Part shown: positions 1-64,000 of the stretch, one piece after another | Layout: each line of letters opens with the position of its first letter | Position numbering within the stretch: the first letter of the stretch is position 1 | DNA from: Streptomyces radicis | GTDB lineage: Bacteria > Actinomycetota > Actinomycetes > Streptomycetales > Streptomycetaceae | Assembly (NCBI RefSeq): GCF_003626575.1 | Contig: NZ_RBDY01000003.1 | Location: 186,001-250,000 of the forward strand | DNA length: 64,000 nucleotides | Direction: 5' to 3' | The notes under the pieces: generated by a model | Seen by the model: the letters and a program-made list of their open reading frames with translations, nothing else | The model's database searches: none | What the model was told of the DNA's origin: nothing | Position numbers and translations under genes: made by a program

Positions 1-20
1 CCGCCCGGACAGGCGGGCCC

Positions 21-779
21 CTAGGCCCGCATCGGCTTGGTGCCGCGGCCCCAGGACATGCCCCAGCCGTAGAGGCGGTCGATCTCCGACTGGAAGCCGT
101 AGACGTACTTCACCTCGCGCCGCGCGACCAGCTGCCCCTTCTTGTGCTCGATCAACGCGACCGCGCACGAACGGGCGCCAGGCACCGGGTCGTCCAGCCC
201 CACCTCGACGTTCTTGCCGTCGGCCGACACCAGCGTCACCACCACGTCGGCCCGGTCGAACGCCGGGACGCCGCTGTAGATGTAGACGAAGACCAGCAGC
301 CGCTTGAACTCGTCGGCGTGGTCCAGGTTCACGTACAGGCTCTCGCCCGACGCCGTGCCGCCGAACCGGTCGTCGCCGCTCAGGTGGATGTACGGAGGGT
401 CGTTGAAGTCACCGAGCAGGCCGCCGAGGGACTGGACGACGCCCCGCGAGCCGTCGTTCAGCTCGTACAGGCAGGCCAGATCCAGGTCGATCGTGGCCAC
501 GCCCTGCGAATGGCCCTGGATCTCGGCGGGCTTGAAGAGGTCGAGCGGCCGCCGCAGCACCTGGGCGATGCCGCTCGACCGGTTGGCGAAGTCGTTGTTG
601 GGGCGCATCCGCCAGGACAGATCCACGCGCAGCGTCCCGGTGTCCGCGCCCTCGGCGGTCAACGGGGCGGTCGGGGACCGTTTCGTCAGCTCGGTGGCGT
701 AGCTCGAGATGCCGCCCGCCATGTCGAACCTCTGCTTCCGCATGCCGCCTTGCCGCCAGTAGGACCACAGGGACGTCAT
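21..779 (-). CDS. TerD-domain (TerA-like) stress protein
   Basis: A 252-residue soluble protein with no signal peptide. The C-terminal half carries the TerD-family pattern: DLDLACLYELNDG, then SLGGLLGDFNDPPYIHLSGD, then GESLYVNLDHADEFKRLLVF, ending in YGWGMSW. The acidic DGS/GDD loops resemble the calcium-binding loops of TerD proteins. The N-terminal 75 residues are a family-specific extension, so the closest type is TerA or TerF rather than plain TerD. These proteins occur in general stress and tellurite-resistance loci; no reaction is known. The tail at positions 1-16 just past the stop can fold into a short GC hairpin. Upstream lies the DUF475 gene, separated by a hairpin, so this gene probably has its own promoter. 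Family call is firm, role inferred. Confidence 0.8.
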   Translation of the reverse strand: MTSLWSYWRQGGMRKQRFDMAGGISSYATELTKRSPTAPLTAEGADTGTLRVDLSWRMRPNNDFANRSSGIAQVLRRPLDLFKPAEIQGHSQGVATIDLDLACLYELNDGSRGVVQSLGGLLGDFNDPPYIHLSGDDRFGGTASGESLYVNLDHADEFKRLLVFVYIYSGVPAFDRADVVVTLVSADGKNVEVGLDDPVPGARSCAVALIEHKKGQLVARREVKYVYGFQSEIDRLYGWGMSWGRGTKPMRA

Positions 780-814
780 GGACGCCGCCCACCCCTCGAC
801 TCGTCTCCGTCACA

Positions 815-851
815 CCGGTAGCGGGGCGGTCGGTGACCACCCCGCTACCGG
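815..851 (-). terminator. Hairpin terminator after the DUF475 gene
   Basis: A perfect 12-bp inverted repeat, CCGGTAGCGGGG and its complement, with a 13-nt loop. It sits 24 bp past the stop of the DUF475 gene and before the start of the TerD-domain gene. There is no T-run, as is usual for actinomycete terminators. Confidence 0.6.
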
Positions 852-875
852 AAGGCTTCCTCGGATGTCAGCCGC

Positions 876-2021
876 TCACACCCGGCTGCTCTCCTTCTCC
901 GCCCCCGACTCCTCCGCCGCCGCGTCGAGCCGGTTGGCGCGCACCGACGACCAGAACGACAGGCCGATCAGGCACACGCCGAGCAGGCCCGTGATCACCT
1001 CGTTGAGGTGCCAGCGGATGCTGATCAGCAGCAGCAGGGCCAGCGCGCCGATCGCGTAGTGGGCGCCGTGCTCCAGGTACCGGTAGTCGTCGAGGGTGCC
1101 CTGGCGGACCAGGTAGATGGTCAGCGACCGCACATACATCGCGCCGATGCCGAGGCCGAGCGCCATCAGGAAGATCTCGTTGGTGATGGCGAACGCGCCG
1201 ATCACGCCGTCGAACGAGAACGACGCGTCGAGCACCTCGAGGTAGAGGAACAGGAAGAACGCCGCGCGCCCCGCGACCCCGACCGCGGAGACCTCCTTGC
1301 CCTCGGCCGCGGCCTTCTTCTTGGCCTCGGCCTCTTCCTCCTCAAGGCGTTCCTCGTCCTCCTCCAGGCGGTTCTCGAAGAAGTCCGAGAGCCCGCCGAC
1401 CAGGAGATAGACGAGCACGCCCGCGACACCCGAGAGCAGCACCGTGTCCGACTTGTCCGCGTGCAGCCCGCCGTGCTGGTAGGCGCTGGTGGCGATCTGG
1501 GTGGCGGCCACCAGCAGCGCGGCCAGCGCGACGCCGACGGAGAACCCGTTGATCCGGCCCAGGTGGGACAGCGGCTTCTCGATCCACCGCAGCCACATGA
1601 CCTCCCGCTTCTCGAAGATGAAGTTGAGGAAGATCATCAGCAGGAACATGCCACCGAAGGCCGCGATCGACGGGTGGGCGTCGGTGACCAGCTCCTCGTA
1701 GTGGTCGGGGTCGTCGAGGGCAAGCTCGACGGCCTCGATCGGGCCGAGCCCCGCCGTGACGGAGACGATCACCACCGGGAAGATCAGCCGCATGCCGAAG
1801 ACGGCGATGAGAATGCCGATCGTCAGGAAGATCTTCTGCCAGAAGGCGTTCATCCTCTTCAGGACACCGGCGTTGACCACCGCGTTGTCGAAGGAGAGGG
1901 AGATCTCCAGGATGGAGAGGATCAGCACGATCGCGAAGGCTTCCCAGCCCCAGAAGAGGGCGGCGGCGACCAGACCCACGATCGTCACGCCGAACGACCA
2001 GCCGAAAGTTTTCAGAATCAC
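876..2021 (-). CDS. DUF475 / TerC-like integral membrane protein
   Basis: A 381-residue polytopic membrane protein starting at GTG. Hydrophobic segments are seen near residues 7-40, 60-85, 118-135, 158-180, 195-215 and several towards the C-terminus. The acidic pair in LEISLSFDNAVVNAG near the N-terminus and EVLDASFSFDGVIGAF near residue 265 is the repeated TerC-like signature, in which Asp residues within membrane segments are thought to bind or carry metal ions. A charged cytoplasmic loop rich in Glu and Lys lies near residues 218-240. The family is proposed to export metals or to scaffold Ter proteins; its neighbour is a TerD-domain gene, which fits. It lies 136 bp downstream of the peroxiredoxin gene on the same strand. 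Identity of the family is clear; substrate unknown. Confidence 0.85.
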   Translation of the reverse strand: MILKTFGWSFGVTIVGLVAAALFWGWEAFAIVLILSILEISLSFDNAVVNAGVLKRMNAFWQKIFLTIGILIAVFGMRLIFPVVIVSVTAGLGPIEAVELALDDPDHYEELVTDAHPSIAAFGGMFLLMIFLNFIFEKREVMWLRWIEKPLSHLGRINGFSVGVALAALLVAATQIATSAYQHGGLHADKSDTVLLSGVAGVLVYLLVGGLSDFFENRLEEDEERLEEEEAEAKKKAAAEGKEVSAVGVAGRAAFFLFLYLEVLDASFSFDGVIGAFAITNEIFLMALGLGIGAMYVRSLTIYLVRQGTLDDYRYLEHGAHYAIGALALLLLISIRWHLNEVITGLLGVCLIGLSFWSSVRANRLDAAAEESGAEKESSRV

Positions 2022-2157
2022 AAGAAGTCCAGTCTCCGCGCCGGGTGGCGGATGTGCGGGCTGACAAGTCAGATGGCTCGGAATTTCCCCTTGCCACGGT
2101 GCCGGTGCGGCGCGGTGCCGTCGGCGTGGTTGATGATGGAGGAACGGCCGACGCGGG

Positions 2158-2616
2158 TCACAGCGTCCGCAACGCCGTGACGTAATCGTTCAGGTCGCGC
2201 GCGTCGGGCAGACCGTTGACCACTGTCCAGCGGACCACGCCTTCCTTGTCGATGATGAACGTTCCGCGCAGAGCGCAACCCCTCTCCTCGTCGAACACCC
2301 CGTAGGCCCGCGCGATCTCGCCGTGCGGCCAGAAGTCGGAGAGCAGGGGGTAGTCGAGCCCCTCGCGCTCGCCGAACACGCGGAGCGTGAACGGGCTGTC
2401 ACAGGAGACGGCGAGCAGCTGGACGTCGTCGTTGACGAACGTCGGCAGCGCGTCCCGCAGGGCGCACAACTCGCCCGTGCACACTCCGGTGAAGGCGTAG
2501 GGGTAGAAGAGCAGGACGACGCTCCGGCCACCGCGGTAGTCACCGAGCGTGACGGACTGACCGTGCTGATCCCTGAGCTGGAAGTCTGGGGCCTTGGTGC
2601 CGGGCTCGATCGCCAT
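2158..2616 (-). CDS. Peroxiredoxin, AhpE / thiol-specific antioxidant family
   Basis: A 152-residue thioredoxin-fold peroxidase. It reduces hydrogen or organic peroxides in the cytoplasm through the peroxidatic cysteine in FTGVCTGELCALRD. The Pro/Thr/Cys arrangement of the family is present (YPYAFTGVC), and a second cysteine follows six residues later. The end has the usual FIIDKEGVVRWTVVN strand. Length is typical of the mycobacterial AhpE type. In Streptomyces this gene commonly lies beside DUF3052 and aceE, as here. Start is the ATG followed by AIEPGTKAPDF; no longer N-terminus is expected in the family. The electron donor cannot be read from the sequence. Confidence 0.88.
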   Translation of the reverse strand: MAIEPGTKAPDFQLRDQHGQSVTLGDYRGGRSVVLLFYPYAFTGVCTGELCALRDALPTFVNDDVQLLAVSCDSPFTLRVFGEREGLDYPLLSDFWPHGEIARAYGVFDEERGCALRGTFIIDKEGVVRWTVVNGLPDARDLNDYVTALRTL

Positions 2617-2741
2617 GGACGGGTGATCCGATTTCCTGTCGTAGGTGAAGTGACGCGGCCCAGCCTACGACGAGGCCCCTGGCGGCTGATGTGCCCCCAG
2701 GGACCTGTGCGCATCCACACGCGGCGGCGATGCGGCGGTCG

Positions 2742-3176
2742 TTACTTCTTGCCCGCCGCCTTGGGCGTCACCAGGCGGCTGCCTGACCAGTCCTTGCCCG
2801 CGCTGACGCTGCTCGTCTGGGCCAGGCCCGCGGTCTGCGCCGCCTCACCGATCTCGCTCGGCTCGACATAGCCGTCGCGCCCGGTCTTCGGGGTCAGCAG
2901 CCAGACCGGCGCCCCCGGATCGATCATCGTGGTGGCATCCACCAGCGCGTCGGTGAGGTCGCCGTCGTCCTCGCGGAACCACAGCACCACCGCGTCGGCC
3001 ACGTCGTCGTAGCCCTCGTCGACGAGATCCTGGCCCGTGATGGCCTCGATGCCCTCGCGGAGTTCCTGCTCGGCGTCGTCGTCGTAGCCGAGCTCCTGGA
3101 CCACCTGTCCGGGCTGGAAACCCAGCCGAGCGGCGGGATTGGTCCGCTCCTCCGCGTGGTCCGCGGTCGCGCTCAC
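2742..3176 (-). CDS. DUF3052 family protein
   Basis: A 144-residue acidic soluble protein conserved across Streptomyces next to aceE. Start is taken as GTG at 3176 because AGGAG lies at the right distance and the conserved segment AARLGFQPGQVVQELGYDDD follows soon after. Reading frames extending further upstream lack a ribosome-binding site. The middle contains GYDDVADAVVLWFREDDGDL and PVWLLTPKTGRDGYVEPSEI, the usual conserved blocks. No catalytic motif is visible and no function is established. It is divergent from aceE across a 376-bp region, so shared control is possible but unproven. Confidence 0.85.
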   Translation of the reverse strand: MSATADHAEERTNPAARLGFQPGQVVQELGYDDDAEQELREGIEAITGQDLVDEGYDDVADAVVLWFREDDGDLTDALVDATTMIDPGAPVWLLTPKTGRDGYVEPSEIGEAAQTAGLAQTSSVSAGKDWSGSRLVTPKAAGKK

Positions 3177-3552
3177 GGATTGCTCCTGTCCTGTGTCGGA
3201 AAGCATTCGGTAGGTACGAAGAGACCCGCGCGTGCGCGGGGCTTGGCCGTAGTCCACACGGGCGGGGCGGATCGCGCAAGTACCCGACGGCCGAGCCCGC
3301 CCAAACGTTGACGTCTTGGCCCACGGCGAAACGCGTCGACGACCCCCCGCGCGAGCGAACGGGCGTTCGTCGGGCGTCCACCGTGGGCGTAGGCTGGCAG
3401 GTCGGCCAGGACGTGAGGAGCCCCCCGCCGGAGCCGCCGGGGAGGGGGCGGCGATGATTACCGCACAGTAGAGATGACGTTTCGCCGTCAGCGGTAGACG
3501 ATGGAGGCGGCGCGACACAAGCAGAGCAGACAACTCACAGTGAAGGAACAGC
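3177..3552. promoter_or_regulatory. Divergent intergenic region between DUF3052 and aceE
   Basis: 376 bp without a gene. It must hold the promoters of the DUF3052 gene (leftward) and aceE (rightward). AGGAG lies before the DUF3052 start and GAAGGA 6-10 bp before the aceE GTG. No promoter with both good -35 and -10 boxes stands out, and no strong inverted repeat was found. Confidence 0.4.
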
Positions 3553-6285
3553 GTGGCTTCCGGATCAGATCGCAACCCGATCATCATTGGCGGCCTTCCC
3601 AGCCAGGTCCCGGATTTCGATCCTGAGGAGACCCAGGAGTGGCTTGACTCGCTCGACGCCGCCGTCGACGAGCGAGGCCGGGAACGGGCCCGCTATCTCA
3701 TGCTCCGCCTGATCGAGCGCGCCCGAGAGAAGCGGGTGGCCGTGCCCGAGATGCGCAGCACGGACTACGTCAACACCATCGCGACCAAGGACGAGCCGTT
3801 CTTCCCCGGCGACGAGGAGGTCGAGCGAAGGATCCTCAACGCGACCCGCTGGAACGCGGCGGTCATGGTCTCCCGCGCCCAGCGCCCCGGCATCGGGGTC
3901 GGCGGGCACATCGCGACCTTCGGCTCGTCGGCGTCGCTCTACGACGTCGGGTTCAACCACTTCTTCCGCGGCAAGGACGGCGGCGACGGCGGCGACCAGG
4001 TGTACTTCCAGGGGCACGCCTCCCCGGGGATCTACGCCCGCGCCTTCCTGCTCGACCGGTTCTCCGAGGAGCACCTCGACGCGTTCCGCCAGGAGCGCTC
4101 GAAGGAGCCGCACGGCCTCTCCAGCTATCCGCACCCGCGGATGATGCCGAGCTTCTGGGAGTTCCCGACCGTCTCGATGGGCCTCGGCCCCATCAGCGCC
4201 ATCTACCAGGCCAGGATGAACCGCTACATGCAGGCGCGGGGCATCGCGGACACCTCGAAGTCGCACGTGTGGGCGTTCCTCGGCGACGGCGAGATGGACG
4301 AGCCCGAGTCGCTCGGCCAGCTGTCCCTGGCCGCGCGCGAGGGCCTGGACAACCTCACGTTCGTCGTCAACTGCAACCTCCAGCGGCTCGACGGCCCGGT
4401 GCGCGGCAACGGCAAGATCATCCAGGAGCTGGAGTCGGTCTTCCGCGGCGCCGGGTGGAACGTGATCAAGCTGATCTGGGACCGCACCTGGGACCCGCTG
4501 CTCGCGCAGGACCGCGACGGCGTGCTGGTCAACAAGCTCAACACCACGCCGGACGGCCAGTTCCAGACGTACGCCACCGAGACTGGCGCGTACATCCGCG
4601 ACCACTTCTTCGGCGGCGACCAGCGGCTGCGCGCCATGGTCGAGCCGATGTCGGACGAGCAGATCCTGCACCTGGGCCGCGGCGGCCACGACCACCGCAA
4701 GGTGTACGCGGCGTACAAGGCGGCCGTCGAGCACCAGGGCCAGCCGACGGTGATCCTGGCGCAGACGATCAAGGGCTGGATGCTGGGCCCGAGCTTCGAG
4801 GGCCGCAACGCGACCCACCAGATGAAGAAGCTCACCGTGGCCGACCTCAAGGGCTTCCGCGACCGGCTGCACCTGCCGATCCCGGACAGCGAGCTGGAGT
4901 CGGGCCTGCCGCCGTACTACCACCCGGGGCGGGACTCCGAGGAGATCCAGTACATGCACGACCGCAGGCGCGAGCTCGACGGCTACGTGCCCACGCGCGT
5001 CAACCGTTCCAAGCCGCTGGTGCTGCCGGGCGACAAGGCGTACGCGGCGGTGCGCAAGGGCTCGGGGCAGCAGCAGGTCGCCACGACGATGGCGTTCGTG
5101 CGGCTGCTCAAGGACCTCATGCGGGACAAGGAGATCGGCAAGCGGTTCGTGCCGATCGCGCCCGACGAGTACCGCACGTTCGGCATGGACTCGCTGTTCC
5201 CCTCGGCGAAGATCTACAACCCCCTGGGGCAGACCTACGAGTCGGTGGACCGCGAGCTGCTGCTCTCCTACAAGGAGTCGCCCTCGGGCCAGATGCTGCA
5301 CGACGGCATCACCGAGGCGGGCTGTACGGCCTCGCTGATCGCGGCGGGCTCGGCGTACGCGACGCACGGCGAGCCGCTCATCCCGGTGTACGTCTTCTAC
5401 TCGATGTTCGGTTTCCAGCGGACCGGCGACCAGTTCTGGCAGATGGGCGACCAGCTCGCCCGCGGTTTCGTCCTGGGCGCGACCGCGGGGCGCACGACCC
5501 TGACCGGTGAGGGCACGCAGCACGCCGACGGGCACTCCCAGCTGCTGGCCTCGACCAACCCCGCCTGTGTCGCGTACGACCCGGCGTTCGGCTTCGAGAT
5601 CGCGCACATCGTCAGGGACGGCCTGCGCCGGATGTACGGCGAGAACGCCGAGGACGTCTTCTACTACCTCACCGTCTACAACGAGCCGATCACGCAGCCC
5701 GCCGAGCCGGACGGCGTGGACGTCGACGGCATCCTCAAGGGCCTCCACCGGTACCGGGAGGGGACGGCGGGCAGCGTTCCCGCGCAGATCCTCGCCTCGG
5801 GTGTGGCCGTGCCATGGGCGCTCGAGGCCCAGCGGATCCTGGCGGAGGAGTGGAACGTCAGGGCCGACGTCTGGTCCGCCACGTCGTGGAACGAGCTGCG
5901 GCGCGAGGCCGTGGACGTCGAGCGGCACAACCTCCTGCACCCGGAGGAGGAGCAGCGCGTCCCGTATGTGACGCGTGCGCTCACCGGCGCCCAGGGACCG
6001 TTCGTGGCCGTTTCCGACTGGATGCGTTCGGTGCCCGACCAGATCGCTCGCTGGGTGCCCGGCACGTACCAGTCGCTCGGCGGCGACGGGTTCGGCTTCG
6101 CCGACACCCGCGGCGCGGCGCGGCGCTTCTTCCACATCGACGCGCCCTCGATCGTGCTGGCCGTGCTGACCGAGCTGGCCAGGGACGGCAAGATCGACCG
6201 CTCGGTGCTCAAGCAGGCGATCGACCGCTACCAGCTGCTCGACGTGGCGGCGGCCGACCCGGGCCCCGCGGGCGGCGACGCGTAA
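3553..6285 (+). CDS. aceE: Pyruvate dehydrogenase E1 component, homodimeric type
   Basis: A 910-residue thiamine diphosphate enzyme that decarboxylates pyruvate and passes the acetyl group to the lipoyl domain of E2, feeding acetyl-CoA to the TCA cycle and fatty acid synthesis. The ThDP/magnesium motif begins with [10 protein letters not shown] at residue 244 and ends near [12 protein letters not shown]. The transketolase-like pyrimidine domain ([14 protein letters not shown]) lies near residue 540, and the C-terminal domain includes [19 protein letters not shown]. Length equals the actinobacterial and enterobacterial AceE. Start is GTG behind GAAGGA. E2 and E3 genes are not in the window, which is normal for Streptomyces. 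A hairpin follows the stop. Confidence 0.97.
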
Positions 6286-6311
6286 CACGCCCCGCCGGGG
6301 GCACGATCCCG

Positions 6312-6349
6312 CGGCCCGCGCCTCCCCTTCGACCGGGGGGCGCGGGCCG
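6312..6349 (+). terminator. aceE terminator hairpin
   Basis: An 11-bp GC stem (CGGCCCGCGCC and complement), extended by a C/G run around a short loop. It begins 27 bp after the aceE stop. No T-run follows. Confidence 0.7.
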
Positions 6350-6437
6350 TTCGCCGTGCGCGGAGGGGCGCGCGTGCGGCGCGCGTCCTGGACCCGCTTG
6401 TCGGCTCGCGCGCGCGACCTCCTAAGATGCGGCAACA

Positions 6438-7646
6438 GTGTCGAAAGTCCGTATCGCCCCGTCCACCGCCCATCGCGTCCCGTTGCCGCTCGCGGTGGTG
6501 CTCGTCGTGCTGGCGACCGCGGGCTGGATCGCGCGGGGCGCGGAGGCCGCCCCCGACGCGTACGAGATCCAACTCGACGCCTGGGCGCGGGGGTCGATCG
6601 CGGGCGAGCCGCTGCCCGACGCGGACGACGCGCCGCCCACGCGGGTCGCGGCGTTCTTCGACGGGCTCACCGAGCGGCAGCGCCACCGCCTCGCCCACCG
6701 CTACCCCCTGGTCGTCGGCAACCTGCCGGGCGCCCCGCCGCCCCTGCGCTACGAGGCCAACCGCACGTCGCTCGCGAGGGCGCGGGACAGCGAGCGCCGC
6801 CGCTCGTTCGACGAGCGCCTCTCCCCCGCCGGGCAGCGCACGGCCGGGCGGCGCGCGAACCGTTTCGCCTCGATGCTGGACGAGGGGCGGCAGTTCCTGT
6901 CGTTCGACCCGACGGGGCGGGGGCGGGCGGCCGAGGTCCTCGGCGATCTCGAGACCGCGGAGCGGATCTCGGTGGTGGTGCCGGGCGCGGACACCCAGCT
7001 GCTGACGTTCGAGAGGACCCGGCAGAAGTACCACGCGCCCTCGGGCATGGCCGAGGCGCTGCACGCGCGCGAGCGCGAACTCGCGCCCGGCGTGCGGACG
7101 GCCGTGATCGCCTGGGCCGACTACGACACCCCCTCCGCGCACTCCATGTCCGCCGCCACGACCGAGTTGGCGGCCGACGGCGCCGAACGGCTCGTGACCA
7201 CCGTGGACGCGCTCCCCGGGCGCGCGCCCGTGGCGCTTTTCTGCCACTCCTACGGCTCGGTGGTGTGCGGCCTGGCCGCCGAGGAACTGCCGCGGCGCGT
7301 CAGCGACATCGCCGTGGCGGGCAGCCCCGGCATGCGCGCGGGGAGCGCGTCGGGGCTCGGCACCGACGCGCGCGTGTGGGCGATGCGCTCGCCCGACGAC
7401 TGGATCGGACGCGTCCCCCACCTGGCCATCGGCCCGCTGGGGCACGGCAGCGACCCGGCGAGCCCGTCGTTCGGCGCCCGGCTGCTGGCGACCGGCAACG
7501 CCCGTGGCCACAGCGGGTACTTCGAGCCAGGGACCATGAGCCTGGGGAACCTGGCGAGGATCGGCGCGGGCGCGGTCGGCGCCGTCACCTGCGCCCCCGA
7601 GGCCCCCTCGTGCCGGGCGGAACGGGACGGCGCGGAGATCAGATGA
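6438..7646 (+). CDS. Secreted/anchored alpha/beta-hydrolase, DUF1023 type
   Basis: 402 residues. The N-terminus has a basic start and one hydrophobic segment (about residues 16-35), so the protein is exported or anchored outside. The hydrolase core has the nucleophile elbow CHSYGSVVCG with Ser271, a nearby ADYDTPS strand, and a likely catalytic His358 in ARGHSGYF. This is the DUF1023 pattern, common in Streptomyces as putative lipases or esterases; substrate unknown. Start is GTG at 6438, preceded by TAAGAT 9 nt away and no ribosome-binding site, so the mRNA may have little or no leader. The following gene starts 60 bp later with its own -10-like box. Confidence 0.82.
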   Translation: MSKVRIAPSTAHRVPLPLAVVLVVLATAGWIARGAEAAPDAYEIQLDAWARGSIAGEPLPDADDAPPTRVAAFFDGLTERQRHRLAHRYPLVVGNLPGAPPPLRYEANRTSLARARDSERRRSFDERLSPAGQRTAGRRANRFASMLDEGRQFLSFDPTGRGRAAEVLGDLETAERISVVVPGADTQLLTFERTRQKYHAPSGMAEALHARERELAPGVRTAVIAWADYDTPSAHSMSAATTELAADGAERLVTTVDALPGRAPVALFCHSYGSVVCGLAAEELPRRVSDIAVAGSPGMRAGSASGLGTDARVWAMRSPDDWIGRVPHLAIGPLGHGSDPASPSFGARLLATGNARGHSGYFEPGTMSLGNLARIGAGAVGAVTCAPEAPSCRAERDGAEIR

Positions 7647-7706
7647 CAGGAACACACCCATCCGGGGGAAGCCTCTTCGTCAGTCCCGGCGCTTACGATG
7701 ACCCGC

Positions 7707-8573
7707 ATGGGTGATGTGCTGGCCGGAATCCACTCCAGGTGGGAGTTCGACACCGACTCCGTGCTCATCCGCTTCGAACGGGGGATACGCACGCCGAAGC
7801 TTTTCCAGATCCTGGGGGAGCGCCGTATTCCCTACGAGGCGCTGAGCTCGATCGACCTCGTCCCGGGGACGCGCAAGGGCACCGTCGTGCTGCACGCCGT
7901 GCCGCGCCCCGGCGCCGACCCCCTGCTCGACGCCGCCGCGGGCCAGCTGCGCCAGGCGGCCGACCCGTACCGGCTCGTCCTCCCCGCCGAGCGCGAGACG
8001 CTCGCCGACTACTACGCCACCGAGCTGCGCATGGCGCTCGGGCCGCAGGCCGACCGGGACGCGGACGAGTACCTGGTGGCGGCCCCGACGGCGCCGCTCC
8101 AGTTCAAGGCGTTCGACGGGAAGGTGTCGTTCGACGGCAAGGTGGTGACGTTCCGCTGGTTCTGGACGGGCGCCTCGTCCGCCAAGTGGAAGGCGGGCGA
8201 CCAGTCCTTCCCCGTGAGCGAGCTCGCGGACGTGGAGTGGCGCTCGCCCGAGATATCGGGCGGCCATCTGCGCCTGCGGCGCCGGGGCCCCGACGGCAAC
8301 CCCGAGGAGCACGAGGGCCCGGCGGACCAGGACCCGGCGTCGGTGGTGTTCGGGCTCGGGTACGGCCTGGTGCACGAGTCGCTGCCGCTCGCGGCCGCGG
8401 TGCTCGAGGCGGTGCGCGCGGCGGAGCCCGCGACCGGCTCCCGCATCGGCCACCGGGCGAACCCCGCGGACATCGCCAACCGCATCCGCCACCTCGGCGA
8501 GCTGCACGACGCGGGGCTGCTGACGGACGAGGAGTTCACGGCGAAGAAGTCGGAGCTGCTCGCGGAGTTGTGA
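7707..8573 (+). CDS. DUF4429 domain protein
   Basis: A 288-residue soluble protein. Two lobes share a pleckstrin-like DUF4429 repeat: GIHSRWEFDTDSVLIRFERG at the start and APLQFKAFDGKVSFDGKVV near residue 130. A C-terminal SHOCT-like short helix pair ends the protein (LGELHDAGLLTDEEFTAKK), a segment often found in oligomerising or membrane-associated proteins. Start is set at ATG 7707 (MGDVLAG) rather than the upstream ATG at 7698, because TACGAT at 7694-7699 would place the transcript start at this codon and no ribosome-binding site is seen. Function unknown. Confidence 0.8.
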   Translation: MGDVLAGIHSRWEFDTDSVLIRFERGIRTPKLFQILGERRIPYEALSSIDLVPGTRKGTVVLHAVPRPGADPLLDAAAGQLRQAADPYRLVLPAERETLADYYATELRMALGPQADRDADEYLVAAPTAPLQFKAFDGKVSFDGKVVTFRWFWTGASSAKWKAGDQSFPVSELADVEWRSPEISGGHLRLRRRGPDGNPEEHEGPADQDPASVVFGLGYGLVHESLPLAAAVLEAVRAAEPATGSRIGHRANPADIANRIRHLGELHDAGLLTDEEFTAKKSELLAEL

Positions 8574-9521
8574 GCGCGGGCAACACGCGTAGCGTGATGG
8601 CCTGCGGCCCGCTCAGCAGCGAAACCCGCACGTGGGCCCGCGGGCTTGCCCGCGCGGCGAGTGGGGCGGCCCCCTGCGCCCCACACAGCAACGAAACCCG
8701 CACGTGGATACGGCGCCACGCGCCTGCGGCCCGCGGCCCGCTCAGCAGCGCAACCCGCACGTGGACCCTGACTGCTCTGCCCACGCGGCGGATGGTGGGG
8801 CCGAACGACCCGGCCCCCCCGCCCACGCGGCATGGCCCACGGCCTACCCGGCAGCACCAGCCGCCCGCCCGGCGGCGGGGGACGCCGGGCCCGCGGCCCG
8901 CTCGGCAGCAGCTTCGCGCTGGCGGGTGTCCTCGCGGCGCAGTCGCACCCCTGAGGCGGGATCCAGCGAACGTCCGCTGTGCCCCGTGCACTCCATGGCC
9001 TGCGCTGCCCGGACGCCGAAGCGCGGAGCGCGGCCCCGATGAGCTGATGGAGCGGGCCGTCTGCGCACACTGTGTGTTGAACAGAACGTGCCCCGTTTCA
9101 GAAGAGACCCCGACCCCGCGTAAGCGGGGCATAAGCCCCAGCGGGGCCCGCTGAACGAGGCGCAACCCCGGCCCCGCACCGGCCCGCCACCTCAGCTCAA
9201 CGTGCGCGCGGTGAACGACGAGAGCGGCGGCCAGGGCAGGCCCGAAGGGTGCGCGCCACCGCAACCGACCACCGGCACAACGGCCGCCAACGAGGGACGC
9301 GGCCGCGCCCGTTCGGCGAACGGCCCCAGCCCACAACGAGACCGACCGGTGACCGAGACGGCCGCACACCCGACACCCCTCCCCCGTAGGTGCCAGCTTT
9401 GACCCGCACCCACCGCGCAAGCAGTGGTCGGCCGACGGCGAACGGGAGGACGTCCAGCCCGTAGCCGCCCCACAAAAGCACCGCACCCCGTCGCGGACCA
9501 CCCCCTTCGCCCGGCCGGGGA
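8574..9521. other. Gene-free, repeat-containing intergenic region
   Basis: About 950 bp between the DUF4429 gene and the aldo/keto reductase. Open frames here have erratic Arg/Pro-rich composition and no ribosome-binding sites or recognisable domains, so none is called. It contains three copies of a GAAACCCGCACGTGG-type repeat (8611-8764), a GTGGGGCG...CGCCCCAC hairpin (8661-8684), and two tandem small hairpins (CCCCGC/GCGGGG at 9114-9129; GCCCC/GGGGC at 9135-9147). GCCTGCGGCC-like words recur, as in the second repeat region near 20 kb. Confidence 0.6.
8611..8764. repeat. Three dispersed copies of a roughly 20-bp repeat
   Basis: Copies at 8611-8635, 8684-8707 and 8741-8764 share the core CAGC(A)RCGAAACCCGCACGTGG; the third has CAACCC in place of GAAACCC. 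Spacers are 48 and 33 bp and unrelated to each other, so this is not a CRISPR array. Confidence 0.65.
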
Positions 9522-10544
9522 CTACTCCCGTGTCGCCGCCGTGAACGACATGTCCGGGTAGCGGTCGCCCGCGACCCTGGGGGCGATCTCGTCCAGGGTC
9601 GCCAGGTCCTTCGCGGTCAGGGTGATCCGCGTCGCGGCGGCGTTCTCCTCGAGGCGCGTGCGGCGGCGGGTGCCGGGGATCGGGATGACCGTCATGTCCC
9701 GGGTGAGCGCCTGCTGGTGGACCCAGGCCAGGGCGATCTGGCCGAGCGTGGCCCCGTGGGCCTCGGCCAGCGCGCGGATGGGGGCGAGGAGCGCGGCGTT
9801 GGCCTCCGCGTTGGCGCCGTTGAAACGTGGCTGGTGGCGGCGGAAGTCGTCGGCCGCCAGCTCGCCGCCCGCGTCCTTGAACGCGCCGGTCAGGAAGCCG
9901 CGCCCCAGCGGGGAGTACGGCACCATGGCCACGCCGAGGTCGCGCGCCGCTGGCACCGCGGAGCGCTCCACGTCGCGCGAGAACAGCGACCACTCCGACT
10001 GGAGCGCCGCGATCGGGTGCACCGCGTGCGCCGCCCGCAGCTCGGCGCCCGTGACCTCGCTCAGCCCGAGGTGGCGCACCTTGCCCTCGGCGACCAGCTC
10101 GGCCATCGCGCCGACCGTCTCCTCGATCGGCACGGCCGGGTCGCGCCGGTGCATGTAGTACAGGTCGATCGTCTCGACGCCGAGGCGCCGCAGGCTCGCC
10201 TCCACGCACGCGCGCAGATACGGGCGGTCGTTGCGGATCGCCCGCTTCGTGGGGTCCCCCGGGTCGAGCGAGATGGCGAACTTGGTGGCGATCACCACCT
10301 CCTCTCGGTGCGCGGCCAAGAACGGCGCGAGGAAGCGCTCGTTCTCCCCGCTGCCGTACATGTCCGCCGTGTCGAACAGCGTGACGCCGAGCTCCAGGGC
10401 GCGTTCCAGCGTCGCGCGCGCCTCGTCCCCGTCCGTCGGGCCGTAGGCGTGGCTCATGCCCATGCAGCCAAGACCCTGTACCCCGACCACCGGGCCACCG
10501 GCGCCGAGCGCCGCCGTGACGATACGTTCCACCACCGTGTCCAT
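9522..10544 (-). CDS. Aldo/keto reductase
   Basis: A 340-residue NADPH-dependent oxidoreductase with the (beta/alpha)8 AKR fold. The catalytic tetrad is complete: Asp and Tyr in LFDTADMYGSGENE, Lys in VIATKFAI and His in LYYMHRRD. The coenzyme phosphate site is represented by VIPIPGTRRRTRLEENAAA. It resembles the YakC/AKR13 group that reduces aldehydes. The gene follows the MerR gene by 4 bp on the same strand, a common MerR-AKR pair in actinomycetes, so it is probably induced by a compound sensed by that regulator. An N-terminal extension of about 12 residues before GVQGLGCMGMSHAYG is slightly long. Natural substrate unknown. Confidence 0.9.
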   Translation of the reverse strand: MDTVVERIVTAALGAGGPVVGVQGLGCMGMSHAYGPTDGDEARATLERALELGVTLFDTADMYGSGENERFLAPFLAAHREEVVIATKFAISLDPGDPTKRAIRNDRPYLRACVEASLRRLGVETIDLYYMHRRDPAVPIEETVGAMAELVAEGKVRHLGLSEVTGAELRAAHAVHPIAALQSEWSLFSRDVERSAVPAARDLGVAMVPYSPLGRGFLTGAFKDAGGELAADDFRRHQPRFNGANAEANAALLAPIRALAEAHGATLGQIALAWVHQQALTRDMTVIPIPGTRRRTRLEENAAATRITLTAKDLATLDEIAPRVAGDRYPDMSFTAATRE

Positions 10545-10548
10545 CCCC

Positions 10549-10989
10549 TCAGCTGTAGATGTCGATCTTGAAGTCCAGGACGCCCAGCGTCGATTGCAGC
10601 TCGGCGATCCGGCGCAGCACGTTCTCCCTGGTCGCCACGAGCAGCGCGCGGCGCTCGGGGTAGGTGTGGTCGCCCTGCCGCACGAGGTCGGCGTAGGTGA
10701 CCATGTCGGCGACGGCCATGCCGGTCAGGCGCAGCTTGTTGACGAACGCGAGCCAGTCCAGGTCGGCGTTGCCGTAGCGCCGCTGCCCGGTGTGCGAGCG
10801 GTTGACCTGCGACATGAGCCCGATGCGCTCGTACCAGCGTAGGGTGTGGACGCTCAGCCCGGTGTGCGCGGCCACCTCGCTGATGGTGTAGCGGTCGTGC
10901 CCGTCAGGCCGCGGGTGCGGGCGTTCGACGGACACGCACAGGTCGACGGACTCCTCCAGAACCGCTGGGGTCTGCTGTGTCACGGTCAT
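10549..10989 (-). CDS. MerR family transcriptional regulator
   Basis: 146 residues. The winged helix-turn-helix YTISEVAAHTGLSVHTLRWYERIGL begins near residue 34, after an unusual 33-residue N-terminal tail, and is followed by RRYGNADLDWLAFV and a dimerising coiled coil. It lacks the metal-binding cysteines of MerR or CueR and is of the type sensing small organic molecules. Its promoter has the 19-bp spacer with a central palindrome typical of MerR control, indicating autoregulation together with the downstream aldo/keto reductase. The ATG lies 6 nt past the -10 box, so the message is probably leaderless. Confidence 0.9.
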   Translation of the reverse strand: MTVTQQTPAVLEESVDLCVSVERPHPRPDGHDRYTISEVAAHTGLSVHTLRWYERIGLMSQVNRSHTGQRRYGNADLDWLAFVNKLRLTGMAVADMVTYADLVRQGDHTYPERRALLVATRENVLRRIAELQSTLGVLDFKIDIYS

Positions 10990-10995
10990 ACCCGC

Positions 10996-11026
10996 ACGCT
11001 AAAACGTTGGAGTGCGCTCCAGGCAA
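10996..11026 (-). promoter_or_regulatory. MerR-type promoter with 19-bp spacer and operator palindrome
   Basis: On the minus strand the -35 box is TTGCCT (11021-11026) and the -10 box TAGCGT (10996-11001), separated by exactly 19 bp. The spacer contains TGGAG-N4-CTCCA (11008-11021). A long spacer carrying the operator is the hallmark of promoters that MerR proteins activate by untwisting DNA. Confidence 0.75.
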
Positions 11027-11084
11027 CCCCGGGCCCGGGGAATCTCGCCGCGGGGGCGCGAAGGCCACGCGCTACGCTCGGGGC

Positions 11085-11909
11085 ATGCGCGCCCTGGAGC
11101 TGATCGACAGCTGGCCCGTGCCCACCGCCGCGGCGACCGTGGTGACGGCGGACGGCCGCCGTTTCTCCCGCGGACCGGCCGACCGCGTCTTCGAACTAGC
11201 CTCGGTGACCAAGCCGCTGGCCGCCTACGCCGTGCTGATCGCCGTCGAGGAGGGGGCGACGGAGCTCGACGAGCCCGCGGGGCCGCCCGGTTCGACGGTA
11301 CGGCACCTGCTGGCCCACGCGTCGGGTCTCGCGTTCGACGAGCCGCGGGTGATGGCAGGGCCCGGCGACCGGCGGCTGTACTCGAACGCGGGCTTCGACG
11401 CCCTGGCCGACCACATCGCCAAGGCCACGGGGATGCCGTTCGCGGAGTATCTGCGGCTCGCGGTGCTGGTGCCGCTCGGCATGGAGCGCACCGAGCTGAA
11501 CGGCTCGGCCGCGAGGGACGGCGCGTCGACGGCCGACGACCTGGCCGCGTTCGCCGCCGAGCTGCTCGCCCCTCGCCTGCTGGCCCGCGAGACGCTCGAC
11601 GCGGCGACGTCGGTGGTCTTCCCCGGACTCGACGGCGTGCTCCCCGGCTTCGGCCACCAGCGGCCCAACGACTGGGGCCTCGGCTTCTCGATCCGCGACC
11701 ACAAGTCGCCGCACTGGACGGGCGCGACGTCATCGCCGCGCACGTTCGGGCACTTCGGGCAGACCGGAACGTTCCTCTGGGTGGACCCCGACGCCGCCGC
11801 GGCCTGTGTGGCGCTGACCGACCGGGCCTTCGGGAGCTGGGCCGCGGAGGCGTGGCCGCCGTTCACGGACGCGGTGCTCGCGGAGCTGAGCGGCCGAGGA
11901 GCGCGGTGA
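11085..11909 (+). CDS. Serine hydrolase, beta-lactamase / class C family
   Basis: 274 residues, cytosolic (no signal peptide). The SxxK nucleophile motif is in LASVTKPLAAY near residue 40, and a YSN motif occurs in RRLYSNAGFDALAD. A GHFGQTGTF segment near residue 222 occupies the KTG-box position. This set defines the penicillin-binding-protein-like or esterase class (family S12). The N-terminal region is short compared with secreted class C beta-lactamases, so antibiotic hydrolysis is unlikely; an esterase or peptidase role is more probable. TACGCT at 11073-11078, 6 nt before ATG, suggests a leaderless transcript. The 3' end overlaps the convergent methyltransferase remnant. Confidence 0.85.
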   Translation: MRALELIDSWPVPTAAATVVTADGRRFSRGPADRVFELASVTKPLAAYAVLIAVEEGATELDEPAGPPGSTVRHLLAHASGLAFDEPRVMAGPGDRRLYSNAGFDALADHIAKATGMPFAEYLRLAVLVPLGMERTELNGSAARDGASTADDLAAFAAELLAPRLLARETLDAATSVVFPGLDGVLPGFGHQRPNDWGLGFSIRDHKSPHWTGATSSPRTFGHFGQTGTFLWVDPDAAAACVALTDRAFGSWAAEAWPPFTDAVLAELSGRGAR

Positions 11910-12677
11910 GCGGCACCTCCTCGCGGTAGGGCCCGGGGCCTGGCAGGGCGCGCCGCACGCGGTCCTCGAACGCGGCGCGCTCCGCTGGGGCGGGCAGCGT
12001 CCCCGGGGACATCGCCGAGCAGACCTCGCCGATCAGCCACGCGGCGTCCAGCTCCGCCCGCCGGACCACGGCGACCTCGCGGACGCCGGTGTACCCGGCG
12101 CGGACCAGCGCCGCCGCGTAACGCGCCCTGTCCTCGGCCGATGTGCCGCACGTCGCGGTCAGCGGGCCGCCGTGGCGCTCCTCGATGACCCCGCGCAACG
12201 CCCGTGACCAGGCGGTGTCCTGGAGCCACAGGGGCGTTCCCCCGTCCAGGACCGCGACCCCGCGGCACAGCGGGCGCAGGGTGGCGAAGAGCGCGTCCGC
12301 GTCCATCCAGTGCAGCGCGCGCCCCACGACCGCCGCGCCGAACGCCCCCGGGCCGGTCACCCCGGCCAGCGCCGGGATGTCGCGGTCCGCGCCGAGCACC
12401 CATGTGACGTTTCCCATACCGGCGCGCTCCCCGCCGCCCTGGCCCGGCGCAGCATGTCGGGCTCGGGGTCGAGGCCCACCACCGCCCGCACGCGCGGCGC
12501 CAGGGCCAGCGCCAACTGCCCTGTGCCGCAGCCGATGTCGAGCACCCCGTCGTCACGGCCGAGCGCGAACTCCTCGGCCACCGCGTCGAGCAGCTCTTCC
12601 GGGTGGCCCCGCCGATACGCCTCGTAGTACGCGGCCACCTCGCCGCCGAATCCGTCGCTCATGGGGGAAGCCTGCAC
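11863..12677 (-). pseudogene. SAM-dependent class I methyltransferase, frameshifted
   Basis: Two reading frames together make one methyltransferase. The first (12677 down to about 12440) has GGEVAAYYEAYRRGHPEELL and the SAM-binding VLDIGCGTGQLALALAP, then GLDPEPDMLRRARAAG. The second (from about 12440 down to 11863) resumes with ERAGMGNVTWVLGADRDIPAL and continues to the family's C-terminus. The joining point is near 12425-12445, where one extra or two missing bases break the frame. Everything else looks intact and GC-typical, so the break is either recent or a sequencing error. Substrate cannot be told. Confidence 0.75.
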
Positions 12678-12772
12678 CGGCGTGGGGGTGTTCGGGATGC
12701 CGTTCTGCCCGGGGCAGAGCCGGGAACCGGCCGCGCGGCCAGGTCATGGCGGGGCCGCCGCGCCGAGGCGCC

Positions 12773-13441
12773 TCAGACCGCGGCCAGCTCCCACACCAGC
12801 AGCTCGGCGGGGCCGCCGCCCGCCGTGACCGCCAGCTCGCCCGCGTCCGTCAGCCGCGCGGAGTCGCCAGGACGCAGCGCCGCGTGGCCGCCGCCCAGCG
12901 ACACCGTTCCGCGCACCACGTGCACATACGCGAGCGGCGCCGCGGGCACCGCCGTGCGCCCGCCCTCGGCGAGCCGCCGCACATGCAGCACCGCGTCGGC
13001 GCGCGGCAGGGCGTAGGGGGTGCCGTCCGCGATCCCGCGCACCACCTCGTACTCGGGCGCGCCACCCGGCGTGGCGGGAACCAGCCACATCTGCACGAAA
13101 CACAGCGGCGCCGCACCGGCGTTGCGCTCGGCGTGGACCGTGCCCGCGCCCGCGCTCAGCCGCTGCACGTCGCCGGGCCCGAGGACCGTGGCGGCGCCCG
13201 AGGCATCCTCGTGGGTCAGCTCGCCCTCGACGACCCAGCTGACGATCTCCAGGTCACGGTGCCGATGCGCGGGGAACCCGGCGCCCGGCGCGAGCCGTTC
13301 CTCGTTGCAGGCGGTCAACGGGCCGAAGCGGACGTTGTCCGGATCGTAGAAGCGACCGAAGGAGAACGCGTGCCTGGTGTCGATCCCGGCGCCCTGATCG
13401 CCGCCCCGGTAGCGGTCTTCCGCACGCACGACGCGAAGCAT
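12773..13441 (-). CDS. Pirin family protein (bicupin)
   Basis: A 222-residue bicupin of the YhhW type. The N-terminal cupin holds the metal ligands in FPAHRHRDLEIVSWVVEGEL followed by an HAERN histidine, as in pirins with quercetin 2,3-dioxygenase activity in vitro. The second cupin is degenerate. It is cytoplasmic and its physiological role is unknown. TACCGT on the minus strand lies 6 nt before the ATG, so a leaderless message is likely. A second, unrelated and longer pirin is at 51.1 kb. Confidence 0.88.
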   Translation of the reverse strand: MLRVVRAEDRYRGGDQGAGIDTRHAFSFGRFYDPDNVRFGPLTACNEERLAPGAGFPAHRHRDLEIVSWVVEGELTHEDASGAATVLGPGDVQRLSAGAGTVHAERNAGAAPLCFVQMWLVPATPGGAPEYEVVRGIADGTPYALPRADAVLHVRRLAEGGRTAVPAAPLAYVHVVRGTVSLGGGHAALRPGDSARLTDAGELAVTAGGGPAELLVWELAAV

Positions 13442-13534
13442 GCGCCCACGGTAGCCGCCGCGCCCCGGGGTGAGGGGCCCCTACGGGGACCCCGCCGGGT
13501 ATGGCCCGGGGCGAAATGAGGCAGGCTGGTCCTC

Positions 13535-14728
13535 GTGCCCGATGAACCCACACCCGATGCGAACGAGAAGCTGGCGCACGCCGCCACCGTGCGCCGCCTC
13601 GAGCAGTCCTCGGGGAAGCTCGCCGCCGCCGCCATCATGCGGATGGACGAGCAGTTGCCGTGGTACCGCGCCATGCCCCCGGAGAACCGCTCCTGGATCG
13701 GCCTGGTGGCGCAGGCCGGTATCGCGGCGTTCACCGAGTGGTTCCGGCATCCGGACACCCCGCAGGCCATCAGCACCGACGTCTTCGGCACCGCGCCGCG
13801 CGAGCTGACGCGGGCCATCACGCTGCGGCAGACCGTGGAGATGGTGCGCACCACGATCGAGGTCGTCGAGTCCGCGGTCGACGAGCTGGCCGTGCCGGGC
13901 GGCGAGGTCGCGCTGCGCAACGCCCTGTTGATCTACGCGCGCGAGATCGCGTTCGCGACCGCGCAGGTCTACGCCCAGGCCGCGGAGGCGCGCGGCGCGT
14001 GGGACGCGCGCCTTGAGTCGCTGGTGGTCAACGCCGTGGTCTCGGGCGAGGCCGACGAGAGCGACGTCTCGCGGGCCGCCGCGCTCGGCTGGAAGGCGCC
14101 CGAGCAGGTCACGGTCGTCCTCGGGAACGCGCCGAACGGCGACAGCGAGCTGACGGTCGAGGCGATCCGCCGCGCCGCGCGCTATGCCAAGCTCCAGGTG
14201 CTGACGGGCGTGCTGGGCAAGCGACTTGTGGTGATCGCGGGCGGCAGCGACGACCCGGTGCAGGCGGCGAAGGCGCTGATCGGTCCCTTCGCCTCGGGGC
14301 CCGTGGTGGCGGGGCCGCTGGTCGGGGACCTGCTGGGCGCCACGCGGTCGGCGCAGGCCGCCGCGGCCGGGCTCCGGGCGTGCGCCGCCTGGCCCGACGC
14401 GCCCCGTCCCGTCCTCGCGGACGACCTGCTGCCGGAGCGCGCGATGGCGGGCGACCCGGCGGCGCGCACCCTGCTGGTGGAGGAGATCTACAGACCGCTC
14501 CAGGAGGCCGGTTCGGCCCTGCTGGAAACGCTGAGTGTCTATCTGGAGCAGGCGAGCAGTCTGGAGGGTGCCGCCAGAATGCTCTTTGTGCATCCCAACA
14601 CCGTTCGCTACCGCCTCCGTCGTGTGACTGATGTCACCGGATGGCCGCCGTCCGATGTCCGATCGGCCTTCACCCTGCGCATCGCCCTGATGCTCGGGCG
14701 GCTCGCCGACGAAGAGGCGTCCGCCTAG
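13535..14728 (+). CDS. fasR: PucR/CdaR-type regulator, activator of the fab operon
   Basis: 397 residues. The C-terminal HTH_30 domain is clear (LEQASSLEGAARMLFVHPNT, then VRYRLRRVTDVTG near residue 365), and the middle has a GGDEF-like degenerate CdaR segment. Its position directly upstream of fabD-fabH-acpP-fabF is the conserved arrangement of FasR, which in Streptomyces coelicolor binds the fabD promoter and activates fatty acid synthesis. The start is GTG (VPDEPTPDANEKLAHA). The 88-bp gap to fabD contains the expected target. Symbol is given by synteny. Confidence 0.88.
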   Translation: MPDEPTPDANEKLAHAATVRRLEQSSGKLAAAAIMRMDEQLPWYRAMPPENRSWIGLVAQAGIAAFTEWFRHPDTPQAISTDVFGTAPRELTRAITLRQTVEMVRTTIEVVESAVDELAVPGGEVALRNALLIYAREIAFATAQVYAQAAEARGAWDARLESLVVNAVVSGEADESDVSRAAALGWKAPEQVTVVLGNAPNGDSELTVEAIRRAARYAKLQVLTGVLGKRLVVIAGGSDDPVQAAKALIGPFASGPVVAGPLVGDLLGATRSAQAAAAGLRACAAWPDAPRPVLADDLLPERAMAGDPAARTLLVEEIYRPLQEAGSALLETLSVYLEQASSLEGAARMLFVHPNTVRYRLRRVTDVTGWPPSDVRSAFTLRIALMLGRLADEEASA

Positions 14729-14816
14729 CTTTTGTTCAAGGGCTACAAATCCCTCCCGTGTTCTTCGTTCTCGCCCCCACCGGCGGTGACGGGGCGTGCC
14801 GGGAGAGAGTGAGAGA

Positions 14817-15815
14817 GTGCTCGTACTCGTCGCTCCCGGCCAGGGCTCCCAGGCGCCCGGCTTCCTGAATCCCTGGCTCGACCTCCCCGGTGTCGCCGAC
14901 CGCCTCGAGGCGTGGTCGGACCTCGTGGGGGCCGATCTGCTCCGCCTCGGCACCAAGGCGGACGCGGACGAGATCCGCGACACCGCCGTGGCCCAGCCGC
15001 TGCTCGTGGCCGCCGCGCTGCTGTCCGCCGCCGCGCTGTTCGACGGCGAGGGCGGCGCGGCCGTTGAGGGCGGCGAGGGCAAGGTCGCGCGGGACGCGGT
15101 GGGCGCCGTCGCGGGGCACAGCGTGGGCGAGTTGGCCGCCGCCACGATCGCAGGGGTGCTCACCGAGGACGCGGCGATGGCGCTCGTGCGCAGCCGCGCG
15201 ACCGCCATGGCCGAGGCCGCGGCGGCCGCGGAGACAGGCATGTCCGCGGTGCTCGGCGGCGACCCTGACGAGGTCGCGGCGCGCCTCGCGGAGCTCGAGC
15301 TGGTCGCGGCCAACGACAACGGCGGCGGCCAGATCGTCGCCGCTGGCACCCTGGAGCAGCTGGCCGAACTCTCCGCGAACCGCCCGGAGAAGGCCAGGGT
15401 CGTCCCGCTGAAGGTCGCGGGGGCCTTCCACACCGCGCACATGGCGCCCGCCGTGGCGGCCATGGAGCGCGCCACATCCGGTATCGAGCCCGGGGATCCG
15501 GGCATACGCTACGTGTCGAACGCCGACGGCTCGGTGGTGACCGAGGGCCGGGAAGTGGTGCGGCGCCTGGTGACCCAGGTGTCGAGCCCGGTCCGCTGGG
15601 ACCTGTGCACGGAGACCTTCCGGCGGCTGGGTGTCACCGCGTTCGTCGAGCTGTGCCCCGCGGGCACGCTCACGGCCCTGGCCAAGCGGAACCTCCCCGG
15701 GGTCGACCGGGTGGCCGTCAAGGGCCCCGAGCATCTCGCCGCGGCCCGCGAGCTGTTCACCACGCACGCCGCCGAGTCCGCCGAGGCCGCGCCGGCCGCC
15801 GAACAGGAGCACTGA
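14817..15815 (+). CDS. fabD: Malonyl-CoA:ACP transacylase
   Basis: 332 residues. Loads malonyl from CoA onto AcpP to supply extender units for fatty acid synthesis; the same enzyme can serve type II polyketide systems in Streptomyces. The N-terminus has APGQGSQAPGF; the active-site serine is Ser102 in GHSVGELAAA, and the partner His lies in GAFHTAHMAPA. Start is taken as GTG 14817 (VLVLVAPGQG) because GGGAGAG sits at proper spacing and family members begin here; a frame open upstream adds residues without support. fabH follows after 5 bp. Confidence 0.95.
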   Translation: MLVLVAPGQGSQAPGFLNPWLDLPGVADRLEAWSDLVGADLLRLGTKADADEIRDTAVAQPLLVAAALLSAAALFDGEGGAAVEGGEGKVARDAVGAVAGHSVGELAAATIAGVLTEDAAMALVRSRATAMAEAAAAAETGMSAVLGGDPDEVAARLAELELVAANDNGGGQIVAAGTLEQLAELSANRPEKARVVPLKVAGAFHTAHMAPAVAAMERATSGIEPGDPGIRYVSNADGSVVTEGREVVRRLVTQVSSPVRWDLCTETFRRLGVTAFVELCPAGTLTALAKRNLPGVDRVAVKGPEHLAAARELFTTHAAESAEAAPAAEQEH

Positions 15816-15820
15816 GGACC

Positions 15821-16819
15821 ATGCCCGCCGCGATCAACGCCCGCCCCGGCAGCCCGTACGCCCGCATCATGGGCGTCGGCGGCTACCGCCCCTCCCGGGT
15901 CGTGACCAACGAGGAGATCCTGGAGCGCATCGACTCCTCCGACGAGTGGATCCGCTCCCGTTCGGGCATCGTGACCCGGCACTGGGCGGGCGAGGACGAG
16001 ACGGTCGCCGAGATGTCGGTGGCCGCGGCCGGGAAGGCCATCGCGGACGCGGGGATCGGCGCCGAGCAGGTGGACGCCGTGATCGTCTCCACCGTCTCGC
16101 ACTTCGCGCAGACGCCGAGCATCGCCACCGAGATCGCGCACCGACTCGGCGCGGGCAAGCCCGCCGCGTTCGACATCTCCGCCGCGTGCGCCGGGTTCGG
16201 GTACGGCGTGACCATCGGCACCGGGCTCATCGTCGCGGGCAGCGCCCGCCATGTGCTGGTCATCGGCGTCGAGCGGCTCTCCGACCTGACCGACCACGAG
16301 GACCGTTCGACGGCCTTCCTGTTCGGCGACGGCGCGGGCGCGGTCGTGCTCGGCCCGTCCCCCGAGCCCGCGATAGGCCCGACGGTCTGGGGCTCCGAGG
16401 GCGACAAGGCCGATGTGATCACCCAGACCGTCCCCTGGGACGAGTACCGGCCGGGGGACGCGTTCCCCGCGCTGCGCCAGGAGGGCCAGACGGTCTTCCG
16501 CTGGGCCGTGTACGAGATGGCGAAGGTGGCCCAGGAGGCGTTGGACGCCGCCGGGGTCGCCCCAGAACAGCTCGATGTCTTCATCCCGCACCAGGCGAAC
16601 ATGCGGATCATCGACTCGATGGTGAAGACGCTCAAGCTCCCCGAAAGCGTCGCGGTCGCCCGCGACATCGAGACCACGGGTAACACGTCGGCCGCCTCCA
16701 TCCCGCTCGCCATGGAGCGGATGCTGGCGACCGGCCAGGCGAGGAGCGGCGACACCGCGCTCGTCATCGGCTTCGGGGCGGGTCTGGTCTACGCCGCCAC
16801 GGTCGTTACCCTGCCCTGA
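15821..16819 (+). CDS. fabH: Beta-ketoacyl-ACP synthase III
   Basis: 332 residues. Starts each fatty acid chain by condensing a branched or straight acyl-CoA with malonyl-ACP. The triad is intact: Cys123 in DISAACAGFG, His in FIPHQANMRI and Asn in TTGNTSAASIP. The N-terminus is about 10 residues longer than in E. coli, usual for Streptomyces. It is translationally close to fabD (5-bp gap, GAGGA before ATG) and acpP follows after 58 bp. A paralogue lies at 18.5 kb on the other strand. Confidence 0.96.
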   Translation: MPAAINARPGSPYARIMGVGGYRPSRVVTNEEILERIDSSDEWIRSRSGIVTRHWAGEDETVAEMSVAAAGKAIADAGIGAEQVDAVIVSTVSHFAQTPSIATEIAHRLGAGKPAAFDISAACAGFGYGVTIGTGLIVAGSARHVLVIGVERLSDLTDHEDRSTAFLFGDGAGAVVLGPSPEPAIGPTVWGSEGDKADVITQTVPWDEYRPGDAFPALRQEGQTVFRWAVYEMAKVAQEALDAAGVAPEQLDVFIPHQANMRIIDSMVKTLKLPESVAVARDIETTGNTSAASIPLAMERMLATGQARSGDTALVIGFGAGLVYAATVVTLP

Positions 16820-16877
16820 GCAAGATCCGATCAGCACCCCCGCGGTACCCCACCGCAGCACACGAAGGAGCGCCGCA

Positions 16878-17126
16878 ATGGCTGCCACCAGGAAAGAGAT
16901 CATCGCTGGTCTCGCCGACATCGTGAACGAGATCGCCGGCATCCCGCAGGACGAGGTGACCGAGGAGAAGTCGTTCACCGACGACCTGGACGTGGACTCG
17001 CTGTCCATGGTCGAGGTCGTCGTCGCCGCCGAGGAGCGCTTCGGTGTCAAGATCCCGGACGACGACGTCAAGGGTCTGAAGACCGTCGGCGACGCGGTCG
17101 GGTACATCGAGTCGCACCAGAGCTGA
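16878..17126 (+). CDS. acpP: Acyl carrier protein of fatty acid synthesis
   Basis: 82 residues, acidic, helical. The phosphopantetheine attachment serine is Ser41 in DDLDVDSLSMVEVV. A clear AAGGAG precedes the ATG. Length and flanking fabH and fabF identify it as the primary-metabolism carrier rather than a polyketide one. Confidence 0.96.
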   Translation: MAATRKEIIAGLADIVNEIAGIPQDEVTEEKSFTDDLDVDSLSMVEVVVAAEERFGVKIPDDDVKGLKTVGDAVGYIESHQS

Positions 17127-17210
17127 CCGGCTCACCCGTAAGGACACGCGCGTGTCGCCACCCGCCGAGGGTGGCCCCGCACCATCCCCGACAAGCGGAG
17201 AACTGATTCT

Positions 17211-18473
<1,263 letters not shown>

Positions 18474-18485
18474 GGCACCCGGCGG

Positions 18486-18528
18486 AACGGCCCGCCTCCC
18501 CTCGCTCGACGGGGGGAGGCGGGCCGTT
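18486..18528. terminator. Bidirectional terminator between fabF and the FabH-like gene
   Basis: A perfect 16-bp stem (AACGGCCCGCCTCCCC and its complement) between two converging genes, 12 bp past the fabF stop and 8 bp from the other stop. Ends in AA/TT, suitable for both directions. Confidence 0.8.
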
Positions 18529-18536
18529 CGCCGTCG

Positions 18537-19469
18537 TCAGGGGCAGTGCACGACCTGCCCGGCCCAGGCCAGGCCCCCGCCGAACGCGAACAGCAGCACC
18601 GGCGCGCCCACCGGGACCTCACGGCGTTCGACCAGCTTGGCCAGGGCGAGCGGCACGGAGGCGGCCGAGGTGTTGCCCGAGACCGTGACGTCGCGCGCGA
18701 CCACGGCGTTCGGGGCGTCGATCGCCCGGGCCAGGGCCTCGATGATCCGCAGGTTCGCCTGGTGGGTGACGATCCCGGCCAGCTCGCCCGGCGCGACCCC
18801 GGCCCGCGCGCACGCCTCGCGGGCGAACGGCGCCAGCTCGGTGGTCGCCCAGCGGAAGACGCTCTGCCCCTCCTGCGCGAACCGGGGCCGCCACTCGTCC
18901 CTCATCCGCACCATGTCCCGCCGCGTCGGGTCCGAGCCCCACACGACGGGCCCGATCCCGTCCTCGTCCGACGCGCTCACCACGGCCGCGCCCGCCCCGT
19001 CGGCGAGGAGCACACACGTGGTGCGGTCGGTCCAGTCGGTGACGGCGGACATCTTCTCGGCGCCGATGACGAGCGCGTGCCGCACCACACCGGCCCGCAC
19101 GCCGTGCTCGGCGGTGGCGAGCGCGGTGGTGAAGCCCGCGCAGCCGTTGTTGAGGTCGAACGCGACGGCTGAGGGGATCCCGAGGCGCCCGGCGACCTGG
19201 GCGGCGACGGACGGCACACGGTCGACGGCGCTGCACGTGGCCACGATGACCTGCCCGATCTCGTCGGGGGCGAGCCCGGCCGCGGCCATGGCCTTGCCCG
19301 CGGCGGTCACGGCCATGTCCTGGACGGACTCGTCCCTGGCGATGCGGCGCGAGGTGATCCCGGTCCGCTGCCTGATCCATGCGTCGCTGGTGTCCACCAT
19401 CCCGGCCAGGTCGTCGTTGGTCATCACATGCTCGGGCTGGTGGTACCCGACGGCGGAGATACGCGTCAT
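18537..19469 (-). CDS. FabH-like beta-ketoacyl-ACP synthase III paralogue
   Basis: 310 residues of the thiolase-fold KAS III family. The triad Cys (DLNNGCAGFTTA), His (IVTHQANLRI) and Asn (VSGNTSAASVP) is intact, so it should be catalytically active. It differs from the operon FabH, for example NNGCAGFT in place of SAACAGFG, suggesting another acyl substrate. Such extra copies prime specialised or branched lipids, or exchange acyl groups. It is divergent from a TetR regulator with one palindrome between the two starts. Start is ATG 19469 (MTRISAVGYHQPEH), 6 nt past TATCCT, so it is probably leaderless. Confidence 0.9.
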   Translation of the reverse strand: MTRISAVGYHQPEHVMTNDDLAGMVDTSDAWIRQRTGITSRRIARDESVQDMAVTAAGKAMAAAGLAPDEIGQVIVATCSAVDRVPSVAAQVAGRLGIPSAVAFDLNNGCAGFTTALATAEHGVRAGVVRHALVIGAEKMSAVTDWTDRTTCVLLADGAGAAVVSASDEDGIGPVVWGSDPTRRDMVRMRDEWRPRFAQEGQSVFRWATTELAPFAREACARAGVAPGELAGIVTHQANLRIIEALARAIDAPNAVVARDVTVSGNTSAASVPLALAKLVERREVPVGAPVLLFAFGGGLAWAGQVVHCP

Positions 19470-19514
19470 GACCACAGGATAGCGACCGACCGGTCGGACT
19501 CTATAATGGAACGC
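19470..19514. promoter_or_regulatory. Compact bidirectional TetR operator/promoter region
   Basis: The 45 bp between two divergent start codons hold TATCCT (minus strand, 19476-19481), a perfect 12-bp palindrome CCGACCGGTCGG (19486-19497), and TATAAT (plus strand, 19502-19507). Each -10 is 6-7 nt from its start codon, so both messages would be leaderless. A dimer on the palindrome would cover both promoters. Confidence 0.75.
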
Positions 19515-20117
19515 ATGAGCCCCCGTCACTCCGCTGCCGAGGCCCGTCGCACGCGCGAGCGCATCATCGAGCGCGGTGTTGACGTCGCCTCCGTCGAGGG
19601 GTTGGAGGGGCTGACGATCGGCCGCCTGGCCGCGGACCTGGGCATCAGCAAGTCGGGCCTGCTCGGCCACTTCGGCACCAAGCAGGCGCTCCAGCTGGCC
19701 GCGCTCGAACGGGCGGCGGTCATCTTCGACCGCGAGGTCTGGCGCCCCGCCTCGGGCGCCACCCCCGGCCTGCCCAGGCTGCGGGCGGTGTGCGACGCGT
19801 GGATCTCCTACCTGGTGCGCGGCGTGTTCCCCGGCGGCTGCCTGTTCGTGAGCTCCACGTTCGAACAGGACGGCCGCACGGGCCCGGTCCGCGCGCTCCT
19901 CCGCCGTCAGTTCCGCGCGTGGCAGCGCCGCCTGACGGCGGAGATCCGCACCGCGGTCCGCACGGGCGACCTCCCGGCGGACACCGACCCCGACCAGCTG
20001 GTGTTCGAGCTGTACGGCGTGATGATGAGCCTGAACCACACCACCCAACTGGCCCCCACCCCCGAGGCCCCGACCCAGGCGACGAGAGCGATCACCCGCC
20101 TCCTGTCCCCCCCGTGA
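19515..20117 (+). CDS. TetR family regulator
   Basis: About 200 residues. The N-terminal helix-turn-helix is LTIGRLAADLGISKSGLLGH (near residue 35) followed by FGTKQALQLAAL, and the C-terminal domain is of the TetR_C_7 sort with SYLVRGVFPGGCLFVSSTFE. Start is ATG 19515; an in-frame ATG at 19506 overlaps the TATAAT box and so cannot be the start if that box is used. It probably represses itself and the divergent FabH-like gene, with an acyl-CoA or fatty acid-like effector as an inference. Confidence 0.85.
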   Translation: MSPRHSAAEARRTRERIIERGVDVASVEGLEGLTIGRLAADLGISKSGLLGHFGTKQALQLAALERAAVIFDREVWRPASGATPGLPRLRAVCDAWISYLVRGVFPGGCLFVSSTFEQDGRTGPVRALLRRQFRAWQRRLTAEIRTAVRTGDLPADTDPDQLVFELYGVMMSLNHTTQLAPTPEAPTQATRAITRLLSPP

Positions 20118-20737
20118 GTTGTTGCCCGCGGCGCCACGGGAGTCGAGAGAGTTCGCCTGCGGCGAGCCAGTCGCGTTACCGAAGGACGCGGGCCGGAAAC
20201 GTCACCGCCCGCGGCAGGACCGCAGCGTTGTCGGCGAACGCCACCGCCCACGGCGAGCCCATCACGGGCGGGCCGCAGCGAGGCAGTCACGTGACCGGAC
20301 GGCATCACCCCTGCGGCAACGTGAACGTACCCCTGGGCCCGCCGCAGACAACAACGCGCCTCGGCCCACCACAAGCGACAACGCGCGCTCGCCCGCAGCC
20401 CACCGTTCCCACCAACGCCCCACCCCGCCACAGGCAACACCACACGCCGCCCCCGGCGACCTCACCACCCCCACCGGGCCGCAGGCGACAACACACCCAC
20501 CCGCAGCTCACCGCAGCCAACACCACACGCCCCGCCGCAGACGACAACACACCCTCGCCCGCAGCCCACCCATCCCACCAACGCCCCACCCCGCCACAGG
20601 CAACACCACACGCCCACCCCCAACCCCGCCGCAGGCAACAACGCGCCCCGGCCCGCGACCGCCCCTCACCACAAACCCCCCAAGCCCGCCGCAGGCGCCA
20701 ACGCACCCCCACCCCCCACCCCGCCGCAGGCGGCCGC
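20118..20737. repeat. Degenerate GCCGCAGGC(G/A)ACAAC repeat array, gene-free
   Basis: 620 bp with no credible gene. From about 20341 a unit of the type CCGCMGGCRACAACRCNCC recurs about a dozen times at irregular spacing (near 20342, 20368, 20426, 20477, 20509, 20533, 20591, 20627, 20688, 20721). A larger 53-bp duplication (20396-20448 and 20562-20614) is 51/53 identical. The first part (20118-20340) has looser GCGGCGA-type words. The array runs to the stop codon of the neighbouring dehydrogenase, whose last codons resemble the unit. Strand composition is skewed (C/A-rich on the plus strand). Confidence 0.75.
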
Positions 20738-21637
20738 TCAGCCCGCGGCAGGCGGAAAGCTCGCGAAGTACGACGCCGCCGTGTCCTCGCGGCCGTGGCC
20801 GTGGTCCGAGGCGCGCCGCAGGCGATCCGCGCCCGCCATGGCCAGGTCGAGGCGGACGTCGGCCCGTTCCGCCGCCGCGAGGATCAGGCGCGCGTCCTTC
20901 TCCGCCGTGTCCACGGCGAACGTCGGCGTGTAGTCGTCGGACCTGATCACCTCGGCCTTGATCCGCAGATAGGGCATGTCGAGCGTGCCGCCCTCGAGCG
21001 CGTCGAGGAGCCGCTGCGGATCCACGTCGAGCGCCCGGGCGAGGGCCATCGCCTCGGCCGCGCCATGGGTGACGGCCAGCGCCCAGCTGTTGCAGACGAG
21101 CTTGAGCCGCGAGCCCGCGCCCGCCTCGTCGCCGAGCCACAGCGTGCGGCGGCCGATGGCGGCCAGCACGGGCTCGGCGCGTTCCCTGGCCGTCGCGGGC
21201 CCCGAGGCCATCACCACCAACTGCCCGGTCTCCGCGGGCTGCTGGGTGCCGAGCACGGGCGCGTCCACGAACGACAGGCCGCGTTCCCTGGCGAAGTCCA
21301 CCAGCGGGGGCAGCCCGTCCAGGCCCGTGGTGCCGCTCTGGATCCAGACGGTCCCCGAGCGCAGCGACGGCTCGGCGGCGCGCATCGCGGAGAGCGTGGC
21401 CGCGCCGTCGTGGAGCATGGTCAGCACGACCGCCGCGCCGTCCACCGCCTCGGCGGCGGTGTCGGTGACCCGGGCGCCGTCGGCGGCCAGCGGCTCCGCC
21501 TTGGCCCGGGTGCGGTTCCACACCCGCACGTCGAACCCGGCGCGGCACAGGTTGCGGGCCATGGCGAAGCCCATGATGCCGGTGCCGAGCACGCTGACGG
21601 GGATGATGCGGTCCTGTTGATCAGTGTGATCAGTCAT
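20738..21637 (-). CDS. NAD(P)-dependent beta-hydroxyacid dehydrogenase
   Basis: 299 residues. The Rossmann motif VLGTGIMGFAMARNL starts near residue 15. The substrate loop SGTTGLDG corresponds to the DxSTxx block of 3-hydroxyisobutyrate dehydrogenases, with the catalytic Lys in AGSRLKLVCNSW. Helical C-terminal domain is complete. Belongs to the 3-hydroxyisobutyrate dehydrogenase / GLYR / imine-reductase-like superfamily; substrate uncertain. It is followed by the repeat array and lies 17 bp downstream of the DUF3145 gene on the same strand. Confidence 0.85.
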   Translation of the reverse strand: MTDHTDQQDRIIPVSVLGTGIMGFAMARNLCRAGFDVRVWNRTRAKAEPLAADGARVTDTAAEAVDGAAVVLTMLHDGAATLSAMRAAEPSLRSGTVWIQSGTTGLDGLPPLVDFARERGLSFVDAPVLGTQQPAETGQLVVMASGPATARERAEPVLAAIGRRTLWLGDEAGAGSRLKLVCNSWALAVTHGAAEAMALARALDVDPQRLLDALEGGTLDMPYLRIKAEVIRSDDYTPTFAVDTAEKDARLILAAAERADVRLDLAMAGADRLRRASDHGHGREDTAASYFASFPPAAG

Positions 21638-21654
21638 GACCGCACGCTAAACGG

Positions 21655-22149
21655 TCAGACCACCTGGTGCAGCCACCGGACGGGCGCGCCATCGCCCGCG
21701 TGCCTGAACGGTTCCAGCTCGTCGTCCCACGGCTTGCCGAGCAGTCCGGCGATCTCCGCCTGAAGGTCGCTCTCGCCCCGCGCGGAGCGGTCCGCGGCGG
21801 CGCGCAGCCGGTCCTCGGGGATCATGATGTCGCCGTGGATGCCGGTCACCGCGTGGTAGATGCCGAGCTCGGGGGTGCAGCTGTAGCGCTCGCCCTCCGC
21901 CGCGGGGGACGGCTCGGACGTCACCTCGAAACGCAGCAGGTGCCAGCCGCGCAGGGCCGAGGCGAGCTTGGACGCGGTGGCGGGCTCGCCCTGCCAGGAC
22001 AGCTCGGCACGCCAGGTGCCGGGCGAGGCGGGCTGTTTGGTCCAGTCCAGGCTGACGCGGGCGCCGAGGACCCCGGCCACGGCCCATTCGATGTGGGGAC
22101 ACAGGGCCCGGGGGGCGGAGTGCACATACAGAACACCGCGTGTCGTCAT
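21655..22149 (-). CDS. DUF3145 family protein
   Basis: 164 residues, soluble. Conserved blocks TTRGVLYVHSAPRALCPHIE, WAVAGVLG and GTWRAELSWQGEPATASKLA match the actinobacterial DUF3145 family, which has no known function. GGAGG precedes ATG. The upstream 267 bp are unusually AT-rich for this chromosome around 22225-22310 and presumably carry promoters of this gene and the divergent lipase; no clear promoter pair was identified. Confidence 0.88.
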   Translation of the reverse strand: MTTRGVLYVHSAPRALCPHIEWAVAGVLGARVSLDWTKQPASPGTWRAELSWQGEPATASKLASALRGWHLLRFEVTSEPSPAAEGERYSCTPELGIYHAVTGIHGDIMIPEDRLRAAADRSARGESDLQAEIAGLLGKPWDDELEPFRHAGDGAPVRWLHQVV

Positions 22150-22416
22150 CGGACCTCCACTCTCACCGGCCTGCGCCCGCCGTGAGCTTCAAGGCGCCCC
22201 CTGGAAGCCCCCGGAATCACGCACGACTAGTAAACAGTATTCATGCCTTTTCTTGGCAAATGGGACAGCGGTTGACGTCAGGTCATCTTTTAGCCTTGTC
22301 ACGGGGCGCGTGTCAGGCGTCGCCCGCCGCCAGACGCATCTGCCGGAAAACGCAGGACCAAGCTACCGCCCGCCCAGCCGCCCCATGGACACCCCCGGAA
22401 CCTCGAAGGAGGCCGA

Positions 22417-23328
22417 ATGCCGGTCAGCCGCCGCGCCCTCGCCCTGCCCGTCGCCGCCGTCGCCCTGCTCGCCGCGGGCACGATCTCCTGCACGTCCTCC
22501 TCCTCCGACGACGAGGACTCGGCCCCCGGGGCGCGCGACGGACAGGCCGAGGAGTCGGCCGAGCCCGCGCCCCGCTGGAACACCAGCCCGGCCTCGCTCG
22601 CGGCGATCGGCGACTCGATCACCCGGGCGTTCGACGCCTGCGCCCTGCTCTCCGACTGCCCCGAGGCGTCCTGGGCCACCGGGACCGAGCCCGAGGTGGC
22701 GAGCCTGGCCACGCAGTTAATGGGGGACGGCGCGGACGTCTCGGACCGCGCGTGGAACCTCGCGGAGTCCGGCGCGACCGCGAGCGACCTGCCCGACCAG
22801 GCCCGGCGGATCGTGGGGTACGAGCCGGAGCTGGTGACGGTGATGATCGGCGGGAACGACGCGTGCGCCGCCGATCTGGACTCGATGACCTCCGTCGACG
22901 ACTTCCGCGCGCACGTCACCGAGACGATGGACATCATCAGGGGCCGACTGCCGGACACCCAGGTCTATGTGTCGAGCGTGCCCGACCTGATGCGGCTGTG
23001 GTCCGAGGGCAGCGAGTCGTTCGTGGCGCGCACGGTGTGGCAGGTCGCGAACATCTGCCCGTCGATGCTCGACGACGCGGGCGACGACTCGGCCGAGGCG
23101 GTCGAGCGCCGCGAGGCGGTGCGGGAGCGGGTGCGGGAGTACAACGCGACGCTCGGCGAGGTCTGCGCCGAGGACGCGCTGTGCCGTTACGACGGGGGCG
23201 CCGTCTTCGACTACGCGTTCACGACGCACCACCTCAGCGACTTCGACTGGTTCCACCCGAGCCGTGAGGGCCAGGCCACCCTGGCCGAGCTGGCCTACGA
23301 GCAGATCACCGCGGGGCCCACCGGCTAG
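22417..23328 (+). CDS. Exported SGNH/GDSL hydrolase (lipoprotein-like)
   Basis: 303 residues. Signal peptide with RR near the start and a hydrophobic core (residues 8-22) ending GTISC, a possible though imperfect lipobox, followed by a Ser/Asp-rich linker. SGNH blocks are seen: I AAIGDSITRAF with the nucleophile Ser, III MIGGNDACAAD, and V DFDWFHPSREG with the Asp-x-x-His pair. Block II Gly is likely in LAESGATASD. It should hydrolyse esters or acyl-glycans outside the cell. Its stop codon overlaps by 3 bp the stop of the convergent NmrA gene. Confidence 0.88.
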   Translation: MPVSRRALALPVAAVALLAAGTISCTSSSSDDEDSAPGARDGQAEESAEPAPRWNTSPASLAAIGDSITRAFDACALLSDCPEASWATGTEPEVASLATQLMGDGADVSDRAWNLAESGATASDLPDQARRIVGYEPELVTVMIGGNDACAADLDSMTSVDDFRAHVTETMDIIRGRLPDTQVYVSSVPDLMRLWSEGSESFVARTVWQVANICPSMLDDAGDDSAEAVERREAVRERVREYNATLGEVCAEDALCRYDGGAVFDYAFTTHHLSDFDWFHPSREGQATLAELAYEQITAGPTG

Positions 23329-24248
23329 GCAACCGGCCCGAGGTGCTCGCGCGCCCACTCGTCGAAGGTGGTGAGGGGGATGCCCAGGTCCCTCGCGAAC
23401 CGGGGGCGCGCGGGCTGGGGGGCCACGTTCAGCCACGCGTGATTGGCGCCCACGACGGGCATTCCGGCGGCGAACGCCTCCTCCTCGGTCATGTCGGGCG
23501 CGGACAGCGGCGTGCCGAGGGCGCGGGAGAGCACCTCGGCGATCTCCGCCATCGACCGGTGGTCGCTCGCCAGCTCCAGCTCGACCCGGTCGAAGCGCTC
23601 GGGGCCGGCGACGGCCGCCGCGGCCGTGGCGCCGATGTCGTCGGTCGCGACCAGGGACAGCCGGGTGGCGGGCTTCAGGACGCTCACCAGGCCGCCCTCG
23701 ACGCCGCGCGGGAAGAGGAACGCCATGGACGGCAGGAAGTTGTCCATGAAGAAGCCCGGCTTGATGAGCGTCCAGCGCGGGAAGCCCGCCTCGCGGAGCC
23801 GGTCCTGTATCGCGCTCTTGGCGTCGAGCGAGGGCTCCAACGCGGCCCAGCGGCCCTCGGCCCACCCCGGGGTCCCGGCGTGCGCTCCCGCGCCGCTGGC
23901 GGACGTGTGCACGAACTGCGGCACCCCTGCGGCCCGCGCGCCCTCGATGAGGTTGACGCCCTGGGCGACCTCCCCCGCGAAGTCGAAGCCCTCCCCGGTC
24001 CAGGCGGGCATCTGCACCGAGAACACGGCGCGGGCGCCCTCGGCGGCCCTGGCCACCGAGTCGCGGTCGAGGAGGTCGCCGGTGACCAGCTCGGCGCCGA
24101 GCGCCTCGACGGCCCTGGCCCGGTCGGTGGCCTGGTCGCGCACCAGGGCGCGGACGGGGACGCCGGCGGCACGCAGGGCGCGGGCCGTGGCGCCGCCCTG
24201 CTTGCCGGTGGCGCCGGTCACCAGGACAGGTGCGGAATCGATGGACAT
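23325..24248 (-). CDS. NmrA-like NAD(P)-binding protein
   Basis: 307 residues. The Rossmann fold begins with VLVTGATGKQGGATARAL near residue 8, and FSVQMPAWTGEGF and ASDHRSMAEIAEVLSRALG follow. This is the atypical short-chain dehydrogenase group NmrA/HSCARG, acting as redox sensor or reductase. Start is ATG 24248 behind GAGGAG; longer frames add residues from the operator. Divergent from a TetR gene with two inverted repeats between, hence likely repressed by it. Confidence 0.87.
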   Translation of the reverse strand: MSIDSAPVLVTGATGKQGGATARALRAAGVPVRALVRDQATDRARAVEALGAELVTGDLLDRDSVARAAEGARAVFSVQMPAWTGEGFDFAGEVAQGVNLIEGARAAGVPQFVHTSASGAGAHAGTPGWAEGRWAALEPSLDAKSAIQDRLREAGFPRWTLIKPGFFMDNFLPSMAFLFPRGVEGGLVSVLKPATRLSLVATDDIGATAAAAVAGPERFDRVELELASDHRSMAEIAEVLSRALGTPLSAPDMTEEEAFAAGMPVVGANHAWLNVAPQPARPRFARDLGIPLTTFDEWAREHLGPVA

Positions 24249-24266
24249 GCTGCTCCTCGGGACGTT

Positions 24267-24318
24267 AAACGGCGGGGCCCGCCGTTTTACCCGAGGTACG
24301 ATACGGCGGGGCCCGCCA
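24267..24318. promoter_or_regulatory. Twin TetR operators between NmrA and TetR genes
   Basis: Site 1 (24267-24287) is AAACGGCGGG-G-CCCGCCGTTT, perfect 10-bp arms around one base. Site 2 (24304-24318) repeats the core CGGCGGGGCCCGCC. TACGAT at 24297-24302 is a probable -10 for the TetR gene, with site 2 at its transcript start. GC-rich cores flanked by A/T are typical of TetR operators. Confidence 0.75.
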
Positions 24319-24343
24319 CTTAGCAATCCTGGAGATGAACGCC

Positions 24344-24943
24344 ATGGCCGACAGCCGACGGGCGGACGCCCGGCGCAACCACACGCGGATCCTCGCCGTG
24401 GCCGAGGCCGAGGTGGCCACGCGGGGCGCCGCCGCGTCCCTGGAGCAGATCGCCCGCACCGCGGGGGTCGGCTCGGCGACCGTGCGCCGCCACTTCCCCA
24501 CCCGCCGCGCGCTGTTGGAGGCGGTCTCCCGGCGGCGGATCGAGGCCCTGTGCGCCCGCGCGCGCGACCTGGCGGAGCGGGGCGACAGCCGGGAGGCGCT
24601 GCTCGAGTGGCTGGGCGAGGTCGTGGGTTACTGCGTCACCGCCGCGGGGCTCGCGACCGCGCTGAGCTACGACGCCGCCGGGGCCGACCCGGCGCACGGG
24701 AACGCCTGCTCGGCGGCGCTCGAGGAGGCGGCCGAGCCCCTGCTCGAACGCGCCGCGCGGGACGGGGCGGTGACGGAGGGCGTCACCGTCGAGGACCTGA
24801 TCACGCTGAGCGTCGGCATCGCCCTGGCCACGGAGCACCACCGCGACCCGGCCGCCAGGGCCGACGAGCTCTTCAGGCTGACCGTGGCGGGGTTGAGCCC
24901 CGAGCGCGCGAGGCGGGGTTCCCAAGGCCCGCTGAAGGCGTAA
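24344..24943 (+). CDS. TetR family regulator
   Basis: 199 residues. N-terminal HTH AASLEQIARTAGVGSATVRR followed by HFPTRRALLEAV. The C-terminal ligand domain matches the group that usually controls a divergent NmrA or short-chain dehydrogenase gene. Start is ATG 24344 because GGAG (24331-24334) is 9 nt upstream; the ATG at 24335 would overlap that ribosome-binding site. Expected to repress itself and the NmrA gene through the twin operators. Confidence 0.87.
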   Translation: MADSRRADARRNHTRILAVAEAEVATRGAAASLEQIARTAGVGSATVRRHFPTRRALLEAVSRRRIEALCARARDLAERGDSREALLEWLGEVVGYCVTAAGLATALSYDAAGADPAHGNACSAALEEAAEPLLERAARDGAVTEGVTVEDLITLSVGIALATEHHRDPAARADELFRLTVAGLSPERARRGSQGPLKA

Positions 24944-24946
24944 CCA

Positions 24947-25014
24947 TTGACAGGAAATGCCCCCGCTCCTAACGTTCTCGCCAGCATTTCGAACAGCTGA
25001 CGAAATTTCGAACA
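24947..25014 (+). promoter_or_regulatory. Promoter and repeated TTCGAACA sites of the dehydratase operon
   Basis: TTGACA (24947-24952), exactly 17 bp, TAACGT (24970-24975): a near-consensus vegetative promoter. Just downstream, ATTTCGAACA occurs twice (24986-24995 and 25005-25014), the second as ATTTCGAACATGG. Placement over the first transcribed bases suggests repressor binding. A related sequence follows the ABC promoter at 28.38 kb. Confidence 0.7.
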
Positions 25015-25033
25015 TGGCGGAGGGCTGGCACCC

Positions 25034-26200
25034 GTGCGCATCACCGGAATCAGCACGCATGTCGTCGGGACCCCCTGGCGGAACCTCACCTATGTGCGGG
25101 TTCACACCGACGAGGGACTGACCGGCGTCGGCGAGACGCGCATGCTGGGGCACACCGACGCGCTGCTCGGCTATCTGCGGGAGGCCGAGGCCAACCACAT
25201 CGCGGGATCCGACCCGTTCGCGGTCGAGGACCTGGTGCGCCGGATGAAGTACGGCGACTACGGGCGGGCCGGGGAGATCGTGATGTCCGGCATCGCGTGC
25301 GTGGAGATGGCCTGCTGGGACATCAAGGGCAAGGCGCTCGGGGTGCCGGTGTGGCAGCTGCTCGGCGGCAGGGCCGACGCGTCCGACGACCGGGTCAAGG
25401 CGTACGCCAACGGCTGGTACACCGTCGAGCGCACGCCCGACGCGTTCCACAAGGCCGCGCGCGCGGTGGTGGAGCGGGGGTATCGCGCCCTCAAGCTCGA
25501 CCCGTTCGGCACGGGAAGCTTCGAGCTCGACCACGCCGAGACCGTTCGTTCACTCTCCCTGGTCGAGGCGGTCCGTGACGCGATCGGTCCCGAGGCGGAG
25601 CTGCTGCTGGAGATGCACGGCCGCTTCTCGCCCGCGACCGCGATCCGGCTGGCGCGCGAGCTGGAGCCGTTCGCGCCCTCGTGGCTCGAGGAGCCCGTGC
25701 CGCCGGAGAACCTCAAGGCGCTGGCCAAGGTCGCCGAGCGGACGACGCTGCCCATCGCCACGGGCGAGCGCATCCACGACAGGATCGAGTTCAGGGAGCT
25801 CTTCGAGTCGCAGGCGGCCGACATCATCCAGCCCGACGTGGGCCACCTCGGCGGCATCGGCGAGGCCCGCAAGCTGGCCGCCACCGCCGAGGCGCACTAC
25901 GTGCTCATCGCCCCGCACAACGTCGGCGGCTCGGTGCTCACCGCGGCCAGCCTCCAACTGGCGGGCTGCACCCCCAACTTCAAGATCCTCGAGCACTTCA
26001 ACGACTTCGCCGACGCCGAGATCAAGAAGGTCGTCAAGGGCGCGCCCCAGGTGGTCGACGGATACTTCACGCTCTCCCAGGAGCCGGGCCTCGGCGTCGA
26101 GCTGGACACGGACGCGGCGGCCGAGTTCCCGCAGCAGCGCGCCCGCTTCGACCTGTGGGCCGAGGACTGGCACAAGCGGGACGGCGGGGCAGGGCGGTGA
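25034..26200 (+). CDS. Enolase-superfamily sugar-acid dehydratase
   Basis: 388 residues of the mandelate racemase/muconate lactonizing group, closest in feel to galactonate or related aldonate dehydratases. The capping domain opens MRITGISTHVVGTPWRNLTY. In the barrel, RALKLDPFGTGSF carries the catalytic Lys region; metal ligands are in LLEMHGRFSPATA, WLEEPVPPEN and ATGERIHDR, and a catalytic His is in IAPHNVGGSV. Such enzymes remove water from a sugar acid to give a 2-keto-3-deoxy acid. Start GTG behind GGAGGG. It overlaps the next gene (GTGA), so the two are translationally coupled. The exact acid is unknown. Confidence 0.85.
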   Translation: MRITGISTHVVGTPWRNLTYVRVHTDEGLTGVGETRMLGHTDALLGYLREAEANHIAGSDPFAVEDLVRRMKYGDYGRAGEIVMSGIACVEMACWDIKGKALGVPVWQLLGGRADASDDRVKAYANGWYTVERTPDAFHKAARAVVERGYRALKLDPFGTGSFELDHAETVRSLSLVEAVRDAIGPEAELLLEMHGRFSPATAIRLARELEPFAPSWLEEPVPPENLKALAKVAERTTLPIATGERIHDRIEFRELFESQAADIIQPDVGHLGGIGEARKLAATAEAHYVLIAPHNVGGSVLTAASLQLAGCTPNFKILEHFNDFADAEIKKVVKGAPQVVDGYFTLSQEPGLGVELDTDAAAEFPQQRARFDLWAEDWHKRDGGAGR

Positions 26201-27228
26201 CCGCGGCGCGCAGCGTCCTCGTCGAACGCCCGGGCGCCCACCGGCTGGTGACCGCGGACGCGCCGCCGGTGCCGGGCCCTGGCGAGGTGCGGGTGGCCGT
26301 CCACGCGGCGGGGATCTGCGCGAGCGACCGCGAGGTCTACGACGGCACGCGCGCCGACGGCTATGTGCGCTATCCCGTGGTGCCGGGCCACGAGTGGTCG
26401 GGCACGGTGGCCGAGGCGGGCCCGGGCGTGGACGCGTCGCTCGTCGGACGCCCGTGCGTGGGCGAGGGGTTTCGGGCGTGCGGGGTGTGCGAGCGGTGCC
26501 GCTCGGGCGAGACCAGCCTGTGCACGGCCGGGTACGAGGAGACCGGGTTCACCAGGCCGGGCGCGTTCGCCGACCATCTGGTGCTGCCCGCACGGCTGTT
26601 GCACATGCTGGACGACGGGGCCGACCTGACCGCCGCCGCCCTGCTCGAGCCCGCCGCCGTCGTCGCGGCGGCCGTGCTGCGCGCCGCCCCGCGCGCCGGG
26701 GAGCGCGTGGCGGTGCTGGGCGCCGGAACGCTGGGGCTGCTGGCCGTTCAGCTGCTCGCCGCCTCGTCCCCGGCCGACCTCGTCGCCGTGGACCCCCGCG
26801 ACCGGCCGCGGACCCGGGCCGCCGCGATGGGCGCGAGCCGCGCCGCGTCACCCGAGGAAGCGGCCGAGCTGCACGGCCGGTTCGACCTGGTCGTCGAGAC
26901 CGCGGGCGCCCCTGGCACCGCGCGGGACGCGTGCCTGCTGGCGCGGCGCGGCGGGCGCGTCGTGCTCACCGGGCTGCCCGCGCCCGGCGCGGCGGGCATC
27001 GACCCGGTGCTCGTCGCGGTCGGCCAGCTGACCGTCGCGGGCGTCTTCGGCGCCCCGCCCGCCGCCTGGGCGTACGCCACCCGCGCGTTCCGCCTCGGGC
27101 TGCTGCGCCCCCGGGCGCTCGTCACGCACCGGCTGCCGCTCGCATCGTTCGGAGAAGCGATCGAGCTGGTCGGTAGCGGCGACCCCGAGGTGGGCAAGGT
27201 TCTCCTGGAGCCACGGGGGGACCGTTGA
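26197..27228 (+). CDS. Zinc-dependent medium-chain alcohol/sugar dehydrogenase
   Basis: 343 residues. Catalytic zinc ligands: Cys in GICASD, His-Glu in PGHEWSG, Glu in LLEPAAV. The structural zinc site has four cysteines, CGVCERCRSGETSLC. NAD-binding GAGTLG near residue 174. This is the sorbitol/threonine/glucose-dehydrogenase-like branch, so it likely oxidises a sugar or sugar-derived alcohol. It starts within the stop of the dehydratase gene, which points to the same pathway. Confidence 0.87.
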   Translation: MTAARSVLVERPGAHRLVTADAPPVPGPGEVRVAVHAAGICASDREVYDGTRADGYVRYPVVPGHEWSGTVAEAGPGVDASLVGRPCVGEGFRACGVCERCRSGETSLCTAGYEETGFTRPGAFADHLVLPARLLHMLDDGADLTAAALLEPAAVVAAAVLRAAPRAGERVAVLGAGTLGLLAVQLLAASSPADLVAVDPRDRPRTRAAAMGASRAASPEEAAELHGRFDLVVETAGAPGTARDACLLARRGGRVVLTGLPAPGAAGIDPVLVAVGQLTVAGVFGAPPAAWAYATRAFRLGLLRPRALVTHRLPLASFGEAIELVGSGDPEVGKVLLEPRGDR

Positions 27229-27330
27229 CGCCTACCCGGCCGAACGAACGACGGCATACCGAACGGCCGCGTGCCGAACAGAGACCCACCGCACGACGAA
27301 ACACCGAACCACCGCGAACACTGGAGCATC

Positions 27331-28299
27331 GTGTCTGAGTCCGTCCCCGCACCGTCCCGTCGCCCGGGAGAGGCCGCGCTGGCCTCGCTGGGTCACGCCC
27401 TCCCGGCGGACGACCCCGCCGACGCCTCCCCGCACTCCTTCCCCGACGGCGGCACCTGGCGCACGGAGATCCCGTCCGTCGAGGGCCCCGAGGCCCTGGC
27501 CACCGTCCTGAAGGAGGCCACCCGCCTCGACGTCCCCGTGCACCGCGTCAGCCAGGGCAGCGGCGTGTGGATGCTGACCGACGGCGAGATAGTCGACATG
27601 GTCGGCGCGTGCGCCGACGCGGGCGCCGAGCTGTGCCTGTTCACCGGGCCCCGCGGCACGTGGGACATCGGGGCGTCGACCCGCAGCTCCTCGGGCGGCG
27701 CGGGGCTGCGCGCCCGCGGCCAGGGGGCGCTCGCCGGGTGCGTCGAGGACGCCCTGCGCGCCGCCGAGTTGGGCGTGCGCTGCCTGCTGGTCGCCGACGA
27801 GGGCGTGCTGTGGCTGCTGCACCGGCTGCGCGAGCGGGGCACGCTGCCCGCCGACACGACGTTCAAGGTCTCCGCGCTCGTCGGCCCGGTCAACCCCGCG
27901 TCGGTCGAGGTGCACGAGCGCCTGGGCGCGGATTCGGTCAACATCCCCTCGGACCTGACCCTGGAGCACCTCACCGAGATCCGGCGGAGCAGCGGCGTCC
28001 CGCTCGACTTCTACCTGGAGGCGCCCGACGACCTCGGCGGCTATGTCCGGATGTACGACATCGCCGAGCTGATCAGACGCGGCGCGCCGATCTATCTGAA
28101 GTTCGGGCTCAGCAAGGCGCCCGGCATCTACCCCTACGGCGGCCAGCTGCGCGATCTCACCCTCCAGACCGCGCGGGAGCGGGTCAGGCGCGGGCGGCTC
28201 GCGTTGGACCTGCTGGCCAGGCTCGGCGCCGACCGGGGCATGTCGCCGCCGGGGTCCAGGCTCCCCGGGCCGCTGCGCCGCTTCCCCGCCGACGACTGA
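27331..28299 (+). CDS. U32-peptidase-like TIM-barrel protein of unknown function
   Basis: 322 residues, no signal peptide. The fold is suggested by alternating strands and helices: VDMVGACADAGAELCLFTGP, GVRCLLVADEGVLWLLHRL, FKVSALVGPVNPASVEVHER, LGADSVNIPSDLTLEHL, GVPLDFYLEAPDDLGGYVRM and IYLKFGLSKAPGIYPYGGQL. This resembles U32 peptidases or phosphate-binding barrels, but the cysteine- and acid-rich signature of proven U32 peptidases is not seen. Lying directly after the dehydratase and dehydrogenase and before the sugar importer, it is more likely an aldolase or isomerase of the same pathway (inference). GTG start with GGAG 5 bp upstream. Confidence 0.6.
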   Translation: MSESVPAPSRRPGEAALASLGHALPADDPADASPHSFPDGGTWRTEIPSVEGPEALATVLKEATRLDVPVHRVSQGSGVWMLTDGEIVDMVGACADAGAELCLFTGPRGTWDIGASTRSSSGGAGLRARGQGALAGCVEDALRAAELGVRCLLVADEGVLWLLHRLRERGTLPADTTFKVSALVGPVNPASVEVHERLGADSVNIPSDLTLEHLTEIRRSSGVPLDFYLEAPDDLGGYVRMYDIAELIRRGAPIYLKFGLSKAPGIYPYGGQLRDLTLQTARERVRRGRLALDLLARLGADRGMSPPGSRLPGPLRRFPADD

Positions 28300-28348
28300 T
28301 CGTGGCTGATCCTTCGTCAGATTTATCGGGCGGGCGCTGTCCGGACCA

Positions 28349-28412
28349 TTGACACGCCCCTCAACCGTCGCTAGCGTCACGCCAGTTCAAACATGGTTCG
28401 ACATTTTCCAAC
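28349..28412 (+). promoter_or_regulatory. Promoter and operator-like sequence of the sugar ABC operon
   Basis: TTGACA (28349-28354), 17-bp spacer, TAGCGT (28372-28377). Immediately downstream is CCAGTTCAAACATGG then TTCGACATTTT (28382-28408). The TTCRAACATGG word matches the one downstream of the dehydratase promoter at 25005-25017, suggesting a common repressor. Confidence 0.7.
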
Positions 28413-28509
28413 GGAACGCCCCGCAAGACCAGCACGGTTGGCACCACCGGCACCACCCGGCACCACCAGTACTGAAGACGTTCGATCTCTCCGAGAGGAC
28501 GTGACCCTC

Positions 28510-29621
28510 ATGTCTCGTGCACGAGCCGCTACCGTCCGGGCCGCCGCCGCGGCCACCGTTCTCGCTCTCGCTCTCGCGGGGTGCGGCCAAGACAGCGAGG
28601 GGGGGTCGGAGGACGAGCGAGATCCGGGTGAGGAGGGCGGCACGATCGGCATCGCGATGCCGACGCGGTCGTCGGAGCGGTGGATAGCCGACGGCGAGAA
28701 CATGGTGGCGCAGTTCGAGGAGGCGGGGTTCGACACCGATCTCCAGTACGGCGAGGATCAGATCGAGACACAGATCAGCCAGGTCGAGAACATGATCGCG
28801 CAGGGCGTGGACCTGCTGGTGATCGCGGCGATCGACGGCGCCTCGCTGGGCAACGTCCTCTCGCAGGCGGCGGACGCGGAGATCCCGGTGGTCTCCTACG
28901 ACCGGCTGCTGATGGACAGCGAACACGTCGACTGCTACGCGACGTTCGACAACGAGCGGGTCGGGGAGCTCCAGGCGCAGTACATCGTGGACTCCCTGGG
29001 CCTGGCGGACGGTGAGGAGGGCCCGTTCAACGTCGAGCTGTTCGCGGGGTCACCCGACGACAACAACACCCGGTACTTCTTCGACGGGGCGATCGGCGTG
29101 CTCCAGCCGTATCTGGACGGCGGGCAGCTGGTGGCGCGCAGCGGGCAGACGGAGCTGAACGCCGTGACGACCGAGCGCTGGTCGGGCTCGGAGGCGCAGG
29201 ACCGGATGGACGACCTGCTGACGGCGGACTACCGCGGCGAGCGGATCGACGCGGTGCTCTCGCCGTACGACGGGATCTCGCTCGGCGTGATCGCGGCGCT
29301 CAAGAGCGTCGGCTACGGCACCGAGGCGCAGCCGCTCCCGGTGGTGACGGGGCAGGACGCGGAGCTGGCGTCGGTGCAGTCGATCATCGCGGGCGAGCAG
29401 ACGCAGACCGTCTACAAGGACACCCGCGAGCTGGCCCGCCAGGCCGTCGCGATGGGCCAGGCGCTGCTGAACGGCGAGGAGTGCGAGGCGAACGACACCG
29501 AGACGTACGACAACGGCGTCAAGGTCGTCCCCTCCTATCTGCTCGAGCCGGTGAGCATCGACGCCGAGAACCACCAACTGCTCGTCGACGAGGGCTACTA
29601 CACCGAGGCCGACCTCGCATC

Positions 29622-29625
<4 letters not shown>
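28510..29625 (+). CDS. ChvE-type sugar-binding lipoprotein of ABC importer
   Basis: 371 residues. Lipobox LALAGC with Cys25, so it is anchored outside the membrane. Periplasmic-binding type I fold: [51 protein letters not shown] and [12 protein letters not shown]. These match ChvE/multiple-sugar-binding proteins for aldoses such as galactose, arabinose or glucose. First gene of a three-gene importer; the ATPase start ATGA overlaps its stop. Confidence 0.92.
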
Positions 29626-31189
<1,564 letters not shown>

Positions 31190-31193
<4 letters not shown>

Positions 31194-32389
31194 GCCCTGT
31201 CATAGGCAGGTTGGCCACGGTCGTGGCCCGGTCGCTGCGCACCAACATGCGCCAGTACGGCATGCTGATCGCGCTGGTGGCGCTGCTTGCCGTCTTCCAG
31301 ATCTGGACCGGCGGCGATGTCCTGCTCCCCCGCAACGTCTCCAACATCATCAACCAGAACGGCTACATCCTGATCCTCGCGATCGGGATGATGATCGTGA
31401 TCATCAACGGCCACATCGACCTCTCCGTCGGCTCCATCGCCGGATTCGCCGGGGCCGCCGCGGCCGTGATGATGCTCGAACACGACATCCCCTGGCAGCT
31501 CGCCCTCGTCCTCTCCCTGCTGATCGGCGCCGCGATCGGCGCGTGGCAGGGCTTCTGGATCGCCTACGTCGGGCTGCCGTCGTTCATCGTGACCCTCGCG
31601 GGCATGCTCCTCTTCCGCGGCGCCACCCGCATCCTCCTGGAAGGCCGCACCTGGTCGGGCCTGCCGCAGGGGTTCCAGGACATCAACCAGGGCTTCCTGC
31701 CCGAGGTCGGCCCCGACACCAACTACCACAACCTCACCCTTCTGCTGGGCCTGGCCGTCTGCGGCGTGGTCGTCATCCAGGAGTGGCGGACCAGGCAGCA
31801 GCAGAAGGACTACGACCTCAACGTGCTGCCCCGCGAGCTGTTCGTGCTCAAGTGCGCGGCGATCGTGGCGGCCGTCATGGCGTTCTCCCTCACCCTGGCC
31901 AGCTACCGCGGCGCCCCCGTGGTGCTGCTGATCCTGGGCGGGCTGCTCGTGCTGCTCGGCTTCGTGATGCGCAACTCCGTCATCGGCCGCCACGTCTACG
32001 CCCTGGGCGGCAACCGCGCCGCGGCCCAGCTGTCCGGGGTGAAGTACCGCCGTGTCACCATGGCGGTGTTCATCAACATGGGCGTTCTCTCGGCGCTCGC
32101 GGGCTGTGTGTTCACCGCCCGCACCGGCACCGCCACCACCGGGGCCGGGAACCTCTTCGAACTGGAGGCGATCGCGGCGGCGTTCATCGGCGGCGCCTCC
32201 ATGAGCGGCGGCGTGGGCACCGTCCTCGGCGCCGTCATCGGCGGCCTCGTGCTCGGCGTCCTCGACAACGGCATGCAGCTGCTCAAGATCGGCGAGGACT
32301 GGCAGCAGGTCATCAAGGGCCTGGTGCTGCTCGTCGCCGTGGCCTTCGACGTATGGAACAAACGCAGGGGGCTCACCGGCCGGGCGTGA
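31190..32389 (+). CDS. Sugar ABC importer permease, MmsB/XylH type
   Basis: 399 residues, about ten membrane helices (for example residues 25-42, 58-75, 80-100, 110-130, then several after residue 180). Conserved [14 protein letters not shown] and [12 protein letters not shown] near the middle, and [20 protein letters not shown] in the cytoplasmic loop that docks the ATPase. An inserted loop (about residues 200-225, [14 protein letters not shown]) is seen in the MmsB subgroup. Third gene of the operon; galM follows 77 bp later. Confidence 0.94.
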
Positions 32390-32466
32390 CACGGCGGCGT
32401 GACACCGGCGTGACACCGCCGCGCGGCTCCCCGTTCAGCCCATCCACTCCCAGGAGCCCGTTTCCC

Positions 32467-33573
32467 ATGTCCCCTTCACCGACGCCGTCCCCGAGCACAG
32501 CCCACGCCATGGCTCCCGCCGACACGCCCCCGCGGCGGGAGCCGTTCGGCGCGCTGCCCGACGGCACGCCCGTCAGCCGCTGGACCCTCGCCAGGGGCGG
32601 CACGCGCCTGGGCGTGCTCGACCTCGGCGGCATCGTGCAGACCCTCGAGGTGCCGGACCGCGAGGGGCGCGTGGCCAACGTGTCGCTCGGCTTCGACAGG
32701 GCCGAGCCCTACGCGACCGACTCGCCCTACTTCGGCGCGCTGATAGGCCGGTTCGGCAACCGCATCGCGCACGGCCGCTTCACCCTCGACGGCACCACGC
32801 ACCAGGTGCCGGTCAACGAGGGCCCCCACAGCCTGCACGGCGGCGGGACCGGCTTCGACAAGCGCCGGTGGGACGTCGCCCCGAACGGTCCCGCGGGGCT
32901 GACCCTGCGCCTGACCAGCCCGGCGGGCGAGATGGGCTTCCCAGGAACGCTCTCGGTCACCGTCGACTACACGCTGGAGGAGAACGGCGCCTTCCGCATC
33001 GACTACACGGCCACCACCGACGCCCCCACCGTGCTCAACCTCACCAACCACACCTATGTCAACCTCGCGGGCGAGGGCGCGGGTCCGGTCGCCGGGCACC
33101 GCCTGGCGCTGGCCGCGAGCCGCTATCTGCCCGTGGACGCCACGCTGATCCCCACCGGGGAGGCGGCCGAGGTCGCGGGCACGCCGTTCGACTTCAGGGC
33201 GGCCAAGCCCATCGGCCAGGACCTCCGCGCGGGCCACCCGCAGCTGCTCGCCGCCCAGGGCTACGACCACTGTCTGGTGCTCGACAAGGGCGCGACCCCG
33301 GAGCCGGGGCACGCGGCGACGCTGCACGACCCGGGCTCGGGGCGGGTGATGACGGTCTCCACGACCGAGCCCGGCGTACAGCTCTACAGCGGGAACTTCC
33401 TCACCGGCTCGCTCGCCGGGCCATCGGGCCGCGCCTACCGGCAGGGCGACGCCGTGTGCCTGGAGACCCAGCACTTCCCCGACTCGCCCAACCGCCCGGC
33501 GTTCCCCTCGACCGTGCTGCGGCCCGGCGAGACGTTCCGTTCGACCACCGTGCACGGCTTCACGACACGGTAG
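32467..33573 (+). CDS. galM: Aldose 1-epimerase (mutarotase)
   Basis: 368 residues. Converts alpha and beta anomers of galactose, glucose or arabinose so that imported sugar can enter metabolism. Catalytic His in TNHTYVNLAG and Glu in CLETQHFPDSPNRPAF; substrate contacts in GRFGNRIAHGRF. An extra N-terminal Pro/Ser/Thr-rich stretch of about 25 residues precedes the domain; it is not a signal peptide. AGGAG 8-12 nt before ATG. Probably the last gene of the importer operon. Confidence 0.93.
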   Translation: MSPSPTPSPSTAHAMAPADTPPRREPFGALPDGTPVSRWTLARGGTRLGVLDLGGIVQTLEVPDREGRVANVSLGFDRAEPYATDSPYFGALIGRFGNRIAHGRFTLDGTTHQVPVNEGPHSLHGGGTGFDKRRWDVAPNGPAGLTLRLTSPAGEMGFPGTLSVTVDYTLEENGAFRIDYTATTDAPTVLNLTNHTYVNLAGEGAGPVAGHRLALAASRYLPVDATLIPTGEAAEVAGTPFDFRAAKPIGQDLRAGHPQLLAAQGYDHCLVLDKGATPEPGHAATLHDPGSGRVMTVSTTEPGVQLYSGNFLTGSLAGPSGRAYRQGDAVCLETQHFPDSPNRPAFPSTVLRPGETFRSTTVHGFTTR

Positions 33574-33733
33574 GCGCGCCCGGCAGCTCCTCGATCACGA
33601 TCGTGGGGTAGAGCGCGCGCTCCGCCCACTTCCTGTGCTCGTCGCCCGGCGCGGGCCCTTGGGGCACCGGGTGAACGCCGGGTGAGGAACGGGGAGCGGA
33701 CGCCGGAACGCCCGGCGCGCGCCCCCCGCCCGC

Positions 33734-35260
33734 TCAGGCCAGCCGGATCACGTTCCAGGACAGCGGCTCGAGACGGGCCGTCAACAGCCCGTCGGCCAGG
33801 GCCGTTCCCGCGCCCTCGTGCGGGGTGACGCGGTCCGGGTCGGCCGCGGTGTTGCGCGCGTCGGGGTCGGCGTCGGCCAGCACGCTGTGCTCGACGACCT
33901 CGCTCAGGCCGAGGCCGTGCAGCGTGACGTCCAGCGGCAGCACACGGGTCAGGTCGCGGTTGACGGCGAAGATCGTGACCGCGCCCGTCTCCTCGTCGCG
34001 CACGGCCGTGGCGTGCAGCAGGTCGACCTCGCCGTAGCGCTCGGTGGTGTGGCGCGGGCTCGCGGGCCGCACGTCGAGGACGGTGCCGCGGCCGTACCTG
34101 GACGCCTGGGCGAAGGGGTGGAACGTGGTCTGGCGCCAGGCCGCGCCGCCGGGCTCGGTGGCGATCGGGGCGATGACGTTGACCAGTTGGGCCAGGCAGG
34201 CCACCTTGACGCGGTCGGCGTGGCGCAGCAGGGCGATCAGGAGCGAGCCGAAGACGACGGCGTCGGTGACGCTGTAGTTGTCCTCAAGCAGCCGGGGCGC
34301 CTCGGCCCAGTCCTCGCCGCGGCCCTCGCCCGAGAGGGTGGGGGCGCTGCCGTCCTGGTACCAGACGTTCCACTCGTCGAAGGAGAGGTTGATGCGCTTG
34401 TCCGACTTGAGGCGCGCGCCGATGTGGTCGGCGGTGGCGACGACGTTCTCGATGAACGACTCGGTGTCCACGGCCGAGGCCAGGAACGAGTCGCGGTCGC
34501 CGTTCTGCTCGTAGTAGTAGGCGTGCAGGGAGACATGGTCGACCAGGTCGTAGCAGTGGGACAGGACGGTCGCCTCCCACGCGGCGAACGTCTCCATCTT
34601 CTGCGCCGAGCTGCCGCACGCGACCAGCTCGAGGTCGGGCTCGATCTGCCGCATCGCGCGGGCGGTCTCGGCGGCCAGGCGGCCGTACTCGTCGGCGGTC
34701 TTGTGGCCGGTCTGCCAGGGGCCGTCCAGCTCGTTGCCGAGGCACCAGAGCCTGATGCCGAACGGGTCCTTGTCACCGTGGGCGACGCGGCGCTCGGACA
34801 GCTCGGTGCCGCCGGGGTGGTTGGCGTACTCCTGGAGCTCGATGGCCTCGGCGACGCCGCGCGTGCCGAGGTTGAGCGCCATCATCGGCTCGCCCCCGAC
34901 CTTGCGCACGAAGTCGATGAACTCGCTGAGCCCGAACTGGTTGGTCTCCGTGGACCGCCACGCCAGGTCGAGGCGGCGCGGGCGCTCCTCCTTCGGGCCG
35001 ACGCCGTCCTCCCACCTGTAGCCCGAGACGAAGTTCCCGCCGGGGTAGCGCAGCGCGGTCACCCCCAGCTCGCGGACCAGGTCCAGGACGTCACCGCGCA
35101 GGCCCTCGGCGTCGGCGGTGGGGTGGCCCGGCTCGTGGATGCCCGTGTAGACGCAGCGGCCCAGGTGCTCCACGAAGGAGCCGAACAGGCGCGGGTCGAC
35201 GGGTGAGATGGTGAAGTCGGGGTCGAGGGTGAAGCGGGCGGAGTGCGGTGCGTCGCTCAT
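33734..35260 (-). CDS. abfA: GH51 alpha-L-arabinofuranosidase, intracellular
   Basis: 508 residues, no signal peptide. Cleaves terminal arabinofuranosyl groups from arabino-oligosaccharides in the cytoplasm. Acid/base Glu in [13 protein letters not shown] and nucleophile Glu in [11 protein letters not shown], with the family's [13 protein letters not shown] block near residue 75. The C-terminal beta-sandwich is complete. Lies downstream of and in the same direction as a CUT1 sugar importer with its own upstream region; a 16-bp sequence there also occurs before the importer's binding-protein gene, so the two are likely co-regulated for arabinoside use. Confidence 0.94.
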
Positions 35261-35289
35261 GCGAATCCCTGGTCGATATTTCGTACAAC

Positions 35290-35305
35290 GATCGGAGGTG
35301 CGAAC
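35290..35305 (-). promoter_or_regulatory. Operator-like motif before the arabinofuranosidase gene
   Basis: GATCGGAGGTGCGAAC (plus-strand reading), 30-45 bp upstream of the start codon. It matches 14 of 16 positions of the sequence before the CUT1 binding-protein gene at 38634-38649. TTCGTAC further left and GTGCGAA here form loose inverted arms. LacI-family control would be usual, but no LacI gene is in the window. Confidence 0.55.
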
Positions 35306-35406
35306 AAACGGTAGAAGCGGGGCCGTTCACCCGTCAACAGGGCGAACGACCCCGCACCCCGCGTCACTCCGCTGTCGCCCTCTGTCGCCTTCTGTCGCCC
35401 CCCGTG

Positions 35407-36300
35407 TCACTGCCCCGCGAGCCCGGTGTGGGCGACGCCGCGCACGATCTGCCGCTGGAAGAAGACGAACACGATCAGCAGCGGCAGCCCGCCGATGATC
35501 ACGGACGCCATGACCTGGGCGTAGCGGACGCCGTACGTGGACTGGACGTTGACCAGGCCGACGGGCAGCGTCATGGCGTTGGGGTCGGTGGTCACCAGGA
35601 ACGGCCAGAGGAAGTTGTTCCAGGTCTGGATGAACGTGAAGATCGCCACCGCCGCCAGCACGGGCCTGGACAGCGGCATCACGATCCGCCAGAACACCCG
35701 CCAGCGCCCCGCGCCGTCCACATAGGCCGCCTCCTCCAGCTCGCGCGGCAGCCCGTCGAAGAACTTCACCAGGATGAACACCATGGCGGGCGTGGCCACC
35801 TGCGGCAGGATCACGCCCCAGTAGGTGTCCACCAGGCCGAACGCCACCATCTCGGCGAACAGCGGCGCGATCAGCACCTGGGGCGGCACCATGATCCCGG
35901 CCATCACCAGCCCGTAGAGCAGCTTGCGCCCACGGAACTCGGTCCTGCTGAAGCCATAGGCCGCCATGGCCGTGAGCACGACCGTCAGCAGGGTCGTCAT
36001 CGAGGCGATGTAGGCGGTGTTGAACATCCAGCGCGTCAGGTCGCCCGAGGCCCACACCTGTTCGTAGGCGTTGAAGGTGATCTCCGAGCCGATCCAGTGC
36101 AGGCCGGTGTCCGTCGTCTCGTCCTCGGGCTTGAGCGATGTCGCGAGCGCCCAGGCCAGCGGCAGCACCCACAGCACGGCCAGCACCAGGGCGCACGCCA
36201 GCAGGGCCACGCGCCCGCGCGTCCAGCGGGCTCCGCGCCCCCCGGAGTCCTCGTCGCCCCGTGGCCTGATGGCGTTCCGCACGGCGGTCAGTGCGCTCAT
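35407..36300 (-). CDS. CUT1 sugar ABC permease, second subunit (MalG-like)
   Basis: 297 residues, six membrane helices after a charged 28-residue cytoplasmic tail. The EAA loop reads EEAAYVDGAGRWRVFWRIV, the docking site for an MsiK-type ATPase, which is not in the window and is normally encoded elsewhere in Streptomyces. Overlaps the first permease by 4 bp. With neighbours it would import oligosaccharides, probably arabino-oligosaccharides given the adjacent GH51 gene. Confidence 0.92.
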   Translation of the reverse strand: MSALTAVRNAIRPRGDEDSGGRGARWTRGRVALLACALVLAVLWVLPLAWALATSLKPEDETTDTGLHWIGSEITFNAYEQVWASGDLTRWMFNTAYIASMTTLLTVVLTAMAAYGFSRTEFRGRKLLYGLVMAGIMVPPQVLIAPLFAEMVAFGLVDTYWGVILPQVATPAMVFILVKFFDGLPRELEEAAYVDGAGRWRVFWRIVMPLSRPVLAAVAIFTFIQTWNNFLWPFLVTTDPNAMTLPVGLVNVQSTYGVRYAQVMASVIIGGLPLLIVFVFFQRQIVRGVAHTGLAGQ

Positions 36301-37253
36301 GAGGCGTTCTCCTCGCGCGAACGGCGGGTGAGCCGCAGATGGATGAGGGAGACGATCACGATCAGCGCGAAGAAGATGTACGAGATCGCCGAGGCGTAGC
36401 CGATCCGGTAGCCGGTGAACCCGGTCTGGTAGACGTACTGGAGGATCGGCCGGGTCGAGTCGTCGGGGCCGCCGCCGGTCATGATGTAGACCTGATCGAA
36501 GATCTTGAGCGAGGCCAGGAGCTGGAGCACCAGCACGACGCCCGTGGTCCGGCTGAGCAGCGGCAGCGTGATGCTCCGCAGCCGCTGCCAGCCGCCCGCC
36601 CCGTCGATCTCCGCGGCCTCGTAGAGGTGGCGCGGGATGGCCTGGAGCGCGGCCAGGTAGAGCAGGAAGTTGAAGCCCACGGTCCACCACACGGTGGTGA
36701 GGACGATCGAGAGCATCGCGTACCGGCTGTCGGTGAGCCACCCGATGCCGGGTTCGAGCCCGAACGCGGCGAGCAGCTGGTCGGCGAAGCCGAAGTCCGA
36801 CGGGTAGATCACCCACAGCCACAGCAGGCACACCACGCCGGACGGCAGCAGGAACGGCGCGAACCAGCTCAGCCGCCACAGCCAGCTGACGAACCGCAGA
36901 TGGTGCGCCATCAACGCCATGACGAGCGCGATCACCACGAGCGGCGCGGTGGAGAGCATCGTGAACCACACCGTGTTCCCCAGCGACGACCACACGTCGG
37001 GGTCGCGCAGCGCCTCCGCGTAGTTGTCGAGGCCGACGAACTCGGACTGCGTGCCCGCGATGTTGTCGTTGCCCAGGCTCATCCGAACGCCCCATATCAG
37101 CGGGACGATCAGGAAGAGGGCATAGACGATCAGGAACGGACCGGTGAACGCGAGCCCGTGCTCGCTCCAGTGGCGGCGTATCCCGCGCGGCGGCGCGGGG
37201 GGACCCACGGGGGGCGCGGTCGCCTCCCGCGGCTGCCTTGTGGTCGTCGTCAT
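36297..37253 (-). CDS. CUT1 sugar ABC permease, first subunit (MalF-like)
   Basis: 318 residues. Six membrane helices with a Pro-rich cytoplasmic start. EAA loop YEAAEIDGAGGWQRLRSITL. Overlaps both neighbours by 4 bp (ATGA), giving tight translational coupling in the order binding protein, this gene, second permease. Confidence 0.92.
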   Translation of the reverse strand: MTTTTRQPREATAPPVGPPAPPRGIRRHWSEHGLAFTGPFLIVYALFLIVPLIWGVRMSLGNDNIAGTQSEFVGLDNYAEALRDPDVWSSLGNTVWFTMLSTAPLVVIALVMALMAHHLRFVSWLWRLSWFAPFLLPSGVVCLLWLWVIYPSDFGFADQLLAAFGLEPGIGWLTDSRYAMLSIVLTTVWWTVGFNFLLYLAALQAIPRHLYEAAEIDGAGGWQRLRSITLPLLSRTTGVVLVLQLLASLKIFDQVYIMTGGGPDDSTRPILQYVYQTGFTGYRIGYASAISYIFFALIVIVSLIHLRLTRRSREENAS

Positions 37254-38596
37254 GCGCTCTCTCCGAACGGGTTCGGGGTCTGAAGCAGGTCCTCGAGCCG
37301 CGAGCGCGCCTCGTCGACGGCGTCCCGCGGCGTGCGCGTGCCGATGAGCACGCCCGAGAAGACGGCGCCGAGCTCGAGCCACATCGACGACGCCGACCCC
37401 GCGAACCACGCGGGCGGGTCGAGCGCCACCTCGTCGATCACCCCGCGGTACTCGGACTGCGGCCGCATCGCCAGATAGTCGGGCTCGTCCAACGTCGGCA
37501 GATACGCGGGGACATGGCCCCCCGAGGCCCAGTCGACGGAGTTGCGCAGCATCCAGGCCACGAACGCGTGCGCCGCCTCGTTGGTCGCCCCGCCGCGCCC
37601 GTCCTGGTTGGGCAGCACGAACGAGTGGCAGTCGGCCTGCGCCGCGCCGCTGCCGAAGACGTTCGGCACCCGGGCCATCGAGAACGGCAGCCCGGTGTTG
37701 GTGAACGTCGAGACCTCCCACTCGCCGTTCAGGAAGAGGCCGGTCTCCCCCGCCGAGAAGACGCCGACCGTGCCCTGGTAGTCCACGCGCGGCACGATCA
37801 GGCCCTCGTCGGCCAGCATCCGCAGGTAGGTGAGGACGTCGAGCATCTTGGGCTCGTCGATGGTGATCTCCGAGCCGTCGGCGCTCAGCAGCGTCCCGCC
37901 GGCCTGGGCGTAGAACGTCGAGAAGACGCGCCACGGGCCCACGGTGTCCGCGCCGAGCGTCTCGATCACGAGGCCCGGCTGCCCGGTGACCTCACCGGCC
38001 GCGCGGATCGCCTCGGTGAACGCCTCCCGCCCCTCGATGGGGCGGATCCGCCCTTCGCCGTCGAGCAGCCCGGCCCGTTCGCAGATGTCGGTGTTGTAGT
38101 AGAGGACGATCGGGTGCGTGTCGAGCGGCACCGCGTACTGCCGCCCCTCGACGGCGCCGCGGGTCCACAGGTTCTCGGGGAAGTCGGCGGGAGTGACGCC
38201 GTGTTCGGCCAGCAGGTCGAGGTCGAAGGGGTTCAGCAGGCGGCCGGGCGCGAACCCGGTCAGCCGCGCCATGTGCAGCACGGCGACCTCGGGCGCCCGG
38301 CCGCCCGCCCCCGCCATGCCCAGCTTGGTGTAGTAGGGGGCGCCCCACTCCAGGGTGGCGTCCTCCAGGTGGATGTCGGGGTGCTCGGCGCGGAAGGCGT
38401 CCAGCATGGCGGCCATGTTGACGCCGTCGCCGCCGCCGAAGAGGTGCCAGTAGCGCAGCCGGGTCCGCCCCGCGCCACCCGTGCTCGGCGCGGCACACCC
38501 GGCCGCGCCCACGGCGGCCAGCGCCCCGGCCCCGGCGAACGCCCCGAGCAGCGCCCGGCGGCTCGGCCCTGGCGGTGACAGAGATGAAGGATTCAT
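37250..38596 (-). CDS. CUT1 sugar-binding lipoprotein, Tat-type signal
   Basis: 448 residues. The start shows a twin-arginine SRRALLGAFAG and a lipobox-like VGAAGC, so it is probably exported folded through Tat and then lipidated, frequent in Streptomyces. The mature part has the MalE-type fold (LRYWHLFGGGDGVNMAAMLD, then EVAVLHMARLTGF and GVFSAGETGLFLNGEWEV). Start is taken at 38596; an in-frame ATG at 38623 would add 9 residues and lies in the operator region. First gene of the importer operon. Confidence 0.9.
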   Translation of the reverse strand: MNPSSLSPPGPSRRALLGAFAGAGALAAVGAAGCAAPSTGGAGRTRLRYWHLFGGGDGVNMAAMLDAFRAEHPDIHLEDATLEWGAPYYTKLGMAGAGGRAPEVAVLHMARLTGFAPGRLLNPFDLDLLAEHGVTPADFPENLWTRGAVEGRQYAVPLDTHPIVLYYNTDICERAGLLDGEGRIRPIEGREAFTEAIRAAGEVTGQPGLVIETLGADTVGPWRVFSTFYAQAGGTLLSADGSEITIDEPKMLDVLTYLRMLADEGLIVPRVDYQGTVGVFSAGETGLFLNGEWEVSTFTNTGLPFSMARVPNVFGSGAAQADCHSFVLPNQDGRGGATNEAAHAFVAWMLRNSVDWASGGHVPAYLPTLDEPDYLAMRPQSEYRGVIDEVALDPPAWFAGSASSMWLELGAVFSGVLIGTRTPRDAVDEARSRLEDLLQTPNPFGESA

Positions 38597-38633
38597 AACG
38601 CGGCCCGCCCTCGTATTCGTCATCCCGAACGGG

Positions 38634-38649
38634 GATCGGAGATACGAAC
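38634..38649 (-). promoter_or_regulatory. Operator-like motif before the CUT1 importer
   Basis: GATCGGAGATACGAAC (plus-strand reading), 38-53 bp upstream of the binding-protein start; 14/16 match to the motif before the GH51 gene. Outer arms TTCGT (left) and ACGAA (right) also recur. Likely a shared repressor site. Confidence 0.55.
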
Positions 38650-38742
38650 GAGAACGTAGGTGCGCCCGCGCCCCGGGTCAACGGGTTGGACACGGAAAAC
38701 ATCGGACCACCTCGCCGCCGCCCGCCCGGCGACGCGCCCTCC

Positions 38743-38800
38743 GTTCAGCGGGGATTCAGCTTCCGATTGAGAGAATTCCGCTCGGGAGAATTCCGCTCGG
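38743..38800 (+). promoter_or_regulatory. Response-regulator box and 15-bp tandem repeat before the two-component genes
   Basis: GTTCAGCGGGGATTCAG (38743-38759) has two TTCAG words 11 bp apart, a pattern typical of OmpR-family sites; a near copy lies before the acidic repeat protein gene at 40889. A perfect tandem GAGAATTCCGCTCGG follows at 38771-38785 and 38786-38800, close to the start of the regulator gene. Confidence 0.6.
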
Positions 38801-38825
38801 GAGAAGGCGGCCGAGGAGGCGCGGC

Positions 38826-39491
38826 GTGCGGGTGTTGGTGATCGAGGACGAGGAGAGCCTCGCGGCCGGGCTGCGGGACGGCCTCGAGGCCGAGGGATTC
38901 GCCGTCGACGTGGCGTTCGACGGCACCGATGGCCTCTGGATGGCCAGGGAGCACCCCTACGACGCCATCGTCCTCGACATCATGCTGCCCGGGCTCAACG
39001 GCTACCAGGTCTGCTCGACCCTCCGCGCCGAGGGCATCTGGGCCCCCGTGCTGCTCCTGACCGCGATGGAGAGCGAGTGGGACGAGGCCGAGGGCCTCGA
39101 CGTCGGCGCCGACGACTACATGACCAAGCCGTTCTCCTACCTCGTCCTCACCGCGCGCCTCCGCGCGCTGCTGCGGCGGGGCGGCCACCGCCGCCCGGCC
39201 GTCCTCGAGGCCGACTCGGTCCGGCTCGACCCGGCGACCAGGCGGGCGTGGCGGGACGGCACCGAGGTGCCGTGCACCGCACGCGAGCTGGCGCTGCTCG
39301 AGTTCCTGCTGCGCCACCCGGGGGAGGTGGTGTCGAAGCGGCGGATCCTCGAGCACGTGTGGGACGTCGACTTCCAGGGCGACCCGAACATCATCGAGGT
39401 CTACATCCGGCGCCTGCGCGCCAAGTTCGGTCGCGACCGGATCGAAACGGTCAGAGGCGCCGGATACCGGCTGACGACCGATGGCGGCTGA
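38826..39491 (+). CDS. OmpR-family response regulator
   Basis: 221 residues. Receiver domain with acidic pocket EDEE, phospho-acceptor Asp51 in IVLDIMLPGLNG, Thr in LLLTAMESEWDE and Lys in DDYMTKPFSY. The winged-helix output domain contains ARELALLEFLLRHPGEVVSK and PNIIEVYIRRLRAKFG. GTG start behind GAGGAGG. Overlaps the kinase gene by 11 bp. A TTCAG-repeat box lies upstream of itself and of the downstream acidic repeat protein gene, so both are probable targets. Confidence 0.93.
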   Translation: MRVLVIEDEESLAAGLRDGLEAEGFAVDVAFDGTDGLWMAREHPYDAIVLDIMLPGLNGYQVCSTLRAEGIWAPVLLLTAMESEWDEAEGLDVGADDYMTKPFSYLVLTARLRALLRRGGHRRPAVLEADSVRLDPATRRAWRDGTEVPCTARELALLEFLLRHPGEVVSKRRILEHVWDVDFQGDPNIIEVYIRRLRAKFGRDRIETVRGAGYRLTTDGG

Positions 39492-40872
39492 CACCTCGCG
39501 GCGGCGGCGCCTGGCCGCCGGGGCCCGCACCGTCCGCGTCCGTTCCACCGCCGTGACCGTCCTGGTGGTGGCGCTGGCCCTGACCGTGGGCTCGCTGGTC
39601 CTGATCGGCGCGCTCCGGGCGAACCTGACCGACGACGTCCGCGACGACGCCGGGGAACGGGCCAGGGCCGTGGCCGCCGCGGTGGAGGAGGGCCGGACCC
39701 CGTCGGCGCTTGCCCTCGGGATGTCCGACGAGGAGCTGGTGCAGATCCTCGACGAGCACGGCCGGGTGGTGGCCTCGGGCGCCGACATCGCGGGCCGCCC
39801 TGCCATGGCGCGGCTGCGCCCCGGCGACTCCACCGAGCTCCGCCCCCCGCCGGGGGAGGACGAGGACTTCGTCGCGGTGGCCGCCGGGACCGCCGACGGA
39901 CGGCACACCGTGCTGGTCGCCCGGCCGCTGGTGGACGTGCTCGAGTCCACCGCGTTCGTGACCAGGACCCTGGCGTTCGGGCTCTCCGCGCTGCTCGTCC
40001 TCGTCGCCCTCGCCACCTGGAAGGGCGTGGGCCGGGCCCTGGCGCCGGTCGAGCGGATCCGCGCCGAGGTGGACGCGATCTCCGCCGCCCAGCTGCACCG
40101 CCGCGTCCCCGAGCCCGCGGGGAACGACGAGATCACCCGGCTCGCCGCCACCATGAACCGGATGCTCGACCGCCTCGAACGGGCCCAGCGCAGCCAGCGC
40201 CGTTTCATCTCCGACGCCTCCCACGAGCTGAGGTCACCGGTCGCCGCCATCCGCCAGCACGCCGAGGTCGCCCTCGCCCACCCGGGGCGCACCGCCGTGC
40301 CCGACCTGGCCGCCACGGTGCTGGCCGAGGACGTCAGGATCCAGCGCCTGGTCGATGACCTGCTGCTGCTCGCGCGGGCGGACGAGCACACCCTCGGGCT
40401 GCGCCACAGACCCGTCGACCTCGACGACCTGGTCCTCGACGAGGCCCGGCGCCTGCGCGCCACCACCCCCCTGGTGATCGACACCGCGTCCGTCTCCGCG
40501 GGGCGCGTCGACGGCGACCCGGCCGGGCTCCAGCGGATCCTCCGCAACCTCTCCGACAACGCCGCCCGCCACGCCGGCTCCCGCGTCGCGTTCACCCTCC
40601 GCGAGCGGGCGGCGGACGGGACGGCGGGCCCGACGGTGCTGCTCCGGGTGGACGACGACGGGCCCGGCATCCCCGAGGAGGAGCGCGAGCGGGTGCGCGA
40701 GCGCTTCGTCCGCCTCGACGACGCCCGCGCCCGCGACCAGGGCGGCAGCGGCCTCGGCCTGGCCATCGTCTCCGAGCTGGTCGCCGCGCACGACGGCGCC
40801 CTGACCATCGCCGAGAGCGACCTCGGCGGCGCCAGGATCGAGATCACGTTCCCCCGCGGCCCCGACTCCTGA
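39481..40872 (+). CDS. Membrane sensor histidine kinase
   Basis: 463 residues. Transmembrane segments near residues 22-45 and 163-181 enclose an extracytoplasmic sensor of about 115 residues. HAMP follows (VERIRAEVDAISAAQLHRRV), then HisKA with His248 in ISDASHELRSPVAAIRQH, the N box NLSDNAARHAG, G1 DDDGPGIPEE and G2 GGSGLGLAIVSEL. It should phosphorylate the adjacent regulator. The signal is unknown; proximity of an acidic exported protein hints at envelope or cation status. Confidence 0.93.
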   Translation: MAADTSRRRRLAAGARTVRVRSTAVTVLVVALALTVGSLVLIGALRANLTDDVRDDAGERARAVAAAVEEGRTPSALALGMSDEELVQILDEHGRVVASGADIAGRPAMARLRPGDSTELRPPPGEDEDFVAVAAGTADGRHTVLVARPLVDVLESTAFVTRTLAFGLSALLVLVALATWKGVGRALAPVERIRAEVDAISAAQLHRRVPEPAGNDEITRLAATMNRMLDRLERAQRSQRRFISDASHELRSPVAAIRQHAEVALAHPGRTAVPDLAATVLAEDVRIQRLVDDLLLLARADEHTLGLRHRPVDLDDLVLDEARRLRATTPLVIDTASVSAGRVDGDPAGLQRILRNLSDNAARHAGSRVAFTLRERAADGTAGPTVLLRVDDDGPGIPEEERERVRERFVRLDDARARDQGGSGLGLAIVSELVAAHDGALTIAESDLGGARIEITFPRGPDS

Positions 40873-40888
40873 AGCGCCCGCGCGCCTC

Positions 40889-40905
40889 GTTCAGCGGCGG
40901 TTCAG
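40889..40905 (+). promoter_or_regulatory. Response-regulator box before the acidic repeat protein gene
   Basis: GTTCAGCGGCGGTTCAG, 15/17 identical to the box before the response regulator (38743-38759), and 67 bp before the start codon. Confidence 0.6.
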
Positions 40906-40971
40906 GTTGCCCCTCGCACCATGGGGCCGACGGGGTCCACCGGGGCTCCGACCCGAGGAGAGGAACAGCTC

Positions 40972-41439
40972 ATGACCAGGCGCAGGACCAAGTGGATCGT
41001 CGGAGCGGTGGCCGCGGCCGCCCTGGCCGGAGGCGGCGGCGTGGCCGCGGCCGCGAGCGGGAACAGCCCGTCGGCCGACGGCGACACGCCGATCACCGGC
41101 CAGGACCTCCAGCGGGCCACCGAGGCCGCGCTCGCCCACACCGGCGGCGGCGAGGTCACCGGCACCGAGGTCGACGACGAGGAGGGCGCCTTCGAGGTCG
41201 AGGTCACCCTCGCCGACGGGGACGTCACCGATGTCCACCTCGACCAGGACTTCACCGTCCTGAGCACCGAGACCGAGAACGGCGAGCAGGACGACGCCAC
41301 GGAGAACGAGTCCGAGGACGGCGAGTCCGAGGACGGCGAGTCCGAGGACGGCGAGTCCGAGGACGGCGAGTCCGAGGACGGCGAGTCCGAGGACGGCGAC
41401 GTCGAGCAGGACGACGACGGCGCCGCGGCGGGCAGCTGA
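40972..41439 (+). CDS. Exported acidic protein with PepSY-like core and ESEDG repeats
   Basis: 155 residues. Signal-anchor segment WIVGAVAAAALAGGGGVAAA (residues 8-27). The core TGQDLQRATEAALAHTGGGE, then VTGTEVDDEEGAFEVEVTLADG, resembles a PepSY domain, found in proteins that modulate peptidases or sensors outside the cell. The last 40 residues are strongly acidic with six exact ESEDG repeats. GAGGAGAGGA before ATG. Located immediately after the sensor kinase with the same regulator box, as is typical for PepSY genes that form a three-gene unit with their two-component system. Could bind cations. Confidence 0.75.
   Translation: MTRRRTKWIVGAVAAAALAGGGGVAAAASGNSPSADGDTPITGQDLQRATEAALAHTGGGEVTGTEVDDEEGAFEVEVTLADGDVTDVHLDQDFTVLSTETENGEQDDATENESEDGESEDGESEDGESEDGESEDGESEDGDVEQDDDGAAAGS
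41308..41397 (+). repeat. Six exact 15-bp tandem repeats in coding sequence
   Basis: GAGTCCGAGGACGGC repeated six times without a mismatch; encodes the ESEDG repeats of the PepSY-like protein. Each unit keeps the frame, so copy-number change would only alter tail length. Confidence 0.95.
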
Positions 41440-41459
41440 TCCCCTCGCCCGACCGGCGA

Positions 41460-41496
41460 CCGCGCGCACGGCCCGACCCACGGGCCGTGCGCGCGG
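41460..41496. terminator. Bidirectional terminator
   Basis: A perfect 15-bp stem CCGCGCGCACGGCCC and its complement with a 7-nt loop, between the converging PepSY-like and SMP-30 genes. Confidence 0.8.
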
Positions 41497-41509
41497 CGCG
41501 TTCCGCGGG

Positions 41510-42364
41510 TCAGCCCGCGAAGGGGGGCTGGGGGACGCCCAGGCCCGCGTTGGGGAGGGTCAGCACCGAGCCCGCCAGGGGCTCGCGGGCCTGGTCCGTG
41601 CCGATCGCGGCCGTCGTGATGTACAGGTCGCGCAGGTCGGCGCCGCCGAACGCGCACGCCGTCGGGCGCGACACCGGCACCGCGACCTCGCGGTCGAGCG
41701 CCCCTTCCGGCGTGAAGCGGCGCACCGCGCCGCCACCCCAGAACGCCACCCACAGGCACCCGTCCGCGTCCACGGTCATCCCGTCGGGAGCGCCCGAGAG
41801 CCCCTCGGTGTCCACGAGCGTCCTGCGCCCGCGCACCCCACCGCCGTCCGTGACGTCGAAGACGTCGACGCGCCGGGTCGGGGTGTCGATGTAGTACATG
41901 AGCGAGCCGTCAGGGCTCCAGCCGAGGCCGTTGCTCACCGTGGCGTCGGACACCACGAGCGACGCCGAGCCGTCGGCGAGCACGCGCGTCAGCGTCCCGC
42001 CGCCCGGCGCCTCGTCGTACCGCATCGTGCCCGCCCACAGCGAGCCGTCGGGCGCGACGGCGGCGTCGTTGCCCCGCCGCCCGGGCACCGCGTCCCGCGC
42101 CAGCCAGCGGAACGCGCCCGCGTCGTCGTAGAGCCCGACGCCGTCCCGCAGATTCACCACGAGACCGCCGTCGGCCCGCGGCTTGGCCGCCCCGACGTGC
42201 TGCTCCGTGGTCAGCACGGTGCGGCGCCCGCTGCCCGGGTCGTAGTGGTGGATCCGGGAGGTGAGGATGTCCACCCAGATCAGCCGCCCGGTCGCCGGGT
42301 CCCATGTGGGCCCCTCCCCCAGCTCGGCCCGCCCGCGCACCGCCGTCTCCAGCGTCCTCGCCAC
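41510..42364 (-). CDS. SMP-30/gluconolactonase-like sugar lactonase
   Basis: 284 residues, six-bladed propeller. Metal-site segments: Glu in LGEGPTWDPATG, the Asn in VSNGLGWSPDG and the Asp in APDGMTVDADGCLWVAFW. Hydrolyses a sugar lactone to the acid. It forms an operon with the preceding iclR gene (22-bp gap). Combined with the aldonate dehydratase and dehydrogenase at 25 kb it could complete an oxidative sugar route, an inference from content rather than adjacency. GTG start with GGAG. Confidence 0.88.
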   Translation of the reverse strand: MARTLETAVRGRAELGEGPTWDPATGRLIWVDILTSRIHHYDPGSGRRTVLTTEQHVGAAKPRADGGLVVNLRDGVGLYDDAGAFRWLARDAVPGRRGNDAAVAPDGSLWAGTMRYDEAPGGGTLTRVLADGSASLVVSDATVSNGLGWSPDGSLMYYIDTPTRRVDVFDVTDGGGVRGRRTLVDTEGLSGAPDGMTVDADGCLWVAFWGGGAVRRFTPEGALDREVAVPVSRPTACAFGGADLRDLYITTAAIGTDQAREPLAGSVLTLPNAGLGVPQPPFAG

Positions 42365-42386
42365 GTTCTCCGCCCCTTACGTCGAG

Positions 42387-43157
42387 TCAGCCGCGGCCGT
42401 GGTGGCCGAGGCGTTCGGACAGCTCGTTCGCTCCCTTGACGGCGAGCTCGACGAGCTCACGCTGCCGGTCCGCGCTCCAGCGGATCATCGGCACCGAGAC
42501 GCTCAACGCCGCCACCACCCGCCCCGCCCGGTCCCTCACCGGGGCGGCCACGCAGCTCACATCGGGGTTCGACTCCCGCTGCTCGGACGCCACCCCCCGC
42601 TCCCTGACCTCGGCGAGCACCTCGCGCAACGCACTCGGCGAGGTGATGGAGTTGGGCGTCATGCGCCGCAACTCGCCCCCGGGGAGCCGCTCTTCCAGCT
42701 CCTCCTCCGACAGCGAGGCCAGCAGCATCTTGCCGACCGCCGTGCAGTGCGCGGGCAGCCGCCGCCCGGCAGCCGACACCATCCGCACCGCGTGCGTGCT
42801 GTCCACCTTGGCGATGTAGATCACGTCGTCGTCCTCGAGGACGGCCACGTGCACCGTCTCCCCACAGGTCTCCGCCACCGACCTGGCCACCTGCTGCCCC
42901 TCGGCCGCCAGGTCGAGCTGCTCGGCGTAGCGGCTGCCGAGCTGATACGTGCGCACCCCCAGCCGGAAGCGCCCCGGCTGTTCCGGGACCGGCACCAGAT
43001 ACGAGCGGGCCGCCAGCGTGGTGACCAGCTCGTGGACCGTGGTCCTCGGCAGCTGGAGCCGGCGGGTGATCTCGGGGGCCGACAGTGTTCCGTCGCCCTC
43101 GAGGAATAGCTCCAATATGTCCAACGCCCGGCTCACCGCCGGTACGCGACGCCCCAT
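42387..43157 (-). CDS. IclR family regulator
   Basis: 256 residues. N-terminal winged helix (VSRALDILELFLEGDG and LSAPEITRRLQLPRTTVHEL) and C-terminal GAF-like effector domain (LDLAAEGQQVARSVAETCGE, then SVSVPMIRWSADRQRELV). Likely controls itself and the SMP-30 lactonase. A 15-bp perfect inverted repeat with TGTTCGG/CCGAACA ends lies 24 bp upstream of the start and is the obvious operator. TAGCGT on the minus strand near 43221 may be the -10. Confidence 0.92.
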   Translation of the reverse strand: MGRRVPAVSRALDILELFLEGDGTLSAPEITRRLQLPRTTVHELVTTLAARSYLVPVPEQPGRFRLGVRTYQLGSRYAEQLDLAAEGQQVARSVAETCGETVHVAVLEDDDVIYIAKVDSTHAVRMVSAAGRRLPAHCTAVGKMLLASLSEEELEERLPGGELRRMTPNSITSPSALREVLAEVRERGVASEQRESNPDVSCVAAPVRDRAGRVVAALSVSVPMIRWSADRQRELVELAVKGANELSERLGHHGRG

Positions 43158-43180
43158 GCCCGTTGCCTCCGCCGCTCAAG

Positions 43181-43217
43181 TGTTCGGCATCCCGGTCGAG
43201 CGCCGGGATGCCGAACA
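43181..43217 (-). promoter_or_regulatory. IclR operator, 15-bp inverted repeat
   Basis: TGTTCGGCATCCCGG (43181-43195) and its exact complement (43203-43217), with a 7-nt loop. Position just after a minus-strand TAGCGT box suggests repression of iclR itself. Confidence 0.75.
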
Positions 43218-43277
43218 TACGCTAACGACCGCCCGTCACCGCGGGCAATGGCGGAGACAACGCCCGTGAGGCACGCC

Positions 43278-43568
43278 TCACGAAGCCTGCCGGTCGCTCC
43301 CCTCCGCGCCGCCGTGACCACCGACCGAGCGTAGCCTCTCGGCCACCGACCCCGGCAGCCGGTCACCCGCCCGATCAGCGACGACACCCGCCGCCCGCGC
43401 GGCGGCCTGCCGCCCCGACTGGGCAGCGGAGTCCACGGTGTTCCGCACGGCCGGATTGGCCAGCAGCCGCTCCGTCCTCTCCTTCAACTGCTCGTAGCGC
43501 TCCCGCCCGGCGCGGGCACCGAGGACGTACCCCACCGCCACTCCGGCCATGAACGTCAGCTTGCGCAT
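43278..43568 (-). CDS. Small YtxH-like membrane-associated protein
   Basis: 96 residues. A short N-terminal hydrophobic segment with Gly-rich face (MRKLTFMAGVAVGYVLGARA) is followed by an amphipathic charged helix RERYEQLKERTERLLANPAV and an Ala-rich tail. This layout is common for small YtxH/general-stress proteins in Streptomyces. Starts at ATG 43568 with AAGGGAAA upstream. No enzymatic role expected. Confidence 0.7.
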   Translation of the reverse strand: MRKLTFMAGVAVGYVLGARAGRERYEQLKERTERLLANPAVRNTVDSAAQSGRQAAARAAGVVADRAGDRLPGSVAERLRSVGGHGGAEGSDRQAS

Positions 43569-43703
43569 GGGACGTTTCCCTTCTCCCGACTCGACAACCG
43601 GGTAGCCCGGATACCGATTTCGATGCACCGCCTCACATGCGCTAATCTATGGGCCGCGGCAAGGACACGCCCCTCCGACCGGGGAGGGCCCCGAGCGGCA
43701 CGG

Positions 43704-43776
43704 TCCCCTGTAGCTCAATTGGCAGAGCAGCCGGCTGTTAACCGGCAGGTTACTGGTTCGAGTCCAGTCGGGGGAG
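43704..43776 (+). tRNA. tRNA-Asn(GUU)
   Basis: 73 nt. Acceptor TCCCCTG pairs with CGGGGGA, the D arm is GCTC/GAGC, the anticodon stem GCCGG/CCGGC encloses loop CTGTTAA with GTT at 43737-43739, and the T arm contains GGTTCGAGTCC. Discriminator G; CCA is not encoded, as usual in Streptomyces. Confidence 0.97.
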
Positions 43777-43796
43777 CATCTTCCCGTTATCACCCG

Positions 43797-43818
43797 AAGG
43801 GCCCCGTCCGGGGCCCTT
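43797..43818 (+). terminator. Terminator after tRNA-Asn
   Basis: Stem of about 9 bp AAGGGCCCC/GGGGCCCTT with loop GTCC, followed by T and C residues; 20 bp downstream of the tRNA. Confidence 0.7.
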
Positions 43819-43976
43819 TCCCCGTTCCGAGGCATCACTCCCCCACGGCCGGGAACCGATCACCCCATGCCCGCAGTCCCACCCTGCGTACGAGCCGCCC
43901 CGACCCGGGCGGCAGATCGTATGAGCAGCTATGCTGCGGCAGACGGCGCGCACAGATGTGCGCGGCACGCCGTCAC

Positions 43977-44050
43977 GGGGCGGTAGCTCAGCCGGTTAGA
44001 GCAACGGACTCATAATCCGTCGGTCCTGGGTTCGAGTCCCAGCCGCCCCA
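43977..44050 (+). tRNA. tRNA with CAU anticodon (Ile2 or elongator Met)
   Basis: 74 nt. Acceptor GGGGCGG/CCGCCCC, D arm GCTC/GAGC with CCGGTTA loop, anticodon stem ACGGA/TCCGT with loop CTCATAA (CAT at 44011-44013), T arm with GGTTCGAGTCC and discriminator A; no encoded CCA. It is not the initiator, which would lack the first acceptor base pair. Whether C34 becomes lysidine (reading AUA as Ile) cannot be decided by eye. A short CCCCCGG/CCGGGGG hairpin follows at 44051-44067. Confidence 0.93.
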
Positions 44051-44068
44051 CCCCCGGCCCCCGGGGGC

Positions 44069-44722
44069 TCAGCCGGAGAGGGTGTAGGTGCGGCCCTCGC
44101 GGCCCCACTCACCGGGCTCGGGGGCCTGCCCCGCGTCCATCGCGCGGATGCAGGGCCGACCGATGTGGGCGTACACCAGGCGCCGGACCCGGTGTCTTGC
44201 CGCCTCCGCCCCGACCTCGCGCACGCTGGCGTGGCCGCCGACGCCGCCGCGGAACGTGATCGGCCGCGTCCATGAGGACCCGTCGGCGAAGAGGAGATCG
44301 GCACCCGCGGCCCAGGCCGGGAACCGGCGGAACTCCGGCGCCCAGACGGCCAGCAGGCCGTCCAGCTCGATGCGGTACCCGAAGGTGGGGTGCGAGGTGT
44401 GCACGACCGGGCACGCGCGCAGCCGGAGCGCGCCCAGGGTGAGGTCGGCGGCGCGCGGGACGAGGCCGCGCTCGGCGGCCATCCGCCGCAGCGGCGCGCG
44501 AAGTTCGGCCTGTTCGTCGGTGACCAGCCAGGCGTCCACCCGCCGGGGCGGATCCGCGCCGGGACCGCCGTCCAGGACCACCGCGTGGCCCGCGTGCCGC
44601 ACCAGCAGCCCCGCGGGCGCGAACCGCGGCGAGTTCATGGCGCCGACCCCGAGCAGGGTCAGCCGCAGGTGCTGGGGCAGCGCTCGGCCCTCCGTGATCG
44701 GCTGATCCGGCTGTGGGTGCAC
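44069..44722 (-). CDS. Metallo-beta-lactamase-fold-like protein without the usual metal motif
   Basis: About 203-217 residues. LTLLGVGAMNSPRFAPAGLL and VVLDGGPGADPPRRVDAWLV match the first strands of the MBL fold, and RACPVVHTSHPTFGYRIEL and RRLVYAHIGRP the later ones. The HxHxDH metal motif expected after VDAWLVT is replaced by DEQAELRAP, so zinc chemistry as in ordinary MBL proteins is doubtful. The start is unclear: GTG 44722 is listed, but GGAGGG stands 6 nt before a CTG (44680) that would begin LPQHLRLTLLG, close to where relatives start. Function unknown. Confidence 0.65.
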   Translation of the reverse strand: MHPQPDQPITEGRALPQHLRLTLLGVGAMNSPRFAPAGLLVRHAGHAVVLDGGPGADPPRRVDAWLVTDEQAELRAPLRRMAAERGLVPRAADLTLGALRLRACPVVHTSHPTFGYRIELDGLLAVWAPEFRRFPAWAAGADLLFADGSSWTRPITFRGGVGGHASVREVGAEAARHRVRRLVYAHIGRPCIRAMDAGQAPEPGEWGREGRTYTLSG

Positions 44723-44863
44723 CGTAAGGGCCGCCACGGAGCGCCACCGTGGACCTCGCCCGGGTCGGCGTGCCGCCTCGGCTCGGCGCACGGGGCAAAA
44801 AGGCGTGAGTTCGCCGCGTCACCAGGATAGATGAGCTGTCAACAATTTCGTTACGCTCCCTCC

Positions 44864-45331
44864 ATGAACGCAACGCCTCGCTGGCTCACCTCGGAGCAGA
44901 AGGCCGCCTGGGACAGCTTCATCCGCATGCACGAGAAGCTCATGGGACGACTCACCCGCCAGGTCAGGGCCGACTCCCACATGTCCGCCGCCGACTACAT
45001 CGTGTTGGCCAAGCTCACCGAAGCCGGCGGCGGACGGATCCGCTTCCTGGACCTGGCCAAGCTGGTGGAGTGGGAGAAGAGCCGCATGTCCCACCAGGTC
45101 GGGCGGATGGCGAAGCGCGGCCTGGTGGCCAGGGAGGAATGTCCCGAGGACGGACGCGGAGCGTTCATCGTCGCCACCCCGGCCGGCTACCAGGCGATCG
45201 AGGAGGCCGCGCCCGTGCACGTCGAACACGTCCGCCGACTGTTCATCGACGCCCTCACCCAGGAAGAACTCGACACGCTCGCCCGGATCTCGGACCGCGT
45301 CATCGCGCACATGGAGAAGCAGCCCGACTGA
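44864..45331 (+). CDS. MarR family regulator
   Basis: 155 residues. Central winged helix: MSAADYIVLAKLTEAGGGRI, IRFLDLAKLVEWEKSRMSHQ and VGRMAKRGLVAREECPEDGR. A cysteine in this wing (EECPED) could be redox-active, but that is inference. TACGCT at 44852-44857 is 6 nt from ATG, predicting a leaderless message; a TGTCAACA half-site lies just upstream (44837-44844). Similar TTGA/TCAA sites precede several redox genes to the right, making this the best local candidate for their repressor. Confidence 0.87.
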   Translation: MNATPRWLTSEQKAAWDSFIRMHEKLMGRLTRQVRADSHMSAADYIVLAKLTEAGGGRIRFLDLAKLVEWEKSRMSHQVGRMAKRGLVAREECPEDGRGAFIVATPAGYQAIEEAAPVHVEHVRRLFIDALTQEELDTLARISDRVIAHMEKQPD

Positions 45332-45360
45332 CCGATCGGATGGATGGCTCGGGCCAGTGC

Positions 45361-46720
<1,360 letters not shown>

Positions 46721-46723
46721 GGG

Positions 46724-46876
46724 TCATGCCTCTTCCATGGTTGCGACAAGGTGGTGGAGGGTGCCGTCGACCGTCACGTTGGAACACAGCGTCCCGTTGG
46801 CGAAATCCTCGACGTGGGTGACGGTGGCGCCGCCCAGGTCGAACCTGAAGCTCCTCCCTACCGGCCGCTCGCTCAT
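46724..46876 (-). CDS. Small protein of 50 residues, function unknown
   Basis: Reads MSERPVGRSFRFDLGGATVT then HVEDFANGTLCSNVTVDGTL and HHLVATMEEA. GAGGGGGC lies 6-10 nt upstream of ATG, and the stop is 3 bp before the NTF2-like gene, so it is probably translated and first in that operon. Mixed beta-strand pattern, one Cys, no signal or membrane segment. It may be a short remnant of a larger domain. A TAGTTGAA half-site of the recurring palindrome family lies 37-44 bp upstream. Confidence 0.55.
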   Translation of the reverse strand: MSERPVGRSFRFDLGGATVTHVEDFANGTLCSNVTVDGTLHHLVATMEEA

Positions 46877-46944
46877 GACGCCCCCTCATCGTGTGTTCTG
46901 ACCCCCGAGCATTTAGTTGAACGCGCAAGGCCGCGCCCGCGCCC

Positions 46945-47865
46945 TCACCCGGGGAGCAGTACGAGCTTGCCGCTCAGGTGCCCCGACCGGCTGACCTCAA
47001 GGGCGGCCGCCACCTCGCCCAGGGGATACGCCCGCTGGATCGGCACCCGCAGCCGTCCCGCCTCGATGAGGGCGAGGATCTCCCCGAGCGCTCGGCGCCC
47101 GCCCGCTCCCGGCTCGGTCCTGTGGATCCGGATACCGCTCCCGGCCGCGTCGAAGGCCACGAGGGAGAGGACGCGTGCCGGGCCACCGGCGAGCTCGATC
47201 GAGTCCGGGATCTCACCGCGCCCCGAGGCGTCGAGGACCGCGTCAACTCCCCGAGGGGAGACGGCCCGTACGCGCTCGACCAGCCCCTTGCCATAGGTGA
47301 CCGGCTCCGCGCCGAGGGAGCGGAGCCGCTCGTGGTTGCCCTCGCTCGCGGTGCCGATGACGCGCGCGCCCCGGGCGACGGCCAACTGCACGGCGAACGT
47401 GCCCACACCACCGGCGGCGGCATGGACCAGGAGCGTCTCCCCCTCGGCGACCTCGAGCTTGTTCAGCGCCTCCCAGGCGGTGATGCCCGCGCCGGCCAGG
47501 GCTCCGGCCACCTCCCACGGGACGGAGGGCGGCCTGGCGACCAGCACGGCCGGGTCGGCGAGCGCGGATCTGGCGTAGGACGGGGTGATCGAGGCGCCCA
47601 GCACCTCGTCGCCCACGCTGAAGGTGGTCACGCCCTCCCCCACCTGGTCGACCACACCGGCCACGTCGGACCCGAGGCCGCCCGGGAGGTCGAGGGGCAT
47701 CACCTGGCTCAGGTGGCCATGCAGGATCTTCCAGTCGATCGGGTTGACGCCCGCGGCCCGCACCGCGAGCCGCACCTGGCCAGGGCCGGCGGTGGGCGGC
47801 GGAACATCGACGACACGCAGCACATCGGTGGCGCCGTACTCGGAGAACTGCACTGCAAGGGACAT
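46945..47865 (-). CDS. NADP-dependent quinone oxidoreductase-like protein
   Basis: 306 residues of the zinc-free medium-chain reductase group. N-terminal GroES-like part with AAGVNPIDWKILHGHL; cofactor motif HAAAGGVGTFAVQLAVARGA (AxxGxxG). No zinc ligands. Reduces quinones or enones using NADPH. It is 47 bp downstream of the Fe-S protein gene on the same strand and probably co-transcribed. Confidence 0.9.
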   Translation of the reverse strand: MSLAVQFSEYGATDVLRVVDVPPPTAGPGQVRLAVRAAGVNPIDWKILHGHLSQVMPLDLPGGLGSDVAGVVDQVGEGVTTFSVGDEVLGASITPSYARSALADPAVLVARPPSVPWEVAGALAGAGITAWEALNKLEVAEGETLLVHAAAGGVGTFAVQLAVARGARVIGTASEGNHERLRSLGAEPVTYGKGLVERVRAVSPRGVDAVLDASGRGEIPDSIELAGGPARVLSLVAFDAAGSGIRIHRTEPGAGGRRALGEILALIEAGRLRVPIQRAYPLGEVAAALEVSRSGHLSGKLVLLPG

Positions 47866-47912
47866 CTGCTCGAATCCTGGCCCTTCCGGGGCAATGACGC
47901 GTGGGGGGTGGG

Positions 47913-48335
47913 TCAGCCCGGCGGTGTCCGGCCGCAGGGCCCCGCGTGGTCGCAGTACGGCTGAAGACGGCTCTGCCCGCAGCCACACAGCACGGCCCTG
48001 CTCTCGGCGCGCGGGCCCTCCGGCGTGTCCACGCTCAACTCGCCGCGCACGACGAGCTGTCCGGTGGCGTCGCGCGTGATCCGCGTGGGCCGGTCCGGGG
48101 TCTCCGACCCGCCGTCCGCGAGTTCGTAGCGCAGCGCACCCGAGGGACAGCGCCGCACCACTTCGGCCAGGCGCCCGGCCTCGGCACCGTCGGGCCGGAT
48201 CCACGGGCGCGCGGCCGTGTCGAAGACCTCCGGCAGGCCGTTGACGCATTCGGCGGCGTGCAGGCAGCGCCTGGCCTCGAAGGTCACGGTGATCGACCGG
48301 CCCTCGTACGCCTTCTTCCCGGTTCCTTCGCTCAT
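47913..48335 (-). CDS. Fe-S protein: divergent 4Fe-4S domain plus CDGSH-like domain
   Basis: 140 residues. The N-terminal half is the YjdI/Fer4_19 type: VTFEARRCLHAAECVNGLPE and VRRCPSGALRYEL. The C-terminal half is a CDGSH-type 2Fe-2S domain, SRAVLCGCGQSRLQPYCDHAG. In the normal motif, C-x-C ... P-x-C-D-x-S/T-H binds the cluster with three Cys and one His; here the end reads CDH, lacking the two residues between Asp and His. Cluster binding may therefore be altered. Probably an electron carrier or redox sensor for the neighbouring reductase. Confidence 0.85.
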   Translation of the reverse strand: MSEGTGKKAYEGRSITVTFEARRCLHAAECVNGLPEVFDTAARPWIRPDGAEAGRLAEVVRRCPSGALRYELADGGSETPDRPTRITRDATGQLVVRGELSVDTPEGPRAESRAVLCGCGQSRLQPYCDHAGPCGRTPPG

Positions 48336-48366
48336 ACGTGCCTCCTTCGCCGCCGTCCCCTGCTGT

Positions 48367-48675
48367 TCAGTCGCTGACCTTGCTGCGGGACTGGTACAGC
48401 AGGTCCTGGTACTCGGGGTGCCTGGCGATCCACCCCGCGAAGAACGGGCAGGTGGCCAGCACCCGCAGGTTCGCGGCGCGCGCCTCGTCGAGGGCGGTGC
48501 GGGCCAGCGCCGACCCGACTCCCCTGCCCTCGTACTCCGGCGCGACCTCGGTGTGCACGAACGCGATCAGCTCCGTCGTGCGGATGTACGCCGCGACGCC
48601 CGCGGCCTTGGACTCCCCGTCGACCCGGGCCTCGTACCGCTTGCCTCCGGGAACGTCGCTCACTTCCACGGCCAT
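48367..48675 (-). CDS. GNAT-type N-acetyltransferase, short YjdJ-like form
   Basis: 102 residues. Acetyl-CoA site GRGVGSALARTALDEARAAN and the preceding strand FVHTEVAPEYEG, then VLATCPFFAGWIARHPEYQD. Belongs to the small DUF4441/YidJ-like GNAT group often associated with CDGSH or YjdI Fe-S genes, as here. GGAGGACAC-ATG occurs twice in tandem; the first ATG opens an 8-codon peptide overlapping this start. A 14-bp palindrome covers its -35 box. Confidence 0.87.
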   Translation of the reverse strand: MAVEVSDVPGGKRYEARVDGESKAAGVAAYIRTTELIAFVHTEVAPEYEGRGVGSALARTALDEARAANLRVLATCPFFAGWIARHPEYQDLLYQSRSKVSD

Positions 48676-48713
48676 GTGTCCTCCATGTGTCCTCCGCGTG
48701 GGCCTCGTTCCCC

Positions 48714-48743
48714 ACACTAGCCCCACCTGGTTGATGCATCAAC
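48714..48743 (-). promoter_or_regulatory. Promoter and palindromic operator of the GNAT gene
   Basis: Minus strand: -35 TTGATG (48737-48742), 17-bp spacer, -10 TAGTGT (48714-48719). The -35 lies in the perfect palindrome GTTGATGCATCAAC (48730-48743), a MarR-type site. Confidence 0.75.
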
Positions 48744-48874
48744 TTTTCAGGCCGCGGGCGGGCCGACGTCCACATGCCGCGGCCTCAGCCTCAGCCGCCG
48801 TCAGCGCCCGGGCGGCCGAAGACGGGTTGCCGGGATGTCCGGCAACCCGTCCCCAAGGCCGCGGTCGGCCTCCT

Positions 48875-49563
48875 TCACTCTTCGGTGAGACCCTCCGCGT
48901 AGTTCCTGAATTGGCCGTGGACCTGGAGGACACGCGGCCGCGACCACTCGCCCCTGACCCCGAACCTGACATCGCCCATGACGGTCCGGAAGGTCGCCTC
49001 CCGTGCGTACGCCGAGAGGCTCGCGTCGTCGAGACCGCCCGTCGCCTCGACGGCCTGGGCGACCACTTCTGCGGGCCGATCACGCACGAGCGCCACGGTT
49101 TCCGGCCGGGGCTTCTGCTCCGCGGCGAGAGCGAAGTACCCTTCCGTGAGCGCGGCGTTCGGGTCGGGCCCGGTGGGGATCATGGCGAAGTAGCTCGGAC
49201 AATGGAGCGCGTTGTTGACGCCGAGGCCCATGAGCCCGACGAAGAAGCGCTCCCGCTCCACCATCAACGGCGTGGCGGGCAGCAGGGCGTTGGTGCCGTA
49301 TCCGCCGATGACGAGATCCACCTCGTCCTCGTCGATCAGCCGCTGGTAGATCCCGGGAACCTCGTAGATCCGGAAACGACGTCGGCGTTCCCCTGGTCGT
49401 CGTGGCGGACGAACTCGACAGGGCGGCCGAGCGGTCCGCCTCGGCCGTTGACGTCCTCGCGCCAGATCTCATGGGCGAGACGGGCCGACCGGCTGTTGTC
49501 CGCGAGGGAACCGGTCAGCGACAGGCAGTACCCGATACGGAGGGGAGCCGGTGCGGCAGTCAT
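48875..49563 (-). pseudogene. Decayed type I ligand-binding (FmdD/amide-binding-like) protein
   Basis: Begins properly with MTAAPAPLRIGYCLSLTGSL and continues to FVRHDDQGNA, then the frame breaks near 49370. It resumes in another frame with VPGIYQRLIDEDEVDLVIGG and NALLPATPLMVERERFF to PETVALV. There the central part of the protein, where the ligand site and second lobe start would be, is missing, and the text jumps to the C-terminus AEVVAQAVEATGGLDDASL. So there is one frameshift and an internal deletion of perhaps 150 residues. It follows the isochorismatase gene by 1 bp and was once its operon partner. Confidence 0.8.
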
Positions 49564-49564
49564 G

Positions 49565-50224
49565 TCAGGCGCCGTCTCCGGTCCGCCCCGTGGCGAGGAG
49601 CTGCGTCTCCCAGGCGAACGCCACGCCGGTGGCACCGGCGTGCTGAAGCAAGACCTCGGTGAGGCCCGGAAGGGTCTTCTCGCGGGCATAGTCGCGCTGC
49701 CACTCGCTCATCACGGCCAGCCAGGTGATCGGAGCCACGCCCGCCCGGATCATGCGCCGCACGGCCATGTCGTGGGCCTCCTTCGAGGCACCGCCCGAGG
49801 CGTCGGTGACGACGTAGACCTCGAAGCCCTCGCCCGCCGCCTGGATGGCGGGCATCGCCACACAGACCTCCGTCCAGAGGCCGGCGATGATCAGCTTCTT
49901 GCGCCCGGTCGCCTTGACGGCATCCACGACGCGCTGGTCCTCCCAGGTGTTGATGATGGTCCTGTTGATCGGCTGCTGCTCGGGGAACACGTCCTGCACA
50001 TCCTGGAGGAGAAGGCCGCCGCGCTCCTCAAGAACGGTCGTCAGAATCGTCGGGACGTCGAAAACCTTGGCGGCCTTGGCGAGCCCGACGACGTTGTTGA
50101 CGATCAGCGTCGGCTCGTGGCTGTGCAGGTTGGCGAACTGGAACGGCTGGTGGTCGATCAGCACGAGGACGCTCTCCTCGGGCGTCAGCAGCGCGTCGAG
50201 TCCGGCCCTGGTCTCAGTGCTCAC
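49565..50224 (-). CDS. Isochorismatase-like cysteine hydrolase
   Basis: 219 residues. Catalytic Asp in VLVLIDHQPFQF, Lys in GRKKLIIAGLW and Cys in GLWTEVCVAMPAIQAAGEGF form the family triad. Similar enzymes hydrolyse amides such as nicotinamide or ureido compounds; the YcaC-like sequence HSHEPTLIVNNVVGLAKAAK suggests the YcaC group of unknown substrate. Start at GTG 50224 (VSTETRAGLDALL); a frame open further upstream lacks family similarity. Its promoter contains two palindromes. Confidence 0.88.
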   Translation of the reverse strand: MSTETRAGLDALLTPEESVLVLIDHQPFQFANLHSHEPTLIVNNVVGLAKAAKVFDVPTILTTVLEERGGLLLQDVQDVFPEQQPINRTIINTWEDQRVVDAVKATGRKKLIIAGLWTEVCVAMPAIQAAGEGFEVYVVTDASGGASKEAHDMAVRRMIRAGVAPITWLAVMSEWQRDYAREKTLPGLTEVLLQHAGATGVAFAWETQLLATGRTGDGA

Positions 50225-50332
50225 GGGATTCCCTTTCTGGCGCTTCGCGTCCAGGGGCCTCGGGCAGTGCACCGGCATCCCGATGCCTGCGGCGCGGTCG
50301 CTCATGGCCGACCGGCGGGCGGACCCCACCAT

Positions 50333-50384
50333 GTGGTTGACGCGTCATCTACGCTAGGTGCCGCTAGTTGAGGTGTCAACTAGC
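50333..50384 (-). promoter_or_regulatory. Promoter with two palindromes before the isochorismatase gene
   Basis: Minus strand: TTGACA (50374-50379), 17 bp, TAGCGT (50351-50356). Site 1 has 9-bp arms GCTAGTTGA and TCAACTAGC around 4 nt (50363-50384) and covers the -35. Site 2, GTTGACGCGTCAT (50336-50348), lies at the transcript start. Both resemble the sites at 48.7 and 51.0 kb. Confidence 0.8.
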
Positions 50385-50450
50385 GCCCTGGGCCGGGGGT
50401 TTGCCGCCGCTCGACGACCACGGACGGAACGGCGCGGGCGGGGGCGCGGG

Positions 50451-50948
50451 TCACCTCGGTGACCGCTGGGAGCTCCGGCGCACGGGATGCCTGCTCATGA
50501 TCGAGACCCTGTTGAAGGCGTTGATGGTGATCGCCACCCAGATCGCCGCGGAGATCTCGTCGTCGGTGAGCACCCGGCGGGCGGCGGCGTAGGCGGCCTC
50601 CTGGAGGGCGTCGTCCGCGGGATGGGTGGTGGCCTCCGCCAGGGCGAGGGCGGCGCGCTCGCGCGGCGTGAACAGGTCCGTGTGCCGCCAGGCGGCCAGC
50701 ACGCCGAGGCGCTGGGTGGTCTCGCCGACGCGCAGCGCGGCCCTGGTGTGCAGGTCGAGGCAGTAGGGGCAGCCGTTGATCTGCGAGACGCGGAGGTCTA
50801 TCAGCTCCACGAGCGCGCGTTCAAGGCCCGCGTCGGCGGCGGCGGCGCCGACCGCCTCGGAGGTCCGGAGCAGCGCGCGATAGGGCTCGGGGCTCTGCTT
50901 GTCGACGAAGATCCGCCGAGCCTCGGGTTCAGGGGTCGGGTCGCTCAC
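50451..50948 (-). CDS. AhpD-like / carboxymuconolactone decarboxylase family protein
   Basis: 165 residues, all helical. The CxxC pair with neighbouring His is in INGCPYCLDLHTRAALRVGE, the redox centre of AhpD-type alkylhydroperoxidases. GTG start behind AAGGAG. Divergent from the pirin gene, with a TAGTT...AACTA site between them. Likely peroxide or stress defence, cytosolic. Confidence 0.9.
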   Translation of the reverse strand: MSDPTPEPEARRIFVDKQSPEPYRALLRTSEAVGAAAADAGLERALVELIDLRVSQINGCPYCLDLHTRAALRVGETTQRLGVLAAWRHTDLFTPRERAALALAEATTHPADDALQEAAYAAARRVLTDDEISAAIWVAITINAFNRVSIMSRHPVRRSSQRSPR

Positions 50949-51037
50949 TCCGGGCTCCTTCTTCGGGCCGCCGACGGCCGCGCTCGTTCCACCGTGTCGT
51001 GGCGCGGTGGATCAGGGTGTACCTTCGACCCACGATG

Positions 51038-51056
51038 GTAGTTGACACATAAACTA
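51038..51056. promoter_or_regulatory. Operator-like site between AhpD-like and pirin genes
   Basis: GTAGTTGACACATAAACTA contains TTGACA (51042-51047), a plausible -35 for the pirin gene, within imperfect arms TAGTT/AACTA. Same motif family as the sites at 48.73 and 50.36 kb. Confidence 0.6.
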
Positions 51057-51085
51057 GACGTCGATCGAGTGGAAGGCGGTCAGCG

Positions 51086-52081
51086 GTGAGCAACGTCGAG
51101 GCGGAGCCGGCCGTGCTGAGCTGCGGAGCACCGGCCGACGGCGAGCGGGGAACGGCGCCGCGGGTGGAGGTCCTGGCCCCGCGTGAGGTGCCGCTCGGCG
51201 GCCCGCGGGCGATGACGGTGCGGCGCACGCTGCCGCAGCGGGCCCGGACGCTGATCGGGGCCTGGTGCTTCGCCGATCACTTCGGCCCTGACGATGTCGC
51301 CGCCACGAGCGGGATGGATGTCCCCCCGCACCCGCACACCGGCCTGCAAACGGTGAGCTGGCTGTTCAGCGGGGAGGTCGAGCACCGGGACAGCCTGGGC
51401 AGCCATGCCCTCATCAGGCCCGGAGAGCTGAACCTCATGACGGGCGGGCACGGCATCGCCCACTCCGAGGTCTCCACCCCGCGGACCACGGTGCTGCACG
51501 GTGTCCAGCTGTGGGTGGCACTGCCCGAGGCGCACCGCGACGCCGCCAGGGACTTCCAGCACCACATCCCCGACCCCCTGAGCCTCGAGGGGGCCGAGGC
51601 CAGGGTCTTCCTCGGCTCCCTCGCCGGGGTCACATCCCCGGTGCGGACCTTCACCCCCCTGCTCGGCGCCGAGATCGTCCTGCGGCCACACGCCACGGTC
51701 ACCCTCGCCGTGGATCCCGGCTTCGAGCACGGTCTCCTCGTCGACCACGGCCAGGTCCGCATGGCCGACTCGCTGGTGCGCCGGGCGGAGCTGGGCCATC
51801 TCGACACCGGGAACGACTCCCTCACGCTGACCAACGCCTCCGACGAGGCGGCCCGGACGCTCCTGCTCGGCGGACCGCCTTTCGATGAGGAGATCGTCAT
51901 GTGGTGGAACTTCATCGGCCGCAGCCATGACGACATCCTCAGGGCCCGCGCCGCCTGGCAGGACGGCACCGACCGCTTCGGCACCGTCGAGGGCTACCAC
52001 GGCGACCGGCTGCCCGCCCCCGCCCTGCCCAACGCCACCATCAGGCCGCGAGCGAACCCGCCCCGGAAGGGCACGCGATGA
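51086..52081 (+). CDS. Pirin family protein, long form
   Basis: 331 residues. The N-terminal cupin carries PHPHTGLQTVSWLFSGEVEH with the metal-binding His residues and GGHGIAHSE; the C-terminal cupin is present as in human pirin-like proteins. GTG start behind GGAAGG. Possible quercetinase-like or regulatory activity. It is followed by a luciferase-like gene in the same direction after 105 bp containing short ATGACCGCG and CAGAACAGAA repeats. Confidence 0.9.
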   Translation: MSNVEAEPAVLSCGAPADGERGTAPRVEVLAPREVPLGGPRAMTVRRTLPQRARTLIGAWCFADHFGPDDVAATSGMDVPPHPHTGLQTVSWLFSGEVEHRDSLGSHALIRPGELNLMTGGHGIAHSEVSTPRTTVLHGVQLWVALPEAHRDAARDFQHHIPDPLSLEGAEARVFLGSLAGVTSPVRTFTPLLGAEIVLRPHATVTLAVDPGFEHGLLVDHGQVRMADSLVRRAELGHLDTGNDSLTLTNASDEAARTLLLGGPPFDEEIVMWWNFIGRSHDDILRARAAWQDGTDRFGTVEGYHGDRLPAPALPNATIRPRANPPRKGTR

Positions 52082-52186
52082 CCGCGATGACCGCGATGAC
52101 ACGGCCGACATGACCCGCCACACGGGACATCACACAGGAACAGAACAGAACAGCACAGAACGAGAACATCGAAGGAGCGGCACGCG

Positions 52187-53254
52187 ATGGATGTTTCGCG
52201 GATCGAGTTCGGTATCGACAGCTTCGGGGACCGGCCACGCAACGACCGGGGTGAGATCGTCTCGCACGCGGAGGCGATCCGCGCCGCGGTGACCGAGGCG
52301 GTCCTCGCCGATCAGGTCGGCATCGACGTGGTCGCGTTGGGCGAGCACCACCGGCCTGAGTACGCGATCTCCAGCCCGGAGACGGTGCTGGCGGGCATCG
52401 CCACCGCCACGCGGCGCATCCGGCTCGCCTCGGGGGTGACGGTGCTGTCCTCGGACGACCCGGTGCGGGTGTTCCAACGGTTCGCGACCCTCGACGCGCT
52501 CTCCGAAGGCCGCGCCGAGGTGATCCTCGGACGGGGTTCGTTCACCGAGTCGTTCCCCCTGTTCGGGTACGACCTCAAGGACTACGAGGTGCTGTTCGAG
52601 GAGAAGATCGACCTGTTCCACCGGCTCCTCGACGAGAAGCCGGTCACCTGGGAGGGCACCACCCGCGCCGCCCTGCACGACGCGGACGTGTACCCGAAGA
52701 CCGAATCGGGACGCCTCAACACCTGGGTCGGGGTGGGCGGGACACCGCAGTCCATCCTCCGCACCGCCCACTACGGCTTCCGGCTCATGCTCGCCATCAT
52801 CGGCGGCGCCCCCGATCGCTTCGCCCCCTACGTGGATCTGTACCGACGGGCGAGCGAGGAGTTCGGCACCGACGCGCGGCCGGTCGGTATGCACTCGCCC
52901 GGCTTCGTCGCCACCACCGACGAAGAGGCCAGGGAGCTGTTCTACCCCGGGTACCGGGAGATCCGCGACCGGATCGGGGCGCTGCGCGGCTGGCCGCCGA
53001 TCCGCCGGGAGGAATTCGACGCCGAGGTGGCGCGCGGGTCGCTGTACGTCGGCTCGGTCGAGACGGTCGCCGCCAAGATCGCTCATGCCATCCGGACGCT
53101 GGACGCGGGCCGGTTCGACATGATCTACTCCGCGGCCGGCACCGTCTCCGCCACCGCCCGGCTGCGTTCGGTCGAGCTGTACGGCACCCAGGTCATCCCC
53201 CGGGTCCGCGAGCTCCTGGCCGAACAGCCCGCCGCGGCGGGCGCGGCACGATGA
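52187..53254 (+). CDS. Luciferase-like monooxygenase (LLM class)
   Basis: 355 residues, bacterial luciferase TIM barrel: [40 protein letters not shown] and [20 protein letters not shown]. Uses reduced FMN or F420. The MsnO8/YvbT-like layout suggests oxidation of a small aldehyde or a xenobiotic. AAGGAG before ATG. Its stop overlaps the start of the next gene, an F420/NADP-type reductase, which could supply the reduced cofactor. Confidence 0.92.
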
Positions 53255-53919
53255 CCGCGCCCGTCTCCACCGTCGGGATCCTGGGGGCCGGGAAGGTCGG
53301 CACCGTCCTGGCGCGCCTGGCGGTCGCAGCCGGGTACCGGGTCCTCGTCTCCGGATCCGGTGACCCCGCGAAGATCGCGCTGACCACCGAGATCCTCACC
53401 CCCGGCGCGACCGCCGTGTGGTCGGCCGAGGCCGCGGAGGCCGCCGACGTGGTGATCCTCGCCCTGCCGCTCGGCAGACACCGCGACCTCCCGGTCCCGC
53501 AGCTGGCGGGGAAGCTGGCCGTGGACGCGATGAACCACTGGTGGGAGGTCGATGGTCCCCGCGACACGATCCTGCCGCCCGGCGCCTCGTCGAGCGAAGT
53601 CGTGCAGCGGTTCCTGACGGGCGCGCGCGTCGTGAAAGCCCTCAACCACATGGGCTACCACGACCTCGAGGACGGGGCCCGCCCGGTCGGCAGCCCCGGC
53701 CGCAAGGCGATCGCGCTCGCCGGTGACTCGCCCGAGGATCTCACCGTCGTGTCGGAGCTGGTCGACACGCTCGGATTCGACCCCCTCGCCATCGGTGACC
53801 TCGCGGCGGGCGTCCGGCTCGAGCCCGGCACCCCCGCCTTCGGCGCCAACGTCGACGCCGACCGGCTTCGCGCTCTCACCAGCGCCCCCGCCCCGGCCAC
53901 ACTCCAGGAGCGCCCATGA
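53251..53919 (+). CDS. NADPH-dependent F420 reductase-like protein
   Basis: 222 residues. Rossmann start [20 protein letters not shown]; further blocks [20 protein letters not shown] and [15 protein letters not shown] are typical of the NADP:F420 oxidoreductase/coenzyme F420 reductase family. ATGA overlap with the luciferase-like gene, pointing to a working pair. Cofactor specificity not proven. Confidence 0.87.
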
Positions 53920-54046
53920 ACCGAAGGTCAGCACCTCGGCCGGACACCCGACCGCCTCCGGTCCCCCACCGTTTCCCGCACGACGACTCAGCGACGGGAA
54001 GGGTCGTGGCCCGCGCCGCGACGCCGTCCCACGAAAGGAGAGCCGG

Positions 54047-54439
54047 ATGACCGAGGGACTCTTCGACACCACCGGCGCGCCCGTGACGGTCGGGATCGAT
54101 GTCACAGGGCCGATCAGCGCCTACACCGTGAAGCTCGCCGATGGATCACCCGTCGGCAGGGCCGACTTCGTCGACGCTCCCGGAGCGGACGGCGTCCGGA
54201 TCTTCTTCCACACCGAGGTGGACCAGGAGTTCGGTGGCCGGGGTCTGGCCGGGCTGCTGGTGCGTGAGGCGCTCGCGGACAGCGTGCGCAAGAACCTCAC
54301 CGTCGTGCCCGTGTGCCCGCTGTTCGCCCGTCACCTGAAGAGGCACGGTGACGAATTCGTCGCGAGTGGCGGCGTGTTCCGCCGGGCGACACCCGCCGAC
54401 ATCGCCCTGGCCACGCGCGCCGCGCGGAACGGGGCATGA
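54047..54439 (+). CDS. GNAT family N-acetyltransferase
   Basis: 130 residues. GRGLAGLLVREALADSVRKN is the acetyl-CoA loop, and VPVCPLFARHLKRHG matches the end of the small GNAT type also seen at 48.4 kb. AAAGGAGAG before ATG. Follows the reductase by 127 bp and precedes glutaminase by 18 bp. Substrate unknown. Confidence 0.85.
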   Translation: MTEGLFDTTGAPVTVGIDVTGPISAYTVKLADGSPVGRADFVDAPGADGVRIFFHTEVDQEFGGRGLAGLLVREALADSVRKNLTVVPVCPLFARHLKRHGDEFVASGGVFRRATPADIALATRAARNGA

Positions 54440-54457
54440 GATCCCGGAGGAGGACAC

Positions 54458-55741
54458 ATGCGGTCGGTCATTCGCGACTACCTGGCCGAGGCACTCGGAG
54501 ATGTGGAGTCGGACACCTCGGGGGAGCCCGCGGGGTACATCCCCGAGCTCGCGGCAGCGGACCCCGAGCGCCTCGGCGCGGTCTTCGCCACCGTTGACGG
54601 CCAGGTCTACGGTGCGGGCGACATCGACACCGAGTTCACGATCCAGTCGATCTCCAAGCCGTTCGCCTACGCGCTGGCACTGGCCGATCGCGGCTTCGAC
54701 CCCGTGCTCGCCAGAATCGGTGTCGAGCCATCGGGAGAGGCGTTCAACCAGATCTCCCTCGAAAGCGATACCGGGCGCCCCCTCAACCCCATGATCAACG
54801 CCGGTGCGATCACCGCCCACTCGCTGGCCGGGTCGGGGGAACTGAAGCCCGCGGAGCGCGTGGAACGCGTGGTCCACGGCCTTTCGGCGTTCGCCGGTCG
54901 TCCGCTGCGGATCGATGAGGCGGTGTGCGCGTCGGAGTTGGAGCACGCGCACCGCAACCTCGCCATCGCCCACATGCTCCGCAGCCACGACATCCTCACC
55001 GAGGACCCGAGGGCCGCCGTCGACGGCTACACCCGCCAGTGCTCCGTGCTGGTCACCGCGCGGGATCTGGCCATGATGGCCGCGACGTTGGCGAACCACG
55101 GGGTCAATCCCCTCTCGGGTGAGCGAGTGATACGCGAGCCGGTGGTGCGTCAGGTGCTGAGCGTCATGTTGACGTGCGGCATGTATGACGCGGCCGGTGA
55201 CTGGGCGACCCAGGTCGGCATCCCGGCGAAGAGCGGCGTGGCCGGGGGCCTGATCGGCGCGCTCCCCGGCCAGATCGGCATCGCCACGTTCTCGCCACGC
55301 CTCGACCCCCACGGGAACAGCGTTCGCGGGGTGTCGCTGTTCGAGCGATTCTCCTCCGACATGGGCCTGCATGTGATGGAGGTCCCGGCCGCCGCGCGCG
55401 CGGTCGTGCGCTCCAACCACGTCATCGGCAGCGGACCGCACGCGATCCGGGTCCTCCAGCTGCAAGGGGGGATCCGCTTCGCCGGAGCCGAGAGAATCGT
55501 TCGGGAGACCATGGACACCGCGCCGCGGGAAGCCAGGGTGGCGCTGGACCTCACCATGGTCTATTCGATCGACGACGTGGCACGGCGGATGCTGCTCGAG
55601 GTCACGCGTCGGCTCACGCTGGACGGCCACGAGGTCTACCTCGTCGACCCGGAAACGATCGTCCCCCGTCCCGATCCCGGCGATGGTGGCCGCGTCACCG
55701 TGGTCAACGACATCGAACACGTCGTGACGAACAAGCCGTGA
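54458..55741 (+). CDS. glsA: Glutaminase A with C-terminal STAS-like domain
   Basis: 427 residues. The beta-lactamase-fold glutaminase converts glutamine to glutamate and ammonia. Catalytic Ser-x-x-Lys in IQSISKPFAYAL; conserved NAGAITAHSLAG, DGYTRQCSVLVTARDLAMMA and KSGVAGGLIGALPGQIG. Residues after about 320 form a STAS-like domain (ARVALDLTMVYSIDDVARRM), a longer architecture than E. coli GlsA and known in actinobacteria. GGAGGAGG-like site precedes ATG. Confidence 0.93.
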   Translation: MRSVIRDYLAEALGDVESDTSGEPAGYIPELAAADPERLGAVFATVDGQVYGAGDIDTEFTIQSISKPFAYALALADRGFDPVLARIGVEPSGEAFNQISLESDTGRPLNPMINAGAITAHSLAGSGELKPAERVERVVHGLSAFAGRPLRIDEAVCASELEHAHRNLAIAHMLRSHDILTEDPRAAVDGYTRQCSVLVTARDLAMMAATLANHGVNPLSGERVIREPVVRQVLSVMLTCGMYDAAGDWATQVGIPAKSGVAGGLIGALPGQIGIATFSPRLDPHGNSVRGVSLFERFSSDMGLHVMEVPAAARAVVRSNHVIGSGPHAIRVLQLQGGIRFAGAERIVRETMDTAPREARVALDLTMVYSIDDVARRMLLEVTRRLTLDGHEVYLVDPETIVPRPDPGDGGRVTVVNDIEHVVTNKP

Positions 55742-55771
55742 TTCCGCCGTGGCCCGGGGCCGGGCGGCGGT

Positions 55772-56059
55772 TCACGGTCCCCGCGGCGCCTCGCGCCCGG
55801 CGTCCGCGCCCTCACCCTCACCGTCGTCAGGAGCCGGGCCGAGCCTGCGGCGGGCCGCTTCCAGACGCTCGGCGTAGTCCGCGGCGAAGATCCCCACCAG
55901 CGACCTGTCGAGCGTCCCGGCGATGCGGTGCAGGGGCGCCCAGACCGCCGGATCGCCGACGAGACGACCGAGGTCGGTCATCTGCACCCGCTCCAGCCAG
56001 TCCGACAGGACCAACGCCTCGTCCGGGGTGAGTCTGATGACGATCTCAGGATTCTCCAC
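55772..56059 (-). CDS. Small conserved actinobacterial protein, unknown function
   Basis: 95 residues, soluble, largely helical: VENPEIVIRLTPDEALVLSD, WLERVQMTDLGRLVGDPAVW and APLHRIAGTLDRSLVGIFAA, with an acidic C-terminal tail. Start is GTG 56059: TATGTT on the minus strand lies 6 nt upstream, which gives a leaderless transcript. Small proteins like this are frequent in Streptomyces. Converges with glutaminase with a 30-bp gap. Confidence 0.65.
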   Translation of the reverse strand: MENPEIVIRLTPDEALVLSDWLERVQMTDLGRLVGDPAVWAPLHRIAGTLDRSLVGIFAADYAERLEAARRRLGPAPDDGEGEGADAGREAPRGP

Positions 56060-56298
56060 CCCTCGAACATAGTCCACCGCATCACGGTAATTCGGTGAGA
56101 TGTTCCAGCGGTAAGAAACGCAATGGCTCGGGATCGACGGGAAAATCTCCCCCCGTGAACCGCCCCGGCGGTCTTCACACGTGGCTCTCGCCGACTGCTT
56201 CACGGTCAACGATGTCCCCCACCATCACGAGACCATCAGCGAGCGAGGAAAGCTGTGCCCAGGAGCTGCACAGTCCAACTCACGTTTCCCTCCAGCCA

Positions 56299-56870
56299 TG
56301 AACCCGACCCCCGTCCGTCGCGTTATTACTGCGACTACGCCCCCTCCCCTGCCCGAGCTGATCGCCGGGCTCGTCGTGCGCCACGGCGGCCCATGGGCCC
56401 CCGCCCCGATCAGGCGGGCGTTCGAGGGGCTCGGCCCGTTGGACCGGCCCGAGGACCAGCCCACCCATGGCGCGCGGCTCGACGCCTGGGCCGCCTTCGT
56501 CGAGGGGCTGCTCGCGGCGTCCGGGCCTGCGGACGCCGCTCGCCCCCTGAACACCCCGCGCCCGGCGCGGGTGGGGTCGACGGGGAGGCCCCGCCCGGGC
56601 CGCGTGGCCAGGTCGTTCCCCGTCCCAACGCCCCCTCGGCGCCCGTCCCGCCGCGCGGTGGTACTCGGTGGCATCCTTGTCCTGCCGACACATGTCCGGT
56701 GGTACAGACGAACGGCGCGCGCTCCCGCATTCGAGTGGCGTCGGGTGCGAGCCCTTGCGGCTTTTTCACCTGCGTGGCTTATTGGACATGTCCAACCGGC
56801 GGGCAGCCCACCCTCTCCGGGGAGGATGGTGTATTCGCCGGTTTCCGCCGAGAGTGCCCGGCACCGGTAG
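56299..56870 (+). pseudogene. Possible decayed or unrecognised gene
   Basis: The segment LPELIAGLVVRHGGPWAPAP, then IRRAFEGLGPLDRPEDQPTH and GARLDAWAAFVEGLLAAS, has almost only G or C in third position and a plausible helical composition, but the ATG has no ribosome-binding site and from about 56670 the same frame loses coding character until its stop. I do not recognise a family. It may be the remnant of a gene or chance. Confidence 0.25.
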
Positions 56871-56913
56871 TCGGCGAGCATCATATGGGCAATCTCCGAG
56901 AGGGATTGGACGC

Positions 56914-56941
56914 GCCGGTCGGTGCCTTCAGGCACCGACCG
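56914..56941. terminator. Strong 12-bp hairpin with TTCA loop
   Basis: CCGGTCGGTGCC, loop TTCA, and the exact complement. No T-run. It could be a terminator for leftward or rightward transcripts, or a leader structure upstream of the IPT/TIG genes. Confidence 0.6.
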
Positions 56942-57153
56942 GTGCGGACCCTCTCCGCCGCCCGGTTCGCCCCGTGGATCCTCGCGCGCTCCGCATTTCC
57001 GGGTGCCGAGGAAAAGACCGGGGACCTCTCCTTCTCGCCGCTCCGCACAGCGGTCCGCCCATCCGCTCCAGGAGCCGACTCACCCGGATTCGGTGACCGG
57101 CGTCCATGGAATTCCCGCGCCCAGGGCAGCCGTGGCCTGTCGTCCGGATCCGC

Positions 57154-57203
57154 GCACCGTTCAACGGCACCGTTCCGCGCGCCGTTCAGCGGCATCGTTC
57201 CGC
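57154..57203 (+). repeat. 25-bp tandem duplication before the first IPT/TIG gene
   Basis: Units at 57154-57178 and 57179-57203 agree at 22 of 25 positions (core CCGTTCARCGGCAYCGTTCC). A partial third copy follows. Ends 32 bp before the start codon. Confidence 0.75.
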
Positions 57204-57235
57204 GCACCATCCGGTTCAGCAAGGGAGACATCATC

Positions 57236-57979
57236 ATGCCCATCTCACCCAACCAGGGGCCGTCCGGCGGTGGGACCTCGGTCATCATCACGGGGACCAA
57301 CCTGTCCAACGCCAGTGCCGTGCGCTTCGGCACCAAGCCGGCGACGATCACGGCCAACTCCCCCACGTCGGTCACCGTGGTGTCGCCCTCGGGCTCGGGC
57401 GTCGTCGACGTGCGGGTCACGACGCCGGGCGGCACCAGCAACCCGCTGCCCTTCTTCTACGTGCCGGCGCCCCTCAAGACGGGCGTCGACCCGCTCTCCG
57501 GGCCCACGGCCGGTGGCAACGTCGTCACCATCACCGGCACGGGGCTCACCACCGCGTCCTCGGTGAGCTTCGGCGCGTCGACGGCCGTCCCGACCGTCGT
57601 CAACGACGGCCAGCTCACCGTGGTGGTCCCCGCGGGAGCGGCGGCCGGGCCGGTGGGCGTGAGCGTCACGACGGCCGGTGGCGTCCACAACGGCGTCACC
57701 TATGTGTACGTGGACGGTCCGACGATCACGGACGTGGACCCCGCCTCGGGGCCCACCTCGGGCGGCACCGCGGTGACCATCACCGGGACCAGCCTGACCA
57801 CGACCGGGTCGGTCACGTTCGGCGGCAACGTGGCGCCGTTCACCGTGGTGTCCGACAGCACGGTGACGACGCTGACCCCGCCGGGGGCCGCGGGCGCGGT
57901 CGACGTCGTGCTCACCAACGACGGCGGCAGCGACACGGCGGTCGGCGCGTACACCTATGTCGCGGGGCCCGGCATCTGA
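57236..57979 (+). CDS. IPT/TIG-repeat protein, three domains
   Basis: 247 residues made of three tandem immunoglobulin-like IPT/TIG domains (about 1-78, 79-163, 164-247). Each has the GPSGGGTSVIITGTNL-type opening and a VTTPGGTSNPLPFFYV-type end. No signal peptide, no membrane segment, no other domain. Composition is rich in Thr, Val, Gly and almost without Lys or aromatic residues. AAGGGAG 9-14 nt before ATG. A second protein of the same make-up follows after 182 bp. TIG domains elsewhere mediate binding to DNA, proteins or surfaces; here the role is unknown. Confidence 0.85.
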   Translation: MPISPNQGPSGGGTSVIITGTNLSNASAVRFGTKPATITANSPTSVTVVSPSGSGVVDVRVTTPGGTSNPLPFFYVPAPLKTGVDPLSGPTAGGNVVTITGTGLTTASSVSFGASTAVPTVVNDGQLTVVVPAGAAAGPVGVSVTTAGGVHNGVTYVYVDGPTITDVDPASGPTSGGTAVTITGTSLTTTGSVTFGGNVAPFTVVSDSTVTTLTPPGAAGAVDVVLTNDGGSDTAVGAYTYVAGPGI

Positions 57980-58161
57980 CCGGTACCGGCGTCACGGCGA
58001 ACGCGTCCACCAGCGCACGCGTCGACCAGCGCACGCGTCCACGAGGGGCCGGGACACCCCGGCCCTCCGCCCCGGGCCCCGGCCGGGCGGTCCCGCACCG
58101 GCCGGGGCTCCTTCTCAAGTTCTCAAGGGAATCTTCTCAAGGGATCATCGAGGAACCCATC

Positions 58162-59217
58162 GTGAGCGAATCAGACAACCCGAATCCGCCCCCGCCCTCC
58201 GCACCCACCGTGACCTCCGTGTCGCCCTCGTCGGGCCCCGCCACCGGCGGGAACACCGCGCAGGTGCGCGGAACGGGATTCCAGGGCGTCACCGCCGTCC
58301 GCTTCGGCGGCCAGGCGTCCCCGGACTTCGACGTCACGTCGAGCACCCGGATCTCGGCCGTCGTGCCCGCCGGGACCGGGACCGTCCGGGTCACCGTGAC
58401 CACCCAGCGGGGGACCAGCACCCAGAACGTCACCTATCGCTATGTCACGGCGGACCTGCCGACCCTGACATCGGTCCAGCCGACGCGTGGGCCGGTAGCG
58501 GGCGGGAACGCCGTGACCCTCACCGGCACCGGGCTCGGCGGGGCGACCGCCGTCCTGTTCGGCACGGTCCCGGCGACGTCGTTCACCGTCCAGTCCGGCA
58601 CCCGGATCGTCGCGGTCGCCCCGCCCGGCCTTCCCGGCCCCGTCGAGATCACGGTGACCACGGCCGACGGCACCACCGACCCGGGGGTGCTCTACTTCTA
58701 CGCGGCGGAGCCGGTGTTGACCGCGCTCAGCCCGCCGTCGGGCCCCGTGGCGGGCGGCACCACCGTCACCCTGACGGGCACGGGCCTCCTGGGCACCACG
58801 GCCGTGACGTTCGGGTCGAGCCCGGCCACGTCGTTCGCCGTCGTCTCGGACACGCAGGTGACGGCGGTCGCGCCGCCGCGCGCGGCCGGGACCGTGCCGG
58901 TCACCGTGACGACCCCCTCGGGGACGAGCAACGGACTGGCGTACGTCTATGTGTCGGCGCCGCAGCTCACCGCGATCAGCCCCGCGTCCGGGCCCCTCGT
59001 GGGGGGCACGGTGGTGACGCTGACCGGGAGCGGCCTGACCGGGGTGACGACCGTGCTGTTCGGCGCGGTGCCCGCGGCGTTCACCGTGCTGTCCGACACC
59101 CATCTCACGGCCGTCGTGCCGCCCGGGCCCGCGGGGCCCGTGGCCGTCACGGTCGTCGCGTCGGGGGGCACGAGTCCGTCCGTGACCTTTACCCGGGTGC
59201 CGCCCCCCGAAATCTGA
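58162..59217 (+). CDS. IPT/TIG-repeat protein, four domains
   Basis: 351 residues: a 14-residue Pro/Ser-rich start, then four IPT/TIG domains (beginning near PTVTSVSPSSGPATGGN, PTLTSVQPTRGPVAGGN, PVLTALSPPSGPVAGGT and PQLTAISPASGPLVGGT). No signal peptide. GTG start with GAGGAA upstream. The gap before it contains three TTCTCAAG words (58112-58141) and a GC hairpin. Ends 30 bp before an intrinsic terminator, so the pair of IPT/TIG genes forms a transcription unit. Confidence 0.85.
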   Translation: MSESDNPNPPPPSAPTVTSVSPSSGPATGGNTAQVRGTGFQGVTAVRFGGQASPDFDVTSSTRISAVVPAGTGTVRVTVTTQRGTSTQNVTYRYVTADLPTLTSVQPTRGPVAGGNAVTLTGTGLGGATAVLFGTVPATSFTVQSGTRIVAVAPPGLPGPVEITVTTADGTTDPGVLYFYAAEPVLTALSPPSGPVAGGTTVTLTGTGLLGTTAVTFGSSPATSFAVVSDTQVTAVAPPRAAGTVPVTVTTPSGTSNGLAYVYVSAPQLTAISPASGPLVGGTVVTLTGSGLTGVTTVLFGAVPAAFTVLSDTHLTAVVPPGPAGPVAVTVVASGGTSPSVTFTRVPPPEI

Positions 59218-59246
59218 CGGGCGATTTCCTCTCCCGTCAATCGCAT

Positions 59247-59286
59247 TGAAGGCACGCCTCTGCCAAGAGGCGTGCCTTCATTTTTT
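59247..59286 (+). terminator. Intrinsic terminator after the IPT/TIG genes
   Basis: 15-bp perfect stem TGAAGGCACGCCTCT with complement, loop GCCA, then TTTTTT (59281-59286). A textbook rho-independent terminator, unusual in this GC-rich genome. Confidence 0.9.
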
Positions 59287-59404
59287 GTCCCCTGAATTCG
59301 CCCCATGCACCCTGTACCACCCCGCGATGAATCCACACCACCTTTCATGTTTCCTTCGCCGCACGTACGGTGGACGGGAAATAATTCATACGGAAGGAGC
59401 CGAC

Positions 59405-59608
59405 GTGACAACGATGGTGTTCCTCATCGGGGGACCGCTTGACCTACCGAGGTTATGGACGGCGCCTCAGGTGCGCGATCAGGAGAATCTGAAGATTCAG
59501 CATGGGAATGGATATGAGCATTTCAGCTTCGCCGAGGAGTACAGGGTGTTCCAGGGTTCGGCGCTTCCCGTGTACCGATGGCGCCGCCGCACATTCATCG
59601 CCGAATAG
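59405..59608 (+). CDS. Small DUF5988-like protein
   Basis: 67 residues: starts VTTMVFLIGGPLDLPRLW, has KIQHGNGYEHFSFAEEY in the middle, and ends LPVYRWRRRTFIAE. GGAAGGAG 6-13 nt before GTG. The GGP...L start, NGYEHF centre and YRW...RT.IAE end fit small actinobacterial proteins of the DUF5988 type as I remember them, which occur near biosynthetic genes. No catalytic motif. It lies between the terminator and the ketosynthase, 30 bp before the latter, so probably the first gene of the PKS operon. Confidence 0.7.
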   Translation: MTTMVFLIGGPLDLPRLWTAPQVRDQENLKIQHGNGYEHFSFAEEYRVFQGSALPVYRWRRRTFIAE

Positions 59609-59638
59609 CGGCGACCCATTCCCGGAAAAGGAGCAGCC

Positions 59639-60961
59639 ATGACCTCGACCGCCCAGGGCATGCAGGCGAGGGACGCGGTGGTCACCGGGCTGGGATTCTG
59701 CCTCCCTGGACCGACGGGGCCGACCTTCACCGCGGACGACGTGTGGCGCGTCGCCTCGCACGGGCAGACCGCCCTCCTCCAGGGAGAGGTGTACTTCGGG
59801 GCGGTGCGGCTCACCCCGGCGATGTTCGACGAGCGGCTGCCCGGCGTCCCGGCGTTCTTCTCCCGGCACTACACCCCCGTGCACCGCTACGGCCTGGTCT
59901 CGCTCGTCGAGGCGTGCGCCGACGCCAGGCTCGACATCGCGTCCGACGCGCTGGCCAGGGCCGCCGTGCTGGTCGGCCGCGGATCCGTCGACACCAACGT
60001 CGGCAGCTATCTCTCGGTCCTGCACGCCGACCCCCTGACCACCGAACCCGCCGAGGCCATGGAGATGTTCGTGGCCGCGCAGCAGGCGGTGACCCCCTCG
60101 GACGTCGCGCTGGTGCAGGCGGCCCTGACGCGCTCGGCCGGGCCAAGCTTCACGGTCTCCTGCGGATGCGCCTCGTCGGCCGTGCAGATCGCGAACGCGC
60201 GCCGCATGATCGCCTGGGGCGAGGTGGACGTCGCCCTCGTCACCGGCGTCGACGCGTTCAACGTCGACCTCATCGAGAACATCCAGCGCCTGCTGCGGGG
60301 CGCCCAGCACACCTACGACGACATCAGGTCGGACGGCATGCCCGACCTGCTGCCCTCCTTCCTCTCCCTCATGCGCCCCTACGACCGGCGCGCCGTCAGC
60401 ATCAACCACGGGGAGGGCTCGGCGACGCTCGTGCTGGAGAGCCGCGAGCACGCGGACCGCAGGGGCGCGCCCGCCTACGGGCAGGTCCTGGCGTGCGGCA
60501 TGACCAGGGACGGCCTGGCGAATCCGCTCGCGAGCGACGAGTCGGGGGCCGAGCTCGTCGCCGCCGTCCGCGCGTGCCTCGGGCGGCGCTGGAGCCCGGA
60601 CGAGATCCCCTATGTGCACGGCGGCAGCGACGGCAACACCACGGTGACCGCCTTCGAGGCCAACGCCATCACCGAGCTGTACGGCCCCGACTCCGGCGTC
60701 CTGATGACCTCGCAGGAGGGCTGCTTCGGCCACAACGGCGCGCCCGCGGGCTGCCTCGGGGTGGCGTTGACGCTGCTGATGATGGAGAACGGCGAGGTCT
60801 GTCCCACCGCGAACTGCGAACAGCCCGCCGATGGCCTGCCGTTCGACCCCGTGCCGGGGAGCCGGGCGCGACGGCTCGACTTCGACCGCGCGCTCACCCT
60901 CAACTACCAGGTCGGCGGGGTGAAGCACGCCATTCTCCTGGGCGGCCCCGACCCCGCGTGA
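59639..60961 (+). CDS. Atypical free-standing beta-ketoacyl synthase
   Basis: 440 residues, thiolase-fold KAS I/II type. Cys177 in VSCGCASSAVQIANAR is in the nucleophile position. The first His is in YVHGGSDGNTTVTAFEANAI, two residues longer than the usual HGTGT-x-x-GD-x-x-E block. The second His is in TSQEGCFGHNGAPAGCLG, but the conserved Lys four residues before GH is Glu. The protein is thus neither a normal condensing enzyme nor a Cys-less chain length factor. AAAAGGAG before ATG. It precedes the type I PKS by 62 bp. Possible roles: priming, decarboxylation, or acyl transfer. Confidence 0.82.
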   Translation: MTSTAQGMQARDAVVTGLGFCLPGPTGPTFTADDVWRVASHGQTALLQGEVYFGAVRLTPAMFDERLPGVPAFFSRHYTPVHRYGLVSLVEACADARLDIASDALARAAVLVGRGSVDTNVGSYLSVLHADPLTTEPAEAMEMFVAAQQAVTPSDVALVQAALTRSAGPSFTVSCGCASSAVQIANARRMIAWGEVDVALVTGVDAFNVDLIENIQRLLRGAQHTYDDIRSDGMPDLLPSFLSLMRPYDRRAVSINHGEGSATLVLESREHADRRGAPAYGQVLACGMTRDGLANPLASDESGAELVAAVRACLGRRWSPDEIPYVHGGSDGNTTVTAFEANAITELYGPDSGVLMTSQEGCFGHNGAPAGCLGVALTLLMMENGEVCPTANCEQPADGLPFDPVPGSRARRLDFDRALTLNYQVGGVKHAILLGGPDPA

Positions 60962-61023
60962 CGCCTCGGGCCGCCCGCCCCCGATGCCAGGAGCCCTGTG
61001 CAAGGAACAACGAGGAGGAATCC

Positions 61024-64000
61024 ATGGGGAAGCGGACAGACGCGCCGGTCGGCGGCGCGCCCCACGAGGCCATCGCGGTGATCGGCATGGGATGCCGACT
61101 GCCAGGCGACGTCGACTCCCCCGCCGCGCTCTGGCGGCTCATGGTGACGGGCCGCGACGCCGTGGGGCTCCCGCCGCCCGGGCGCGCGGACCTGTGGGAG
61201 GGGCACGCGCCGGGCTCGGGGCCCCCCGAGGGCGGCTATCTGCGGGACGTGTCGCGTTTCGACGCGGACTTCTTCGGGGTGTCGGGCCGCGAGGCGGACG
61301 TCCTCGACCCGCAGCACCGGCTGCTCCTCGAGGTCGCGTGGGAGGCGCTCGAACACGCGGGCGTCCCGCCGGAGTCGCTCGCCGGGACCCCGACCGGGGT
61401 GTTCACCGGCCTGAGCTACACCGACTACATGGACCGCCTCGCCGGGCGGCCCGAGGAGCTCGCGGGCTCGGTCCTCACCAACGGGCACGCCGTCGCACCG
61501 GGCCGGATCTCCTACCTGCTCGGGCTGCACGGCCCCTCGATCGCGCTCGACACCGCCTGCTCGTCGTCGCTCGTGGCGCTGCACCTGGCGGGCCACGCCC
61601 TGAACGCCGGGGAGTGCGACCTGGCGCTCGCCGGGGGCGTGAGCCTGGTGCTCCAGGCGCGCACCACCCGGTCGTTCGCACGGATGGGCATGCTGTCGGA
61701 CTCGGGCCGCTGCCGCACGTTCGACGCCGCCGCCGACGGCTTCGTCAGGGGCGAGGGGTGCGGTGTCGTCGTTCTCAAGCGCCATCGCGACGCCCTCGAC
61801 GACGGGGACCGGATCCTCGCCCTGGTCCGTGGCACGGCCCTCAACCAGGACGGCGCGTCCGAGGGCCTCGCGGCGCCCTCGGCAGCCGCGCAGCGCGCGG
61901 TGTACCGGGAGGCGCTGGCCCGCGCGGGCGTCGACCCGGGTGACGTGGGCATGGTGGAGACCCATGGCACGGGGACGCCGGTGGGCGACCCGGTCGAGTT
62001 CTCGGGGCTCGCCGAGGTCTACGGCACCGGCAGGGACCGCTGCGCCCTCACCTCGGTGAAGACGCATCTCGGGCATCTGGAGCCCGCCGCCGGGATCGTC
62101 GGGCTGCTGAAGGCCGTGAGCTGCCTGGTGCGCGAACGGATCCCCCCGAACCTCCACTTCCGCGCCTGGAACCCGGAGATCCACCCCGAGGGCACCCGCC
62201 TGTTCGTCCCCACGGAGCTGACGGAGTGGCCCGTGCGCGAGGGGCCGAGGCTGGCGGCCGTCTCGTCGTTCGGGTTCTCGGGGACCAACGCCCACGTGGT
62301 GCTCGAACGGGCCCCGGGCCAGGCGGCCGGGCCGCGCGTGCCGCGCCCCCGCACCGGCGTGGCCACCCCCGAGGCGTTCCTGGTCGCCGCCGGGTCGGCC
62401 GCCGCGCTGCCCGCCGCGGCCGAGCGCCTGGCCGACTGGCTGGAGACGGACGAGGGCGCCGACGTGCCGCTGGGCGACCTGGCGCACACGCTGGCCCTGC
62501 GCCGCGGCGCGGGGCGCGGGCGGCTCGGCGTGCTCGCCGCGTCGCGGGATCAACTCCTGGGCGGGCTGCGGTCGTTCGCCAGGGGCGAGCCGCGCCCCCG
62601 CACCGTGGTCGGCTCCGTGGCCGCCGGTGTGGCGCGGCGGCCCGTGTGGGTGTTCTCGGGCCAGGGCTCGCAGTGGCCTGGGATGGGGCGGGGGCTGCTC
62701 GCGGCGGAGCCCGCGTTCCGGGCGGCGCTCGCGGAGGTCGATCCGCTGATCGCCGCCGAGGCGGGCTTCTCGGTCCTGGACGTCGTGCGCGACGGCGCCC
62801 CGGTGACCGGGTGCGCGCGGGTCCAGCCGGTGCTGTTCGCCGTTCAGCTGGGCCTTGCCGCCGTGTGGCGCTCCCACGGGGTGGATCCCGCCGCCGTGAT
62901 CGGGCACTCGATGGGCGAGGTGGCCGCGGCGGTGGTGTGCGGCGCCCTGTCGCCCGCCGACGGCGTCCGCGTCATCTGCCGCAGGTCCGCGCTGCTGGAC
63001 CGCATCGCGGGGGCGGGCGCCATGGCGTCGGTGTCGCTGCCCGCGGACGCCGTGGAGGCCGAGCTCTCGGGGCGCGCCGTCTCGGTCGCGGTGCTCAGCG
63101 CGCCCGGCACCACGGTGGTGTCGGGCGACGCCGCGGAGGTCGAGCGGCTGGTGGAGGGCTGGGCGGCGCGGGGCGTCCCGGCCGCGGGGATCGCGGTGGA
63201 CGTCGCGTCCCACTCGCCCCACGTGGATCCGCTGCTGCCCGATCTACGCGCGGCGCTCGCCGAGTTGCGCCCCGGGCCGCCCCTGGTCCCCTTCTACTCG
63301 ACGGTGTCGGAGACGACGCGGGCGACGCCGGTCCTGGACGCCGCCTACTGGTGCGCGAACCTGCGGCGCCCGGTCCGTTTCACGGCGGCGCTGGCCGCCG
63401 CCGCGGCGGACCGGCATCCGGTGTTCGTCGAGGTCTCGCCGCACCCGGTGGTCGCGCCCGCCGTCGTCCAGTCCCTGGCCGGGCTGATCGACGACCCGGT
63501 GGTGCTGCCCACGCTCCGCAGGGGCGAGGACGAGCCGGCGACGCTGCTCGAGCAGCTGACGGCGCTGCACTGCGCGGGGACCGCGGTCGACTGGTCGCGG
63601 CGCCACGCGGGCGGCGCCCTCGTCGACGCGCCCCCCATGACGTTCGACCGCAGGCGCCACTGGGCGGCGCCGACAGGCCCGGTCGGCCCGGTCGGCCCGG
63701 GGACCGCGGCCACGCCCGCGCGGGCGCCCGCGGAACGGACCCCGCCGGGCGACCGCACGGAGGCGCCGGGCGACCCGGTGCGCCACGTGTGGCGGGCCGA
63801 CCTCGGGACCGCGGCCCAGCCGTGGCTCGCCGACCACCAGGTCTACGGGGCCCCGGCGCTCCCCGGCGCGTTCTCCGGCGCGCTCGCGCTGACGTGCGCC
63901 CACGAGGTGCTCGGGGGCGCCCTCGGCGAGATCGAGGTCTCCGACCTCCGCTTCGAGGAGCTCCAGCCGCTCGGCGGGCGCGCGGTGGTGAGCACGGTGG
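61024..64000 (+). CDS. Type I polyketide synthase, KS-AT-DH..., truncated by window end
   Basis: At least 992 residues; continues past the window. KS (about 13-435): Cys179 in DTACSSSLVAL, His314 in ETHGTGTPVGD, Lys and His351 in SVKTHLGHLEPAAG, all intact. AT (about 540-840): Ser629 in GHSMGEVAAAV and the specificity motif VASH (residues 727-730) in VDVASHSPHVDP, resembling methylmalonyl-type and mycocerosic-acid-synthase ATs. DH begins near residue 915 with His938 in WLADHQVYGAPALPG (HxxxGxxxxP). No docking domain or carrier protein precedes KS, so it is probably an iterative, reducing synthase. GAGGAGGAA before ATG. Confidence 0.93.
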   Translation, partial: MGKRTDAPVGGAPHEAIAVIGMGCRLPGDVDSPAALWRLMVTGRDAVGLPPPGRADLWEGHAPGSGPPEGGYLRDVSRFDADFFGVSGREADVLDPQHRLLLEVAWEALEHAGVPPESLAGTPTGVFTGLSYTDYMDRLAGRPEELAGSVLTNGHAVAPGRISYLLGLHGPSIALDTACSSSLVALHLAGHALNAGECDLALAGGVSLVLQARTTRSFARMGMLSDSGRCRTFDAAADGFVRGEGCGVVVLKRHRDALDDGDRILALVRGTALNQDGASEGLAAPSAAAQRAVYREALARAGVDPGDVGMVETHGTGTPVGDPVEFSGLAEVYGTGRDRCALTSVKTHLGHLEPAAGIVGLLKAVSCLVRERIPPNLHFRAWNPEIHPEGTRLFVPTELTEWPVREGPRLAAVSSFGFSGTNAHVVLERAPGQAAGPRVPRPRTGVATPEAFLVAAGSAAALPAAAERLADWLETDEGADVPLGDLAHTLALRRGAGRGRLGVLAASRDQLLGGLRSFARGEPRPRTVVGSVAAGVARRPVWVFSGQGSQWPGMGRGLLAAEPAFRAALAEVDPLIAAEAGFSVLDVVRDGAPVTGCARVQPVLFAVQLGLAAVWRSHGVDPAAVIGHSMGEVAAAVVCGALSPADGVRVICRRSALLDRIAGAGAMASVSLPADAVEAELSGRAVSVAVLSAPGTTVVSGDAAEVERLVEGWAARGVPAAGIAVDVASHSPHVDPLLPDLRAALAELRPGPPLVPFYSTVSETTRATPVLDAAYWCANLRRPVRFTAALAAAAADRHPVFVEVSPHPVVAPAVVQSLAGLIDDPVVLPTLRRGEDEPATLLEQLTALHCAGTAVDWSRRHAGGALVDAPPMTFDRRRHWAAPTGPVGPVGPGTAATPARAPAERTPPGDRTEAPGDPVRHVWRADLGTAAQPWLADHQVYGAPALPGAFSGALALTCAHEVLGGALGEIEVSDLRFEELQPLGGRAVVSTV

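What the first reader, a model, noticed from the sequence alone, without database searches (positions are those of the whole stretch)
57236..64000. Possible uncharacterised PKS locus preceded by two cytosolic IPT/TIG-repeat proteins
Two neighbouring genes encode proteins that consist solely of three and four IPT/TIG domains without export signals. They are followed by a small DUF5988-like protein, an unusual ketosynthase and a KS-AT-DH synthase, all on one strand. I know of no described biosynthetic system that uses bare IPT/TIG proteins. They could be scaffolds, surface proteins exported by a non-Sec route, or unrelated neighbours; the terminator at 59247 separates them from the PKS genes.
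Basis: partly seen in the sequence, partly recalled or inferred. Interest (0 to 1): 0.75.

Follow-up and report, generated by a model that had tools for sequence, protein, structure and literature searches.

The report
Polyketide synthase paired with Ig-repeat proteins
A Streptomyces gene set, found on chromosomes and on linear plasmids, places a polyketide synthase predicted to make fatty-acid-like chains beside proteins made only of immunoglobulin-like repeats without export signals, and together they likely build a lipid-bearing surface fibre.

Summary
Confirmed and enlarged. The window holds two leaderless IPT/TIG proteins (three and four domains), a terminator, DUF5988, an odd ketosynthase and a PKS that beyond the window reads KS-AT-DH-ER-KR-ACP (mycocerosic-acid-synthase-like, no thioesterase). 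The lone KS keeps Cys and the second His, but the first His and the Lys are replaced in 49 of 49 close orthologues. The neighbours are not accidental: a TIG gene lies within 6 kb of this KS-PKS in 15 of 32 genus loci and 14 of 18 loci of a family sample, and 21 of 22 plasmid records with the KS carry TIG genes. Adjacent beta-helix partners go with TIG2 of 5-13 domains (14 of 14), Ig-like partners with exactly four (16 of 16). Best reading: a mobile surface module of TIG stalk, secreted partner and predicted methyl-branched acyl chain. The association is shown; export, assembly and the lipid link are inferred. Boldest open reading: TIG1 polymerises head to tail through a split strand.

The parts
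57221..57227 (+). ribosome-binding site (AAGGGAG) of TIG1, 8 bases before ATG
   Evidence: sequence; similar purine-rich sites at this place in the orthologues printed
57236..57979 (+). TIG1, 247 aa, three IPT/TIG domains, no signal peptide; conserved ends MPISPN / AGPGI
58162..59217 (+). TIG2, 351 aa (GTG start, GAGGA upstream), four IPT/TIG domains, ends RVPPPEI
59247..59280 (+). intrinsic terminator, 15-pair stem + T run, between the TIG pair and the KS-PKS genes
59405..59608 (+). DUF5988 protein (PF19450), 67 aa; DUF5988 found in 22 of 32, 17 of 18 and 22 of 24 KS loci of the three sets
59639..60961 (+). stand-alone KAS-II-like ketosynthase, 440 aa; Cys and second His kept, first His -> G, Lys -> E; predicted acyltransferase rather than condensing enzyme
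61024..64000 (+). 5' part of the MAS-like type I PKS; full gene ends at C3:253497 (window-equivalent 67497), KS-AT-DH-ER-KR-ACP, no TE domain matched

Best explanation
The locus combines leaderless proteins built only of IPT/TIG repeats with a MAS-like iterative polyketide synthase and a ketosynthase that lacks two usual catalytic residues, a gene set that recurs on streptomycete chromosomes and linear plasmids and likely makes an acyl-modified surface fibre. Shown: gene content, recurrence, plasmid carriage, near-constant size and conserved ends of TIG1, variable repeat number of TIG2, pairing of each TIG2 type with one kind of neighbouring partner, and the changed KS active site. Predicted from families: the partners are secreted; the PKS extends a starter several times with methylmalonyl-CoA and fully reduces it (AT closest to MAS, same DVASHSP motif); as no thioesterase was matched, the KS-like protein would take the chain off the carrier protein and hand it to an acceptor. 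Inferred: TIG1 and TIG2 form a stalk, the beta-helix or Ig-like protein acts as its head or anchor, and the lipid coats or anchors it; the fibre would serve adhesion or hypha-hypha contact that favours the plasmid. How leaderless TIG proteins leave the cell (a non-Sec route or lysis) is not known.
For: Association: KS in 32 and TIG1 in 48 of 392 genus genomes, both in 23 (23 of 32 with KS against 25 of 360 without; Fisher 5e-17, not corrected for phylogeny). TIG gene within 6 kb of KS-PKS in 15 of 32 loci, in several gene orders, 8 of the 15 on contigs of 7.9-8.7 Mb. Family sample: 14 of 18 within 6 kb, one more at about 6.2 kb; TIG1 in 14 of these 18 genomes against 19 of 181 without KS. Named set: 17 of 24 in the held flanks, two of the 24 cut close to the KS. 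Plasmids: 19 of 22 KS records have TIG1, 15 of them within 10 kb; two more have other TIG genes beside the KS; at least 314 Streptomyces plasmid records exist in the collection and 37 records of any genus match TIG1 at E <= 1e-6. Control: loci of more distant KS genes (39-51% identity), TIG in 0 of 6. Surface: partner beside 30 of 41 TIG pairs, split by TIG2 length; TIG1/TIG2 have 5.7/6.3% charged residues against a mean of 22.2%; nearest solved folds are plexin IPT repeats. Beta-helix protein: signal-like N-terminus and beta-helix model. Chemistry.
Against: TIG1 is mostly away from the KS (44 of 50 copies have no KS within 10 kb), and 17 of 32 genus KS loci show no TIG gene within 6 kb, among them three with a conserved neighbourhood without TIG (L102, L103, L105). 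The window's own pair does not follow the partner rule: TIG2 has four domains and its beta-helix gene lies beyond the PKS; G058 (L082) is the same. The terminator at 59247 splits the two units, and orientations vary. No export signal or route was found for the TIG proteins. I noted no starter-activating ligase or obvious acceptor among the called ORFs of L021, though not every ORF was run against profiles. The samples share relatives, so the p-values overstate independence.
Confidence: 0.32

Rival explanations
1. Co-cargo: the TIG genes and the KS-PKS are two independent accessory traits favoured by the same linear plasmids and chromosome arms; they lie together because both ride there, with no shared function.
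For: Both occur on streptomycete linear plasmids; gene order and orientation vary; 25 of the 48 genus genomes with TIG1 lack the KS; the terminator separates the units.
Against: 21 of 22 KS plasmid records, but only 37 records of any genus, match TIG1; the pairing holds with two kinds of neighbouring replication gene (primase/P4 type; DnaB type) and on chromosome-sized contigs; in 11 of 18 family-sample loci a one- or two-domain TIG gene lies divergently within 1.5 kb upstream of DUF5988.
Confidence: 0.36
2. Metabolite locus with cytosolic TIG scaffolds: the PKS makes a diffusible lipid-like metabolite or signal, and the TIG proteins stay inside as scaffold or protection.
For: No export signal on TIG1/TIG2; regulator-like genes near many loci (HATPase family in 20 and NsdA family in 13 of 32 genus loci).
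Against: TIG pairs mostly occur without this KS and often beside predicted secreted partners; their composition is unlike that of other ORFs called in these loci.
Confidence: 0.14
3. The TIG proteins are virion or contractile-injection parts of a phage-plasmid; lack of a leader is then natural.
For: Leaderless Ig-fold repeats; P4-family primase near several copies.
Against: No TIG1 match at E <= 1e-5 in 50,697 phage records and no confirmed relative in IMG/VR; no capsid, tail or packaging gene is annotated in the plasmid stretches read.
Confidence: 0.04
4. Chance neighbours in this one genome.
For: The genome is rich in PKS genes.
Against: The association recurs in two genome samples and in plasmids.
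Confidence: 0.02

Closest known systems
Mycocerosic acid synthase (MAS) / Pks2-type iterative PKS of mycobacteria
   Same: KS-AT-DH-ER-KR-ACP on one chain, no thioesterase matched; AT closest to MAS among solved structures and with the same DVASHSP motif; NCBIfam Pks2 is the best model
   Different: below the Pks2 cut-off (1735 against 2400 bits); partnered by a changed KS and DUF5988; I noted no PapA-type transferase or acyl-AMP ligase among neighbouring ORFs (not scanned by profile for all)
Type I PKS cluster 1P of the Streptomyces rimosus giant linear plasmid (PMC9045324, section 10 read)
   Same: stand-alone KS-AT-DH-ER-KR-carrier PKS described as MAS-like, on a linear plasmid
   Different: the paper lists five hypothetical proteins, two regulators and a P450, and a term search of its main text found no TIG; whether it is the same family was not tested
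Fibrillar adhesins with TIG stalk domains (PMC9210967, passages read)
   Same: tandem TIG repeats as a stalk
   Different: here stalk and possible head are separate proteins and the stalk proteins have no signal peptide or anchor
Non-elongating ketosynthases (KS0, recalled) and the ketosynthase-like acyltransferase subunit AmcF
   Same: Cys and one His kept, elongation residues lost (KS0, recalled); weak match to NCBIfam AmcF (82 bits, cut-off 325)
   Different: stand-alone, different family, partner PKS fully reducing
Chaperone-usher pili (donor-strand exchange; recalled)
   Same: an Ig-like subunit with an incomplete strand and a free terminal segment that could complete it
   Different: no homology claimed, no chaperone or usher seen, fold is TIG; no assembly shown

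Membership tests
MAS-like iterative type I PKS | KS-AT-DH-ER-KR-ACP on one polypeptide without TE | tested here: met
MAS-like iterative type I PKS | AT specific for methylmalonyl-CoA | tested here: inconclusive
   best solved hit MAS with DVASHSP shared; no biochemistry; MAS specificity recalled
MAS-like iterative type I PKS | score above a curated MAS/Pks2 equivalog cut-off | tested here: not met
   Pks2 model 1735 bits, cut-off 2400
Elongating KAS-II ketosynthase (FabF) | Cys-His-His triad with Lys | tested here: not met
   first His position G (39), A (9) or S (1) and Lys -> E in 49 of 49 close orthologues; Cys and second His kept in 49 of 49
Fibrillar adhesin | tandem stalk domains | tested here: met
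   3 and 4 TIG domains; TIG2 4-13 domains in relatives
Fibrillar adhesin | signal peptide | tested here: not met
   TIG1; TIG2: first domain 6-8 codons after a stop in five of 48 relatives
Fibrillar adhesin | surface anchor and adhesive domain in the same chain | tested here: not met
   only TIG-type domains matched
Phage virion / injection system component | homologues in phage genomes | tested here: not met
Donor-strand type fibre | first domain lacks a strand that a terminal segment could supply | tested here: inconclusive
   AF2: strand A 80-85 and 163-168 in domains 2 and 3, only 3-4 in domain 1; tail 243-247 unpaired; register matches
Donor-strand type fibre | observed polymer | not testable with these tools
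   needs purified protein and EM

The most novel reading that the evidence does not exclude
TIG1 is the subunit of a new, leaderless, self-assembling fibre. Its chain is cut inside the repeat: domain 1 lacks the front half of strand A and the conserved C-terminus (P-G-I) carries it, so tail plus head restores the internal repeat junction in exact register; TIG2, which mostly ends in P-x-I as well, sets stalk length. Linear plasmids carry the fibre with its own lipid synthase, and the KS-like acyltransferase attaches the methyl-branched chain, giving a plasmid-encoded, lipid-coated mating or dispersal fibre.
Probability: 0.12. Interest if true: 0.88.

Novelty: new variant of a known kind. Interest (0 to 1): 0.62.

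Why it matters
Orphan PKS loci are usually read as antibiotic clusters. This one recurs with repeat proteins of a surface-protein kind and is also carried on linear plasmids, often beside replication genes, which points to plasmid or cell-surface biology instead. It gives a concrete, testable set of genes for how streptomycete linear plasmids may shape the hyphal surface, a possible new fibre-forming principle for leaderless Ig-fold proteins, and a KS-like enzyme whose acceptor can be looked for.

Tried and rejected
Rejected: chance neighbours (recurrence); phage or injection origin; a hidden signal peptide on TIG1 (stop 4-5 codons upstream in three relatives); elongating KS. Read-outs that led nowhere: BHLX-B matched no NCBIfam or Pfam family; promoter scan found none; the S. 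nigrescens SNP1 stretch has no annotation. Secretion of the partner proteins was judged by eye from their N-termini, no signal-peptide program being on hand. Literature: no paper for 'IPT TIG domain' + Streptomyces or DUF5988; with 'IPT TIG', linear plasmid and Streptomyces none of the ten listed of 335 holds the first term; some searches gave the two papers named next or nothing I used. Papers: PMC9210967, passages by term; PMC9045324, passages by term and section 10 in full; the rest only as search listings. Not done: phylogenetic correction of the co-occurrence test; a check that the S. rimosus 1P PKS is this PKS; reading of all 22 KS plasmids (annotation around the KS read in 10 of 22; an eleventh is unannotated). 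Partner and TIG2 counts rest on loci I chose to fetch, mostly the best matches, not on all copies. Small slips: the Fisher table sums to 200 instead of 199 genomes; the de-replicated plasmid test assumes about 300 plasmids and is not relied on; one search stopped on a missing import after printing the counts used here, and its second half was redone.
Full report
What is there. The window (C3:186001-250000 of a 7.57-Mb, 81-contig genome) ends inside the locus. In order on the + strand: TIG1 (57236-57979, 247 aa, three PF01833 domains), TIG2 (58162-59217, 351 aa, four domains), a terminator (59247-59280), DUF5988 (59405-59608), a 440-aa ketosynthase (59639-60961) and a type I PKS from 61024. Beyond the window the PKS ends after 2157 aa as KS-AT-DH-ER-KR-ACP; then come a 299-aa protein and, on the other strand, an NsdA-family regulator. 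The 299-aa protein (BHLX-B) has a signal-like N-terminus and a confident beta-helix model (pLDDT 93); its best structural matches are rhombotarget A and alginate epimerases.

The TIG proteins. The genome has 20 TIG matches in three loci: the finding and two more pairs on contig C25. TIG1 is a defined family, mostly 247-250 aa, starting MPISPNQG. In 30 aligned members M1, P2, I3, P5, N6 and A243, P245, G246, I247 are invariant; in 45 members from the loci, 42 end in P-G-I. The protein search found 1334 proteins at E <= 1e-20 among the 7990 candidates scored; names among the 120 listed include Streptomyces, Nocardia, Kitasatospora, Actinacidiphila and Actinocatenispora. In 48 starts examined, three have a stop 4-5 codons upstream, so a leader has no room there. 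TIG2 varies from 4 to 13 domains (28 of 48 have four); 42 of 48 end in P-x-I/V, as do 45 of 46 TIG1. Other TIG proteins, among them the lone two- or three-domain ones next to the KS, mostly lack that ending (3 of 30 have it).

Partners of the TIG pair. In 47 distinct TIG1 loci scanned, 41 have a TIG2 within 1 kb, and 30 of the 41 have one of two predicted secreted proteins within 1.5 kb: a beta-helix protein (14, always with TIG2 of five or more domains) or a small Big_3_5 Ig-like protein (16, always with TIG2 of exactly four); 11 have neither (Pfam). The window's locus and G058 fall among the 11: TIG2 has four domains and the beta-helix gene sits after the PKS, outside the limit. The pairing is the best evidence that TIG proteins work with secreted proteins. 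Composition agrees: 5.7 and 6.3% charged residues against a mean of 22.2% (sd 4.4) for 303 larger ORFs of these loci.

The ketosynthase and the PKS. Against FabF the stand-alone KS keeps the nucleophilic Cys and the second His, but the first His position is G, A or S and the Lys is E; this holds in 49 of 49 close orthologues. By known KS chemistry (recalled) such an enzyme should not decarboxylate and condense; acyl transfer is the likely remaining activity. In the PKS the KS triad and the AT, DH, KR and ACP motifs are present, and ER domains are matched. Its AT is closest to mycocerosic acid synthase among solved structures and shares DVASHSP, so methylmalonyl extension and a methyl-branched saturated chain are predicted. 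No thioesterase was matched.

Association tests. Genus sample: KS (E <= 1e-150) in 32 of 392 genomes, TIG1 (E <= 1e-50) in 48, both in 23. A TIG gene lies within 6 kb of the KS-PKS operon in 15 of 32 loci, in varied arrangements: pair upstream on the same strand (G000, G058), lone TIG upstream (for example G064, G294, G348, G390), pair downstream (G047, G184, G003), divergent pair upstream (G217), four-domain gene on the other strand (G327). The 17 without include loci with little flank held on one side (for example L171, L104) and three with one conserved neighbourhood (L102, L103, L105). Family sample (200 Streptomycetaceae genomes, partly the same KS-less genomes as before): 14 of 18 new KS loci within 6 kb, one more at about 6.2 kb, three with no TIG in the held sequence (L261, L263, L271). 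Named genomes: 17 of 24 within the held flank; L201 and L221 are cut near the KS. The three sets overlap: contig lengths show that L254, L255 and L257 are L198, L200 and L206, and that L088, L087, L166 and L175 are L212, L220, L209 and L215. Control: six loci with more distant KS genes have no TIG. L200 (Streptantibioticus ferralitis) shows the complete set on one strand: BHLX, TIG1, TIG2, DUF5988, KS, PKS, BHLX, HATPase, with NsdA opposite.

Results against. TIG1 is mostly elsewhere: of 50 copies matched over residues 1-247 at 58% identity or more, 6 have the KS within 10 kb (for KS places). Gene order is not fixed, and a terminator separates the units. Relatedness was not corrected for. DUF5988 is not exclusive to this locus: the genome has a second copy on contig C11.

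Plasmids. Of 72,556 plasmid records, 22 have the KS and 24 TIG1 (E <= 1e-30), 19 both. TIG1 lies within 10 kb of the KS in 15 of these 19, about 21 kb away in one, and some 270 kb away in three S. atratus records; the one S. atratus record read has other TIG genes beside its KS. Two of the three KS records without TIG1 have other TIG genes beside the KS; the third has a PKS interrupted by a transposase gene and no TIG in the 32 kb read. At E <= 1e-6, 37 plasmid records match TIG1, including 21 of the 22, while a primase/polymerase of these plasmids rings in 324 records, 314 of them Streptomyces. The 22 include near-relatives (seven S. goshikiensis/Mg1, three S. scopuliridis, three S. atratus). 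In 10 annotated stretches read around the KS, 8 contain replication genes (primase/polymerase or P4-family primase; DnaB-like helicase); not K. cathayae nor CP107961. Nine of these ten records are linear; K. cathayae's is circular.

Mechanism. I commit to a surface module: TIG stalk, secreted partner, lipid from the PKS, KS-like protein as transferase. The stalk and its surface position are inferred from partners, composition and fold; the lipid from the families; the physical link between lipid and fibre is a guess. A sharper idea comes from the ends of TIG1: internal junctions run 15 residues from the conserved Tyr to the conserved Gly in 74 of 89 cases counted by a crude pattern, and tail (7) plus head (8) make 15 in 44 of 45 proteins. 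The AF2 model (pLDDT 93) gives domains 2 and 3 a six-residue strand A (80-85, 163-168) but domain 1 only residues 3-4, and leaves 243-247 unpaired with lower confidence. Head-to-tail completion of strand A would follow. Repeat proteins cut near a domain border are roughly in phase anyway, so this is suggestive only.

Novelty. Searches of the held library found no paper joining 'IPT TIG domain' and Streptomyces or naming DUF5988, and none of the ten listed for 'IPT TIG' with linear plasmid and Streptomyces held the first term. The nearest print seen is the MAS-like PKS on the S. rimosus linear plasmid (PMC9045324), with no mention of TIG in its main text. PKS and TIG repeats are known kinds; their recurrent partnership, also on plasmids, is what appears new.

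Noticed in passing
L023:11452-15379 (G000 C25): A second TIG1-TIG2 pair of the same genome is followed by two genes on the same strand with weak NodS-like and DUF1796 (papain-like) matches; a third pair lies at L025:9900-11832.
   Followed up: partly
L234:15766-23592 (NZ_CP107961.1): The PKS of this plasmid is split by an IS4-family transposase gene; of the 22 KS plasmid records it is the one without a TIG1-like match.
   Followed up: no
L098:9800-11308, L083:11483-14173, L179: Proteins that look by eye like YVTN beta-propellers with TIG domains occur near some TIG pairs; two of them end in the same P-x-I tail.
   Followed up: no
L106-L111: More distant relatives of the stand-alone KS (39-51% identity) sit in a different conserved cluster and share the missing first His and Lys -> Glu.
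   Followed up: partly
L218:10004-11295 and L216:11551-18142: KS of S. gelaticus and PKS of Streptomyces sp. I6 are found in several pieces, by sequencing error or decay.
   Followed up: no
L088:17951-18358, L226:9086-9490, L229:8127-8534, L231:32632-33108: A small gene, in L088 with a signal-like start, precedes DUF5988 in several copies and may be another part of the set; homology between these genes was not tested.
   Followed up: no
G000:C11:93043-93243 (L222): A second DUF5988 gene of the genome lies on contig C11, which holds many PKS genes.
   Followed up: no
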